Assembly (NCBI GenBank): GCA_029959195.1
Contig: CP114127.1
Coordinates: 1,302,001 to 1,366,000 of the forward strand
Direction: 5' to 3'
Length of the DNA stretch: 64,000 nt
Source of the DNA: Dictyophora rubrovolvata
Lineage: Eukaryota > Basidiomycota > Agaricomycetes > Phallales > Phallaceae
Shown: positions 1 to 64,000 of the stretch, piece by piece
Position numbering within the stretch: the first letter of the stretch is position 1
Layout of the letters: the number at the start of each line of letters is the position of its first letter
Notes under the pieces: generated by a model
What the model was told of the DNA's origin: nothing
The model's input: only the letters and a program-made list of their open reading frames with translations
Databases searched by the model: none
Position numbers and translations under genes: made by a program

Positions 1-1486
1 TAGACGTGATCGCGAAACTTGGAAAACGCCGAAGGAGGAAGAGAGAGGCGGGGCTGTCAACCAGGCTCGCCGCTGGAATCATCCCACTGCCACTGCCACT
101 GCCACAGACTATTATTGCCACTGTACCAAGAATATTTTCTCCGCTGATTGACTAACTGAGCTGCGGCCATATCTCTGTCAGCGGCGTATATGATAAACAT
201 CACTACCCTGCACCAGTTGCACCGCTCCGGGGCCGTCAAGGGTTGTCAGCTCCGTCGAAGTCGCAGCTCGCCTACCACGAGACCACTGTTGTTCCTGTAC
301 TACTCCAGCTAAACCCAACATGCATGAGCTTATACCCGCTGCCATTCCGCTGTTCTTCGGATAACTGGCGATACTAGCTCTTATGTAAAGGAAGTCATCT
401 CACAACTTCTATCACAAACTTGGCTCGAACTTTTGAACTTTGAACTTTGAATTCAACTCATCGTCTCTCGATCGCATCCGCATCCCATCTTCACTTGTGG
501 CTCTTTTAGAATCTTGCGGTAAACACGGCGCTCGTGGCATTTGCGCATGCGCTGGCAGGGACGCTCTGATAAATGATAAATAAACACTATTGTTTCCCAA
601 ACAGGCGCACACCTGAAGGAACCGGGCGAAAATCATACGAAAAGAACGAAACTTTGCTTCCGCCAATGTCTTGTCTTGTCCTGTCTATAATTTTTTTTTC
701 TCAAGCATTTCCGGCGCCGTCGTTGCCACGCACGACAAATCGAAATACAGTAATAGCGCCTGCATCCCTGCGCTGAAGCTGGTCATCGTGCAAATCCGGA
801 TAGATAAACATCTTACATATCCTCATCGCAAGATGGAGAAGACCGCTCTCTGCCATTCCCGTAATGTAATTTTGATTGATCACCATACTTCTCAAAATAG
901 GTTTGCTTCTGTTAGCAACAGATGGCGGCCAACCAGAAACCTTAATTCTTGTCAGAAATCCATCGTTTTGGAAACATATCATAGCCGTAATCACCTCCTT
1001 ATAAAAAATGAACAATTGCGCTCAGCGACCTTTTTGTTCGCCTCCCCAATACATTTTTGGGGTTTTTCAAACCATAATCACTTGAGGGAAGCGTATCAAT
1101 TCTAGGTCATGCTGGCCCCCCACCCGTTCAAAACTATTCCACCTTTTCAGAAATGGGTTGGATTCATATGGCGCTGAAACAAGACGTTGATCGTCTGATC
1201 TAAGAATCCAATATCGACATCGGCGGTTGGTTTGGAGCGACTTGGTTACACAGCACAGGCCAAATTTAGATATCCCTCAGATGAGAAATCGTCTTTCGCT
1301 TTTCAGTTCAGTTGACGCCAATTCGTACGTAACAACTTGGGACCTTTATGAGAGCTTTGCGTTTCGAAATCTCACTCCTCGAAACAGCATTCATTACTTT
1401 TTGAGAACGTAACCGCACGGTCTAAAGTTCATTACCTACATAGTCCTCGCCAAACCCAAAAACATAACCATGGCACATCTATCCAA
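1..1486. other. intergenic, no gene recognised
   Basis: Open frames here are short (up to 144 codons) and none resembles a known family or shows plausible splice continuity. The stretch lies downstream of the minus-strand lactone oxidase. I see no RNA gene or mobile element. Confidence 0.4.
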
Positions 1487-3350
1487 CTACATCAAGTCTC
1501 CCCGAATTCTATAAACTTCCCAACTCTTACTCAAATCAAACCTCATTTCCCGATTCGAAACATCATCATCCTCCTCCTCCTCGATAACACCAACATCATA
1601 ATCACTCTTCCGATCTACAACGCTCCCCAAACATCTCCGAACCCACAAATTCTCCCACATACCCTGGGGATCGACTCTTCTCCTTACAGCATTAAAATCA
1701 TCCCAACGGGGATACATCCCTCGTAATTCAGCTGGTCTAAATGGCTGTTCTTTCGCCCAATGAGGTCGTCCGCCGTGAGCATGTAATATATGTGAAACTT
1801 GTGAAAAATAAGTTTTGAACGGAATAGGAAGTCTATAGGGTCTGGGAGAAAAACACTTAGCAATAAATAAATAAATAAATAAATAAAATGAACTCCGAGA
1901 TCCTTGAACGTACTTGTATTGTGCTATACCAATCCAACACGTCCTGCGTTCATATGCTGGACTGAGCCAGACATCGTCTGCTTCCGAAAATCGAATTTCA
2001 AATGGAAAGTGGGGACGCACGCCGCTTGAATTACTCAGTTGTTCTTGCATATACTTTTGTAGTGCGAGTAAACATTGCGGGACAGCTGAAAGGGGAAATG
2101 CGAATTCAATTGTATGCTGAGGATACTAAGTTTTTTAAAAAAAAAGAAAAAGAGGGTTCAGAAATGACAATAAGAGCATTTGCATTCGTCATACTCACTC
2201 GACAATCGACATTGAATATTTTCCAGCTTTCATCAACACCTATAGCGTTCTCTTTCATGAGCCAACTGGCAAATATAGCAGACCATGTATTCCACGTAGG
2301 CCATACGCGTCCCAGAAAAAGCATAAACTGCACGACATGGTACGCCAAAAAGGACTGTCTAAACCAAGATGCGGCTTTTTTACAAGGCTATGTATAGATA
2401 AAGTCCCTAACTGCTCGTAAATTTTCGAAAAAAGCAAAAAGCAAAAAGCAAAAAGCAAAAGCGGTAACAAAACATACCTCATTAGTCCGATCGCATCTAC
2501 TGACTCGAACAACACCACGCTGAGCAAACCACCAACACCGAACATGTTGCGCCGACGCAGCAATCTCCTCAAACCGCTCCACAAAATTACCAAAATCGAC
2601 ATTCGAAGCAACCTCGCGAAGTCTAAAACGCTTCTCGCATTGGAACGTCACGCTCAATATAAAACCAGTCGTTCCGAACCCGCAAAGTGTCGCTTTGAAA
2701 AGTTCTTCGTCTTCAATTTTAGTTTTGGAGCAGGTTACGGTTCTGCCGCTTGCTAAGAGGATTGTGAACGAATGGACGAGAGACGACATGGATCGGTATG
2801 TGAGTCCTGAGCCGTGTGTTGCTGTTGTGATTATCCCTGCGACGGACTGGTCTGATATTGAGCCTACGCTTGTTAAAGCTAGGTTATGTTTTTCGAGATG
2901 TTCGTGGAGTTCTGAAAGGATCATTCCGCCTTGAACTGTAACACGTTCATTAGCCTCGTCAACCTTCAAAAAGCAGTCAGCTTATTCAAAGTTTTATGGT
3001 AAAAACATAACATAACATACGTCAAGCAACGCATTCAACTTGTGTGTTTTGATCATGAAATCATCCGTGCACGCCATATCGCTCGGAGAATGACCCGCCC
3101 CAGCAGCACGAACACCCACGCCTTCCCGCCTCGCAAGATGCACGATAGCAACGCATTGTTCATCACTCGTCGGTTCAAAAACTACGGTAGGACGACATGC
3201 GAAGGCTAATCCCCAATTAACAAACCGAGCTTGACGTGCGGATGGAGGTACAGTAACGGTTTTGAGATAGTCGTGCAGCTCCGCGGTGGTGAAAGAGGAA
3301 AACTCTGGATCTGAATCCGAATCCGATTCGATAGTGGAAGACCGAGCCAT
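1487..3350 (-). CDS. ALO1: D-arabinono-1,4-lactone oxidase
   Basis: Five exons read 5' to 3' on the minus strand: 3350-3021, 2963-2478, 2387-2199, 2116-1914 and 1841-1487. They give 520 residues, close to the size of yeast Alo1. The N-terminal half is a PCMH-type FAD domain. AGAGHSPSD (His about residue 87) matches the family site where a histidine carries FAD covalently. The C-terminal ALO domain contains GRPHWAK (about 427-433), the conserved HWAK active-site signature. The family makes D-erythroascorbate from D-arabinono-1,4-lactone in the mitochondrial outer membrane, an antioxidant pathway. An acidic Ser/Asp stretch opens the protein, and a run of acidic residues lies near the C-terminus. 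All four introns are GT-AG with matching phases. Family assignment is confident; exact yeast-like function is inferred. Confidence 0.93.
1862..1887. repeat. AATA tetranucleotide microsatellite
   Basis: About six AATA units lie inside the last intron of the lactone oxidase gene, so they should not affect the protein. Confidence 0.85.
2434..2461. repeat. GCAAAAA heptamer tandem repeat
   Basis: Four near-perfect 7-bp units (GCAAAAA) lie within the second intron of the lactone oxidase gene (intron 2477-2388). Confidence 0.85.
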
Positions 3351-4808
3351 GAATGAATTATAGTAGCAGGTAAAAGAGAGATAAATAAACTGTAAATCCC
3401 AATGTTGATGATGACGAATGAGGAGAGTAATATGGCATCGTATGGACAGATTGAAATTTTTTTCTCTATCTTAAGAAAAGGAGCTGATGTCGCGGATTAT
3501 CGATTGTCTTATGGCACAGGTACGATTATTTTGCAGGGTCTTACTAATTTGGACTCCAGAAGACGCCCGGAGTTTGCCGAATTGCTGAAAAAAAATACTG
3601 CAGTGTTGTTCCCTCCGCAGCGTCAACATGCACTAATTTGCTAATTGTAGCTATCTCCCGGATCTCGCGGTTACATTATTTTTGGTAAATTATCATCTAA
3701 ATATATGGTCTCTTCTCGAGGAAGACCATTTATCTGAATCAGAATTCAATGTGTGGGTGGGACCATTCAACATTCAACACGAATTATATAGAGTGCATGC
3801 GTTTCGATTTATCTGAGATAACTCGTTGGTTGAAATTCACGCCAAATGATGTCATGAAGACGCAATCGCGTATGCCGGTGTTCTTCTTTTCTATTGATTG
3901 ATTCGGATAATACATTTCAACACTCGACGGTCTATTGCATGTGATAATCTTTGATCATGATATGTCATGCTAATCCGAACTGTTCGGTGACCTATGTATA
4001 TTCTTGTATATATGCATGTTGGCAATACCATTTTTAGCAGTCTACTTGACCTGTCGTGATTGGCTCTTGGAGCTTCGAGGATGAAATCTTGAGATCCATC
4101 GCGATCTAACCCGGGCTAGAGATAACGAATGCATATGTTTTTCACTTTTCAGGAATCAGGATAAATTCGTCTAGTACTTTGTACCAGTGATCATCGTCAC
4201 CGACGTCGACGAGATCTTCTCAAAAAATTGATCTCTGGCCATTCCACGTGTATACATACACCTATTTGAATATTAGGTTACGTCGGCTCAAATTCTAAGA
4301 GACAAAACTGCAAGTTGTTGAAAACAAATTCGAGATGGCCGTTTAAAAAGGTTTTGAAACCAAAAAAAAGACTTTTGCAGTGCGGTAAAAGGAATTGAAT
4401 TACTATGTTCTCGCGTTCAGGTTCGATAAACTCTGCCGGCTCTAATTCAATTTGATCTTGCGATTAAGTTCAAGCTACAGATTCAACCATGTATCTGGTA
4501 CAGTATGCCTGCCGTGTATGCGTATCATTTCGTAGAAAAACCCGTATACTGATCTATATACAAGAGATATCAAGATTAATTGATCTAATTAGGATAAATC
4601 AATTAGGCAAAAGACACGACAACGACCACTGGCAGTACCGCGGGAGCACGGGTACCATGGCTGGTTGTGTTGTCCAACTGGGAGCACCGGGCGGCGGACA
4701 ACGGCTTCCGGCGGGCCGGGTATCCGTTCGCGTATGTAATCTTCGCCCCCGGCCCCTGCCTCAAACTCAACTCCATGACACAACTCCTTCATCCACCACA
4801 CCGCAATA
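3351..4808. other. divergent intergenic region between ALO1 and GUT2
   Basis: This lies between two divergently transcribed metabolic genes and should hold both promoters. The open frames (for example 3402-3644 and 4489-4809) have no recognisable family. I see no clear TATA element close to either start. Confidence 0.4.
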
Positions 4809-7691
4809 ATGGTGGTGTCGCGGCGGATATTCAGCTATCTATGTAAACCCATTATTTATATCCCACTAGCAGCAGGATCGTCCTATGCGCTTTACTCTCA
4901 TTTTTCATCTTCTTCGACGTCATCGTTGACGGTGCCTTATGGGACTGCTCGGTCGCGGCGGCCTCCTCCGCCTTGGATTCCGCCTAGCAGAGAAGAAATG
5001 GTTCGAGCTCTTCAGCGTGGAGTTTGTGCTGTTCCAGCTAACAAGGCCGAGAACGATGACGAGCAGAAAAAAGATGATGATGATGATGATGACGATGTCG
5101 ACCAGGACGGAATCGGGGAATACGATCTTCTCGTCGTTGGTGCTGGTGCGACTGGTGCTGGCGTAGCGCTGGATGCCGCCAGTAGAGGCTTAAAAGTCGC
5201 ACTGGTTGAGAGAGACGACTTTGCATCTGGTACGTAGGATATGTTGGTGTTAATGTTAGGGTTTGATCTGTCACATTCTAAGATGCTTTCCGTTATAGGT
5301 ACTTCCTCTAAATCCACTAAACTCGTCCATGGAGGTGTGCGTTATCTCCAGAAAGCCGTTATGGAGCTCGATTATGAACAATACAAGCTCGTTAGAGAGG
5401 CATTACACGAACGCAAGATATTCCTCCAAACTGCCCCTTATTTGTCGAACATGCTTCCTATCATGTTGCCAGTATATAAGTACGTGCCAAAAAAAAACAA
5501 AATTGTCGTTGTAAGAAAAAAAAACTGACTCCTTGATTTAGGTATTGGCAAGTCCCGTATTATTGGGCGGGGTGTAAAATGTACGACATACTAGCCGGCG
5601 GTGAAAACATGGAAAGTTCGTACGTTATGAGTAAAGGCAAAGCACTCGAGGCCTTTCCGATGTTGAAAGCCGAAGGTTTGGTTGGTGCTGTAGTATACTA
5701 CGATGGTACAAATTTCTCTCAACGTTGGAATTCAAAAACAAATTTCTTTTTTCAAGGGCAACATAATGACTCGCGAATGAATATTGCGCTCGTAATGACA
5801 GCCGTACAACAAGGCGCCGTAGTAGCAAACTACGTCGAAGTGACTTCCCTGTCCAAATCCAAAGATGGGAAATTGAATGGCGCACAAGTTCGAGATACCT
5901 TATCCAACAAGACCTGGAAAATTCGCGCAAAGGCAAGGCGCGCTTTCTCTTCCCCTCCTGATTTCATTTGTTGAATTACACAATATCATATTGTCATAGG
6001 GCATCATCAACGCCACAGGCCCTTTCACCGATACCCTCTTGACACTTGACGATCCCACCCATAAACCCATAGTTCAACCCTCCTCCGGCATTCACATCAC
6101 ACTTCCAAACTACTACTCACCCCGCAAAATGGGTCTTCTCGATCCGGCAACCTCAGACGGGAGAGTAATATTTTTCCTTCCTTGGCAAGGTAACACCATC
6201 GCTGGTACAACCGACGCCAAAGCCTCTGTACAGCGCGACCCAAAACCGCGTGAAGAGGAGATCCGGTGGGTACTAGATGAAGTCCGACGGTACCTCTCTC
6301 CGGATATTAAAGTTCGTCGTGGGGACGTTTTGTCTGCCTGGAGTGGACTGCGCCCGCTTGTGTTGAATCCACACCAGGCCGAAAAGGGCGGGACGGCCGG
6401 TCTAGTCAGAAATCATATTGTATATGTTTCGTCGAGTGGGTTAGTCACTATCGCCGGAGGAAAATGGACAACCTATAGAGCTATGGCTGAAGAGACTGTC
6501 GATCGTGCTGTGGAAGAATTTGGGCTTGAGAAAAAAGCGGGACCGTGTGTTACGGAGCAGTTAAGACTGATCGGGAGTGAGGGGTGGAGTCGGAATATGT
6601 TTATTGGGTTGATCCAGCGCGTCAGTTCAGAATTATAACTATTCCCGTCCAATCGACAGCTGTATCTTAAAGTTTTTTTTTTTGGTAGTATGGCCTTCAA
6701 ACGGACATTGCCAAGCATCTTGCGGAGAATTATGGCGATAGAGCCTGGACGGTGTGCGCATTAGCTGAACCAACGGGTTCACCTTGGCCCTTACATGGTA
6801 AAAGATTATCGCAAGAATACCCATGTACGCACCCGAATTTTTCTCCCCTCGATTTCCTAACTTCATCATTTTGATTGTGCAAAACAGTTATATCCTCAGA
6901 AATTCTCTACTCCATAAAATATGAATACGCACAGACAGCAGTAGATTTTCTCGCACGACGATGCCGCCTCGCGTTCCTAAATTCACGGACAGCCTACGAC
7001 GTGTTACCCACCGTCATTGATTCAATGGCCCGTGAATTAGGCTGGAGCTCTTCCAGGAAGAGAGAAGAATATGAAAGGGCCGTTAAATTTTTGGGTAATA
7101 TGGGGTTGAGATTTGTTGATGAGAAAAATGAAAATGTGAACGGGGGGCGTGGACTACTCGGGTGGATCGAGAAACTATTGGGACGCGAGCTTGGATTAAG
7201 TACACCTCTGGTCCGGACACGTATAACAACTTTATACAGTCGCGCTCAGTTTGAGCCTCGCGAGTTGGAGAGCCTCCGGACGGTATTTAATAACGCTCAA
7301 GACGGAACTAGTAGTAGTAGTAGTGCAGCATCCGCTGTAACAGTCGTTGAAGGTCAAACCCCCAAATCACTTTTATTATCGAAATCTCAATTGGCCGGTT
7401 TACTGAGTCAAGTGCGCGGGTATGAACAGACGAAAGTACAGCATATTGAGAGTGCGTTTTTACAACTTGGGTTAGGGAATGGCGTGAGTGCCATTGGGTG
7501 GAATGAATTTTTGGAGGTGCGTCATTGTCATTCTCGTGCCTTTTTTTGTTTAGTTTATCGATGTTGTTTCTCTTCTATTCCAGGTCTGTGCAGCTCTCAA
7601 AGAGCTTTTCGCTGAGCCATTTGAGCCTGTTCGCGTCAGTAATAGAATAGCGAGGAGTATTCCCGTTGAAAAAAGCGGTGGCGGTGTGTGA
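4809..7691 (+). CDS. GUT2: FAD-dependent glycerol-3-phosphate dehydrogenase, mitochondrial
   Basis: Eight exons: 4809-5229, 5299-5479, 5542-5705, 5757-5932, 6000-6620, 6689-6824, 6888-7516 and 7584-7691, giving 811 residues in one frame. The enzyme oxidises glycerol-3-phosphate to DHAP at the outer face of the inner mitochondrial membrane and passes electrons to ubiquinone. The N-terminus has arginines and a hydrophobic segment (residues 13-30), fitting import and anchoring. It is followed by an eight-Asp run and the dinucleotide-binding GAGATGAG (111-118). Further family motifs are [24 protein letters not shown] and [10 protein letters not shown]. Exon 4 ends AAG/gcaagg, so intron 4 (5933-5999) is best read as GC-AG. 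The protein is longer than yeast Gut2, with an acidic insert near the N-terminus and a C-terminal extension where mammalian GPD2 has EF-hands; I see no clear EF-hand loop here. Confidence 0.95.
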
Positions 7692-8178
7692 GTTATGTAA
7701 ATATATGGTCGCAACCGCGGGATCTGCAGTATGGTTAGTTTGCCTGAAAATGGATTTACAAAGTTTGTTCCTCTTGATTACGCTTGGTGTTTTCCTTCTT
7801 CTTCATATTTGTGCATGCTTTTTTTATTTTTTCCTATATAGAAATTACCCCTAATCATTTTGAATTTTTCTCAGCTTCGTTTTAAAAGAACTGAATTCTG
7901 ATTTTCTTATTATTATGTATATGCGATGGGATAACCACCGCTACCAGCATATCAATCGAATATCTCGAGGTCTTATAAATCTATTTGTCCTGAAGATAGG
8001 CCGAGTCGTCCAATTGAAGTTTCCCCCTTAAAAAAAAAAAATTAAATTCAATACAAAACAAGATGTACAGAACAAAACAAAAGCAGCCGGTACTACAATT
8101 CAATAGTTACATGTTGGAACCCCAAGCCGGACGCGCATGTCTTGAATGCGTCTTATTGGGTATATATGGCTCGAGACA
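7692..8178. other. convergent 3' region between GUT2 and the small Cys-rich gene
   Basis: The 3' ends of the plus-strand dehydrogenase and the minus-strand small gene face each other here. The sequence is AT-rich with T/A homopolymers and no supported gene. Confidence 0.5.
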
Positions 8179-8624
8179 TCACTTTGGCAGCAGTATGACC
8201 GGACCAAAGTGATCAACCGAATATTCAGCAGGAACCCATTCGCCACGAGTATCTGCATACAACATCGTTCAGATGAAAAGAAAAAAAAATATGAGGAACA
8301 AAAGACGATCGTACCCTTCTCGAGGAATTGACATGAGTTACATTTGGGGTTAACTGCATCGAAAGGAAAACCACGACAAAGACAGCCGCAAAGCTGGCAT
8401 CTAGGCATTCTCTTTACAAGAGAAATAAAGTAAATAAATGGGAATAAGAGTTAATGCGGATTGGTTTTAATAAAAACGCTCACTTTGCTGCGAACTCCGA
8501 AAACTTCACATGCGCCACAAAGGCCTGCCTTGAGTTTGAAGGGATATATACGACCGCAGCCTGGGTTCTCGGACTTGGGATCAAGTGCAACGCATTGAGT
8601 GCGCCGAGATTTCATGAATATCAT
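8179..8624 (-). CDS. small cysteine-rich (zinc-ribbon-like) protein, unknown function
   Basis: Three exons (8624-8484, 8411-8315, 8252-8179) join in frame to 103 residues. I do not recognise the family. Cysteines come in two clusters. The first is a single Cys near residue 13, then GCG, then CGAC. The second is CQLCGCLC followed by CNSC. The spacing looks like two paired zinc-ribbon or zinc-knuckle modules. The C-terminus is a short Trp/Pro-containing tail. The frame stays open upstream of this ATG to about 8780, so a longer N-terminus is possible. A TATAAA-like sequence sits near 8755-8763 on the minus strand, about 130 bp upstream of the chosen ATG. Both introns have good GT-AG ends and matching phases, which argues the gene is real although short. 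Confidence 0.6.
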
Positions 8625-11038
8625 TGTCTGTGTAAATATTAAAACTTGAGCTTGAGATTTAGGTTTAGGTGTCAACGAATAACTCGATGATAGCCGGTAT
8701 GGACTTGACAGATGTGGGGCAATATTTGAACTTGGAGTAAATTGGGGACAATGTACTGTTTTATAATTTATATCTCAAAGCCGCTTGAGGGCTGTCCGCG
8801 GAATTGTCGCCTCCTTTTTCGTCCTTGTCCAAGGCTGTACATCCATTGTCCTTCCTTGCCGTCCACATTGCTGGCATTATTATTTCGACATTGAGTGAAA
8901 TTTTTGGAGGCTTTTAGTGTACATATCGTCCCGCCATGTGGTGATTGGCTGAGGAGGTATTCATCGGGTAATCATAATATCATTGAAAAACCAGACATCC
9001 ATTGAATTCGGCACTACCCGTTCCCAGATTTAGATAGGGGATGTTTCCGCCACTCATTTGAATGGAACTTTCATCAGATTTGACCAATAAATCAACTCAG
9101 GCTTCAGCCCACTGTTGTTGATAGTGCTAAGTCTGTCATGAGTTGGCCCCAGAAGTTGGATAAACCAGCTGCTCTACAATTATGGACAGTTCCGTTTAAA
9201 ACCCAAACCATCTTAATCATTATGTAATGTTTATTTGACATACGTTCCAAGAAAGCCTGAACTTCGTAAAAAAAACATCAAGTCCCTTCTTTCACCCCCC
9301 TCCCATGATCTCCGAATCTGCAGTGGGCTCCCTTGTGTCAGTGCCGGCTCTTCCGGTTCCCACTCAACAGGTATGTATAGAGCCCTGTATCTCTCATTAA
9401 TCATCTTTCTGACACTTGCATTTTCCTCAGAGTCACCGGAATGCAAGTTTCAGCAAACCGGACTTAGCGTGGAAGTCCTCAATCGGTGAGTAATATACTA
9501 TGTTTAATTTATCTAGTCGAGTCGCAATGTTGAATCTTGATCATTAGGGCTATATATAGATTCCTTTCAACATATAATTGTACTTACTTATAATCAGTAA
9601 AATTAATCTCATAACCTCATTAGCATTAAGACATTAAGACATTTGATGCTGTCAGACTGGATGCAATTTTCAGTGCTCGCCCGAATGTATCGCCCCTCCC
9701 ATGGGAGTTGAAAAAGATCTGCGCCATCCGACTTCTTTCCTTACAGAACCACACCTACATACTCCCTCTGGCAAGGCAATACCACCACTTGCAAAAGGGG
9801 CTATATTCAGGTCCAATGATCAAACCCTCACTAATTTTTCACCACACTCGGTCTTATCAGACTTCTGACATTACAAAGCCAAATTAAATCCATGATCACA
9901 AAGTCATTTCGTGCTTCTGTAAAAACAATATAAATTGGAAGACCTATCCGCTGCTCCTATCCACACGTCAAAAATCCCAAGGCGACTATAATGTCTAACA
10001 CCATGAGTACATTGTTCGCTGTACATGTCAACCCTTGGGCTTGCTGAAATTTTGCATTCCGCCTCTTCAGACTATCAACAATATTAATCTGAAATTCCCC
10101 ATTGGGGACAGCATCCAACTGTCAATTTCCTATCTGATTGTTGCCACAAGACTTCTACTTTAAGTCACCCAGGCAATCGTTGGTCATTTCACAAACAAGT
10201 TCGAGCTTAAACCTGCAATAATTCAAGTGGCAGTGGTCGTCCTCTTGAAGGACCTCCCAGTAGTTCATGTACAGGTCAGTCCTCTTTTCCTTTTCCCAGA
10301 TGACTTTAATTGTACTGATGTGCAAAGTTTCCCTGGAAAACGCCTGCTCACCCCACTGCCCCCACCCTAAGACCAAAAATGAATGAAATTGAATAATAAA
10401 CAGATTAAAATAAACCATGCAAGGAAAAATGCAAGTCCGGCTTCCATACACATTTTTTCAGCGCAAATCTCTTCTCTCTTCGCTTTGTTCGTTTACTAGA
10501 CAAAAATATGTATTGGTCCAATCGCTTCGCTTCGTGTTTCCTGTGTTGTATCAGCCTTGAGCAATAATTATTCCAGTTTCTCATCAGATATGCAACGCCT
10601 CTAGTAAGCAACTGAAAGCATGGACTTGCCGCTGCCTCCGCAGGTTTGAAAGTCGTTGGCAGAATGATCGACTATAGCATTGGAATATGGCCTCGCTGAG
10701 ACACAGGCTTGGAAATAAAGTTGTTTGTCGATTGTTTTAGAGACGCCGGAAAGAACCGATAGTATAAGCAATGTCTTCATCCGCTACTAGTTCAAGTTCA
10801 CTCCTTGAAGAAAGTGGGGGTAAATTAATAGTTAAACACAAAACAAATAGCAACAAGAAAGCAAAGATTAACAACAAGAATTGCAAAAGATGGGGGAAAG
10901 ACACATGCCCTACATTATCAAATTCATAACAACATACACATACATACAATATCATATAGGTAAAATATACCTTTATCCATAAACGACGTGGCCCTACTTG
11001 AAAAAGAAGGGTGAGAAAAGCCTATAAAAAGCAAAACC
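8625..11038. other. 2.4-kb intergenic stretch, no gene recognised
   Basis: Several frames of 60-100 codons occur (for example 9235-9489 plus, 10155-10451 minus). None shows family motifs or splice continuity. I see no tRNA, snoRNA or transposon signature. Confidence 0.35.
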
Positions 11039-13306
11039 TTATTCAATCATATCCTTAGTTCCAGAAGACCAATCCTTAGCGATATTAGGGTAATAATAGG
11101 GATCCAACTCTTCTTCGACCGGATCGACTTCATGTCGATCAACCTCCATCTGCGCACGATCATATTTCCGAATGCCCTCATAGGCCTCTCTCTCATTAAA
11201 CCCATTAGACCACGCACACACCAAATCGTCCGCCAAATCCTTCAACCCATCGAACGGCGGCTCATCCGGAATATCCCATGGGAAAGGATACTGTTTCAGC
11301 TGCGTCGTCGCATTCAATAATGACTGGCGAGAATGACGAAGCGCAGAATCGTTAGCGTGGAGTAATGAAAATATATGTTGACGCATTTTGATAATGCTTT
11401 GGTGTGTGTGAAGGAGGGCACGGAACTGATGTACTGATTCGTGGAGTTTATTATCCTCCCCCTCTACAGCTGCTGGGCGTGGTAGTTCTCTTAGAGAGCA
11501 TGACCGGAATTGCGGGGTTATAGCTCTCTCCAAATCGTCGTTATTGTTATCATCAAAACCGGGGGAAATCGATCCTTCGGGGGAGAATGCCGGTCTAAGA
11601 GTGTATGGACGATCTGATTCCCCAGATTCCAAGTCATCAGCCTGAGTGCCGCTGGAAGAGGGTAGGGTCGTTCTGTCGTTGCGACTATACGTTCTTAATG
11701 CACTTCGGCGATGGATCACTGTGGCGGGATTTTCTCTTAGGACACTTGCGAGAGAACCGCCCTCGAGTTGACTATCGAGGAGAATTTCATCATTGAAATT
11801 CGACTGAGGTGAAGGAGGTTCGACATTGTCCGGGAAGGTGTCAGTATTTTGAACTTCAGACTCAACTCGGAGCTCCATGTCTCGATTGGGGGATATTTGT
11901 TCTTGACTTTCGATGTCTTTGTCAACAGCAACGCCAGGTTCGGGAGTCCTTGGAGTCGGTGTAGCGACTACGTCGTCGTCGTCGGCGGGATGGCTAGAGG
12001 GCACATGAGGGCTTTCTTGCTCAGTGGTTACCTGTCTAGGAATCTCTGCTGTCGATCGTGAACTTGGTCCGGCGACGTCTTTGGGCATTGAATCAGAGCT
12101 CCCTGTTGTAGTCTGCACGGTCTCGGACTGAGAAGACTCGGATGGCTCGATTTCAGGTGGTGTATCCGGAATTAAAGCGCCATTAGCGAAGGAACATGTT
12201 AATTGTCGATACCCGCATCTGAAGCATGCAATCGATCCACCCTGAGAATCAAACATGGTAATACAATCTTCATCGATTCTTTCACGAGCGACCGTTTGCT
12301 GGGTACATCTCCAACATGTGACAGATTGACGATGAATTATATTTCGTTTCAAATATCCTATAGCTCGCTCTCGCATTGTTGAAGTCAAATGTCTCCAAGG
12401 TAGTCCCGGGATTTTGGGGTCGACCAAGTTTGCATGTTTGTCGGGTTGCAAGGTGAGTCTGGGGCGTTTGCGTTTTAAAGGCTCGTTTGGAGAAATGGAG
12501 CGCTTTTCGGAACGCTCAACAGAGTCTTTACTAGATGAGGACTGCACTTGTTGTACTCCCGATAGACGAGTGGACCGTCGTGGATTGGTCGGGGTGGAGT
12601 CTGCAGACGGCGTTGTCGTGCTCTTTGTTGCCCGAGGGGTCAGAGTAGTGCGCAAGCGGCGCAGATCCTTGTACATCGCTTTGAAACCAGGATCTAAACG
12701 AATTCCGGGCGGGAAAGAGTCTTTAAGAGGGTCACCGCGAGATAGGTGATATAATAAAGTTTTATGAGAGATGGGATTAGAATTCTTGAGACGCTTACTT
12801 ATACGTCTTTTAGATTTGGAAGTTTTACGATTTGACTTGGCAGAGGAGAACGCTCGAGGCGAGTCATCTGAAGGAGGATCAGAATCCAAGTTGGAGGTTT
12901 CTTGCGCAAACCAAGAAGACACGTCCGCTAGACTTCCTTCTTCTTCTAATATGTGGTTCGATGCAAGGATTTCCTCCTCCTTGAGTCTGATTTTTGCGGG
13001 GGGTGTCCATCCGGAGGGCGGAAAAAGCGGCAAATCGCCATTAATTTTGAGGTCGGGGCTCTCGCTCGGTTTTGGGAGGTACGTAGCAGAGGCATTCGAA
13101 AGGAGTGTTTTTGTTTGAATATAGACCCACTACATTACGACGTAGAATCACATCTCGACTAGAAAGACAATTTTACGTACCGAAGCTACTATAATCTGTC
13201 TATTATCTTCATTTTCCAACGTAATCAGCTCGTCGGCGATGTGCTCGTTCAAAAGATAGACCGCCTGGGCGAAACGATGGCGAATGTATCGTAGAGAGAC
13301 CGACAT
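11039..13306 (-). CDS. unknown 738-residue protein with paired CxxC motifs
   Basis: Two exons: 13306-13181, starting MSVSLRYIRH, and 13129-11039. The intron has GTACGT/TAG ends and phase 0. I do not recognise the family. The N-terminal 42 residues look like a compact helical segment. Residues roughly 90-240 are basic and Ser/Thr/Pro-rich with KRRISKRLK and KRKRPR clusters, suggesting nuclear location. A central segment has CWRC and, about 30 residues later, CFRCGYRQLTC, a possible four-Cys zinc site. It is preceded by a basic helix-like stretch (MRERAIGYLKR). A long low-complexity Ser/Thr/Pro/Glu region follows. The C-terminal 130 residues look helical and folded. A nuclear, perhaps chromatin-associated, role is only an inference from composition. 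Confidence 0.75.
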
Positions 13307-14267
13307 AATTTTGGGTTTCGATTAGGATAAAAGACGTTGACGAATCGAAGTTGTAGATTCGAACGTCGAGCGAGTCCACATGAAGAGGCTGTGCGCCTGC
13401 AACCACGTTTTTTTTTCACAGAGGGGAAGATACAAAGATTATCACACGGTCCTGGTCACGTGCCTTCCGTCAACCACTTGGCCATCCGGTGATTCCATAC
13501 CGGCTAGAAATCGAGAATTCAAACCATTCAATTGTTGGTATGCAAATATTTACATGAAGAATGCGAGTTGCTGTGGACCCCTGTATGAACTGAGTGTTGG
13601 CGAGTGTAGCAACTGCGTGTCGGATTGTCATTTCAGAACTGAACTTTAGGTATTTACTCTTATCAGCAGTTAGCTTTCACCTAAGAACGACTTGCTGCAC
13701 TGCCCTGCAACTGGTGGATCATGGCTGCAAAGCGGCGACGACCTATTCCTGGTCGTCGAAAAATCATCTCAGTCAGCGCTATGATTGGTTTTTTTATTCC
13801 TTTTGGTATTTGCTTAGGCCGCACACTCGAACATCCTCAACGGGTGGGAACCAGATCGACTCCGCAGCTTACTTCAATGTACGATAACGGCAACGCCAAA
13901 TTTCGCTTGATTCAACACAGCTATTCCGCAAAACTAACCAATCTCACCCCTTCAATTTTGTGGCCGGTTTCAATCAAACTTGGGGGTTTATTTTGGGCAC
14001 CTGTCATAAGGCAAGATGTTCAGGTTCGGTACTGAACGAATATATTATCCTCTTACGATGTATCCCAATCCGTTATTTCCGGAAAAACAGCCTTGTTACG
14101 TATACCAGAACATTAGAAAACAATTATTTCGATCAATATCCTGACTGAGCAGAGCACTGAGAATCATGAAAGCCGGGGGTGGAATAGATCTTTTGAATAT
14201 TCCATATTCAAATCTAGTTTGACAGCGGAACATTGATAGGCAAAATATCACGGAAGTCGATTATCGC
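13307..14267. other. intergenic between the Cys-motif gene and ELP5
   Basis: This is the upstream region of the 738-residue gene. One plus-strand frame (13721-14035, about 104 codons) begins with a basic stretch, but I find no family match or introns to support it. Confidence 0.4.
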
Positions 14268-15653
14268 TTAGATGTCTAAGTCTTCGTCAGGATCGTCTTC
14301 ATCGATGTCGTCATCGGAATCGGGATCGTAGTATATCGTTGACTGGACAGGGTTTCCTAGAGACGAGGGTCAGAAAATCGTAAGAAGAAAGTGCGTAGTA
14401 TTCTTGCCTTCATGTACATAAGGTAAAGGGACTCGAGCACGCTCAGATTGCTGTTTTTCTGTGAGGGCAACATTGAAGGGTAAATTGAGGTCTCGAGCTA
14501 AATCGGTAGCAGCTTGTGTCGAAGGAGAGGGTACATCACCAGGCGCCTAGTCGAAATATTGTAATGAGAAATAGGTCTTGATCTCTGTTTCTTTTTTTGA
14601 ACGTACATTCACAGCGCCACCTGCTTTCCACAAGGGCTTTAACTCAGGTAAGTCGGCAAGTTGTACGAATTGTCCACCGCCCAACCATCCCTCCACCGTT
14701 CGGTCGACAGTATGTCGTCCACTTGGATGACGCGAAACAACTTCTACGACTAGGCTCCCGTCCGTCCATTCCGTCCATCCATTACCCTCAGAGCCCCATA
14801 CCATAGCTTCGACTTCAATAGCTGAAGCCCGAGTGGAAATCCCAGTAAAAAGAGGCCAAAATTTTGCGGACGAATGCTGTGGATGTGAAGGGGGATATGT
14901 AAAATATGATTCGATTAGATGTGCAATAAATGCGGGAGGGTGAAGAGTCATGTGTGCGAGAGATGGCGAAAACGAAGGCGGAAGAACTAAAGGGAGGAGT
15001 GGGGATGCGGTTGGAATATGTGTCAATAGCATGGATGGAGCTAAGAATTGGCGATTGGGTAGGTCCTATCGGAAGGAACTTGAGGTAAAAAAGACGTACA
15101 GGGGTGTTTTAGAAGCTCCGTAAGCCATTGCTTGAGTGCTTCATACATTCGAGAGGGCAAATCAGCATCTAGTCCTTCTAGTAATGTATGTGGAGAGTCA
15201 ATATAGAATGTCAAAGGCCTATTGCTCTCTAAATGAAAATTAATAGAAATCATGTACTGATAATGGTGAAGACATACCAAGCTTTAATATTCGATCAATC
15301 CCTTTTATGTGATCCTTCAGCGATGCGTTGTCTGATGTATATCCAGGTATAATATTTGTCCAATCAATGACAGTTACTCTGCTATCAGCAAGCAGTTCGT
15401 TTGGAAGAATGTCTACCGGCGAATACAAACAGCATAGACATACGAGACGCGTTTTCGGATTTGACCAAATCTGAGAGAGAATTTCCCGAGCAAATGGGAT
15501 CCACGGAGTTGCTAGCGCGCTTTGGAGTAGTACAAATGTTGAAGGCGACTTATTCGGCGAGTTCGTTGACGACAGCAGCGGATTCGACATGGTCGCAAAT
15601 TGACATTCGATTGGTCCACCGCTCATGCGTGTGACGGATGACATGTGACACAT
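14268..15653 (-). CDS. ELP5: Elongator complex protein 5
   Basis: Five exons: 15653-15278, 15228-15100, 15040-14607, 14546-14408 and 14356-14268, giving 388 residues. Elp5 pairs with Elp4 and Elp6 in the RecA-like hexamer of Elongator, which modifies wobble uridines of tRNA in the cytoplasm. The sequence fits a RecA-like fold of low conservation. Its C-terminal tail (SIYYDPDS, a long Asp/Glu run, then DLDI and the stop) resembles the characteristic Elp5 tail. The last intron (14407-14357) has donor AAG/gcaaga, a GC-AG intron that alone keeps the frame. In-frame ATGs also lie at 15644, 15626 and 15590; the last gives MSNPLL and could be the true start. The gene runs divergently from EF-1beta, about 156 bp away. 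Confidence 0.85.
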
Positions 15654-15809
15654 CTGCGTGACTCGCGAAACTTTTTTTTTTCAAACTCAGCCCTCTTTTT
15701 TAAATTCAGAAAATTTCTTTGCTCGCTTGCAGTTCACTGAGCCTTTTACGCCCTCAACCACTACATTGTATCACTTTCTTCTCCATTTTCTTCGTTGATT
15801 TCTATCATC

Positions 15810-16837
15810 ATGCCTATCGATCTTAATAAACTCGAAGAGCACCTCCTTTCCAGCTCATACGTTGAAGGGTAAGTAAATATCCTCTACTCCAGATCTCAAT
15901 TCAAAGATGGATGGATCCGTTGATTTCATATTCAACAATATTTCTTTTTTGATGTGATGAATAAAATGCTATGGTCCGTGTTTCCAAGCAAGAACGATTA
16001 GACACCGTTCGTCAAAATATGCCGAAAACCCTTTTGCCTAGCTTTCTGATCACCATCCACGTGTTTTCTCACTACCCTGTTCGTCCTGATGCTAAATCCT
16101 CCTCTTTTCTTAGCTACACTGCATCCCAAGCCGATGTAAAGGTCTTCACTGGTCTTTCGTCAGCGCCTGACGCGGCAACATACCCTAACACCGCTAGATG
16201 GTACAAGCACATCAAGTCCTACCAACCTGAATTCAAGTCTTTGCCTGGCTCTTCTAGCGCTGGAGCAGCTTTCGAGACAGCTGCGGCTGCTGAAGAAGAA
16301 GAGGACATTGACATCTTCGGTTCAGACGAGGAGGAAGATGCTGAGGCTGAACGTCTCAAGGCTGAGCGTTTGGCCGAATACAACGCGAAGAAAGCTAAGA
16401 AGCCTAAAACTATTGCCAAAGTATGTTTTTCGTCGCTGTGGTTTGTTTTCGTAGAGCTTACATCCTATGCAGTCCGTCGTTACGTTGGAAGTTAAACCTT
16501 GGGATGATGAGACTGATATGGCCGCGCTAGAGGCCTCTGTCCGCTCTGTTGAGCAAGACGGTCTTGTTTGGGGCAGTTCTAAACTCGTCGCTGTCGGATT
16601 CGGTATCAAGAAACTGCAAATCACCTTAGTCGTTGGTACGTACTGTTGTGTGAAATTGTCTTGCCTTGGGTTGTAACTGTGTATTAGAGGATGAGAAGGT
16701 TTCTTTGGACGAACTCCAAGAGACGATCGCCGAGTTTGATGACTACGTTCAAAGCACTGATGTCGCAGCTATGCAAAGTATGTTGCTCCAAAGTATGCTG
16801 ATGCGTCGCACGCTAAATTTGTTCAATAGAATTATAG
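15810..16837 (+). CDS. EFB1: translation elongation factor EF-1 beta (guanine nucleotide exchange subunit)
   Basis: Exons 15810-15868, 16114-16420, 16473-16635, 16688-16777 and 16830-16837 give 208 residues. EF-1beta reloads eEF1A with GTP during translation. A short GST-C-like N-terminal part ([13 protein letters not shown]) precedes the acidic [15 protein letters not shown] linker. The C-terminal exchange domain then begins [15 protein letters not shown] and ends DVAAMQKL. The last exon is only 8 nt (AATTATAG) but supplies the canonical KL-stop ending. Intron 1 is 245 bp, four to five times longer than the other introns here, and carries a U18-like snoRNA. Expect high expression. Confidence 0.96.
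15950..16053 (+). ncRNA. snR18: box C/D snoRNA U18 (snR18/SNORD18 type), intronic
   Basis: This lies inside intron 1 of the EF-1beta gene. Seen: a C box GTGATGA at 15954-15960, the guide GGTCCGTGTTTC at 15973-15984, and a D box CTGA at 16046-16049, spanning about 100 nt. The guide is the exact complement of the conserved large-subunit rRNA segment GAAACACGGACC, the target of U18. Known: in Saccharomyces cerevisiae, snR18 lies in the EFB1 intron and guides 2'-O-methylation of 25S rRNA at A649 and C650. The terminal stem and the D' box after the guide are weak by eye, so the exact ends are uncertain. Confidence 0.85.
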
Positions 16838-18116
16838 AATGGTGTATAATAATGTATCCTGAAATTTGTATAGAGTTGATAAGATTAGAAGAAACTACGG
16901 TGTATGAATGCGCACACCTTTCTTTCGCCATATGGCTAGAAAGAAATCTGCTGACAGGTTTGGAATGTATCCGCGCTGGCACGCACTGAAATGTATCACT
17001 AAGCGTGCTATCTAAACCTTTTGCTTTGTAAGGTTCCTTCCCTTCATTTCCCAAGCGATGATGTCTACTCTCGTTGGATCACGGACACAGTTAACGTCCA
17101 CAAATTTGGCGGAAGTAAATGTCTGGGTGACTTTGGCGCGTCATACGATGCGAAAGTGAATGTCACTGTCAGTATGATTGGCAATTGACATCAAGTTGAT
17201 ATTGTGTAGCCTGGAAGGTTTCAAGTGAGGCTTGCTTCAACAGGAACTATTATCAGCCAATGTATATATTCTGCGGGTTTTTTATTTCAAATATGACCTG
17301 CAGCCAGCGTATCTTCGCCGAATGAAAACGAAGTGTGATGGTTCGATTTCAAATAATAATCCAGAAGTAGTCTTATGGTCTCTCTCGTAAATGTGATTCA
17401 TATTTTAAATCCTATATATTAATGGTCGCTGGCTGCTGACGAGCTTAGGATTTCCCCGCGCCGCCGGCCTTCTATCCTCACATATCGGACATCCATTTCG
17501 TAGTAGTATGATAGTACGGGCTCAGTATTACTAACGCTTGACGGCCTCTTTCCAATCACCATTATGCATGGTACATTGATATCATAAATCTCATTGCAGC
17601 TTTGTATAAACATTACAAACAAACGTACTAAATTAACGGAGTCTTATTAAGCCACTAGGACTTTCTATTAAGGATTTACCGGAAACTGTCGGGGCTATGT
17701 ATGTATAGAACCCAGTTGGAAACAGCATGACAATCCCAAGACCAAAAGACAAACAAGAAGTCCGCAGTGTCAGGAGCAGATGAATTTTTATAATATTGCA
17801 TCAATAAGCAGAGTTGGCGTCGTGGAGCTCTTACATGGTTCATTTCTCAGGCCAGGTCATTATCATTATCAGTGTTGATTGGAAGGAATCTTGCTACGAC
17901 AAAACGGGGCATCCACACGGACTTTTAGTCATCAGAATCACGATTGTTGATCAAATTGTTTCGCTGAATAAGGTTCATCCGATGGGAAATTTCGAAGTTC
18001 TCTGAGCTAGTTTCACTGTAAGCGCGATGGCGTTATCATGCGTATAAAAAGGCCACCAATTCATCCTAGACGAGCACCTTCAAATCAAGATCTCTCAAGT
18101 CAAATCGCAGTAAATC
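16838..18116. other. intergenic between EF-1beta and the ene-reductase
   Basis: This holds the EF-1beta 3' region and the promoter of the next gene. No coding or RNA feature could be supported apart from the TATA box near the right end. Confidence 0.4.
18043..18050 (+). promoter_or_regulatory. TATA box of the ene-reductase gene
   Basis: TATAAAAA lies 67 bp upstream of the ATG at 18117. A strong TATA element would suit an inducible oxidoreductase; this is inferred from position and sequence only. Confidence 0.6.
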
Positions 18117-19619
<1,503 letters not shown>

Positions 19620-20007
19620 AAGATTCCATCATTTGTGCAATATATAAAGTAGTTCCATAGAGTATTATATATCGGAGCAATTGATCATATGCATGGATTT
19701 GACCGTCTGAAACGTTTGCGCCCAAGAGTATAATTGGGGCGTCGGTGAAAGCAGATGAATAGATTTTCAAGTTGCGATGGGTATCCGTAATCCGAGTGCG
19801 GGTGAGCATATGACGACCCAGGTGTACAAATGTATTACTTACATTTGACTTCAATTAACCACTTTTGAGAACAGATTGACTCAAAACTCTGAAATTGACG
19901 TCGCTAAAAGGAAGTAGATTCTTTTAAAGTTGCAGAATCGGAGTTTGAAAGAATATGAAAAAAACTGCATTACTAAGCAAAGTCTTAGTTCGACAACGAA
20001 CACCGTA
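19620..20007. other. intergenic between ene-reductase and SWI3-like gene
   Basis: About 390 bp between two plus-strand genes. It should contain the 3' region of one and the promoter of the other. Nothing specific is recognised. Confidence 0.45.
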
Positions 20008-22050
20008 ATGTCCTCCCCAAAGCGGTCCGTTTCGCCAGACGGCGAACAATCCACATCAGCCTCAAAAAGACCACGCGTCTCACCTGCGAGTCAACCTCGA
20101 GGTAATGCCACCGTTCCCGGCTCGGACGACACCGAGCAAGGTATACAGTCAACTACCGAGGGGCGACGCGAAAATGGCAATGAAGACGGTGCGGACGTGT
20201 CCATGAACGAGGGAGTGGAGGAAGAAAATGAATCCGGAGAAGAAAACGATGAAGAAGATCCTGCCCAAATTGAGGCCAACAGGTTAAAGCTTGAAGATCA
20301 AGCGCGGAAATATCTCATTGCACAAACGCACGAGGTTATCATACCTTCGTATTCTGCGTGGTTTGACATGTCAAAAATACACCCAGTCGAACGGAGAAGC
20401 CTTCCAGAATTTTTTAACTCAAGAAACCGATCAAAGACGCCGTCTATTTACAAAGATTATCGGGATTTCATGATCAACACCTATAGGCTTCGTCCTTCCG
20501 AATATCTCACTGTCACGGCCTGCAGACGAAATTTGGCCGGTGATGTGTGCGCTATTATGCGTGTTCATGCATTTTTGGAACAGTGGGGTTTGATTAACTA
20601 CCAGGTAATGACTTGACGTTATCACCCCCGGCTTGATCTATATGTCAACGTCGACTAACGTTTATCTTTACCATGTGCTTCTTTACAGATTGACCCAGAG
20701 ACACGACCCGCAGCTTTGGGCCCTCCATTCACTGGACATTTCAGAGTCATCCTGGATACGCCGCGCGGTCTACAATCTCTTCATCCTGGGACACGGCCTT
20801 CAGCCCAAAATGGTATCGCAGGCACATCTGCAAAGCCCCATCCTCCTCTCGCACCTGGTCCCCTCGAAATTCGTACAAACATCTACCAGACAACAGCAAA
20901 AGCATCACGTTCTATCTCCGAAGCCGAGGCTGCCAATCTTACAGCCCAAGTCGATACAACCGGACGATCTATAAGCTATTCCTGCGACACTTGCGGTGTA
21001 GATTGTACTGCAGTGCGATACCATTCCCTCAAAGTCAAGAATTTCGAGCTATGTCCACCTTGCTATCTTGATGGACGCTTTCCCTCGAGCATGTTCAGTG
21101 GCGATTTCGTAAAACTCACTTCTGCCAATGCATCCGCTGGATTATCGACGGATGAGGATGACTGGTCGGACCAGGAGATCTTACTGTTGCTCGAAGGTGT
21201 AGAAATGTTCGAGGATGACTGGTCAGCCATCGAGGAACACGTGGGAACCCGTACAGCTCATCAATGCATTCGCAAATTCCTCGAACTCCCCATTGAAGAT
21301 CCCTTCTTGGAACGCGAATCAGAAGCACTTATGGGACCATTACGCTATGCTCGAGTACCATTTGAGAAAGCGGATAATCCCGTAATGAGCGTGGTTGCCT
21401 TTTTAGCCGGCGTAGTTCCACCAGGCCCGGCGGCCGACGCCGCGAAGACCGCTCTGAAAGAATTAACAGACGAACCTGAAACAAAAGCCAAAGAAAAGGG
21501 AACGATTGATAGTGCTGCCGACGTTGAAATGGCTGATAACAACAAGACGACTGATGTCGTTGCACCCAAGCTAGAATCTTCGCCTGGCGTTAGCGGAGAA
21601 AACGAAAAACCGATTGCGCGTTCCCGCGCGGCTCGTGCTGCAGATCTTGCATTCAAAACTTGTTCTCGTGCTGCATCAACCGTTGTTTCGGACGAAGAAG
21701 CTCATATACGTTCTACTTTGACGAAGCTAGTTCAATTGACCCTTACAAAGCTTGAGCTTAAAATGACGCACTTTGATGAGATGGAGGAACTGCTGGAGGA
21801 AGAACGCCGTAATCTGGAGACATCCCGTGTGGCGCTTGTGGCTGAAAGACAGAACATTAAGCGTGTTTTGGAGAACATCCGTTCAGAGATGGCTAGGAAT
21901 GGATCGGCGGCTACATTACCACATGACGCTTATCAATCCGCGGTGGATGCTGGGAGCCAAGGTACTAAAGTAGTCCCCGTTGCTCCTGACATGCCGCTTC
22001 AGGGCGAAATGGGGCCAATTTCTGAGGGCACCTACCAACAGCTTACATAA
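20008..22050 (+). CDS. SWI/SNF-RSC chromatin remodelling subunit (SWI3/RSC8 type)
   Basis: Two exons (20008-20604 and 20689-22050) give 652 residues. The domain order is diagnostic. First comes an acidic disordered N-terminus. A SWIRM domain follows (about 101-235: [22 protein letters not shown] onward, [14 protein letters not shown]). Next is a ZZ-like zinc finger (about 298-340: CDTCGVDC to [11 protein letters not shown]), then a SANT domain (about 355-405: [43 protein letters not shown]). A C-terminal coiled coil (about 560-600) suits dimerisation. This is the architecture of Swi3, Rsc8, Ssr1/Ssr2 and BAF155/170, the scaffold subunits of SWI/SNF and RSC in the nucleus. The ATG at 20008 is the first in frame. 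Whether it serves SWI/SNF, RSC or both cannot be said. Confidence 0.95.
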
Positions 22051-22910
22051 AGCGGACGAGTACATCTCATGATCTTTTTGAAGTTGCGAGGTAATGTGAC
22101 CTTTTTTTTTCTCTCTTTTTGTTTTGTCTTTCTTCTTCGATCTCATCGATTTTCAAATCAGGTTTTTGTGGATACTCGATCCTTAAGATGTACAGAATTT
22201 CCTTTATAAAAAGGTTGTATGAACAATGTGATCCTTTGTAATTTCAGCTGTCTTCTTCGCACAATTACTAGTTTAAATCAGCTGGTCTTTTATCAACATG
22301 TCTTAACTATTCGCCTATGTCCATCTGCCCTTCAAAATACGTGATAATGCGTGATGGCACCAAACCAAGCCGATGTTTGGCAATCATATTACGGTAAATA
22401 GTGCCCTCCGGCAAAGAACACGCACATCTTATTGAATACTCCGGAGTTTGCACCGATATTTTTATCCAATTTAGACTTTCAGCTGACTTTTGGAAAGAAG
22501 CTGGTGGATTTAGCTTTCGCCTGACATTTGACATGAAAAGCCAATGATGGTCGCTAGAATTCGAAATTGTTGAGAGCTTATTTTCCGTCGTGTGAGATAA
22601 TGTCTGCCTTGCGGCCGCAACAATGTCTATTCATTCACATAACTTTCTTCCATCGGAGACATTTCCCAATTCAAAATTCGCACGCATATGCCCCTCGTGA
22701 CCAAGTAATGGCTTACAAGCACGTTTCGCTTTGTAGTCTTTTAAGTAAAACATTGGAGTAGAAATTACGTGAAAACACGCATATCACGTCAAGATCATTT
22801 GAATTTTGGACACTTGTATTCGTTTTAATATTTTTTGAGAATAAAAAGCCCGAGACGATGGGAATACAAGGTTCGAAACAGATAATAATAAAAAATGAAA
22901 ATCAATTCAG
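22051..22910. other. convergent intergenic region
   Basis: This lies between the 3' ends of the SWI3-like gene (+) and the MAPEG-like gene (-). T-rich 3' sequence; no gene supported. Confidence 0.45.
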
Positions 22911-23679
22911 TCATGTGCTCGCCGTGGACGCGGCATTCATTAGGAGCCCAAGAAGGCTGCCCATAGCCAAAAGGTGAGCAAGGCTACGGAGAGTTCCATA
23001 CCCGGCCGCATATGCAGGAATGTATAATATAGTCTTAGCGAAGGTCGTTAATAATAAGAAATTTATGCATTTCTCCATGAGTCGTGGATCCGCACCGTAA
23101 TGAGGTAGTGCCAAAGTAATAGCAGCACACACGATGAAGGCTGAAACAGCATGAACTTGAAGGGCAATCCAAACAATTTGCGATAAAGGCTCTTACCCGG
23201 AAAGATCTCAAGAAGATTATCATGCAACGCCGTCAAACGATGGGCAAGTCCCGTTAATCGTTCCTTCACAAGACGTGGTTCTGGTTTAATAGTAAGTAAT
23301 GAGCAAACCATGAAAAACTGGCTCGAACGAGAGCGGGGAATGCCCACCGTCATTTTTGTAGCCTTCGGGATTTCCCAGAGCTGCACCAGTTAATGAAAGA
23401 GAAGCGGAAAATGTGTAAGTCATGAAGAAGAAAAATGCCGTGATAGAGACGATTCGTTGGAAATCGGTCTTAGCATAATTGAGCAATGGAGCCAAGGTAT
23501 GAGAGACGATGCCATTGGGACGAGCTAGCAAGCTGGCTATGGGTATTTGAACCAACGTATTGATGATGACGGCCAGTGGAACACTGATAGATTGTTATTG
23601 TCAATGACTTAAATGCCAAGAGACATGGTCCATGGACATACAAGTGTGCAATGGACTGCGGGGCGTCGAAGATACCCAT
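22911..23679 (-). CDS. MAPEG-like multi-pass membrane protein
   Basis: Exons 23679-23642, 23583-23348, 23280-23197 and 23140-22911 join to 195 residues. Four hydrophobic segments are visible: around VPLAVIINTLVQI, the ITAFFFFMTYTFSASL stretch, AFIVCAAITLAL, and the C-terminal AHLLAMGSLLGLLMNA. Between the second and third is RLTALHDNLLEIFPAF, which matches the MAPEG signature (Arg, then Asn-Leu-Leu-Glu and Phe-Pro). MAPEG proteins include microsomal glutathione transferases and eicosanoid enzymes. Many fungal members are uncharacterised, so substrate and activity are open. Intron phases agree at all three junctions. The short first exon (38 nt) makes the start the least certain part. Confidence 0.75.
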
Positions 23680-26600
23680 GTCAGATATGACTGAAAGTGA
23701 ATCTGAACAAAAAAATAGTACAGAATATGTGGCAAGCTGGGGCTGCTGACGTGGAATTGAACCGTCCTTATATATGCGGAAGTAAATCGCGCATTTTAAG
23801 TTCCAAGGAGTATTCAAGGAATGAACGTGGAACTCCAATTACGGAAAAAGAAGCATGGTTCATCACGACGCATTGACTAAATATAACGCAGATTATCCGT
23901 GGACCACTTCGAAAGCGCCATCCCTGATATATATCACTTCCTCGAAAAGAGCACATTAGAACATGACGATCGGCTATTAGCGTATGGTTGGACCCGACCC
24001 TATTCCCGTATTGAAAAATTGCGGCTGATTTTTTGTCTGATTGGGTTAATGAAGTCACAAGTAGCACCCTTGAGACATCGTCTGAGGGTAAATAATGTCC
24101 TAAGCTTGAAACGTCATTGGTCACGGAAAAAATTAAACACAAAATAGAAGAAATGGTTCAACTCCTCTGATTAAAGGATCACAGTAGCTCCATTATTACC
24201 ACGATTATCATGGTGGTTCTTGGCTGTTCTTATTTACAGGAGCCATGAAAACAAGGACATACATAAATGTCAACACTTACTAAACCGACAGTCCTGAATG
24301 AATGTCGACTATTGGCGTAAGTGGGACGAGAATTTATAAGTTCGCCCCACATTGTATTAATTTATCCGACCTTTGGGAAACATGCCGGAACATGTCTAAC
24401 AAAGAAGAGAAAGGATAGTCCTATGAGGGAAGGAAAGTCCTGCCTCTCCGGTGAATTCTCAGGTTACATGCCATTTCCACAGCAGTTTAGCCTGAGGTAC
24501 TAATGAAGTTTGAAATCCGCTGTTCCGATTTCTTGAATCTCGATGAGAAAAGAAATTCCACTGAATTTCGGACTTGATTGCGCTGACTCCCATAAACGTT
24601 TTTGGGCTGCTAGTGCAATCTGATATCAAAATAATCGGATGGCGTCTCTGTAAAAGTTGTATTCGGATGTTCTTTGACTTCAAACTGTCATGGAACAAAC
24701 TCACTAGAATCAAAGAAGGTAGACTGGAGCTGGAAGAGCCCCTAGCAACTCGGATGCATTTCCCACGAACGGTGTGTGCTTCGTCCGTTCTCTCGCACGT
24801 TCTCTCCGCTTGGCTTCCTCTTTGTGATCTGTCCTTTTTAGTGAAAAACTTCGTCTCACGCGCCAACTGCTAAGAGCAAGCCTTCCATACGCGCAGAACA
24901 ATACCGATATTGATGCGTATGTCTAACAGAGGCCTCGTGATATCCAAACAGTCATTTGATGGGAGATATCCGCGCATGGACGACATTCACGTTTTGGAAA
25001 GAGTAACATGAGTATTCGATGACGTCTTTAAATGAACGGCAGGCCGATCTACCAGGATCTACCATGCAGGGATCTGTATACGTGAATAACTTCTTTGTGG
25101 GTTGATTTTATTTGCAATGATTTTGACAGCTATTCATAAGTCTTCTTTCTTCTTCGAGGTCGAAGATAATGAACCAAAGTTGCATGAACGACTGATGTAT
25201 ATCCGGAAATCAGCGTAAACCGGTTAGCGAATAGAACTTAGTCGAATGTCAATATCTTAAGGTTTTACGTCTGGTATAGGCCGCCGCTCTGGATTACTTT
25301 TGCTGAAGATTGCATGACTCAAACAACACAAAATAAATTCTTGCGCACGAATGCAAGGCGTTCACCCTGTTAGTATCCTATAAGGCATGACGCTATTTGG
25401 AAATTTGCACATGCTCTTGTAGTCTGATCGGCTATTAGGGGCTGTATACATGGATTATCTAGATAGTAAACGATTTGAATCCTAGACAACCGATGTATCT
25501 GAAAACTTTGGCAGTACCTATTGCACGAGTCTAGTCACGACTTGCGAATATCCACGCGACTGTGCATGGCTAAGAGTTTCGTTCGCGCCTAAGACACATG
25601 TATCTGGAGGTCCCAAAATAATTTAGCCTAAGTCGATATTATCAATAATAAAAGTCAATACCGCTCGGGAGCTTGGTCTTGGCAGAGAGAAATATATATA
25701 GTAATTGCATCTTGTGACGGTAATGAACATTCTTCGTACCGCATAAGTAATCTCTGATTCTCACTAAAGATTTCGTGATAAGAGAAACGAGGCGCAAATC
25801 TGGAAAAGGAACGAGTGCAACTGTGAACAGTGTCAAGTGATATATAGCATTTAATTTCCATGAGCTCTTATACACAATCCTATATTTTCGTGAGTTTCGT
25901 AAAATTATTAACGAAAGACAACTCAATTTTTATTTGAGTAGATATGTCAGATGAAGAGAAAGCCCATGGCTGACAGCACAGCAATCTGACAGAAAGAAAA
26001 GTGGACAAGGGCTGTCAACGACTGACGTAATCCCTCGGAGCAACTCTGTCCAGACACCATTACCAGCCGTCTGGCTCTGGTGGATGTAAATGTTACTTTG
26101 ATGTCCGATCTTCATTCAAAACCGCAGATACATATTTCAAGTTGGAAACGAAGGGTATATTGCGAGAGACCCAACGCCTTTGTTTGTCAAACCAAGTGTA
26201 TAGAGAATTAACACAGGGGTAGCAAAAAATTGAGACTGTCTAGGTGTTATTAATTAATCTTCGCCATTATTGATTGACTGCAGGGCTTACTGCATGTACT
26301 GATTTCGGAATCTCATGGGATCAGTTTTTGTATTCAGCCACCGTGAGACTGATAAGCCAGTCAATGCACTCAAAGTTCCTCGAGATAGAAGGAGACTGCA
26401 GCTGGTACTAATCTAGACCTAGAAATAGCAAAGAAAGATACCGATCGTCTCGATTCTTTTTATAAAGGTTAGTCCAAAGCGATTTTGTTAATACATCCGA
26501 CGTTAATTAATAAATAAAGAATGAACAACAAATCTGAACTTGTTCGACTTATGTAAAAGATTTATTTCTGTTTAATTCCAGTAACCGCAGCCACAGAAAA

Positions 26601-27146
26601 CAAAGATCACCACGGTTATTAGCACAACCGACGCCTATCACGGCAATGTGAGGCGTCTTGTATACTTGTAAATGGGAAAGAACTCACCAAAGCACTTGTC
26701 AAAAGTTCAGCATCCTATATTGTAGTTCGTTTGATACATTCATAGTCTTATCTGAACATGTATATGGTAACTCATGCACATAGTAAATAACGGCATGCAT
26801 ACCGCCAGTTATGTTGAACTTTCTCACCGCACCGTTGCCGATGATCATCTGACTACCATGCTTTCTGATCAAAACTGAAATAAATAAATAAATCAACAAA
26901 TTAGCTTGAATCTAGATGAATGGTATGACAAAATGACACTATGCTGTATGAATCACTATTCATCTGCCACATGATACGTTTGCGAATGAAAATAGCAGTA
27001 TGGAGCCCAGAAAAAGTAGAGTCTTCAGAATTGCCTCCGTGACTTGATGGTGCCGATCGAAGAAGCGTATGGAATCACCCTAGATTCTTGAAGTCAGTGA
27101 CTAGTAGTGGCTTGTCACGGGTAGTCCATCAAGCAGCGTTGAAGAG
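23680..27146. other. 3.5-kb gene-poor stretch
   Basis: The longest frames are about 135 codons and overlap one another on both strands (24459-24866 minus, 24574-24873 plus). They show no family motif. I see no terminal repeats, no reverse transcriptase or transposase signature, and no tRNA. It may be regulatory sequence or decayed DNA past recognition. Confidence 0.35.
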
Positions 27147-28642
27147 ATGGCTGTGGACGTCTTGGATACCGGCTTGACTCCAGAGCAGCGACAACATTTC
27201 CTTGATCATGGTTGGGTCCGCATTTCCAAAGCAATTTCACCAGAAATGGTCGAGAAATTTGCTGGAGATGTGTGGGTTCGACTTGGATACGACAAGGACG
27301 ATAAGTCAACCTGGAAAGGGGAGAAGGTACAGTGTTATCCCATAAAACCTCGGGAATATCTCCTTAGATGATTTGACATGTTATTGAATTATCACATTAG
27401 ATTCATATGCCCCGACATCGAGAAGTACCTTGGAAAGATTATAGTCCTAGATTATGGGCGGCGATCTGTTAGTGGCTCGATGATACTATGATGACGGAGT
27501 GGTCTAACCCCGTTTTAGGTGGACTTGTCGGCGGAGAGGATAGGATCCACCCAGCTCTGTTTCACAAAGCTGGAGACGGTCTAATTGTAAACCTCGGAAC
27601 GGAAGAATGGGTTAATGTAAGATAAGGGATTTAAAAGGTTTTTATCTTGCTGAGCCATCGTAACTGTCAGAAAAGCATTGATCCGCGCGATCTTGACAAT
27701 TGGCATGTGTAGGTAGTCTCCCGTTCACTGCTGACTTGAATAACCATTATGTCTCTTAAGAGATGGAGACTGGTTTAAGAAGTTTTTAGATTCCGGGGAG
27801 CAAGGTCTAGTAACATTGCATTTGTTCACAGACGTCGTTCATCGAGGAGGTCCCACGTACATATGTGAAGATGGGCTGAAACATATGATTAGATGGTCAG
27901 TTCGTCTATTGTATTGGGTTGACAGCACTTACGAAAAAAGGATTAGGATGTACGATAGACCTCAAGGTGTTGATATAATGGAAGATCCAGATGGATGTAA
28001 AGCTGTGGATGTAATAAACCAATGCAATAAATTTGTCGAGGTGAAAGCTTGTTTGATATCAGACAGCGACTTCGCGTTGACACACGCCCGAAAACAGCTG
28101 ACGGGCGAAGCAGGAGATGTTTTTCTCTGTCATCCGTTAATGGTAAGCTGGAAGTCCAATTCGAAGGAGTCCCTTTCAGAATCGCCAGCTGATACTGTCG
28201 CCAGCCTCATTCAGCGTCGAAAAACCATCTACGACGGCTCAGGTAAAGAAAAAGAATGCCAAATAAAAGGATATTGATTGCCTTATGGTGTAGAATCATA
28301 ACAAATCCGCCCATTACCCTTCGAGAACCCTTGAATTTCAATCGACAGAACCCGGAAGAATACGTAAGGACCCAATTGAGATCATAGTAAAGCTGTCGGT
28401 GTGATGTCTTTTTTTGTTAGTCACCTGTCGAGCAAAAGATATTGCTCGAACTTGGCGTCTCTTCGTTACCCAACTGGAAGATTACTGGTGAAAGGCAACG
28501 CTTCACACCTCGCACTAGAGCCGGGAAAAACGCCAGAATTTTGAAAGAATTGGAAAGAATGAAAGCGCATGCAGAAAAAACGGGAGAAACTGTAGATAGT
28601 ATGCATATCGGCGGTATCGCTAAGTATTCTGGAGACCTGTAA
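27147..28642 (+). CDS. phytanoyl-CoA dioxygenase (PhyH) family protein
   Basis: Ten exons (27147-27326, 27401-27467, 27519-27616, 27671-27708, 27761-27895, 27947-28040, 28098-28142, 28205-28242, 28294-28363, 28421-28642) give 328 residues in a continuous frame. PhyH proteins are Fe(II)/2-oxoglutarate dioxygenases. The facial triad is visible: NWHVDGD (His 127, Asp 129) and FLCHPLM (His 216). An arginine 13 residues later (KNHLR, about 229) fits 2-oxoglutarate binding. Flanking motifs LTPEQRQHFLDHGW, RIITNPPITLREP and NPEEYSPVEQKIL match fungal members of the family. No targeting signal is clear. The substrate is unknown; no biosynthetic cluster is evident around it. Confidence 0.9.
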
Positions 28643-28831
28643 TTTTACCTGTTCGTTGTTTTTTTTTTCGAAAAATGCTATCGGCAAAATATTGACGAGC
28701 CTGAGCAACCAAACAAACGCGAATTGTCACGTTGCATCACATGTCACAGTTTTTTCCCCCGCTCTCGCCGTTTCAAGAATCAAACCACCGTCGCTTTGTT
28801 GCCGTTTTATCATATCCGCTGATTTTCTTTG

Positions 28832-31359
28832 ATGTCATTATCATGGACGCAAAGATTATCGCTTTTATCTAATATTATTCATACTAATATAGTCACCCAC
28901 GATGAGGATCAACAAGGGAAGGCTTTGGACGAGTATTTGGCTTCAGCACAGAAGGCAGAAGAACGAAGTTTGTGTTTGTTTGTTTGTTTGTTGAACTTAT
29001 TCATTCGGATTGATTTTCTTATATCACACTTTTAGAAACTGTAGAGTCACTGAGATTTACTGATAACGACTTGAGCTTCATTGGAAAGCTGGCTGATGGA
29101 CAATTCGGAACGGTATTCACATATCTATCTCAAAAAAGAACCGAAGCTCATTAGAATTATCCCAGATTGATGTTGTACGATGTCGAATAGACTCAAAAGT
29201 CTATATTCGCAAGACAGTTGAGAAACGCACAGCTCTAAGAGCCCGAGGGGTGCGTAGCAAGTCTGGTTGTTTCATATGAACAAAAACCAATTCAAACCCA
29301 CATGATCTCATGCGGAATTAGCAATGTTTCCCGCAATTAGAACGTAAATTATTGAGTCAGGCAGTCAAAACGAACTCGAATTGGGCTCCCCATCTTTTAT
29401 GTACGTTCCAAACCGACACCGCCCTCAAATTTGTCATGCAATATGCTGATGGGGGGAACCTGTGGGACTTGATCGAGTCCGCGCCCGATGGGAAAATACA
29501 GGAATCTGACTTAAAGTGGTGGTTACCCCAAATCATAAATGCTATAGACTGGTGTCATTCTCAAGGGTTTGTACATCGGTAAGCTGTTCATCCGAATCTT
29601 TCTCGTTTGACCATAATTAACGAACGCTGTATATATAGCGATGTGAAACCTCATAATTTTGTTATTACACCTTCTTCCCATATCTTGCTGGTTGATTTTG
29701 GATCTGCAGCGCCTCTTCTTCCGCGATCACCTTCCGGTGTTCAGACTGTTCCGCGAGAGTACTGTCTTGTCCCATGTGGAACATGTGATTACATCTCTCC
29801 AGAAATTCTTCAATCCCACGAAGAGGCCCTCGTTGCCCTTGAATTGGAAGAGGACTCTCCGCATTCTTCCCAGCAGGAAACTGTTTCGTGTTATGGTCGA
29901 GAGACCGATTGGTGGAGTTTTGGAGCCATGGTTTATGAAATGACTTATGGCGTGGCCCCTTTTTTCGCACAGGATATAGGTCGTACTTATGTCAAAATTA
30001 TGGATCATCGTGTAAGTTGAATTCTTATTAGTAATTTTGAAATACATCAGTGATTCTAGTTAGACGAGCCTTGGGTTTGATGGAGCTGCCACCCTATCGC
30101 ACAGCGGACTTTCTTTGTTGAAAGGGTGAGTTATTTGTTATTACCTTTTTTTCTCATAATTGAATGCAAATAGCCTCCTTCGCGATTGTGAATTTCGCTT
30201 AGGTAGACACTCTACAAACGAAATCAGGCAGCATCAGTTTTTTCAATATGTCAATTGGGAGAATTTACATAAACGTGAGTGAAAACTTCATCAATTCGTA
30301 TCGCGGGATTAATAGTCTGTTTCAGAACAACGGCCTGATCAGCTGCATGTGCCTCAATTTACTTATTCAGTCACGGCTTCCGAACGATTAGAGAACGTGC
30401 CAGATCAAGGATATGATGAGCCAACTGAACAATATAGTCAACCCTTCCAATTTTCTGTGCTATTCCAATCTTCACAGACAATGCCGGGCGCATCATTTCT
30501 CCAAAACACGCCACTTCCATCAAAGAATTCTACAGTGAATTCGACATCTGCCAATGCCTTTTTCGGGTTTTCGTGGGGTCCTCGACTAAGTGCCTTTGCA
30601 TCGCAATCGGTGTCCGATCCCGATTTACACATATTGCATCGAGAGCCGGTCCTGATGACACCTCGTCCTCCAGCTGCTATTCGACGGCCTTCCGCACTTG
30701 TGTCCGAAATAATCTCACACCCGTTTACTACACCTATCCGCAGAACATCTTTCCCGTTTACTCCGGCGGGGGTCGCTCTGCAAGGAACAGTTGAAGCTAC
30801 CAATCAACGAACAAAGGAAAGACGACCGCTATCTGACAGAGAAGCCATGCAACGACTTGTTGACTGTGTAGGAATGAGTGCCCACAAAAAGGTTCTGGCA
30901 AGCGGGAAGAAACCAAGGTTCTTGCATAGCATGGGCTCTCAAGCAAAAGGACCAAAGAAACTGGGTCTGTTGTCCCGACCTTTAGTCATAAACACGAACC
31001 TTGACGGCTATGGTTCTGGAGAGTCCTCTGAGACGGAATCACAGCCGCCCAGTCCGACACCCCGCCCTAGTAGCGCCCTGTCACGGAACGGATGGGGAGG
31101 TCGCTCGACGCCTTCACTGCTCACCGGAAGGACCACGCCCACCTTGACATTTACTACGACAGCCACCACGTTCGGCACAGGAGGCTCTGATCCGTCAGGA
31201 ACGTCTTCATCGCATTTGCGACAGAAGTCACGCGGTAATAGAATTTTGAATCAACGATTTGAAGATGTGGAACGTCGATATCATAGATTATTAGGCGAAA
31301 TCTCACATTTGGAGCAAGATATTGGGAATGTTACGTTACGGTTGAGTCGTAATCGATAA
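28832..31359 (+). CDS. AGC-family serine/threonine kinase (DMPK/MRCK-like)
   Basis: Eight exons (28832-28967, 29036-29112, 29166-29249, 29322-29578, 29639-30011, 30064-30125, 30174-30274, 30326-31359) give 707 residues. The kinase domain (about 57-365) has a Gly-rich loop (GKLADGQFGT), the VAIK-type lysine in VYIRKTVEK, HRDVKPHN, DFGSA, and an activation segment ending in CGTCDYISPE, where the DMPK/citron group has a similar form. A typical AGC C-lobe follows (TDWWSFGAMVYEMTYGVAPF; RLGRHSTNEIRQHQFF). A tail with FFGFSWGP looks like the AGC hydrophobic motif. A Ser/Pro/Thr-rich region and a C-terminal coiled coil (about 672-705) come last. Intron 1 opens with a GTTT tandem run. Likely a cytoplasmic polarity or cytoskeleton kinase, by family. 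The first exon is the least certain part. Confidence 0.9.
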
Positions 31360-32360
31360 CAGTACTTATTATCGTATCTCGTGTGTATTTTACTTATTCT
31401 ATTTTGTAATGGCAGTCGTAGGTTTTGAAACGATATTATTGGCCGACGACCGTCACTCGTACCTTCCCTATTAAGCGACCGGAATTATGAAACTTGAGAA
31501 ACTACGAGCGTCGATCTCTATTGGTGATTAATTTTGACTCGGACATGGTTTATCATTTTTTTTATTTGAATGATAATCACTTTAACAACGCTGTGACAGG
31601 GATGATCTGACAGTCATAGGGAATAAATTCCCAACTGCGGAATAAGTTGAAATCAATCACTAGCGAGGTCCGGGAGACGTGTCCAATCCGCGTCGGGTAT
31701 GAATTAGATGGAGTAAACATGTTGGCCAGAAATTGGTAAGAAAATGAGGTTTTGGGACCTGTTCCGGACCGAAGAAGCCTCAAGGGGGCGGAAGGCTTTC
31801 AGTGAGCGGCGCCTAATCGAAACCAACGACGGCACAGCTTGTGCCACTAGTGCAGCACAGTGAGCGCACTTCTTCTCATCGCAGGAAAAAAGAAAATTAA
31901 TTGCGTCGAGAACACGAAATGGAAATCCGAGTAATGAGTCTGAAGATCTAGTTTTTCTTATTTATTTCTCATACCGTACTCACGGGTGTTATTTCGAGAT
32001 GAGAAGTTCGATGGCGCCTATTAGCGATGTCATGGCTTCGATGCTTTTTGAACCACATGGAAGGCATCATTTTCAACTTGGCGCCGAAGCTCTAAGGGGG
32101 CCTTTCTTTCCTTCAAAGCACATTGCTGTCTCTTTCGAGTGTAGTTGTTGCATGCTACGACGAGTCAAACAAGGATAGATACGAATGCTAGCGGAAGTCG
32201 AGGCCCACCCAAACTTTGGGGTGAGTCAACCTCCTTGTCTCAACAGAATAAAATTTCCTCATTCGTTGACGACTTCCCCCTAAGCCCATGCTTATTGGAG
32301 TATTGTTCTCTGCATTTCTCTTTGGTGTACTGTCTCTGCAGACGTATCTTTATTACTATG
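31360..32360. other. intergenic 3' of the kinase
   Basis: About 1 kb without a supportable gene; short frames only. Confidence 0.4.
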
Positions 32361-34480
32361 GAAGATCCGGTCGGGTCTACATACATTTCGCTGTGTGCAT
32401 CACTAGTAACTCCTTTACCACAGTTGACTGAGCTTAACTTTTAGGTTGCCCTAATCTGGTATGACGCAGATATCAGTCCTTTTTGAAAACTAATCATCTA
32501 ATTCCTTCCGACGCTCATCAAAACAATAGGATCCTTAACGTCCTACATTTGTGTCTCTTGAGCCATGCTGTATATTTCTATTTGGTCACAAATTTCTCAA
32601 ATCCTGCGGTGGACAAAGTAGAGATATGGTATATTTGCTTCATTTTCGTAATTGTAGTCGACAGTCATCGCACCTCAACAATTTTTTAGGTCGTTATCCC
32701 TCGACCTTGTGATCATGTCACTCATCACGTTCACTGTTCAATGGTAAGCCAGTTATCATCACCTTTGTCCCGTGCCTTCCCTGAATCCTCCACAGCTTTT
32801 TTGTTGTTCAGATATGGTCATGTATGTCATTCTCGCGCTGCCGTATTCAAAATACTGGAGGCAAATCATTATTAGATAATATCAGGAATCGGCTGCTAAT
32901 CGGGGCTATACTCTTTTTAATGCTTGTACGATTGGGTAGTTATTTTCCTTTTTGCTCAAGGGGATTTATATATACTCATAATTATAAGGTGTTGGTATAG
33001 GTAAGTCTTAGATCTCAGCGTAATAGTTCAAATTCGTGATTCGGCTTGGACAATTAGGAGCCACCGTAATTAGGTATGTGTTGTTCCTTAATTATTATTT
33101 ACTTAGATAGTTAAACCAGTATTCAGATTCGACGAAGCAACGTTTGGTCAATCACACCATAAAGACGTAAAGCCAAGACAGTTGACCCCTATTCCTTTTC
33201 TGATATCACACACCACAGGTCTGGCTCACCATATGCTTCGCTACTATGCTTCCGACAGATGTATGGATAACGGCCTGCATGATTTACACAATGTATACCA
33301 GACGAAAATATGAATTTCAGTAAGATTCTCGCTCCGAATTCAGATAAGCACACTCATTTTCTCGGAAAGATACTTTACTTTTTGGTACAAGGTTTTTCTC
33401 TACATTATGACCACAGGGTTTCTCCCTTGGTAAGTAATACTTTGTTTTTTTGTTCTTTTTGCGGAGCCGGTATTTAAACTTTTACCAAGCACAATAATAA
33501 TCGTCGCCTTCCTTTTCGTAAGTCAACTAACTCTGACATTCCATTTCCTAATATATAATTGATTTCCGTAGTTTTTTTTACAAAACACAGGATTTGTTTC
33601 TCTTGCTGTTCATTTCATACCAAGTGAATGTGAGTACATATCGTCTCTGATTAACACTCTTTTTATGATCTAAACGATATTTTGGAAAAGTATATACCAT
33701 CACAGTGTTTTCATTGTGAGTGGAACTCTCTCTAATACTCTTTTATGATCCTCCTTATGTCACATCTATATTAGACTTTACACCTGTCCCGTCCTATCTG
33801 CTGAAAGGACCCAGAATGGCCGAGTTAAGCAAACAATCACCGAAGACTCGATAGCAACAGTGAAGTCATACGGTAAACCAATGACGCGAAAAAACGAACT
33901 GGAAACGCATTGTTCCGAGTTGACTATTTCTGGACAAAACCAAAGTCCTCATGATACGCTCCCAAGTTTGGAATACCGCGTGAGCTGTCTCCCCTATTTT
34001 TTCTTTGTTTCCATTTCGATGAACTAATATGCGGGTGAAATTTGATATAGGAGAAGCGTGACGTCCATGTTTTTACTCCAGTTCACGAAATTCCAATGAC
34101 AGCCGAAGAGAACACTGGCGATATGGGAGACAATTTAGCGCATAATCGACGATATGCTTCTTCGGGTTCTCAGCGGAATTCGGAACCCTCTCATGGGCGT
34201 TCCGCATCGCGACATAGTTTTCAAACTGATTCGACCGTACGTTCACGGACGACAGGTCCTAGTATGGCATGGGAGAGTGTTGCCTCACAGGTGAGTTGTA
34301 GTACTACCCGAGTTGAATGTCCGGATAGCTGAAGCTGTCGGGATGTGTCTTTTCTGTGCCCGGAACAATTGACCTCAACTGATTTATATGACCTTTTCAT
34401 AGTCGTTTGAACGAATAGGACACGATATTGGGAACGTGGAGTGGGATGGGAATGTTCTGCATTGGGAACCTAAACAGTAA
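32361..34480 (+). pseudogene. DUF6534-like multi-pass membrane protein, probably damaged
   Basis: Many short exons carry segments typical of this basidiomycete family of roughly seven-helix membrane proteins of unknown function. The N-terminus starts near 32361 (MEDPVGSTYISL). ILNVLHLCLLSHAVYFYLVTN lies at 32532-32594. LDLVIMSLITFTVQ, FFVVQIW and LIGAILFLMLVRLG follow near 32700-32940. VWLTICFATMLPTDVWITAC is near 33222, VFLYIMTTGFLPW near 33393 and LLPSTIIIVAF near 33485. The tail is hydrophilic and Ser-rich and ends SFERIGHDIGNVEWDG onward, stop at 34480. Near the start, a frame GCPNLV is followed by an in-frame TGA at 32462-32464 before RRYQSFLKT, and I find no splice that removes it. Junctions between about 33000 and 33780 are also unclear. 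It may be a recent pseudogene, or my exon model may be wrong. Confidence 0.5.
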
Positions 34481-35557
34481 GAAGGGTGACCGGTGACCGG
34501 TGGCCAGACACACCATCAAGGGTTGTTAGAGAGACTGAATCATTTTGCAATTGTATTATAAATGCACTTCGTCCGCATAAAATTCAGGGCCCCCGTTCCG
34601 CAGACGCGCGCGCAAGTTTGAGGCCTATTAGGTTGCCAGCACGCCTCGTGGCAGTCTATATTAGTTTATAGCTCAATTTATGTAACCAAGGGACAAGTCT
34701 TATCGTCGGCTTTGGAAAGCTTCCGTATGAAACAGAAGCTTCTTTACCAACAAGCCTTGTTATCTTTGATCAAGGTACGGAGCCTGAGACCAAAATCAAA
34801 ACAACGCATGTACATTATCTGCAAACTTTAATGGATATCGAGTACCGCTTCTCCTTCTATTCTGGTTTTTCTTGTTAGCTAAATTACTTCAACGAGTGGG
34901 CCCTACAATATTCTCGTGTGTACAGTATACATATATATGGCTGAAATTTGAGAGACAATGGACTAAACCCGAATTGGAAGACCAAGGGGAATGCGCAGTA
35001 TTATTTTTCTTTGAAGTTGGCATTGTGCGAGATCCATTACATTCTAGTGACATTACATTCTGGTGAGCCCTCAGGCTGACGATCCCTGTGCACACCCCTG
35101 AAACCCTTAACCTAGGGCTATACGTCGTGAATGCACTGACTGAGATTTTCACACCCACAGTGACATGGGTACGCTGTTCATGAAGGGGGGCTATTCACTC
35201 GATCGGAAATGCACGTATTAATTTGACTGATCCATCTAATACATATATGCGGGGTGCATTTCAATGATGAGTAAAACTAGCCTAAACGGGAAGGACCGAA
35301 CCATGCATCAATAGCAAATAAACACAGATTTTCGGTGTCTAAAATTCGTTCAATTTGGGTGAACCCCTGCAGGCCTTTTTTGACCCTGTTCAACCAGCCT
35401 CCTCACAGCCAGGGCGACGTTATTTACGTACCGCAGTATTCGTTTCGAACGATAAAGAGAAGCTGGAGAATTTTTTTAGCAGATTTTATCAATATAAAAA
35501 TGCTGGAGAATAACATTTATGGTCTGCACTGCCCTGCGCTGAATTGCAGAAATGCAT
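34481..35557. other. region upstream of the methyltransferase array
   Basis: No gene recognised. A TATAAAAA at 35493-35500 lies about 60 bp upstream of the first array gene and is its likely core promoter element. Confidence 0.4.
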
Positions 35558-36335
35558 ATGTCGTCCGTCATCTTCAAAATTACCATGTTGTTGGCTATGA
35601 ATGTACTCACCGTCAAGTCATTCATTCCACCAAACAAAATAACCTCTTCAGACAAAATCGAGAGGGGGACGTTTTTAGATAAATGCGTCACTTCTTTTGC
35701 AAAATTTATTAGTCTCGTATGTCAGACATCGTCGCGCCGCGCGTTTATGTATGAACAGTCTAATCCACATATACTATTTGTTTCAGCCTGCTGTTCTCGT
35801 TCCCAACATCACTCTATGTTTCGTCGTGCTAGCGAGATATCTGAGCATCAAAATCCCCTGGATGGCGAGAATATGTTCTCAAGCAACGGACGATGAATTA
35901 GGTCGTTTGTCTCCGTCATTCCTAGGGCTTTTCGTTCTGGTAGCAGTCGGGGCCTCTATTCGATTACAATGTTACAAATCTCTGGGAAACTTATTCACTT
36001 TCGAGGTCACAATTCGATCGAATCATAGGATCGTAGATTCCGGTCCTTACGCAATTGTACGGCATCCGAGCTATACAGGTTTACTCATGATATGGGTTGG
36101 GACAGCCTTTTTGGTATTCAGTTTCCAAAGTCCGGGTATTATATGCGGATGGGCAGCTTCGTCCCTCATCGTGAAAGCTATGATGGTATCGTGGTTTTCT
36201 CTGATGGTGTTCACTTGGTACTCTGCCATAAAGCGCGTTTATACCGAAGAAGGGAACCTACGCAATCACTTTGAAAAGGAATGGGATAAGTATACCAAGC
36301 GTGTTCCTTATCGATATATTCCTGGGATTTGTTAA
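35558..36335 (+). CDS. ICMT-family methyltransferase, array copy 1
   Basis: Two exons (35558-35716, 35787-36335), 235 residues. The isoprenylcysteine carboxyl methyltransferase family uses SAM to methylate the C-terminal prenylated cysteine of proteins such as Ras and fungal pheromones, in the ER membrane. Exon 1 encodes a hydrophobic N-terminus followed by PPNKITSSDKIERGTF, a signature shared by the whole array. Exon 2 has hydrophobic helices and the family's SAM/substrate region: TIRSNHRIVDSGPYAIVRHP, SYTG, then EEGNLRNHFEKEWDKYTKRV and PYRYIPGIC at the end. An in-frame ATG also lies at 35552; 35558 matches the start used by copies 2-4 (MSS or MSY). It is shorter than Ste14-type enzymes of about 240-290 residues. 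Exact substrate is unknown. Confidence 0.88.
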
Positions 36336-37581
36336 GTGACATGTATGTTTTTGTATGCATTGATAATGTACAATCACTGGATTGCTTATGTTGTGTAGTA
36401 CCCGACGTGCAGGGCTCATACTGAATATTGACGGGTTCACATGTGGCAATCATTGGAAGATCTCAGAGTGGGTCCTTTCTAACTGACCGTTTCCCTCACA
36501 GGCTATTATTGGCCACGGAAGTTCTTTTGAAATCATTCTCTCATTCTCTAATTGAACTATGTATATTAATATAATTGTTTTGGAAAACTGTACAGCTCTC
36601 ACGTAACCTGTTTTTATTAGTCTATAAAATTTTTTACACGTTCGGCACTCTTTCATAAAGAAAAATGAACATATTTTAAACTGCTTCAGACACATGCAGA
36701 TCCTACGCAGATTCAATATAAATAGTGGATAAATGGGCCCAAGGCTATGAGTGTAATACACAGCTAATGACTCATAATTGAACGGTGGTTGAGATGTTCG
36801 TCGTAACGATCTTCGACATACTACCTAATTGAATCGATAAGGATAATTTACCTTTCATCCTAGGTCATTGAACAACAAATATGTCTGATTCACTCAGACT
36901 GTTACGCTTGGAATACTGAATAAAGGTACTGATTCCCGTGCGAGTTCATTGGTCATCTCTATAGTACAAGTAGGATCTATTTACTCAGGCTCACGCAGTG
37001 GCACCATCGGGACTTTTGAACGAGCAGATATATACAAGCGTGACAGAACGACGCCTTGGAAACTTCACACCCAAGTCCATTTTGCGTATTAGGGGAACGT
37101 TCAATTCTTCTAAATTTAAAAATAGGGAACTCGAGAAGGACTTCGACAAACCTGTGTATGTAATACACCGGATCATTGATTTGTGTACATGCATACCAAC
37201 ATATGAGTTCTTATCGTCGAATGCCATATGCCATATGTTTTCTTTTCGGCAGATATTAGGTGCCGGTGTTGAGAATCTAGCAACTAACTTGTGTCGCCGA
37301 ATACAGCAGAATACAGCTCGTGCATATATCGGTCGACCAGTTTGTCGGCTAGACGAAAAACGGTCTAATCAAACAAACGTATTACCGTCGGCAATTCCTG
37401 CAGTTTTAATTGGCTCGTACTGACAATTTGCCTCATTTAAGAAACTTCCAACTTCTAGGATCCGCTGTCAGTGAGAATTTTCTTCCGCGCCGCGTGCAAA
37501 CACGATGAGAAGGTCTTTTAAAAAAAATTTCCTTGTCTTCTTGAACACTTGTTCCCCGTTTAACCCACCTTCCGCCCCAAT
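36336..37581. other. spacer between array copies 1 and 2
   Basis: One plus-strand frame (36998-37423, 141 codons) has no recognised family. The rest is AT-rich. No relic methyltransferase motif was found. Confidence 0.4.
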
Positions 37582-38346
37582 ATGTCGTCTTTGCCATTTC
37601 TAAAACTCTTCATGCTGTTGACGATGAATGTTATGGTCGTAAAGGCACTTATCCCACCTAATCGAGCAGAACCGAGTTCGGATAAAATCGAGACGAGCAC
37701 TTACGGGGAGAAGTACATGGATCTGATAAGAAAATTCACCATGATTGTGAGTAAGAGGGTTAGCACAGAGCAGACATTCACCAATAAATCATTGTAGCCA
37801 GGCGCCATATTGCCTAATATCCTGCTATGTATCGTCCTATTCCTGACATCTATAAGCCCAACCATATCTGCAGAGATATGTCCCACGGATGTCAATCATG
37901 AGCTACATCGTTTGTCTCCTACATTCCTAGGAGTCTTTTTGGTAGTCGCTGCTGGAACGTCTGCTCGATTTCTATGTTATCAAACGCTGGGAAAGTTTTT
38001 CACTTACGAAATCACCATTCGACCGAAACATAAAATCATAGACATCGGTCCCTACGCGGTCGTACGGCACGCGAGTTATACGGGCTTATTTACGATATTG
38101 TTCGGAGCTGAATGTTTGGTATTCACCTCTCAGAGTCCAGCCATCATATGCGGATGGACCGAGTCCAAGTCGTCCTTTTTCGTAATATCACTTATGGCGG
38201 TTTGGTTATTATGGGGAATATATCTCTCGTACTGGATACTCAGCCGAGTCCAGCTGGAAGAACGGAATCTTCGTGTTCATTTTGGACAGGAGTGGGAGAA
38301 TTATGTAAAGCGAGTTCCTTATCGATTCCTTCCGGGTATCTGTTGA
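37582..38346 (+). CDS. ICMT-family methyltransferase, array copy 2
   Basis: Two exons (37582-37746, 37798-38346), 237 residues. Same layout as copy 1: hydrophobic N-terminus, an exon-1 signature here varied to PPNRAEPSSDKIETSTYGEKY, then the membrane core. The catalytic-region motif reads TIRPKHKIIDIGPYAVVRHA followed by SYTG. The usual RHP proline is replaced by alanine and the Asn before His is replaced by Lys. The end is EERNLRVHFGQEWENYVKRV then PYRFLPGIC. It is the most diverged of the six copies by eye. Frame and splice sites are intact, so it may still be functional or specialised. Confidence 0.87.
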
Positions 38347-39148
38347 GGGGATTGACAACGTAAAGCCTACTAGTACGTAGTTGGGTTGTGGGAATGAATT
38401 TTCAGTGTATATACTCGTGCCGTATGTTTTGGGCGGCACTGCCGACCCTGAAAACAATGACTTCAAAAATACTTGAAGAGAGAGAGATTAAGGGCTCGTG
38501 AAAAGAACTTACGTCTAATAAAGAAGCACTGTACATGAGCCCCGTGGCTGTCTTCGACGACGTCGTGTGAACGCTGGCAAACAGGCACTTGCAGACTGCA
38601 AATGTGGCGGAAAGCAAGATATTTCTGCCGGGGAGCGGCGAGCCCTCACTGGCAGCCTATCAACCCGACAGCACGGTTTGAAGTGTGACAAAACGCGTGA
38701 TGTACGTGTGACAATTACCATCTGGTAAGCGCGCGCCTACGCAGCAGAGCCCGTTGTTATACGACATCATGCATCATGCCGGAACTGGATTTTGACCCCT
38801 GGCGAGAAAATCTCAAAAACAAAAGCGGAATGAATTTACTGTCTGGAGTCTTTGTTAGCCACACGGAAAATTACTTTCTGAATGTGAGCCACGATTTTTA
38901 GTCATTCATCACGTCTACTTACTTGGCTCCAGTGCTCCCAAGCCTCCAAAAGCGGGTCATTTGAAGCTATCCAACTAAGCTGAAGTCATCTTCAATGTCG
39001 GAGAATCAAGCACTCGTGATCGATTCATTTTTGCCTCATGATTATTTATTTAAGCCTCTCGCTCGGCGTTAAGACATGTTTGATAAGTTTTCTCCTCACC
39101 TCCATCCGCTTTTTTTTGCATACGCTCTTGGCCGTGAACTATTTTCAA
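38347..39148. other. spacer between array copies 2 and 3
   Basis: About 800 bp with no supported gene. Minus-strand frames near 38402-38721 show no family features. Confidence 0.4.
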
Positions 39149-39917
39149 ATGTCGTCTGTGGCTTTAAAGCTGGTTGCGTTGTTGCTTATGGCTTCGTTGA
39201 CCGTTAAGGCATGTATTCCGCCCAACAAAGAAACTTCTTCGGACAAAATCGAAAGAAGCACCTTCATGAATAAGTACATCCATTCAATGACAAAATACAT
39301 GACCATAGTGCGTTAAATTTGGAGTTTTCCTATTTCGCCCTTCTGACCGCCTTCAATAGCCAGCCCTTGTTACACCCCATTTCGTCCTGTCCTTCGTTTT
39401 ATTATCGAAGATTCTTTCGTCTACATCTATCTATTCGGGAACATTCGCAAATGTATGCCCTCGAGACGTGAATCACGAGTTAGATCGCTTGTCCCCTTTG
39501 TTTTGGACCGTATACCTTCTAGTTGCAAGTGGATCCATTCTGCGCTTGTTATGTTATAGGGCCCTCGGAAAGTTTTTTACTTTCGAGGTTACCATTCGCT
39601 CGAATCACAAAATCATCGATTCTGGTCTCTATGGAGTTGTACGACACCCGAGTTACACCGGTGCTTTTTCCATATGGGGAGGGACGGCCCTTTGGGTTTT
39701 CAGTTCTCAAAATCCGGCTATCACATGTGGATGGGCAACCTCGTTTCCAATTGTTAGGCTTATCATGGCATCATGGATGTTTGCTGCAATGTTCTTTTGT
39801 TTTACTCTGGTTCAGCGTGTCTTTGTCGAAGAAAGAAATCTTCAAATCCATTTCGGACAAACATGGGACGATTATACGAAACGAGTCCCTTATCGATACG
39901 TACCTGGAGTTTGTTGA
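39149..39917 (+). CDS. ICMT-family methyltransferase, array copy 3
   Basis: Two exons (39149-39307, 39360-39917), 238 residues. Exon 1 holds a strongly hydrophobic stretch (KLVALLLMASLTVKA) then PPNKETSSDKIERSTFMNKY. Exon 2 carries TIRSNHKIIDSGLYGVVRHP, SYTG, EERNLQIHFGQTWDDYTKRV and PYRYVPGVC. GPYG reads GLYG here, a small deviation from the other copies. The intron is 52 bp with GTGCGT...AATAG ends. Confidence 0.88.
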
Positions 39918-40599
39918 GCCACAATGCATACATCCATAGAACGGTGTCGAAATACTTTACACCGGTATGTAATACATTGTCTTCGAGTCGGTAATTAACT
40001 CAAAGGTCGTCGGTCTGGAATACTTCGTATTCTTATTCTAATGCATATCAAACCCTTGTATCCATGTTTTGTAATATACACGGTGTTTCTTACGACCATG
40101 GCCAGCTTCGTATTGAAAGCATCGTCATACCTGGAGGTGGGAATATTTGAAATGACCGCATACCGCATTTGTACTAAGCAACAAGAAACGAGGGAGGACA
40201 GCGCATAATATCGTTCGTTTATCACGTTCCCTTACCACTGAATACGCCACTGATGTCGTGTATATCAGAAATGATATATATTTGCAATTTTGTTATTCAT
40301 ACACGTCCCATAGGACGAACTTCGGCAAGTCCGCTTGCCAGAAGCGAACGCATGATCGGTTTACGCACTGGACATTCAATGTTGCCACAGTTTCAAGCAC
40401 TAGCGCGCAGAATGTCTATGGGATCTTGGATGTCGGAAATCTATCGGACTTCGGCAAAAGAACAGCCAATCCGACGCGCTCTGGCCACATCTGTATAAGT
40501 TTCACTGTAAGTGTGGGGAAAGAACGTTTACGGATTTCTGTTTTCTCATAACAGCCCATCTACATACCCCTGACGCCCTCGACCCTGATCCTCCCACAA
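39918..40599. other. spacer and promoter of array copy 4
   Basis: Contains the block CACTAGCGCGCAG (40398-40410) followed by TATCGGACTTCGG near 40442, which recurs upstream of other array members. No gene supported. Confidence 0.45.
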
Positions 40600-41372
40600 A
40601 TGTCGTACAGTGTGGTTCTTAAGCTAGCCATGCTGTTGACGATGGCCTCGTTGAGTGTAAAGGCATGTACCCCGCCTAATAAAGAAACGTCTTCGGATAA
40701 AATCGAGAAAAGCACCTTCACCAAATACGTTCATCCAATGACAAGATTTGTGGTCATAGTGCGTTATTTGTGCCAAGAATTTCTTTTGAAATTGCAGTTT
40801 AACCAAACTAAACGTATACCAAATAGCCAACTCTCTTGATGCCCAGTTTCACCTTAAGCTTCGTCCTACTACTCAGAACTCCCTTGCGCTCAAGCACATC
40901 CATGGATATATGCCCTCGAGACGTAAATCACGAATTAGACCGCTTGTCGCCTTTATTTTTGGGCATCTTCCTCTTGCTTGCGGGTGGATGTTATCTTCGC
41001 TTACTGTGTTTCAAGACACTGGGGAAATTCTTCACTTTCAAAGTCACTATTCGCTCAAACCACAAAATCGTAGATATTGGCCCCTACGGAATCGTGCGAC
41101 ATCCAGCATACACTGGCGGCTTTCTTGCATATGCTGGTGCGACTCTTCTGGCTTTCAGTTCTCAAAATCCAGCTATTACATGCGGATGGGTGGCGTCGTC
41201 TTTGCCTATCAAGTTTATCATGGCCTTATGGACGTTTTCCACAATTTTCTTTAACTTTGGTATAGTGCAGCGTATCCCATTAGAGGAACAAAATCTACGG
41301 GTTCATTTTGGTCAAGCATGGGATGATTATGTGAAGCGGGTTCCTTATCGATGCATTCCTGGAGTTTATTGA
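40600..41372 (+). CDS. ICMT-family methyltransferase, array copy 4
   Basis: Two exons (40600-40758, 40827-41372), 234 residues. Exon 1: hydrophobic KLAMLLTMASLSVKA then PPNKETSSDKIEKSTF. Exon 2: TIRSNHKIVDIGPYGIVRHP, AYTG, EEQNLRVHFGQAWDDYVKRV, PYRCIPGVY. The protein ends in Tyr rather than Cys. The intron is 68 bp. Confidence 0.88.
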
Positions 41373-42634
41373 GGCACGACGTGTACATTTTTAGAATATC
41401 ATGGAATCACTATATAGCACGTATTCTATATAATGCGCCTTTCTTTTAGCGCAGGCGCTGCTTCAAGTAGGCTGTCCGCTGATTATATATATATAATTTG
41501 GACTATTAATAATGTGTACAATCTGAAAGGAATTGGGTGACTTTGGGGTTAATACAATCCGACTGGCGTGCGTAGCCTCACACAAGCATCACTGCGTTCT
41601 TTGTACCTGTCGAAAGTAAGAACCTGCCTAATTATTATTTGAATACCCACTCATCCAATTTTTCCCGACCTTGGTTGAAACACACTGCCCACTAGCGCGC
41701 AGATATCAGAAGTCAGCTGAATTCAGCTGAGGGTCTGCGATTCTCGGAGCTCTATCGGACTCCGGGAAAAATCAATCTCAAATTAGTTAACCTGTCTGGT
41801 TGTGCAGTTATTATAGACCGACAGTCTAAGAGTAATGTCTTAAACGCCAGCTTTTCTCATTGACAATCGTGGCCCGGGGGCCGGGATGCATGAAGAACAT
41901 AGTATTGCGCATGATCTATCTCTAGTTCGATTCAATGAAGAAGTAAACAACTGGCAATCAGAGTAGGTCGTTTCGATTTCAGTCGGCGGACCATGCTGAC
42001 ACCGTAGTCTCTTCTCTAAGCCGGATTTAGCTTTTGTACTATACTATTTCACGTGAACACCTTGATGTTCTAACTTCTGAAGCACCCACCCCGACTCGCG
42101 ACCCGAAGCCGCCAGCGATAAACGGCCTCTTGGGTAAAGATAGTCAGCCAGGGGTCGTGTTATGTAACACCGTTTGAAATACATATATACTAAAACTGCT
42201 AATGCAGATGGCAACACAATCCGAAAAACAAAGTATATAATTGCTCACGGGGCTTCGCAGAGTCCGCTTCAATTTGATATACATTAATATTACATAGTGC
42301 ATACATATCAGCATATTATTCCAGTCCATGTGCATGTGCTCTAGTAACATAGTTTTTGATACCTACTCCAGCTACGCGCACCTTTATAGGTGGTACTAGT
42401 GTGGGATAGAATCGTGTGATTCGTCTTTGGATGGTCTCTAGCCCTTTGTTCCGGTCCGAGCATGCATCCGACACCGCCAGATTCATTAGACTAGGTTTCT
42501 TGAATCTTGAGACAATCTATCGGACTCCGGTGGAAACAACCAATCCATTCTTATTATCCCAAGTTCATGTTTAATTGAAATGGAGATGTTTAAAAACTCC
42601 CTTGCCCCTCCTATCCTACCCCCACTTTCCCAGA
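41373..42634. other. spacer between array copies 4 and 5, with orphan promoter-like block
   Basis: No gene. A block at about 41692-41775 repeats elements of the copy 4 promoter (CACTAGCGCGCAG then TATCGGACTCCGG) with no gene directly behind it. From about 41995 the sequence matches the stretch upstream of copy 6. The copy of TATCGGACTCCGG at 42518-42530 is the one just upstream of copy 5. Confidence 0.5.
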
Positions 42635-43600
42635 ATGCTGTCTACAGCGGCGGCCCTCAAGCTATTCATGCTATCGACCATGATCGCATTGACTAGAAAA
42701 GCACTCACTCCACCCAACAAAGAAACGTCTTCCGATAAAATTGAAAGAAGCACCTTCATAAACAAATACATTCATCCAATGACACGGTATGGAATTATGG
42801 TAAGTTGAATTAATTGTCCGAAGAATTATTTCTTCTGTAATTCTAACCATCTAGCATTGATAGCCATTCCTCGTCATGCCCAATTTTATTCAAAGCTCTG
42901 TTATATTATTGAAAACTATTTCATCGGTACCTTCTCTCTCGAATACATTCGCGGATATATGCTCTCAAGATGACAATGAACTAAACCGCTTGTCGCCTTT
43001 ATTTTGGAGCATCTTCCTTCTAATCGCAGGTGGTGCCTATCTTCGATTGTTATGTTTCAGGACATTGGGGAAATTTTTCACGTTTTCAGTCACCATTCGT
43101 TCGAACCACACAATCGTCGATGTTGGTCCTTACGGAGTTGTACGACACCCAAGTTATACCGGTGGCTATCTCATGCTCGCCGGTGCTTTTCTTTGGGCTT
43201 TCAGTTCCCAAAATCCAGCTATTACATGCGGATGGGCAGCGTCATCGTTGCTTGTTAAATTGATCATAGCATTGTGGTCTTTCTCCGGAGCTTTCTTTTG
43301 CTTTTCTATAGCGGGACGTATTCCCGTCGAGGAAAGAAATCTCCAGACTCATTTTGGAAAGGCATGGGATGATTATGCGGAGCGGGTTCCGTACCGATGC
43401 CTTCCAGGAATTTGTTGAAGTACAACGTGTATTACACTTGTAGTGTAATTCTTACTAATGGTAGAAACTGTGATCGGCGGGGCGACTTGGCGCCGTCGCA
43501 CACCGGATTAACCTCTAATGTTGGTTTTGGACCGACTACTGATATAATAATTTGAAGTCACCTCTCTTCTGGTTTGAGCCAAGTTCCAGGCATCGTTCAG
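41995..43600 (+). repeat. segmental duplication unit A (carries array copy 5)
   Basis: This segment is paralogous to 44080-45690. Upstream, coding and downstream sequence all match at high identity by eye, for example GCCGGATT/CTAGCT, AACTTCTGAAGCACCCACCC and CTTCCCAGAATGCTGTCTAC. Boundaries are approximate. Confidence 0.8.
42635..43418 (+). CDS. ICMT-family methyltransferase, array copy 5
   Basis: Two exons (42635-42799, 42864-43418), 239 residues. Exon 1 starts MLSTAAALKLF and has PPNKETSSDKIERSTFINKY. Exon 2 has TIRSNHTIVDVGPYGVVRHP, SYTG, EERNLQTHFGKAWDDYAERV, PYRCLPGIC. It is nearly identical to copy 6 in coding and flanking sequence, so the pair is a recent duplicate. An upstream in-frame start candidate at 42575 (MKWRCLKTPL) exists; 42635 matches copies 1-4 better. 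Confidence 0.88.
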
Positions 43601-44720
43601 GCTAGTAAGCCCGTTCCTATTGTCAACTGCTGGCTTTCATACTCGAGGGATTTCTTCACTTATGCTGAAATACTCATTTCTCAAGTTTTCAGAATCAAAA
43701 GCGTATCGTATGGTGTGCGGATGCTCTGATTCATATAAATAATCCAACCCGGCTGAGAATTTCAATGTCGTAATGTTGTCGGGGCAAACCCAACCTCTCG
43801 GGTTTAGGGTTTCAATGAATGGAGGCAAATATCGCATTGCTGAAGTCCAATACGTCACGAGAAGGAAGAACCACCTGTCGAAAAGGTTTGAAATGATTTT
43901 GCGCGTTCAAACTTGATTTGCGACGAAAACTCCACAAAATTTGTAGGATGATAATAGCGTAAAGCACCCCAATTGAAGCATATACGTAAATATCAGTCAA
44001 ATGCAGCGTCTATACTTACCGCGCGGACGACGTTCCGAGTTTGTGTGTTAGTTGCGCGACCACATATATATATGTTGACGCGCCGTAGTCTTTTCTCCAA
44101 GCCGGATCTGGCTCTCGTAGTATACTATTTTACATGCACGCCCTGATGTTGTAACTTCTGAAGCACCCACCCGGACTCAAAGCCTCTTGGGTGAAGATAG
44201 CCAGCCAAGGGTAATATTAACACCTTTTGAAATACACATGTTTTCAAATGTAAATACTAAAATTGCTAATGCAGACTGTATTGGCACACAATCTGAAAAA
44301 CAATTGGATAATTCTCGTGGGGCTTTTCTGATACTTGCTATTCTGTACACCTTTTATAGATAGTACCAATGTGGGACAACTCTTATATCTTTGAAGGTCT
44401 TTCGTTTTATGTTTCCGTTACCTAAGAAGGCTTGGAAACCAAATTTCTTTGATAGGTGAACATTTTAGCTTTGTTTTATATTTTTCTTTATTTGTGAGGA
44501 TACAATCGTCGACGTGTTTGATTTGTCTTTGGATGGTGTCTATAATATTTCATTTGTTCCGGTCGAGCGCGCACCCGGCACCACCAGATTCTTTAGACTG
44601 GGTTTCTTGATGCGGACAGTCTAGTCTACCGGACTCCGGAAAATCTATTTCAAGTTCATGTTGAAATGGGGATGTTTAAAGACTCCCTTACCCCTCCCAT
44701 CCTACCCTCACTTTCCCAGA
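43419..44720. other. spacer between array copies 5 and 6
   Basis: The left part is the 3' flank of unit A and the right part is the 5' flank of unit B. Unit B holds about 130 bp (near 44385-44515) that has no counterpart in unit A. Minus-strand frames at 43637-44000 have no recognised family. Confidence 0.45.
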
Positions 44721-45690
44721 ATGCTGTCTACTACAACGGCCCTGGTCAAGCTATTCATGCTATCGACCACGATCGCATTGACTAGAAAAGCACTCACTCC
44801 ACCCAACAAAGAGACGTCTTCCGATAAAATTGAAAGAAGCACCTTCATAAACAAATATATTCACCCAATGACGAGGTATGGGTTTATAGTAAGTTCAATC
44901 AATTGTCTAAAGAATTATTTCTTTTATAATTCTAACCATCGAGTATCAATAGCCAATCCTCGTCATGCCAATTATCCAAGGCTCTGTTATATTATCCAAA
45001 ATTATTTCATCAATACCTTCTCTCTCAAATAAGTTCGCGGATATATGCTCTCAAGATGACAATGAACTAAACCGCTTGTCGCCTTTATTTTGGAGCATCT
45101 TCCTTCTAATCGCAGGTGGTGCCTATCTTCGATTGTTATGTTTCAGGACATTGGGGAAATTTTTCACGTTTTCAGTCACCATTCGTTCGAACCACACAAT
45201 CGTCGATGTTGGTCCTTACGGAGTTGTACGACACCCAAGTTACACCGGTGGCTACCTCATTTTTGCTGGCGCTGTTCTTTGGGCTTTCAGTTCCCAAAAT
45301 CCAGCTATTACATGTGGATGGGCCGCGTCGTCGTTGCTTGTTAGATTGATCATAGCATTGTGGTCTTTCTCCGGAGCTTTCTTTTGCTTTTCTATAGCGG
45401 GACGTATTCCCGTCGAGGAAAGGAATCTCCAGACTCATTTTGGAAAGGCATGGGATGATTATGTGGAGCGAGTTCCGTATCGATGCTTTCCAGGAATTTA
45501 TTGAATTACAACGTGTACACTTGTAATGTAATTCTCACTAACGCTAGAAATTGTGATCAGCGGCGAGGCGACTTGGCGCCGCCGCACACTGAATTGACCT
45601 CTAATGTTGGTTGTCCGGATGGACCGACTACAGATGTAATTTAGTAATTTGAGGTCGCCTCTCCTGGTTTTAGGCAAGTTCCAGGCATCG
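44080..45690 (+). repeat. segmental duplication unit B (carries array copy 6)
   Basis: Paralogue of 41995-43600; the offset between the two units is close to 2.09 kb. It includes promoter-like ACCGGACTCCGG near 44637 and matching 3' flank (GGCGACTTGGCGCCG). Boundaries are approximate. Confidence 0.8.
44721..45504 (+). CDS. ICMT-family methyltransferase, array copy 6
   Basis: Two exons (44721-44888, 44953-45504), 239 residues. It differs from copy 5 mainly in the N-terminal region at the start of exon 2 and in scattered single residues. The family core TIRSNHTIVDVGPYGVVRHP, SYTG, EERNLQTHFGKAWDDYVERV is retained. The end is PYRCFPGIY, with Tyr in place of the terminal Cys of copy 5. Splice sites and frame are intact. 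Confidence 0.88.
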
Positions 45691-46014
45691 TTTTAAAGCT
45701 TTAAGAAGCAATATTCGTCCCAGATGCAAAGCCGTCAAAAGTATGAGAACTGGCATCATCAGAAAAATAGATGAATGTAGACTCTATAAATCTTGCGACC
45801 CGACGTGTTTCATTTTAAATTGTCGGCGTTCGCGTCCGCGGCGTACGGTGAGGCGGATCCTGTACTGACATGCCGCCAGTATGCTGCAGGCCCATATATT
45901 GAGCAAATACCGTACATATGTGTATTTGACGTGACAACCCGATCTCCCATAAATATGCGCAAGAAATCCCAACACCTGTAGAGTACGAACTTTATAGACA
46001 AATCGACACCGCTT
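45505..46014. other. intergenic between the array and the F-box gene
   Basis: Convergent 3' ends. The left portion is the duplicated 3' flank of unit B. No gene supported. Confidence 0.45.
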
Positions 46015-47877
46015 TCACGAGCGCTTATGAAGCTCGAAACCACCTTCGTATCCAACCATACTGGTGGGCGTCATAGTATCTCTCCATCTCCCGACAAAAT
46101 TGTTCCCAAGGAGGTATCCACGGTATAGCCATCTGCCTCGTTCGTCCGGTCCGTTCTAGATCGAAAGATGCCGTTATTCTTCTCTACTTAGTTCTACGAA
46201 AGAAGGTACTTACGTATTCTTTGAGAATAGTGATGAATCCATCCCTAGCGCGAATACGACCCTTCAATCTGAATTCTCCCCATGCAGAATGACCCTAATA
46301 ATCAATCAATGTCGGTTGAGGTAATATGAAACGAAGATACTAACTTCTCCAATCAAAATGATGTCTCGGATAACTGTGTCTTTGGATATATCTTTTTTAC
46401 TCCGAGTATATATGAAAGACTGTGAATCATGAGAGATAGCCAGTTGACCCTCCGATTCTGCGGCTGTAGCCGGTGAAGGGAAGAACGCGTTCCGCGGAGA
46501 ACCAGGTGGAAGGACCGCATCTGAAGATGAGGCATATAGATGATATTCTCGTAGTTTCCAAACATGGAGGTTTTGACCGATCGTATCATCTGTTGCGATT
46601 TGTGGTGGTTCGCCTGCTAGGATCGCCGCAAACACTCCGAAGTCCAAGTACTATATGGAAAGGTCGTTCAGCTAATGTCTAGGAAAGGATATTATCATTA
46701 ACTTACTGTGAATAATCCTTCCCATGTCCCTTCAAAGGCATTTGGAAAAACAAAATGTTGCACAACACTGCGCGTAGTCGAATCGGTATCAGGGGTATAC
46801 TCGACAGGCTTCCATCTCGCCCAATCTGAATCCCACTGACTACTTCCTCGACCTACGAACGAAGATTTCCGAAACGTTGTCGGATTAGAAAGAGCTTGGG
46901 AGCTCAATCTCCACAGTGTGGGTTCTTTTAGTTGAGCGAGATGTCCTAAAATAGCCGGTAGGGCTACTGACGGACATCTGGGATGAAGAGTTTGGCCTAG
47001 GTATTCTGTGATGTGGATTTCTGAAGGGCTGAATGCGCACGGATGCCTGAAATCCGTCCAAGTAAAGGGTGTGACTGGGTACTAATTGGTTAATAAGTGA
47101 TGGTCAGCGGTCTTCTATACGGAGTCGCACTACTGTGACGCACTCTGTTTGCACCAACGGCAAATGCTCGGTAGATATCTACATACGACGAAGAGTTAAC
47201 AATCCCACCGTTATCTGATTACGAAGTCAGGAAGTACGTCTTGCTACAGTGGGTGTGACTTACCGCAAAGATATAACAGCCACAAAGCTAGACAGTTTTG
47301 AAACGTGCTCCTTGGCCAGCTATTATAGTCACTGTCGTATGTGATACGCGAGGCACCAGAATATTCCAAGAAGAAATCCTTCAACCATTCAGATATTCTC
47401 CCCCACTCTTTGAGTTGCGTGGCGTTCTTGCCATCGTTCTAACCCAATTGATGGCTCAACATGCAGCAGCACTGATATTTGGCAAAGAGACCATACCTCT
47501 AACATCATCAAAATAGCTTGCCATAGATCATTCTCCTGATATGAAGAGTCCGACAAAACGAGTTGACTGCCATCACCGTGTCGCAACCGCTGCAAGGCAG
47601 TGAATCTTCGGCTCAGTTCTAAGGAAAGAGCGGTGGTGGTGACATGTTCGGGATCTAATCTTCGTCTAATTGCGGTGGTATCGAATTTGTATGAAAAGAT
47701 GGCTGCATAAAGGGTTGGGTTGCGGGAGAGCGCCAGAGAATTGTGCAATTCCTTGCAACCGACTGACAAGGATACAAGGTCCGTCGGAGGTCCTGATAAC
47801 TGATTTGTCCCAACATAGTGAGCAATGTGTTCCAGAACTTCAAAAGGAATGGTAAGAAGAGAATGCGCGATTGACAT
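46015..47877 (-). CDS. F-box protein
   Basis: Seven exons (47877-47497, 47438-47264, 47178-47144, 47081-46707, 46650-46345, 46294-46214, 46155-46015) give 497 residues. The N-terminus is an F-box: LLTIPFEVLEHIAHYVG, then a DLVSLSVGCKELHNSL-type helix. F-box proteins link substrates to the SCF ubiquitin ligase through Skp1. The C-terminal part is a sheet-rich domain common in basidiomycete F-box proteins (GHSAWGEFRLKGRIRARDGF, GRWLYRGYLLGNNFVGRWRD, GYEGGFEL). Substrates are unknown. All six introns are GT-AG and phase-consistent; one exon is only 35 nt. Confidence 0.88.
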
Positions 47878-48838
47878 GATAGCAGATAGCTAAAGTCAAG
47901 GTGGTATGTAGACAAGCCAAGGTTCAAGCTCAAGTCCACAGTGGTCCATATTTATGCCACGCATCTCACTGTCATAACCCCAGCCGGTCAAACTCAAAAA
48001 GTTCGAACCTTGTATCACTCCCGTCGTGCCGATAACATTGTATTGTTATTTCGTCACGGCCATGTACTCTCAAATGGCGTTATTTAAATTGAGTTTGCAT
48101 TGCAGAAGGCATACAAACTTCGCGGATGAAATCGAGAGGAAGGAAGCCTGAGGTTTACTAGAGAACAAAGCTACCATTAGGCTATTTTCACCCAACTCTC
48201 ACCGGCAATCATCAATTGTCACAGTTTTCACTGGCAATTGAATGACGTGAGTCAACCATTCAAATCGCGTTATATGTACACAGCTTTAATAATGCGAATT
48301 CAGATTTATAACTTCCTGAAACCACACAACTATATTAATTGTGACCGTACTCTGAGCTTTCCGACTCTGACTCGTTCTAAGACGGGAACAATTGAAAAGT
48401 CAACTGACATTCTGATTACGGACAAAAGAATGTCTGGCAGAGCAGATTGAAATCATCGATAACAGAGCGGCCTCATAAAAGTGGTCGAGGCTGATTTCAC
48501 TGATAAGACTCAAGTACTCAAGTTTAAGGCTATCTGCGTTGGCACGCGCTCGGTCAACTCGGTTAAATGTAAACAGACGCAACGGAGTTACATCACTCCG
48601 AGTCTTGTATTCTTGCTTCAAATTCAAATCAAACTCGAGAAAGCTTTTACTAAGAAAATACTTTTATACCCAACGTTATCCACTAGCATTGATATATGAT
48701 TTACCCAGCAGATTCTGGCTAAGACTGGCACCATTATCCAGCGGGATGACATCATTATCTCGCGATGGAGCGCAGCAATATATATGCGGTATTCTCACAC
48801 CGACGGTTTTGAATGCTGAACCAAGTTAACTATCAACA
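47878..48838. other. divergent promoter region
   Basis: Lies between the F-box gene (-) and the epimerase-like gene (+). No supportable gene. Confidence 0.45.
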
Positions 48839-50338
48839 ATGTCTAAAGCTGTATTTATTACGGGGTGCGTCGAACAACGACGTCAGAAAATCAGAGTTTG
48901 AATCAATATCTTCTTTTTTAGTGTAACGGGCTACATCGGCGGCGAAACTCTTTCTCAGCTCCTCGCATCTCCCACAACCAAAGATCATTCCTACTCTGCT
49001 CTGCTTAGAAGTGCAGCTAAAGCACCTATTGTGGAGTCTTTAGGCGTTAGACCTGTTCTTGGTACTCTGAATGATAAAGATCTCTTGATCGAGGAAGCCA
49101 GAAAAGCAGATGTTGTCATTCATACTGCGGACTCATCGGATCATGTTGCTAGCTGTGAAGCGCTACTAGAAGGCATGCGAAAGAGAAGTGCTGAAGGAAA
49201 AGAAACGATATATATTCACGTGGTAAAAATTACATTTCTAACGAGTGTTGTTTGATTTTGTCTGATAAAGCTTTGGGTAATCAGAGCGGTACTGGTGTTT
49301 TGATTGATGAAGCTCGTGGAGAATATGGTAAGTTTTATGATGACGCGCAAATAACTTCCCTAATCATATCATTATATCATCTAGCTACCGAAGAGATTTA
49401 TTCGGATCTAGATCCTGATCATATCAATTCACTTCCCCCTACGGCATACCACCGCAACGTGGAATTGATGGTCCTAAACGCCTCTTCCGAACCTGGTTCT
49501 AAAACTAAGACCCACATAGTCCTCCCATCCACAATCTATGGCATCGCCGATAATTTATTTGTCGCAAAGGGGGTTGCCAATGATATCTCGATGCAAATGC
49601 CTGAACTCATTCGGGTAGGTGTTGCACGTGGACAAGGAGGTGTGGTAGGCAAGGGCCTGAATCTTTGGCCCAATATCCACATTAAAGAAAGTATGAGTTA
49701 AATTTACTTTTTCGTTCATCCCCCTTTGAACGATGGACTTTTTTTAAGTCGGAGAAGTCATCGCTTTGGTATTTGAGAAAGCTCTTGAGGGAAAGACGGC
49801 GACAGGTTGGGAAGGTTATTACTACGGAGGTCGGTTTCCTAAGCTCAGTTGGGATGATGCTGATTATCTCATTAACAGAATCTGGAGGTAAAGCAATCAA
49901 CATGGACGGGACGTACTTCCTTTATTGCTAACCACCGGATTCGTATAGAATACCGAGGCCTAGACGCTGCTCGTGTTGTTTCGGAAAGGTTGTCCACCAA
50001 ATATAACATTGGCCAACCCGAGCCTACGATACTCAGTGATGAAGATATAAAAAAATACTTGAAAGGAGTAAGCATTATTTTGTTAATTTCCCTTCGCTTA
50101 GTCTCCCTGATGCTGTTGTATTTAGTCATATTATCTGGGAAGCAATTCTCGTTGTCGTGGGGAACGTATCCGTGCATTGGGATGGAAGCCCACTTATTCC
50201 AATGATGATTTCCTTCGAAGCGTGAGGTCGGTGCCGTGCCTTTTTAATTTTGTTAGTGTTAGTGTCATTTATATGTCCGAATCTTATAGAGACGAAGTGG
50301 ATTATGTTATAAAATCGGATGCTTCCAAACAAGCGTAG
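48839..50338 (+). CDS. NAD-dependent epimerase / NmrA-like atypical SDR, with a frame conflict
   Basis: Exons 48839-48864, 48922-49222, 49285-49327, 49385-49690, 49749-49887, 49949-50067, 50126-50226 and 50290-50338. The N-terminal Rossmann motif is ITGVTGYIGGETL (GxxGxxG), followed by ADVVIHTADSSDHV, an SGTGVLIDEARGEY segment, AYHRNVELMVLNAS and THIVLPSTIYGIADN, typical of extended or atypical SDRs acting on small metabolites. The exons sum to 1,084 nt, one more than a multiple of three. The frame before intron 5 (ending RIW) does not continue into the downstream conserved-looking frame (EYRGLDAARVVSERL) although the intron 5 sites (GTAAAG, CTAAC, TATAG) look sound. So there is a one-base indel, a sequence error or an unusual splice. 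Substrate unknown. Confidence 0.75.
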
Positions 50339-50829
50339 CAGGAATTCTGAGATAGTGAATTTAGTTTTGGTAGTCATGACAGAAATTTGAAGATAAAATC
50401 CCAAACTAGCGATTCTCTCGGGCCATTATACCGTTTTGTAAAAGATTATGTGGGACGTTTGATATTTCTCTATTTTCCCCATTGCACCTGTCTCAGAGGG
50501 TGATTTCCAGCAAGCAAAGTTGTCAATTAGTAGAATGTCGGGGCATTTTTTTCGGCTTTCGGACAGTAACTCGACCCATAAGACCGCTAAAAAATAAATA
50601 TTGAACGAAACCAGCCGAGCTGCCGAGCTTAGCGCGCCGTCCTGAACCCAGAAGCCAAGCGTTGGTCCAGACTGTCTTGACAATCCTATATCATCCCCTG
50701 TTGGACAGACATCATCTGAACAGTCAGTATTTTTTTAGTTCCAGAAAGGAAATGATTTCTTACTTGTGCTTTTATTTACATTTAAATAAAGGTCAATACC
50801 CAACCAACACCCAACAGAAGTTGAACGTC
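50339..50829. other. intergenic
   Basis: About 490 bp between the epimerase-like gene and the pyruvate kinase relic. No feature recognised. Confidence 0.4.
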
Positions 50830-52350
50830 GAGGATCGGAGCGAGTCATGGATACAGGTGTCAATGTAGGTAATCTGACTTCCGAAAGACCGTATTTCCAT
50901 CGAGCCCTTTCTATTTCTAGTTCACGTGGATCTCTCTCATGGTTTACATCGGTTTCACCAGTCTATCATTGACCATACTCCGACTGTACGTTTTCCTAGT
51001 CGATGATCGAGAAGGGTAGATGCTTACCCTGACTGCATACCTGGTCACTATCCATCCCGTAGCTATCGTCCTGGGTACTTGTACTTGCTGTCCAACAGCA
51101 GGTTCTTACAGACTCTCTTACCGCTCTACCGAGAAGACCCGGAGACCCACACGGGGTCAATGAAAGACAGCCAGAATGTACGAACTACATTTCCATCCTT
51201 TCATTCTTTTTCATTCTCATTGAAGATAAAGATTAGCCAAAGGGCGTTCACAATCGCATACCATGAGTCGACTACATCGACTATATATGTCCATTTATCG
51301 GCGTTACCTACTCAATAGGCAGATCTGCTAAAGGTTATGGCACCTTGAAAACGAATATGCATCGGGGATGACATTGTGTTCTTACTCCTTACTCATCCTT
51401 GCTATTGGCAAATCGAGCGTCCGCGCTTGGGCTTTTAACGACGGGGGTCAATCCATCCAACAAGGGGACAATCTTCCAAAAACGCTAGCCGACCTTCCTG
51501 CTTTGTCAGTAACGGGTAAGAGGGATCTTCGGTTCAGTGTTCGCATCAATGTAGATATGATTCTCGTCTCCTTTATCCAGAGCTCTCAAGACGTCTATGA
51601 TACACGTACTGTTCTTGGTCCAGAAGGTGTAAATATCAAGATCACCTCCAGGATTGAAAACGAAGGATTGCAAAACATCAACGAGATTTAGCAGTTGGTG
51701 ATGCCAACCAGTCAAGTTTTTGTCTCTGAGAAGATGTTAATCTCGAATGTCATTTGTGCCGCGCAAATGTTAGAGGTAATGTTTTCTCTGCTCTGAGTGA
51801 ATGTTTATCGGCAATATTCAACGATTCCGTAGTCGATAGCGAACAATCCTCATCTCACACGTGCTTAAGTTAGAAACGTTGCCAATGCTGTGTTGGGCGA
51901 TGCAGATTATGTGGTGTTATTAGGCGAAACGGTTAAAAGCAGCTATCTAGTTAGATCTGGTACGTCAATGTCCTCCCATGTATCAGGTACAGAAGAGCCT
52001 CATGGCATGTTAGATTTCCTACGATGACCTGTCTTCTTGCGGAACGAGGAATTAGTTACCTATCTCTCTTTGAAGAATTGCGTGGCCTCAGGAACCGGCC
52101 GACTGAGACTGTTGAGACTGCCGGGATGGCAGCTGTGGTCGCAACATCCGAGCAGAATGTGTGCGCTTCTTGCATTATCCACCAGTGGCAACACAACCCG
52201 ATTGTTAAGCAAGTATCGGCCTAATACTCCAACCACTTGTGGTACGTGTTTGTCGCTAGTTTGGTTTATGCAGTCAACCCGGAACGAAGAGACTGCAAGA
52301 CAAACCCATCTCCATCATGGTGTTTATCTATTCCGTTACAATAATATGTA
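50830..52350 (+). pseudogene. decayed pyruvate kinase copy
   Basis: Fragments in family order, spread over several frames. LSHGLHRFHQSIIDHT (about 50935) corresponds to the FSHGSYEYHQ region. HPVAIVL and THTGSMKD (about 51050-51170) correspond to the IALDTKGPEIRTG region. NLPKTLADLPALS (about 51470) follows, then DTRTVLGPEGVNIKI, SRIENEGLQNINEI (51600-51690), and EKMLISNVICAAQML (about 51728-51775). VANAVLGDADYVVLLGET (about 51875-51930) matches the NAVLDGADCVMLSGET signature. The C-terminal TETVETAGMAAV and SKYRPNTP, TRNEETARQTHLHHGVY come last, near 52100-52340. Pyruvate kinase converts phosphoenolpyruvate to pyruvate. Key residues are changed and frames are broken many times, so this copy cannot be functional; an intact gene must exist elsewhere. 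Confidence 0.85.
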
Positions 52351-52978
52351 ACATATAATCTGGGACTAGGAATGACAAGTCGACGTATGTTTTTCACCTG
52401 AAAGACGTACTCTAGACTGATGTTGCTTACTTGTTATTATAGGTTGACGATCATTTGCTTTTCATCATGTATTCGGCTCCTCAGTTGAACACTATCAGAT
52501 CCGGAATGACTACCGTCGCTGTATAAGGTTGAATGGGACACAATAACATGATTCGTGCCTTTTCACTAGGGTTGTTGAAATAGCCAAAGGGCCACGATAA
52601 TTGAGGAACAGATCGAACCATTTGGAGAAAGACGCTTCAAAATGGTTCTTTCTTTGTCCATAGTCATTGTGGTTTTAAGTCAACAATTAGCAACCCAGAT
52701 CAGTTCATACTCAATATATTTGCTTGGGCTCGTTGTACTTATATTCAACGAAACGATGGCCAGAACCTTTTTTTGCACGACATTAATCGTCCATATTATC
52801 AACCTTTACTTATTTCCATATACACTGTTCAAGTGGTCCCATGTATGTCACAATATCTTAAAGTATATTCACGCCCGAGAGCTCAAGGTCGGCCATATAC
52901 ATATGACATTTAAATGCTTCGTTTATTGAGTACTACAGGACACATTGCAAATGAAGACAGTTTTTACTGCAGAAGAAC
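52351..52978. other. intergenic
   Basis: Between the pyruvate kinase relic (+) and the protease 3' end (-). A plus frame at 52642-52929 (95 codons) is hydrophobic and has no recognised family. Confidence 0.4.
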
Positions 52979-54844
52979 TCATGCTGTCGCGCTTGCGGCG
53001 CAGCTACAGGGACATGGGGCATCTGAGCCTGAAGATGACGACGAGCCGTTTGATGGAGCTCCAGTTTGAGGGGAAGAACCGGATCCAGAGCTTGTAGGTG
53101 CACCTTGAGCAAGTTGGGAAAAGCCGACAGCAAGTTGACCAAAGTCAAAGGTTGAGTAAACAGCCTTGAGGAAACTGAAAAACACGAGGTATATTAGGTA
53201 CTGTTAATATCAAAGGAAAGACCGAGAGCGTACACGTCTCCAAGGATCCACGCGTTACCGAGACCAATGTCTTGACCGACTATGGCAAGAGCGCACATGT
53301 TGGAGCCTTGTTGAATGGGGCCGAGGTTGAAGCTTCGCAAGGCGAAGGATTAGAGTATATTCGGGAATAGAACCAGATACTAGACGTACTCGTTGGGGTT
53401 CAGAGTCCAGTCTTTGCCACCCCAGTTGAAGGCAACAGCCGGGATGTTCGATGAACAGGGTACAGCGAAGACGCCGCCTTGCTGATCAGCCAGTTGAGCA
53501 CCTGGAATCTGAGCATAAAAGGACGTAACAGCCTGAGTGGGACCGACGATCAATGTAGTTCCACTATGGGCGGTGGCGTAAGTGATTGAAATTATGGACA
53601 ATAATGAAACATTACCTGTCAATGACGGTATCAAAGCCGGAAACCGCGGGTGCACCAGAAACTTTGGCGGTACAGTTGCCGATCTGCCAGAAGCCCATTG
53701 CACTAGAAAGTGGGTGGAACTCCGTCGAGCCGGTGAAAAGAGAGGTATCTTGACCACCAATGAATAAAGACGATCCATTCTCTGCTAATTTGAAGGAGAA
53801 TTGAGGGGCAGGGATTACACCCTGAGCGAAGGAAGTGAAGATGGTATTGTTAACACCCAATTGTGATATAGCCGGGAAGGCCAATCCCATAAGACTAATA
53901 GGTTCAGGCATGATAATAAGCACCCTTTTAAGGAAGGAACATAGAATAACACTTACCCGTCTCCAGGGGACTGAATCAAGTTCCCACTGATATTGTTTGC
54001 CCCAGCAAAGATTTGGTTTGTCACGTTTATTCCACCTAGGCTTACTATTGTTTGCGATGGCAGTTTTAGTTTTTTGTTTCAAATTACATGACACGTAGAA
54101 CTTACCATTGTCCTGGAAAGGAAAACCGGAGGCCGTTGAGCCATCTCCATAACTAATAGAGAAATTTCCGTTCAATGCACTGATTGTGGTGGATTTCGTG
54201 GGATCAAAAAGGTCCTTCCCTTGACAGGTCTGACAACCCGTCAAAGGAACCCAGAAATCGGATGAACCAGCTGTTATTACGAATGTTAAACATTAGACAG
54301 AAACCTTGGAATGAGCAGCAGTTCTTACTGTCGAAGTCAATTACGAAATTCTGTGCTGGTGTACCGACGGAAACAATTCCCGTCCATTCCAAGTCACCCT
54401 CTTGATCAGTGAGAGATTCAGATTGTCGTTTGTTGTGCGACATGGGATGATGGACATGTCGCATGGGCGGAATCACGACACCCTTGTTGGCAAAGAGGAT
54501 TAATTGAGGATCACTTTTAAAATTTGGAGACCTACCTCGTCAAAAGCCTCCTCGCCTTTATTATTCTTGAGGTTGAGGAGGCTCTGACGGTATTTGCTAA
54601 CAAAGCGATTCAGTAAGCTTGTTCAATTTTTTATGAAAGGAACTTTTTACTTCATTGTCAGGTTCACGTGAGCAATGGTACCCTCCATACTGAACTGTCC
54701 ATTTGCAGTCTTAACAGCACAGTGTACCCCAGGAGCAGATACGCTAGCGCCTCGTGGGACTGATGTATGTGGGGTATGCGGAATGGGTCCTGCGGCAGCA
54801 AAGAGTGCAAGTGCAACCGAAATTAAAGAGGGATTCAAGAACAT
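52979..54844 (-). CDS. pepsin-like aspartic protease (family A1), secreted
   Basis: Nine exons (54844-54651, 54596-54536, 54482-54329, 54270-54106, 54044-53957, 53894-53616, 53563-53390, 53332-53234, 53174-52979) give 469 residues. A signal peptide is visible (SLISVALALFAAAGP), followed by a propeptide and the two catalytic motifs: FVIDFDTGSSDFW (Asp 136) and DSGTT (Asp 313). Both motifs are split by introns exactly at the active site. A flap-like NFSISYGDGSTASG and a late WILGDVFLKAVYSTFD complete the fold. The C-terminal 40 residues are Ser/Gly-rich and end in a Cys cluster (CPCSC), beyond the usual pepsin end. N-glycosylation sequons are frequent (NNTIF, NGSS, NVTNQ). Extracellular protein degradation is the expected role. 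Confidence 0.93.
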
Positions 54845-56114
54845 ATTTTGTCAAAAAATCAAATATGGAAAGCAAAAAAATTGAAAAAAGGGGAGTTGTT
54901 GAAGAAAGAAAACTAAAACTAAAGTTCGTCAGACTAGATTCATAGTAACAAATAACAAAAGGATGAAGGAATGGAGAGGGATAATACTCACAGTGAATAG
55001 ATTAGAAGGGGGGAAAGTAAAGTAAGAGTGTTGGGAAAATCTGAAAGACTGGAAGGTTGCCTTTTTATTTAAGTTTTAGAACAGCCGCCGCATGGCTATT
55101 CATCCAATGAAATACAAGTTCGACGCCAAATCATCAACATGATGAAGGCAACTTTTTTGATGTGAGTTGAGTTATGACGGCGATGGCTGTGGTGTATCAC
55201 TCCAACCGCAAAAATCGCAAATTGATAGAAGGTGACGAATAAAAGGTGATGGAACTGAGCGCTGTGTTTGTGTTAGTAACTCACATTGAGACTAAATTCC
55301 AATTACAACGTACTAAAAACTAGATATTTAGGTCCTATTAAAGGATAGTCTCTGCGATTTGCCATTGAGGTACTAAGACCGCAGCGATACCTATTTTTGA
55401 CGTCAGTAAAATTGGATTTCCAACCCTTAGATTCTCCGTGTGAATGCGCTGTTGTTTCGGATTGGATCAAGGATACGCCAGAATTGATTTAGACCGCATA
55501 TCCAAATATAACTAAGTGCCAGCCGCTGCGAAATCTTCCAGAAGGCGCACAGCTGTTATAAAGAGTTACTTTCAGAAGGCGACGCTGTACACTGATCTGA
55601 GACATGCCGCATGCCGTTAATCATATGCAGCATCAACAATCAGTATCATTGAGAGCAGTTCAGGACCTATGCTCGATTCTGATAGTTTCCAGATCCCTAC
55701 GTTGTCAACAGACAATAGTCCCTTTATACACGTATGTATAGCTGAAGGATGATCAACAACCTCTCCCACGAAGACAACGCAGCTGAGGGGGCAAACTTGT
55801 TCAGACACCTTGTCTTGAAGCAGAGATTTTGGGATAATGTGTCTCGGAGGAGGAAAGTTGAGTATGGAAGTCCTTCGTGAGTATCCTTCTCAACTCAAAA
55901 ATCTGGCACGTCGGAATCTGAACACCAGTGGGATTAGAAGCCTGTATATTCTCCGATGAGAGGAAAGAATTCCACACCCACATGGGATAGTCCTTATCAT
56001 TGGAAAAACACAGCGCCAACCAACGTGAACAGCGAGTTCGATGGCATTGGCAACATTGACGTGGCCGAGCCGGTCCTCAGCCGGAACAACTCCACACGGT
56101 CAGGTGATCAAGAG

Positions 56115-56120
56115 CACGTG
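56115..56120. promoter_or_regulatory. E-box CACGTG, distal, upstream of the CBF1-like gene
   Basis: Palindromic CACGTG about 226 bp upstream of the ATG. It is the core site of Cbf1-type bHLH factors. Confidence 0.5.
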
Positions 56121-56224
56121 CATCCCCCTTACGACACCTTCCAAACATGGCAACTGGCCTATGCGCTATTTTCAAGCGGCGCTTCGGATAAAGACGGTGA
56201 GGGTTACCGACTACTTAAAAGGAT

Positions 56225-56230
56225 CACGTG
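56225..56230. promoter_or_regulatory. E-box in ATCACGTG context, upstream of the CBF1-like gene
   Basis: ATCACGTG matches the yeast CDEI/Cbf1 consensus RTCACRTG. It lies about 116 bp upstream of the ATG of the Cbf1-like gene itself, suggesting possible autoregulation. Confidence 0.55.
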
Positions 56231-56345
56231 TCTACAAGACCCCCGCGCCTTGTCACGTTACCCCCACCAGCGCAAATCAAGGTCCAAGGACCCTCACATT
56301 CACATTATCTGCCATAAATAACGACTTTCACTTTCTTTCTTCTGG

Positions 56346-58018
56346 ATGACACAATTTCCTCCCCAAAGTATGTCGGACGTTCAGCTGCAAAGCCAGCCGC
56401 CGCAATCCGATATTCAATCGCACCAGCATCCACAATCGCACCACCTTCACTCTCATACTCAAGCAGCTAATCAGAATCTCAACTTGAACCCCATGCTCAA
56501 CCCTGGTGCTTCTATGTCAACTTCCCAAGGTCCCGTTCAAGGACTTTCAGTAATGCAGGATCCCAACTTGGATCCCAAATTATCCGGCCTTAATGAACCC
56601 GCAAAGCTTAATCTTCCTGGTATCTTACCACCAAATGTTGACCCGAGGTTAGGGCAACTCGATGTTCGCAATTTTAGTCCTAAGGAGCTTCTGCAGTTAC
56701 TTAAGCAAATTCCCTTATTGCAAGTGGGTTTTCCGCCGTTTATAAAACGTTATCGATCTGTTTGTAATGTTATCTCAGGAGAATGCTGCTGCTGCGAAGA
56801 GGAGATCTAATTCTAATGCAACGTGCGTTCGCCCGCGCCCTTTCAAAGTCAATTATGCTCACAGCACACTAACGGTAGACAACCTACTGCTGGTCCTTCT
56901 ACTTTACCCAACATACAACCTCCAGTACAACCGCCACCATTGCCCGCCACACCGCCGTCACCCACCACTGTGAGTCCGTCATAATAGTGCGCGCTACTTG
57001 TTCACTTATCCATCAAACTTTTGCCAGCCATCCAAAGGTATGAAACGTAAACGAGGCAGGGTAGGCGAAGATGGAGAAGAATTGGATGCGGAAGACTGGT
57101 CAAGGCAAAGAAAAGATAATCACGTGAGTCACAATTAGTCCCTGTGATTACTTGATTATTCATTTACGCCGTTTCTTATTCTGAACCCCTTGACAGAAAG
57201 AAGTCGAACGAAGAAGACGTGGAAATATTAACCACGGTATCAATGAGCTGGCGAGGGTCGTCCCATTCGCTGGCACTGACCGAGCAAAGGCAAGTGTGTC
57301 TCCGTATCAATATATATCATCTCCGTCGTTATAACCCTCGTTTCATTCGCCACAGAGTGCCATACTTCATCGTGCGGTTACTTATATTCATCACCTAAAG
57401 GAAAATGAAGCAAGGAATATTGAAAAATGGACGTTAGAGAAGCTGCTCATGGATCAGGTGAACTATTGTCTCTCTGTTGCATTTTATCTTGACTAAGTTT
57501 TATTCGCTGTACACGCAAGGCTATGGCTGATCTTCAATTACAATTAGAGGAAATGCGGAAACTTTGGGAGGAAGAGCGTCAAGCTAAACAGCGTGCTTTA
57601 CTCGAACTGGACGTTATCAGATCCTCAGGGGTCAACGCGAACATCCCAACAGGTGCCAATGTGCAACAGGTTCATCTCAATCCAGACTTCGACATCCCTG
57701 TACCTACTGACACGAAACGTCCAGAGCACACCTTCTAATGGCAATCAAACCACCAGAGAAAGAAGTTCTTCGGTGAACAATCCTGCCCCGGCAGCATATG
57801 AATCCCGGGCGATGTACCAGGCTCCTCCCCACCAACAACGGCTAACCGGATCAGCCGTTAACGATGATGATGAGAAGCACGAAGACAGTTATGCTATTTC
57901 GACACAAATTCATGAGAATGTTGACGACGATGAGGATGCTGAAGATGAGGATGCAGAACACCAGGGCGACGATGACGACGACGACGAAGATGGCGGTGAG
58001 GACGAAGGGAAAGCGTGA
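56346..58018 (+). CDS. CBF1: bHLH transcription factor, Cbf1-like
   Basis: Eight exons (56346-56723, 56779-56822, 56879-56969, 57028-57123, 57197-57289, 57356-57457, 57520-57669, 57725-58018) give 415 residues. The N-terminus is Gln/His/Pro-rich. The bHLH (about 200-255) reads KDNHKEVERRRRGNINHGIN, then ELARVVP, then DRAKSAILHRAVTYIHHLKE, with basic-region His/Glu/Arg typical of CACGTG binders. A coiled coil (ENEARNIEKWTLEKLLMDQ onward) supports dimerisation. The C-terminus is a long Asp/Glu tail. Yeast Cbf1 acts at centromeres and methionine-gene promoters. Intron 5 (57290-57355) has donor AAG/gcaagt and is GC-AG. The intron 4 donor lies within AATCACGTGAGT, itself an E-box. The exon 3 acceptor and intron 7 are the least certain. 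Confidence 0.9.
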
Positions 58019-58699
58019 ATGGTATGAGACGGGGTCGTATAAACGATCCGTCTGTTTCCTTCTTTTCTTTTCTTTTTTCAAATGCTATGTGTATTTTTTG
58101 TTCCGGCTTTGTTTCATAGAGGAATGTCAAGGGATGTTACGCGTTTGACGTTGACGTTCAGGTGCTTTTACGTAATGGACTTCATTAACTGCTGAGTCAA
58201 CACGGGACGCCAGTAATTTAAACACTGGTTTTTCCTTGAAAATAATGTCTGGAGCTTTTAATCTTTCTCATGTTCTGAATGCAAAAAGCGAGACAGCGAG
58301 AAGGCGAGACTTGAGATCCTTGAAAGCTTGCCGAACCCCACCAAACAGCCGGTTACCCTTTTCATCTTAAACAAGGACGGTTTACATCTCTAGACCCTGC
58401 TTTGGCCGATCCTTTTGACCCAAAACACGGCGGAATCAAAGCGGTTATACGTCGTACGAGTGCCCAAAGAGCTCTCACGCTACGAACTTGAAGACCCGAC
58501 CCGTCTTTGGAGAATACCTTTCTATGGCATTTAAAAGAAGAACAATATATATGAGCAAAGCTCATTTGTAATACCAAAAACGTCCCACTTGATGACCGTA
58601 GCTTTGGGAGAGCGGGTAGACACCACAACAGTTCCGCATCTCGGGATCCTAACTTTCTTGCTGTTTCTGAGATAGGCCACATTCGTTCTGCAGAGAATG
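58019..58699. other. intergenic
   Basis: 3' region of the CBF1-like gene. A minus frame at 58362-58682 (106 codons) has no recognised family. Confidence 0.4.
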
Positions 58700-60743
58700 T
58701 AGTTCAGGACTTGGGCTCATCGGGAGAGAACAGTATACCAAATAACCAAGCGGCGAGAAGACTAGCGCAGTTGGGGCAAAACCTCCCGAAGAGGGAAAAA
58801 CGCTTGTCAGCGTTCCATATTAGCAATTTGGTATGTCGTATTGTTGGTTCGTTCACATCCATTCAACACTCAGATCGTTTTCAGCTAATGCGTCAACCGA
58901 TATTCTATTGGTCGCAATGACTCTTAGCTTTGGTGTACGCGACTTCATTGAAGGTGGCGCTGTGGCCGTGTTCAACACAACGTGACTTCTTCGTTTTTCT
59001 TGTCCACCTGTGAATTAATATTGAAATGCCATACACAGCGTCGGATTTTATTAAGAACATCGGGCAGACAGAACCATTAAGTCTTTACGACAATTATCGT
59101 CTCCGATAGCTCATGTCATACGAGATGGTGAGAACAAACATATCCTTGCGAAAGACGTCGCTCCCGGTGCGTTGTTTTTCTTTCTACAGCTACTCCATGC
59201 GCTTCTTGCTTATTGATCTCATCCCGTAGGAGATGTTGTGGTTAGGACAGGTGACGTCGTTCCCTGCGATGCAAGTCTAAGAGATGATCATAGGCTTGGA
59301 ACCTTGTCATAAGTAATTTTTCCCTCTATGTTATCCAGTTACGACTCCTCTCGGTGTCGAATTTCCGAGCAAAATCTGACAGGAGAATCTGTGCCAGTGG
59401 TAAAGACCACAGAGCTATTCGAGGGGGAGGGTGAAAACATGCCGACTGGCGACAGGACAAATGTATGCTACTCTTCCACTGTTGTTGTCACCAAAGGCCG
59501 AGAAACAGGAATAACCATCGGTACGAGAATACGCAGGTACCGATCCAACCTGTCATATAATCGAAACTCATTTTGGCCTAGACTGGACATATTGCAAAAA
59601 TCATAAATGAAAGAAAGAAAACGGGACGTCATGACGAGAGAGCTCACCTTCTTTTGTGGAAACGAGTTTATGAAGAATTGATGAGTCCTCTGTATGCATT
59701 TTCAATATGAAACATGTCAACTTGCTTATGTATGTATTTTGTTTAGGGGTCTTCGTAAGGGAACGCCACTTCAAATCAAGCTATCTAAACTAGCCTACGT
59801 GTTATTATTCTGCGCCATTATTGTCTTTGCCGTGGCACGATTTCGATTAAATAATGAAGTCATCCTATATGCCATAGCCACAGTCCCAACTATCAATCTT
59901 TTATCGCTGTGCCAACTCTTTCCATGGCTGTCGGTACAAGAAAAATGGCCTCAGAGCATGTGGTCGTCAGGAGACTATAATAGGTGGTTTAGGAAATCTT
60001 GGCGGCGTGACCGATATCTGCAGCGATAAGACAGACACTTTAACTTTAGGAAGACCCCCACATTCAACCAAAGTAGGAGTTTTTACGTGGCCTTTAGTCT
60101 TTGATTGTTTTGCCTATGGGATCGTTATGGGTGCAACATGCCTAGTCGACGTACGCTTTTTTTATATCCTGGACAACTAGATTTGAGAATGCATCATCAT
60201 TTGCAGTTCGTCAGTCGTTTATAGCGCGAATGATGGAAACTGAGGCGTAACCGAGACTATTCCAATGTGTCGTAAGGTTTTTAAAGGTCGTTCAACAACA
60301 TTCGTCACCCTCCTTTTCGAAGTCCTATTCTTCTCTCTCGAGTTGAAATCCTGTAGGTAAAACTCATGTGACGCCTATAGGGCCTAGTTTCTCACTTTAC
60401 CCCCTACAAGTCGATCGCTCAATGTTTTCATCGACGCCTAGAAAACCGTTCCATAAAAATCTATGGGCTAATCGGCTCCTTTTCTGCGCTGTTATAAGTG
60501 GTAGTTGTTACTAGGTCGGATTTTCTAAATCAATGGATAACCGTTTATGTTCCTGGTTTAAATACTGCGGTCTTTTACCAGAGTGCCATTGGATGGGAAA
60601 TTAGCATCGCAATGGGCATGTCGATTGTTTTTATCGTTTGGTGTGAAATTTGGAAGATTCTCAGGAAAAGATTATACCACGGATGGGAATCAAAAGTCAC
60701 TCGTATACCAAATCATGACGGTGAAACACCTTCCATGAACTAA
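58700..60743 (+). pseudogene. decayed ENA-type (IID) P-type ATPase with missing catalytic core
   Basis: Recognisable pieces in order: AARRLAQLGQNLP (about 58752) and VAMTLSFGVRDFIEGGAVAVF (about 58912). Next come SLRQLSSPIAHVIRDGENK (about 59080) and GDVVVRTGDVVPCDASL (about 59230). LTGESVPVVKTTELF lies near 59378, GDRTNVCYSSTVVVTKGRE near 59450, and TPLQIKLSKLAYVLLFCAIIVF near 59764. GGVTDICSDKT holds the phosphorylated Asp, near 60010. Just after DKT the sequence jumps to VFTWPLVFDCFAYGIVMGATC (about 60080), a segment that belongs after the nucleotide-binding domain. The C-terminal membrane part (YVPGLNTAVFYQSAIGWE) ends at 60743. Roughly 400 or more residues of the P and N domains are absent, and frames are broken several times. 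ENA pumps export Na+/K+. This copy is a relic. Confidence 0.88.
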
Positions 60744-61403
60744 TATCTAGGACAATTGTTAGTAATAGATATCATAATATGTTGTATGCATTCAGAGGCT
60801 TACTTTCTAAAGATTTACATGATTCGTTTAAAACATGCGTATGTATATCATCTACTTTTAAAGGTCTCAACGCCTCCCAAACGGGACAGATGTTTCAGGC
60901 TCATTTTCGAGTAGAACATATTTTATATTAGTTCCAATGTAGTATACTCCGACCCGGGTTTCAGCCTGATTCCACGTGGATTCAGATAGACCTGATTTAC
61001 ACATATCATCTACTTTCGGTAACTGAACTTTCCCTCCTTCCTGTAAACACTGATGTATTTGATCAGAACTGAATCAATGTGTTACCTAGTACCTATTTGA
61101 AAATGCCCCTCGAAATCAAATCGAAGTTCCCTGAAGTGAATCCTGCGCTGGATAATTGTTTAGGAGATCTATATCAAGAACCTGCGGAGACCACGGCAAT
61201 CAAATAAATCTCAAATAAATCCCTTCATCAGAATCCTAGCCAATCGCGATTTATTCAGGAACTAGAGCCAAATCCTGTCAAGCCAATAGTCCATTGTGGC
61301 TTATACAAAAGGATGCTTTCCCCTATCCGTCTTATTTGAGGTATAGCCTAGCGCTCTTTCTTTCCTACAAATTCCTCACCGCTCGAATCAAACATTTCAG
61401 CGC
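60744..61403. other. intergenic between ATPase relic and aldehyde dehydrogenase
   Basis: About 660 bp holding the dehydrogenase promoter. No specific element recognised. Confidence 0.4.
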
Positions 61404-63526
61404 ATGGCTCCTGTACACGTCCAGTTAATAATTAACGGAGAAAAACGTCGATCCAGCACTGGAGAGACCTTCTGCACATTTCACCCAGGCACTGGCGAGC
61501 ATGTTGGCGTGGCAGAATCCGCATCTTCAAGCGATCTACAACGGGCCATCGAGGCTGCCAGTGCAGCTTTTCCAGCATGGGAAGAAACTCTGGCTTCGGA
61601 GAAACGTAGGATACTGAACAAGGCAGCGGATCTGCTTGAGTCGGAGAAATATATTCAGGCGTTTTCGGATTCTGTTCCTTCGGAAATTGGCTCGGTTTCT
61701 TATGGAGGCGCAATAGAAGCTCATGTTGCTGCAAATCAATTGAGAGAAGGTAAGGAGATTTTGATCCATGATATGGTTTTGCTACAACGGCTCATAATGA
61801 AGTGACGAGATAGTTGCCGCACAAGCTGCAAGAATTTTTGGTGAGACGTTCCCTTCGGGGCGAGTCCCCGGGGCTCAGGTTATTATTCAAAGAAGGGCGT
61901 ACGGCGTGGTCCGTCTGTAGTCTGTTAATCTTTACAAGAGAAAGTTGAATTTTTTTCAGGTTCTAGCTATTGTACCGTGGAATTCACCTGTGAATTTAGC
62001 TGCAAGAGCCGTTGCTATGCCGCTCATATGCGGAAACACCGTTATAATGCGTTCATCTGAGGTCTGTCCAAGGACGCATGAGCTGTTTGTAGATGGTCAG
62101 TCGGTAATTTTCGTTAAAGTTCAATCCTGTCATTGAGCCGAAACCTTTTCCAGCGCTGCACGAGGTTGTATTCATCTCTCCCTTTAAAGGCGAGATGGCT
62201 AAATAACTACACTGGCAGGCTGGACTTCCCAACGGTGTCGTTAATCTTATTCATATCGCTCCCGAAAGAAATCCAGAGCTTGTCCCTGAAATAATTGCCA
62301 ACCCAGCTATTAAACATATAAATGTGAGGGAGAACTATCGATAAGGAAACTTTTCGCTGATTGAGAGTCGAATTGGGGATATCGGTCTATTAGTTCACAG
62401 GCGGAGATCGAGTCGGGCGCATTGTAGCTAGAGAAGCCGGTAAGAACTTGAAGCCTGTAGTCATGGAGTTAGGAGGCAAGGCGGCTTCGGTGGTATGTTT
62501 CCCCTAAAAGCAATACTTCTTTGAATTGTTGAGTCGAAGCAGGTTTTGAATGATGCAAATGTCAAGCTTGCGGCTAGGAGTATAATTTCGGGAGCAATGC
62601 TCAATTCAGGGCAGGTCGGTTGAAATTTCAAGTTAGTATGACCGAAGACCGGTAATAATTAATTCTTTTTGAAATAGATTTGCATGTCATCGGAAAGAGT
62701 AATTGTCCAAAGTGGGGTAGCTGACGAATTGATTTCCGAGCTCAAGACATTAGCAGAGAAACTCAAAGCAGGTCCCAACGGAACTGACGCTAACATAGCT
62801 GGAGTGTACAACACTGCTTCAGCAGAACGAATCATTGGACTTTTGAAAGACGCTAAGGAGAAAGGGGCTGAAATTCTGCTAGGGGATCTGACCCACGATG
62901 GACCTTATGTTCAACCTCATATAGTCCTCGGCTATACTCCAGAAATGCAGGCATGGACGCATGAGACTTTTGGTCCAGGTGAGTTTACGTTTCTCGACAA
63001 AGCTTAATAGTTCTTCACGTGGTGCATACTGTAGTTTTCGGCATTACGATTTGCGACACCGTTGATGAAGCTATAGACCTTGCTAATGCGACGGAATACA
63101 CTTTGACTAGTGCCATCTGGACCAACGGTATACATGCTCTGAAGCTCGCCTCCCGGATCCGTGCTGGTAGACTTCCCATATACTAACCTGTGATAAAGAC
63201 TTACTGAATATACATAGGTTCCGTAATGATTAATGGTATATTGAAAAATTATTATCAGCAAAAACGGTATAGAAAACTGACTTTCACTACTTATGTATGT
63301 AATATTTAGGGAGCACTTTCCATCCGGAACCTAACATCGAGATACATGGGATCGGGTGAGTACTTCGATTCATCCTTGATGACGCAATGACAATAGAATC
63401 GCATTCTCATGCAGAGGAAACAGCGGCTGGGGAAGGTATGACATCGAGAACTTTACACAAAGACAAATTTTGGTTGTGCATCCCGAAGGAGTCAAGTTTC
63501 CGTTGGTTGATGATTTAGGGCTCTAA
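61404..63526 (+). CDS. aldehyde dehydrogenase (salicylaldehyde/vanillin dehydrogenase-like), with a frame conflict
   Basis: Twelve exons: 61404-61749, 61803-61908, 61960-62095, 62154-62164 (11 nt), 62219-62323, 62394-62492, 62543-62614, 62678-62978, 63035-63166, 63218-63235 (18 nt), 63310-63355 and 63415-63526. The family oxidises aldehydes to acids with NAD(P)+. Visible: IVPWNSPVNLAARAVAMPL, FTGGDRVGR (cofactor loop, usually TGS), MELGGKA with the general-base Glu, GQICMSSERV with the catalytic Cys (about residue 293), and ETFGPVFGI. The C-terminal GSVMINGSTFHPEP and GGNSGWGRY resemble fungal aromatic aldehyde dehydrogenases. Exon lengths total 1,484 nt, one short of a frame. Exon 1 ends in phase 1 but the conserved frame of exon 2 (DEIVAAQAARIFGE) needs phase 2. 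All later junctions agree. Either a recent one-base loss or a sequence error. Confidence 0.8.
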
Positions 63527-64000
63527 GTGCATGTTTATTAATATGTATTGTACCAAGGGATTAGAAAGCGCCGAGCTTTTTCAAAGAAGAATTTGCTACG
63601 TGCATCGTTGGTATACAGTTACAGGGTGTTGTGGAGCATCTTTCCTGAAATTGAAACACCGGCATCTAATTTCGACGAGGAGGGAAAAATGAGATGTGAT
63701 CATCATAAGGGAAGAAAAAATTGAATGATGGATAGTATATTGCATCCACATCTCAAGCCGGGAGATAACAAAGGAGATAGATCCCATTGACAGTTGTTCG
63801 CCCTCGAGCACTTCACTGCAGTTGGATCCCGAAATTCTGCTTCTAGCAATATTGGATAACATAGCTGATTGTGATACGTACATCATCCATACTCCATTAG
63901 GAAAGCTGCAAAGGAGTGAGTCCGCTGAAGGTTTCCATACAACTGGTACCGCGTATAATGTTTGAAATTACATTCAATTTTAGTGGCTGAATTGCACAAG
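63527..64000 (+). other. possible 5' part of a gene continuing past the window
   Basis: A plus-strand frame from about 63740 (SCSPSSTSLQLDPEILLLAI onward to TPLGKLQR) can splice at GTGAGT (63917) to an exon after TTTTAG at 63978 that reads MAELHK to the window edge. No convincing start codon is in frame, and I do not recognise the family. Confidence 0.3.

Follow-up and report, generated by a model that had tools for sequence, protein, structure and literature searches.

A tandem array of six ICMT-like methyltransferase genes in Dictyophora rubrovolvata

Why should a mushroom genome carry six genes of the ICMT family side by side, and are all of the copies at work? The question was raised by an earlier note on 64,000 nucleotides of contig CP114127.1 of Dictyophora rubrovolvata (hereafter the window), which described six related same-strand genes, regarded one ICMT (Ste14) as the norm for most fungi, and proposed repeated duplication, perhaps accompanied by new substrates such as different lipopeptide pheromones. 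The gene models, family assignment, history and surroundings of these genes were analysed computationally, and the array was compared with published accounts of ICMT-like genes in other mushrooms.

Gene structure and surroundings of the array

Spliced models confirmed the arrangement described in the note, i.e. six genes on the same strand with a single intron at a common place. The array (35558-45504, + strand) consists of six intact two-exon ICMT-like genes, designated I1 to I6, which encode proteins of 234-239 amino acids. The introns, one per gene, have an identical location, are in phase 0, measure 51-70 nt and are bordered by GT...AG in all six cases. The first residue of exon 2 is proline in every copy and, once spliced, all six reading frames are open. 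The genes are as follows.

35558-36335, + strand: I1; exons 35558-35716 and 35787-36335, intron of 70 nt; 235 aa; PF04140 at 59.4 bits
37582-38346, + strand: I2; exons 37582-37746 and 37798-38346, intron of 51 nt; 237 aa; RHA replaces RHP
39149-39917, + strand: I3; exons 39149-39307 and 39360-39917, intron of 52 nt; 238 aa
40600-41372, + strand: I4; exons 40600-40758 and 40827-41372, intron of 68 nt; 234 aa
42635-43418, + strand: I5; exons 42635-42799 and 42864-43418, intron of 64 nt; 239 aa
44721-45504, + strand: I6; exons 44721-44888 and 44953-45504, intron of 64 nt; 239 aa

From I1 to I6, the gaps between successive genes measure 1246, 802, 682, 1262 and 1302 nt. All eight ORFs of at least 80 aa that lie wholly inside these five gaps were without a Pfam match at E 0.1, so that nothing recognisable is situated between the array genes, in agreement with the reported absence of other gene types. 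Comparison of the six proteins with the window by tblastn (E up to 10) revealed no seventh copy or coding relic; the sole strong additional row matched I5 to exon 1 of I1 itself, and the remaining rows had E values of at least 0.34. The genes around the array, identified above Pfam cut-offs, encode a D-arabinono-1,4-lactone oxidase, an FAD-dependent glycerophosphate oxidase-like protein, EF-1 beta, a SWIRM/Myb/ZZ chromatin protein, a protein kinase, an aspartyl protease and an aldehyde dehydrogenase. Two neighbouring hydrophobic pieces on the - strand (22914-23594) could be assigned to no family.

The motifs described as common to all copies were indeed shared throughout at the PYR..PG end (6/6), while the others proved less uniform, with I2 and I3 as the deviating copies: SNH is present in five proteins (PKH in I2), GPY in five (GLY in I3), RHPxYTG in five (RHASYTG in I2) and IVD in four (IID in I2 and I3). 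EExNLxxHF is found in all six. The motif RHPxYxG and a downstream EE...F are hallmarks of the ICMT family. Within the core motif, only the RHA of I2 stands out as clearly unusual. Invariant columns in the alignment of the six proteins are most frequent in the two core blocks (18/34 and 16/34), compared with 15/57 in exon 1, 15/68 in the N-terminal part of exon 2 and 10/51 between the blocks. Four or five hydropathy peaks could be counted per protein; Ste14 has six transmembrane segments. An exon-2 structure model predicted from the six paralogues was unreliable (mean pLDDT 50.8).

Family assignment and candidate substrates

The claim that these genes encode methyltransferases was borne out by Pfam, as all six proteins pass the cut-offs of both ICMT (PF04140, 43.9-59.4 bits with a cut-off of 24 bits) and PEMT (PF04191, 28.8-47.4 bits with a cut-off of 25 bits). 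Taken with the comparisons below, these scores give good support for membership of the ICMT/PEMT superfamily, but not for an exact enzyme name. The two models overlap on these proteins: ICMT ranks first and PEMT second in I1-I4, and PEMT ranks first in I5 and I6. The ERG4/ERG24 cut-off is passed by I3 and I4 only. Since PEMT outscores ICMT in I5 and I6 and the ERG4/ERG24 cut-off is passed in I3 and I4, the family assignment leaves the substrate unfixed.

Among NCBIfam models, the best match of all six was NF040696 (protein-S-isoprenylcysteine O-methyltransferase equivalog), though its scores on exon 2 (36.4-48.7 bits) are far below the cut-off of 160 and this bacterial/archaeal model is a weak test for fungal enzymes. 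Also below cut-off were lipid A phosphate methyltransferase (five proteins) and methanethiol methyltransferase (three proteins).

Compared with solved structures, the I4 sequence by itself gave only weak matches, AtTam46 being the best (E 0.0022), followed by ICMT 5v7p (0.007). With an exon-2 profile, the two best solved relatives were ICMT chains, 5v7p coming first with a whole-chain E of 1e-4. Its alignment covers SNH.IVD.GPY..RHPSYTG and EERNL..HFG..WDDY and ends at WDDY; the VPYR..PG[CY] end is matched instead by the ends of two other entries, 8xku and 4quv (AtTam46 and a delta(14)-sterol reductase). The array proteins are like Ste14/ICMT (5v7p/5vg9, 4a2n) in their Pfam ICMT domain and the order of the core motifs, but the similarity is weak (profile E 1e-4 to 0.009) and the aligned stretch stops before VPYR..PG[CY]. 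The solved ICMT chains 5v7p/5vg9 and 4a2n originate from a beetle and an archaeon. Scans of a non-fungal collection of genome contigs with the exon-2 alignment and with exon 2 of I1 yielded 72 and 37 pattern matches, and a scan of viral contigs with the exon-2 alignment yielded seven; tblastn recognised no relatives among them.

Based on these features, each enzyme would be seated in the membrane, bind S-adenosylmethionine via the RHPxYTG and EExNLxxHF core and methylate a prenylated or lipidic substrate. Isoprenylcysteine appears to be the likeliest single substrate class, with roughly even chances of being the right one.

Duplication history, selection and upstream sequences

Protein identity ranges from 47.6% (I1/I6) to 92.0% (I5/I6). 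Pairs involving I1 or I2 share 47.6-54.3%, and values of 63.3-68.7% are found when I3, I4 and the I5/I6 pair are compared with one another. All 15 pairwise protein scores (544-1130) are far above those of the best of 40 shuffles each (40-66). An unrooted tree was constructed from the six copies only, without an outgroup and with the root drawn at the midpoint. Its inner branches had supports of 94/94 (I1,I2 versus the rest), 81/83 (I4,I5,I6) and 100/99 (I5,I6), of which one out of three, I5,I6, reached the strict support mark. The range of identities and the grouping of I5 with I6 agree with the repeated duplication and graded divergence suggested earlier. An origin of the copies through local duplication, with divergence declining along the array, is supported by these comparisons, as is the position of I5/I6, at the 3' end, as the youngest pair. 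Two features were recognised in this pair.

42414-43597 and 44516-45692, + strand: youngest duplication, matching at 87% over about 1.2 kb with flanks
42948-43156 (I5) and 45034-45242 (I6), + strand: identical 209-bp tract in the core of exon 2

Similarity continues further upstream, between 42002-42255 and 44083-44325 (71%). The identical tract contains a run of 69 silent-comparable codons without change. A run of this length arose in 37 out of 20000 silent-codon shuffles, and a repeat with 3000 shuffles gave a fraction of 0.004; the run of 209 columns was reached in none of 5000 column shuffles. Because of the tract and these shuffle results, we read the pattern as gene conversion, by which I5 and I6 have probably exchanged sequence; strong local constraint is the alternative. 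In the identical-run test, the other 14 pairs gave no conversion signal.

Purifying selection, whose absence from all copies, along with that of expression, had been named beforehand as an observation refuting the proposal, could be detected. In 12 of the 15 pairs dN/dS is 0.13-0.22, and in the other three dS is beyond the formula. In the computable pairs other than I5/I6, dS is 0.96-2.76, values so high that the ratios there are rough. The I5/I6 pair, the only one with low dS, is the sound case for a selection test, and it yielded dS 0.17, dN 0.037 and dN/dS 0.22 (Fisher p 1.8e-6 on rounded counts). By this comparison, I5 and I6 have clearly been constrained since the copies separated, and purifying selection on the array copies is supported.

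A short element, TAYCGGACTYCGG, was noticed upstream of some of the genes.

40442-40454, + strand: TAYCGGACTYCGG before I4, starting 158 nt ahead of the start codon
41753-41765, + strand: TAYCGGACTYCGG, orphan site, not followed directly by an ICMT gene
42518-42530, + strand: TAYCGGACTYCGG before I5, starting 117 nt ahead of the start codon
44627-44639, + strand: TAYCGGACTYCGG before I6, starting 94 nt ahead of the start codon

With at most one mismatch, the element occurs five times in the window, one site (62642) lying far from the array, against a shuffle mean of 0.10, a chance figure that favours the pattern as the element was chosen by eye prior to counting. The upstream similarity between I4 and the orphan site, I4 and I5, the orphan site and I5, the orphan site and I6, and I5 and I6 exceeds 200 out of 200 simple shuffles. 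That between I4 and I6 is weaker (reached by 6/200), about like that between I4 and I3 (5/200). No promoter element common to all six genes was found in the upstream comparison, the signal being limited to I4, I5, I6 and the orphan site. The core of the element resembles paired CGG half-sites (CGG-N3-CCG-like), the kind bound by fungal zinc-cluster regulators. The orphan site at 41753 may be the promoter remnant of a lost copy.

Alternative readings and comparison with other mushrooms

The combined results make it likely, as far as sequence can tell, that the tandem array comprises six working ICMT-like integral-membrane methyltransferases that were duplicated locally and are held under purifying selection. 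The presence of multiple copies is probably a matter of dosage or of expression at particular stages, more than of six different substrates. It is possible, though rather doubtful, that the proteins methylate phospholipids (PEMT-type) or other small molecules and are not isoprenylcysteine enzymes. PF04191 is passed by all six and is the best family for I5/I6, and the lipid A phosphate and methanethiol methyltransferase matches below cut-off point in the same direction, but PF04140 is best in I1-I4, NF040696 is the top NCBIfam match throughout (far under its cut-off) and the profile search ranks two ICMT chains first among solved structures. A more elaborate proposal, which we consider unlikely, is that the six are lineage-specific, diversified membrane methyltransferases distinct from Ste14, each adapted to its own prenylated or lipidic product, with the element before I4-I6, the three youngest copies, and at the orphan site indicating a co-regulated birth-and-death set. 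Decaying redundancy, with a single working copy and the others drifting, would agree with the RHA for RHP in I2 and with the upstream element at 41753 that has no gene directly behind it. This is nevertheless very improbable, as the frames are open and the introns GT-AG in all six, dN/dS is low in the 12 pairs given above and I5/I6 remained constrained after the latest duplication.

The pheromone link proposed in the earlier note is unsupported inside the window, where searches of limited reach recovered neither a STE3-like receptor nor a convincing precursor. No STE3-like receptor was recognised in the 64,000 nt by hydropathy scans and Pfam. A strict hydropathy scan, which was insensitive in that it missed exon 2 of I1, I3 and I4, flagged five ORFs, four of them inside the array. 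A looser scan flagged 22, of which seven belong to the array. Of the other 15, all but those at 2258, 3209 and 4923 were run against Pfam, and none of these 12 matched a receptor; in total, Pfam analysis covered 42 window ORFs besides the array genes and gave no receptor match. Receptors split into short exons could escape such searches. The CAAX-pattern search, also of limited reach, gave three ORFs as a raw pattern count and no convincing pheromone precursor in the window: two are out of frame within I5 and I6, and the third (52642-52929) is without other support. A location of I1-I6 within or near a pheromone/receptor (B) mating locus, where they would mature different lipopeptide pheromones, finds a precedent in Boletales, in which ICMT homologues, sometimes two, directly adjoin B-locus receptor genes (PMC5473757). 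With no STE3-like gene recognised in the window and three unconvincing CAAX-pattern ORFs, we judge such a location to have only a small chance of being correct; the B locus could sit beyond the window ends.

According to the same paper (PMC5473757), all the Boletales studied, with the exception of Pisolithus, have ICMT homologues next to the B locus. These are duplicated, apparently within species, and cluster separately from STE14 and its best hits; many more genes predicted to have ICMT activity are spread through two Rhizopogon genomes. As described there, the Boletales genes are like the array in being ICMT-like and locally duplicated. They differ in number and setting, with one or two copies beside pheromone receptors and, in Coniophora, two more 130 kb off, compared with six copies and no receptor recognised in the window here. 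In PMC10949477, the Coprinopsis cinerea ICMT genes 354499 and 445523 are down in the snb1 developmental mutant, with a function that is speculative. That species also has more than one ICMT-like gene, there linked to development, and the passages compared describe no array. Three copies are given for Sanghuangporus weigelae (PMC10803629) and two for Daedaleopsis sinensis (PMC10826855). Excerpts of PMC12135008, PMC5845502, PMC9498453 and PMC10971629 list one gene under the ICMT enzyme entry and that of PMC8664445 only the presence of the enzyme, and these five favour a single annotated Ste14-type gene in the species concerned. Given the several genes in Rhizopogon and the B-locus duplicates in other Boletales (PMC5473757), the premise of one ICMT as the norm is doubtful for mushrooms. 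No array of six such genes was among the matches listed from the open-licence literature (titles and abstract openings). Multiple ICMT-like genes are already known in mushrooms, and the six-gene array exceeds the local sets in the compared accounts, as far as these excerpts go.

By the evidence of its sequence, the locus is a real tandem expansion, of an ordinary sort, in a family for which some mushrooms are already known to have several genes, and it is functional as far as selection tells. The array by itself overturns nothing. In the literature compared here, the role of the extra mushroom ICMT-like genes is only speculated on, and a compact array with a very young pair and an altered core motif is convenient for addressing whether such genes are redundant Ste14 copies or act on other substrates.

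Hydrophobic and multi-exon candidate coding regions

Two hydrophobic ORFs adjoin each other on the minus strand:
22914-23192, - strand, hydrophobic ORF
23289-23594, - strand, hydrophobic ORF
Both look like parts of a single membrane protein, and a Pfam search of the hydrophobic ORFs in 22914-23594 returned no matches. Inspection by eye showed coding-like hydrophobic pieces at 50800-52500, where a long ORF is absent; this stretch, as judged by eye, is possibly a disrupted membrane-protein gene. Also as judged by eye, 48840-50340 looks like a gene with multiple exons, the initial portion of which resembles a nucleotide-binding dehydrogenase/epimerase. No Pfam matches were obtained for one ORF within it, 49195-49698.

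Variation within the ICMT-like array

I2, the second ICMT-like methyltransferase gene, carries RHASYTG within 37798-38343, whereas the other five array genes encode the core motif RHPxYTG; the gene is otherwise intact. A further copy of the element found upstream of I4, I5 and I6 is present at 41753-41765 with no ICMT gene directly downstream, and could possibly be the relic of a lost array member.
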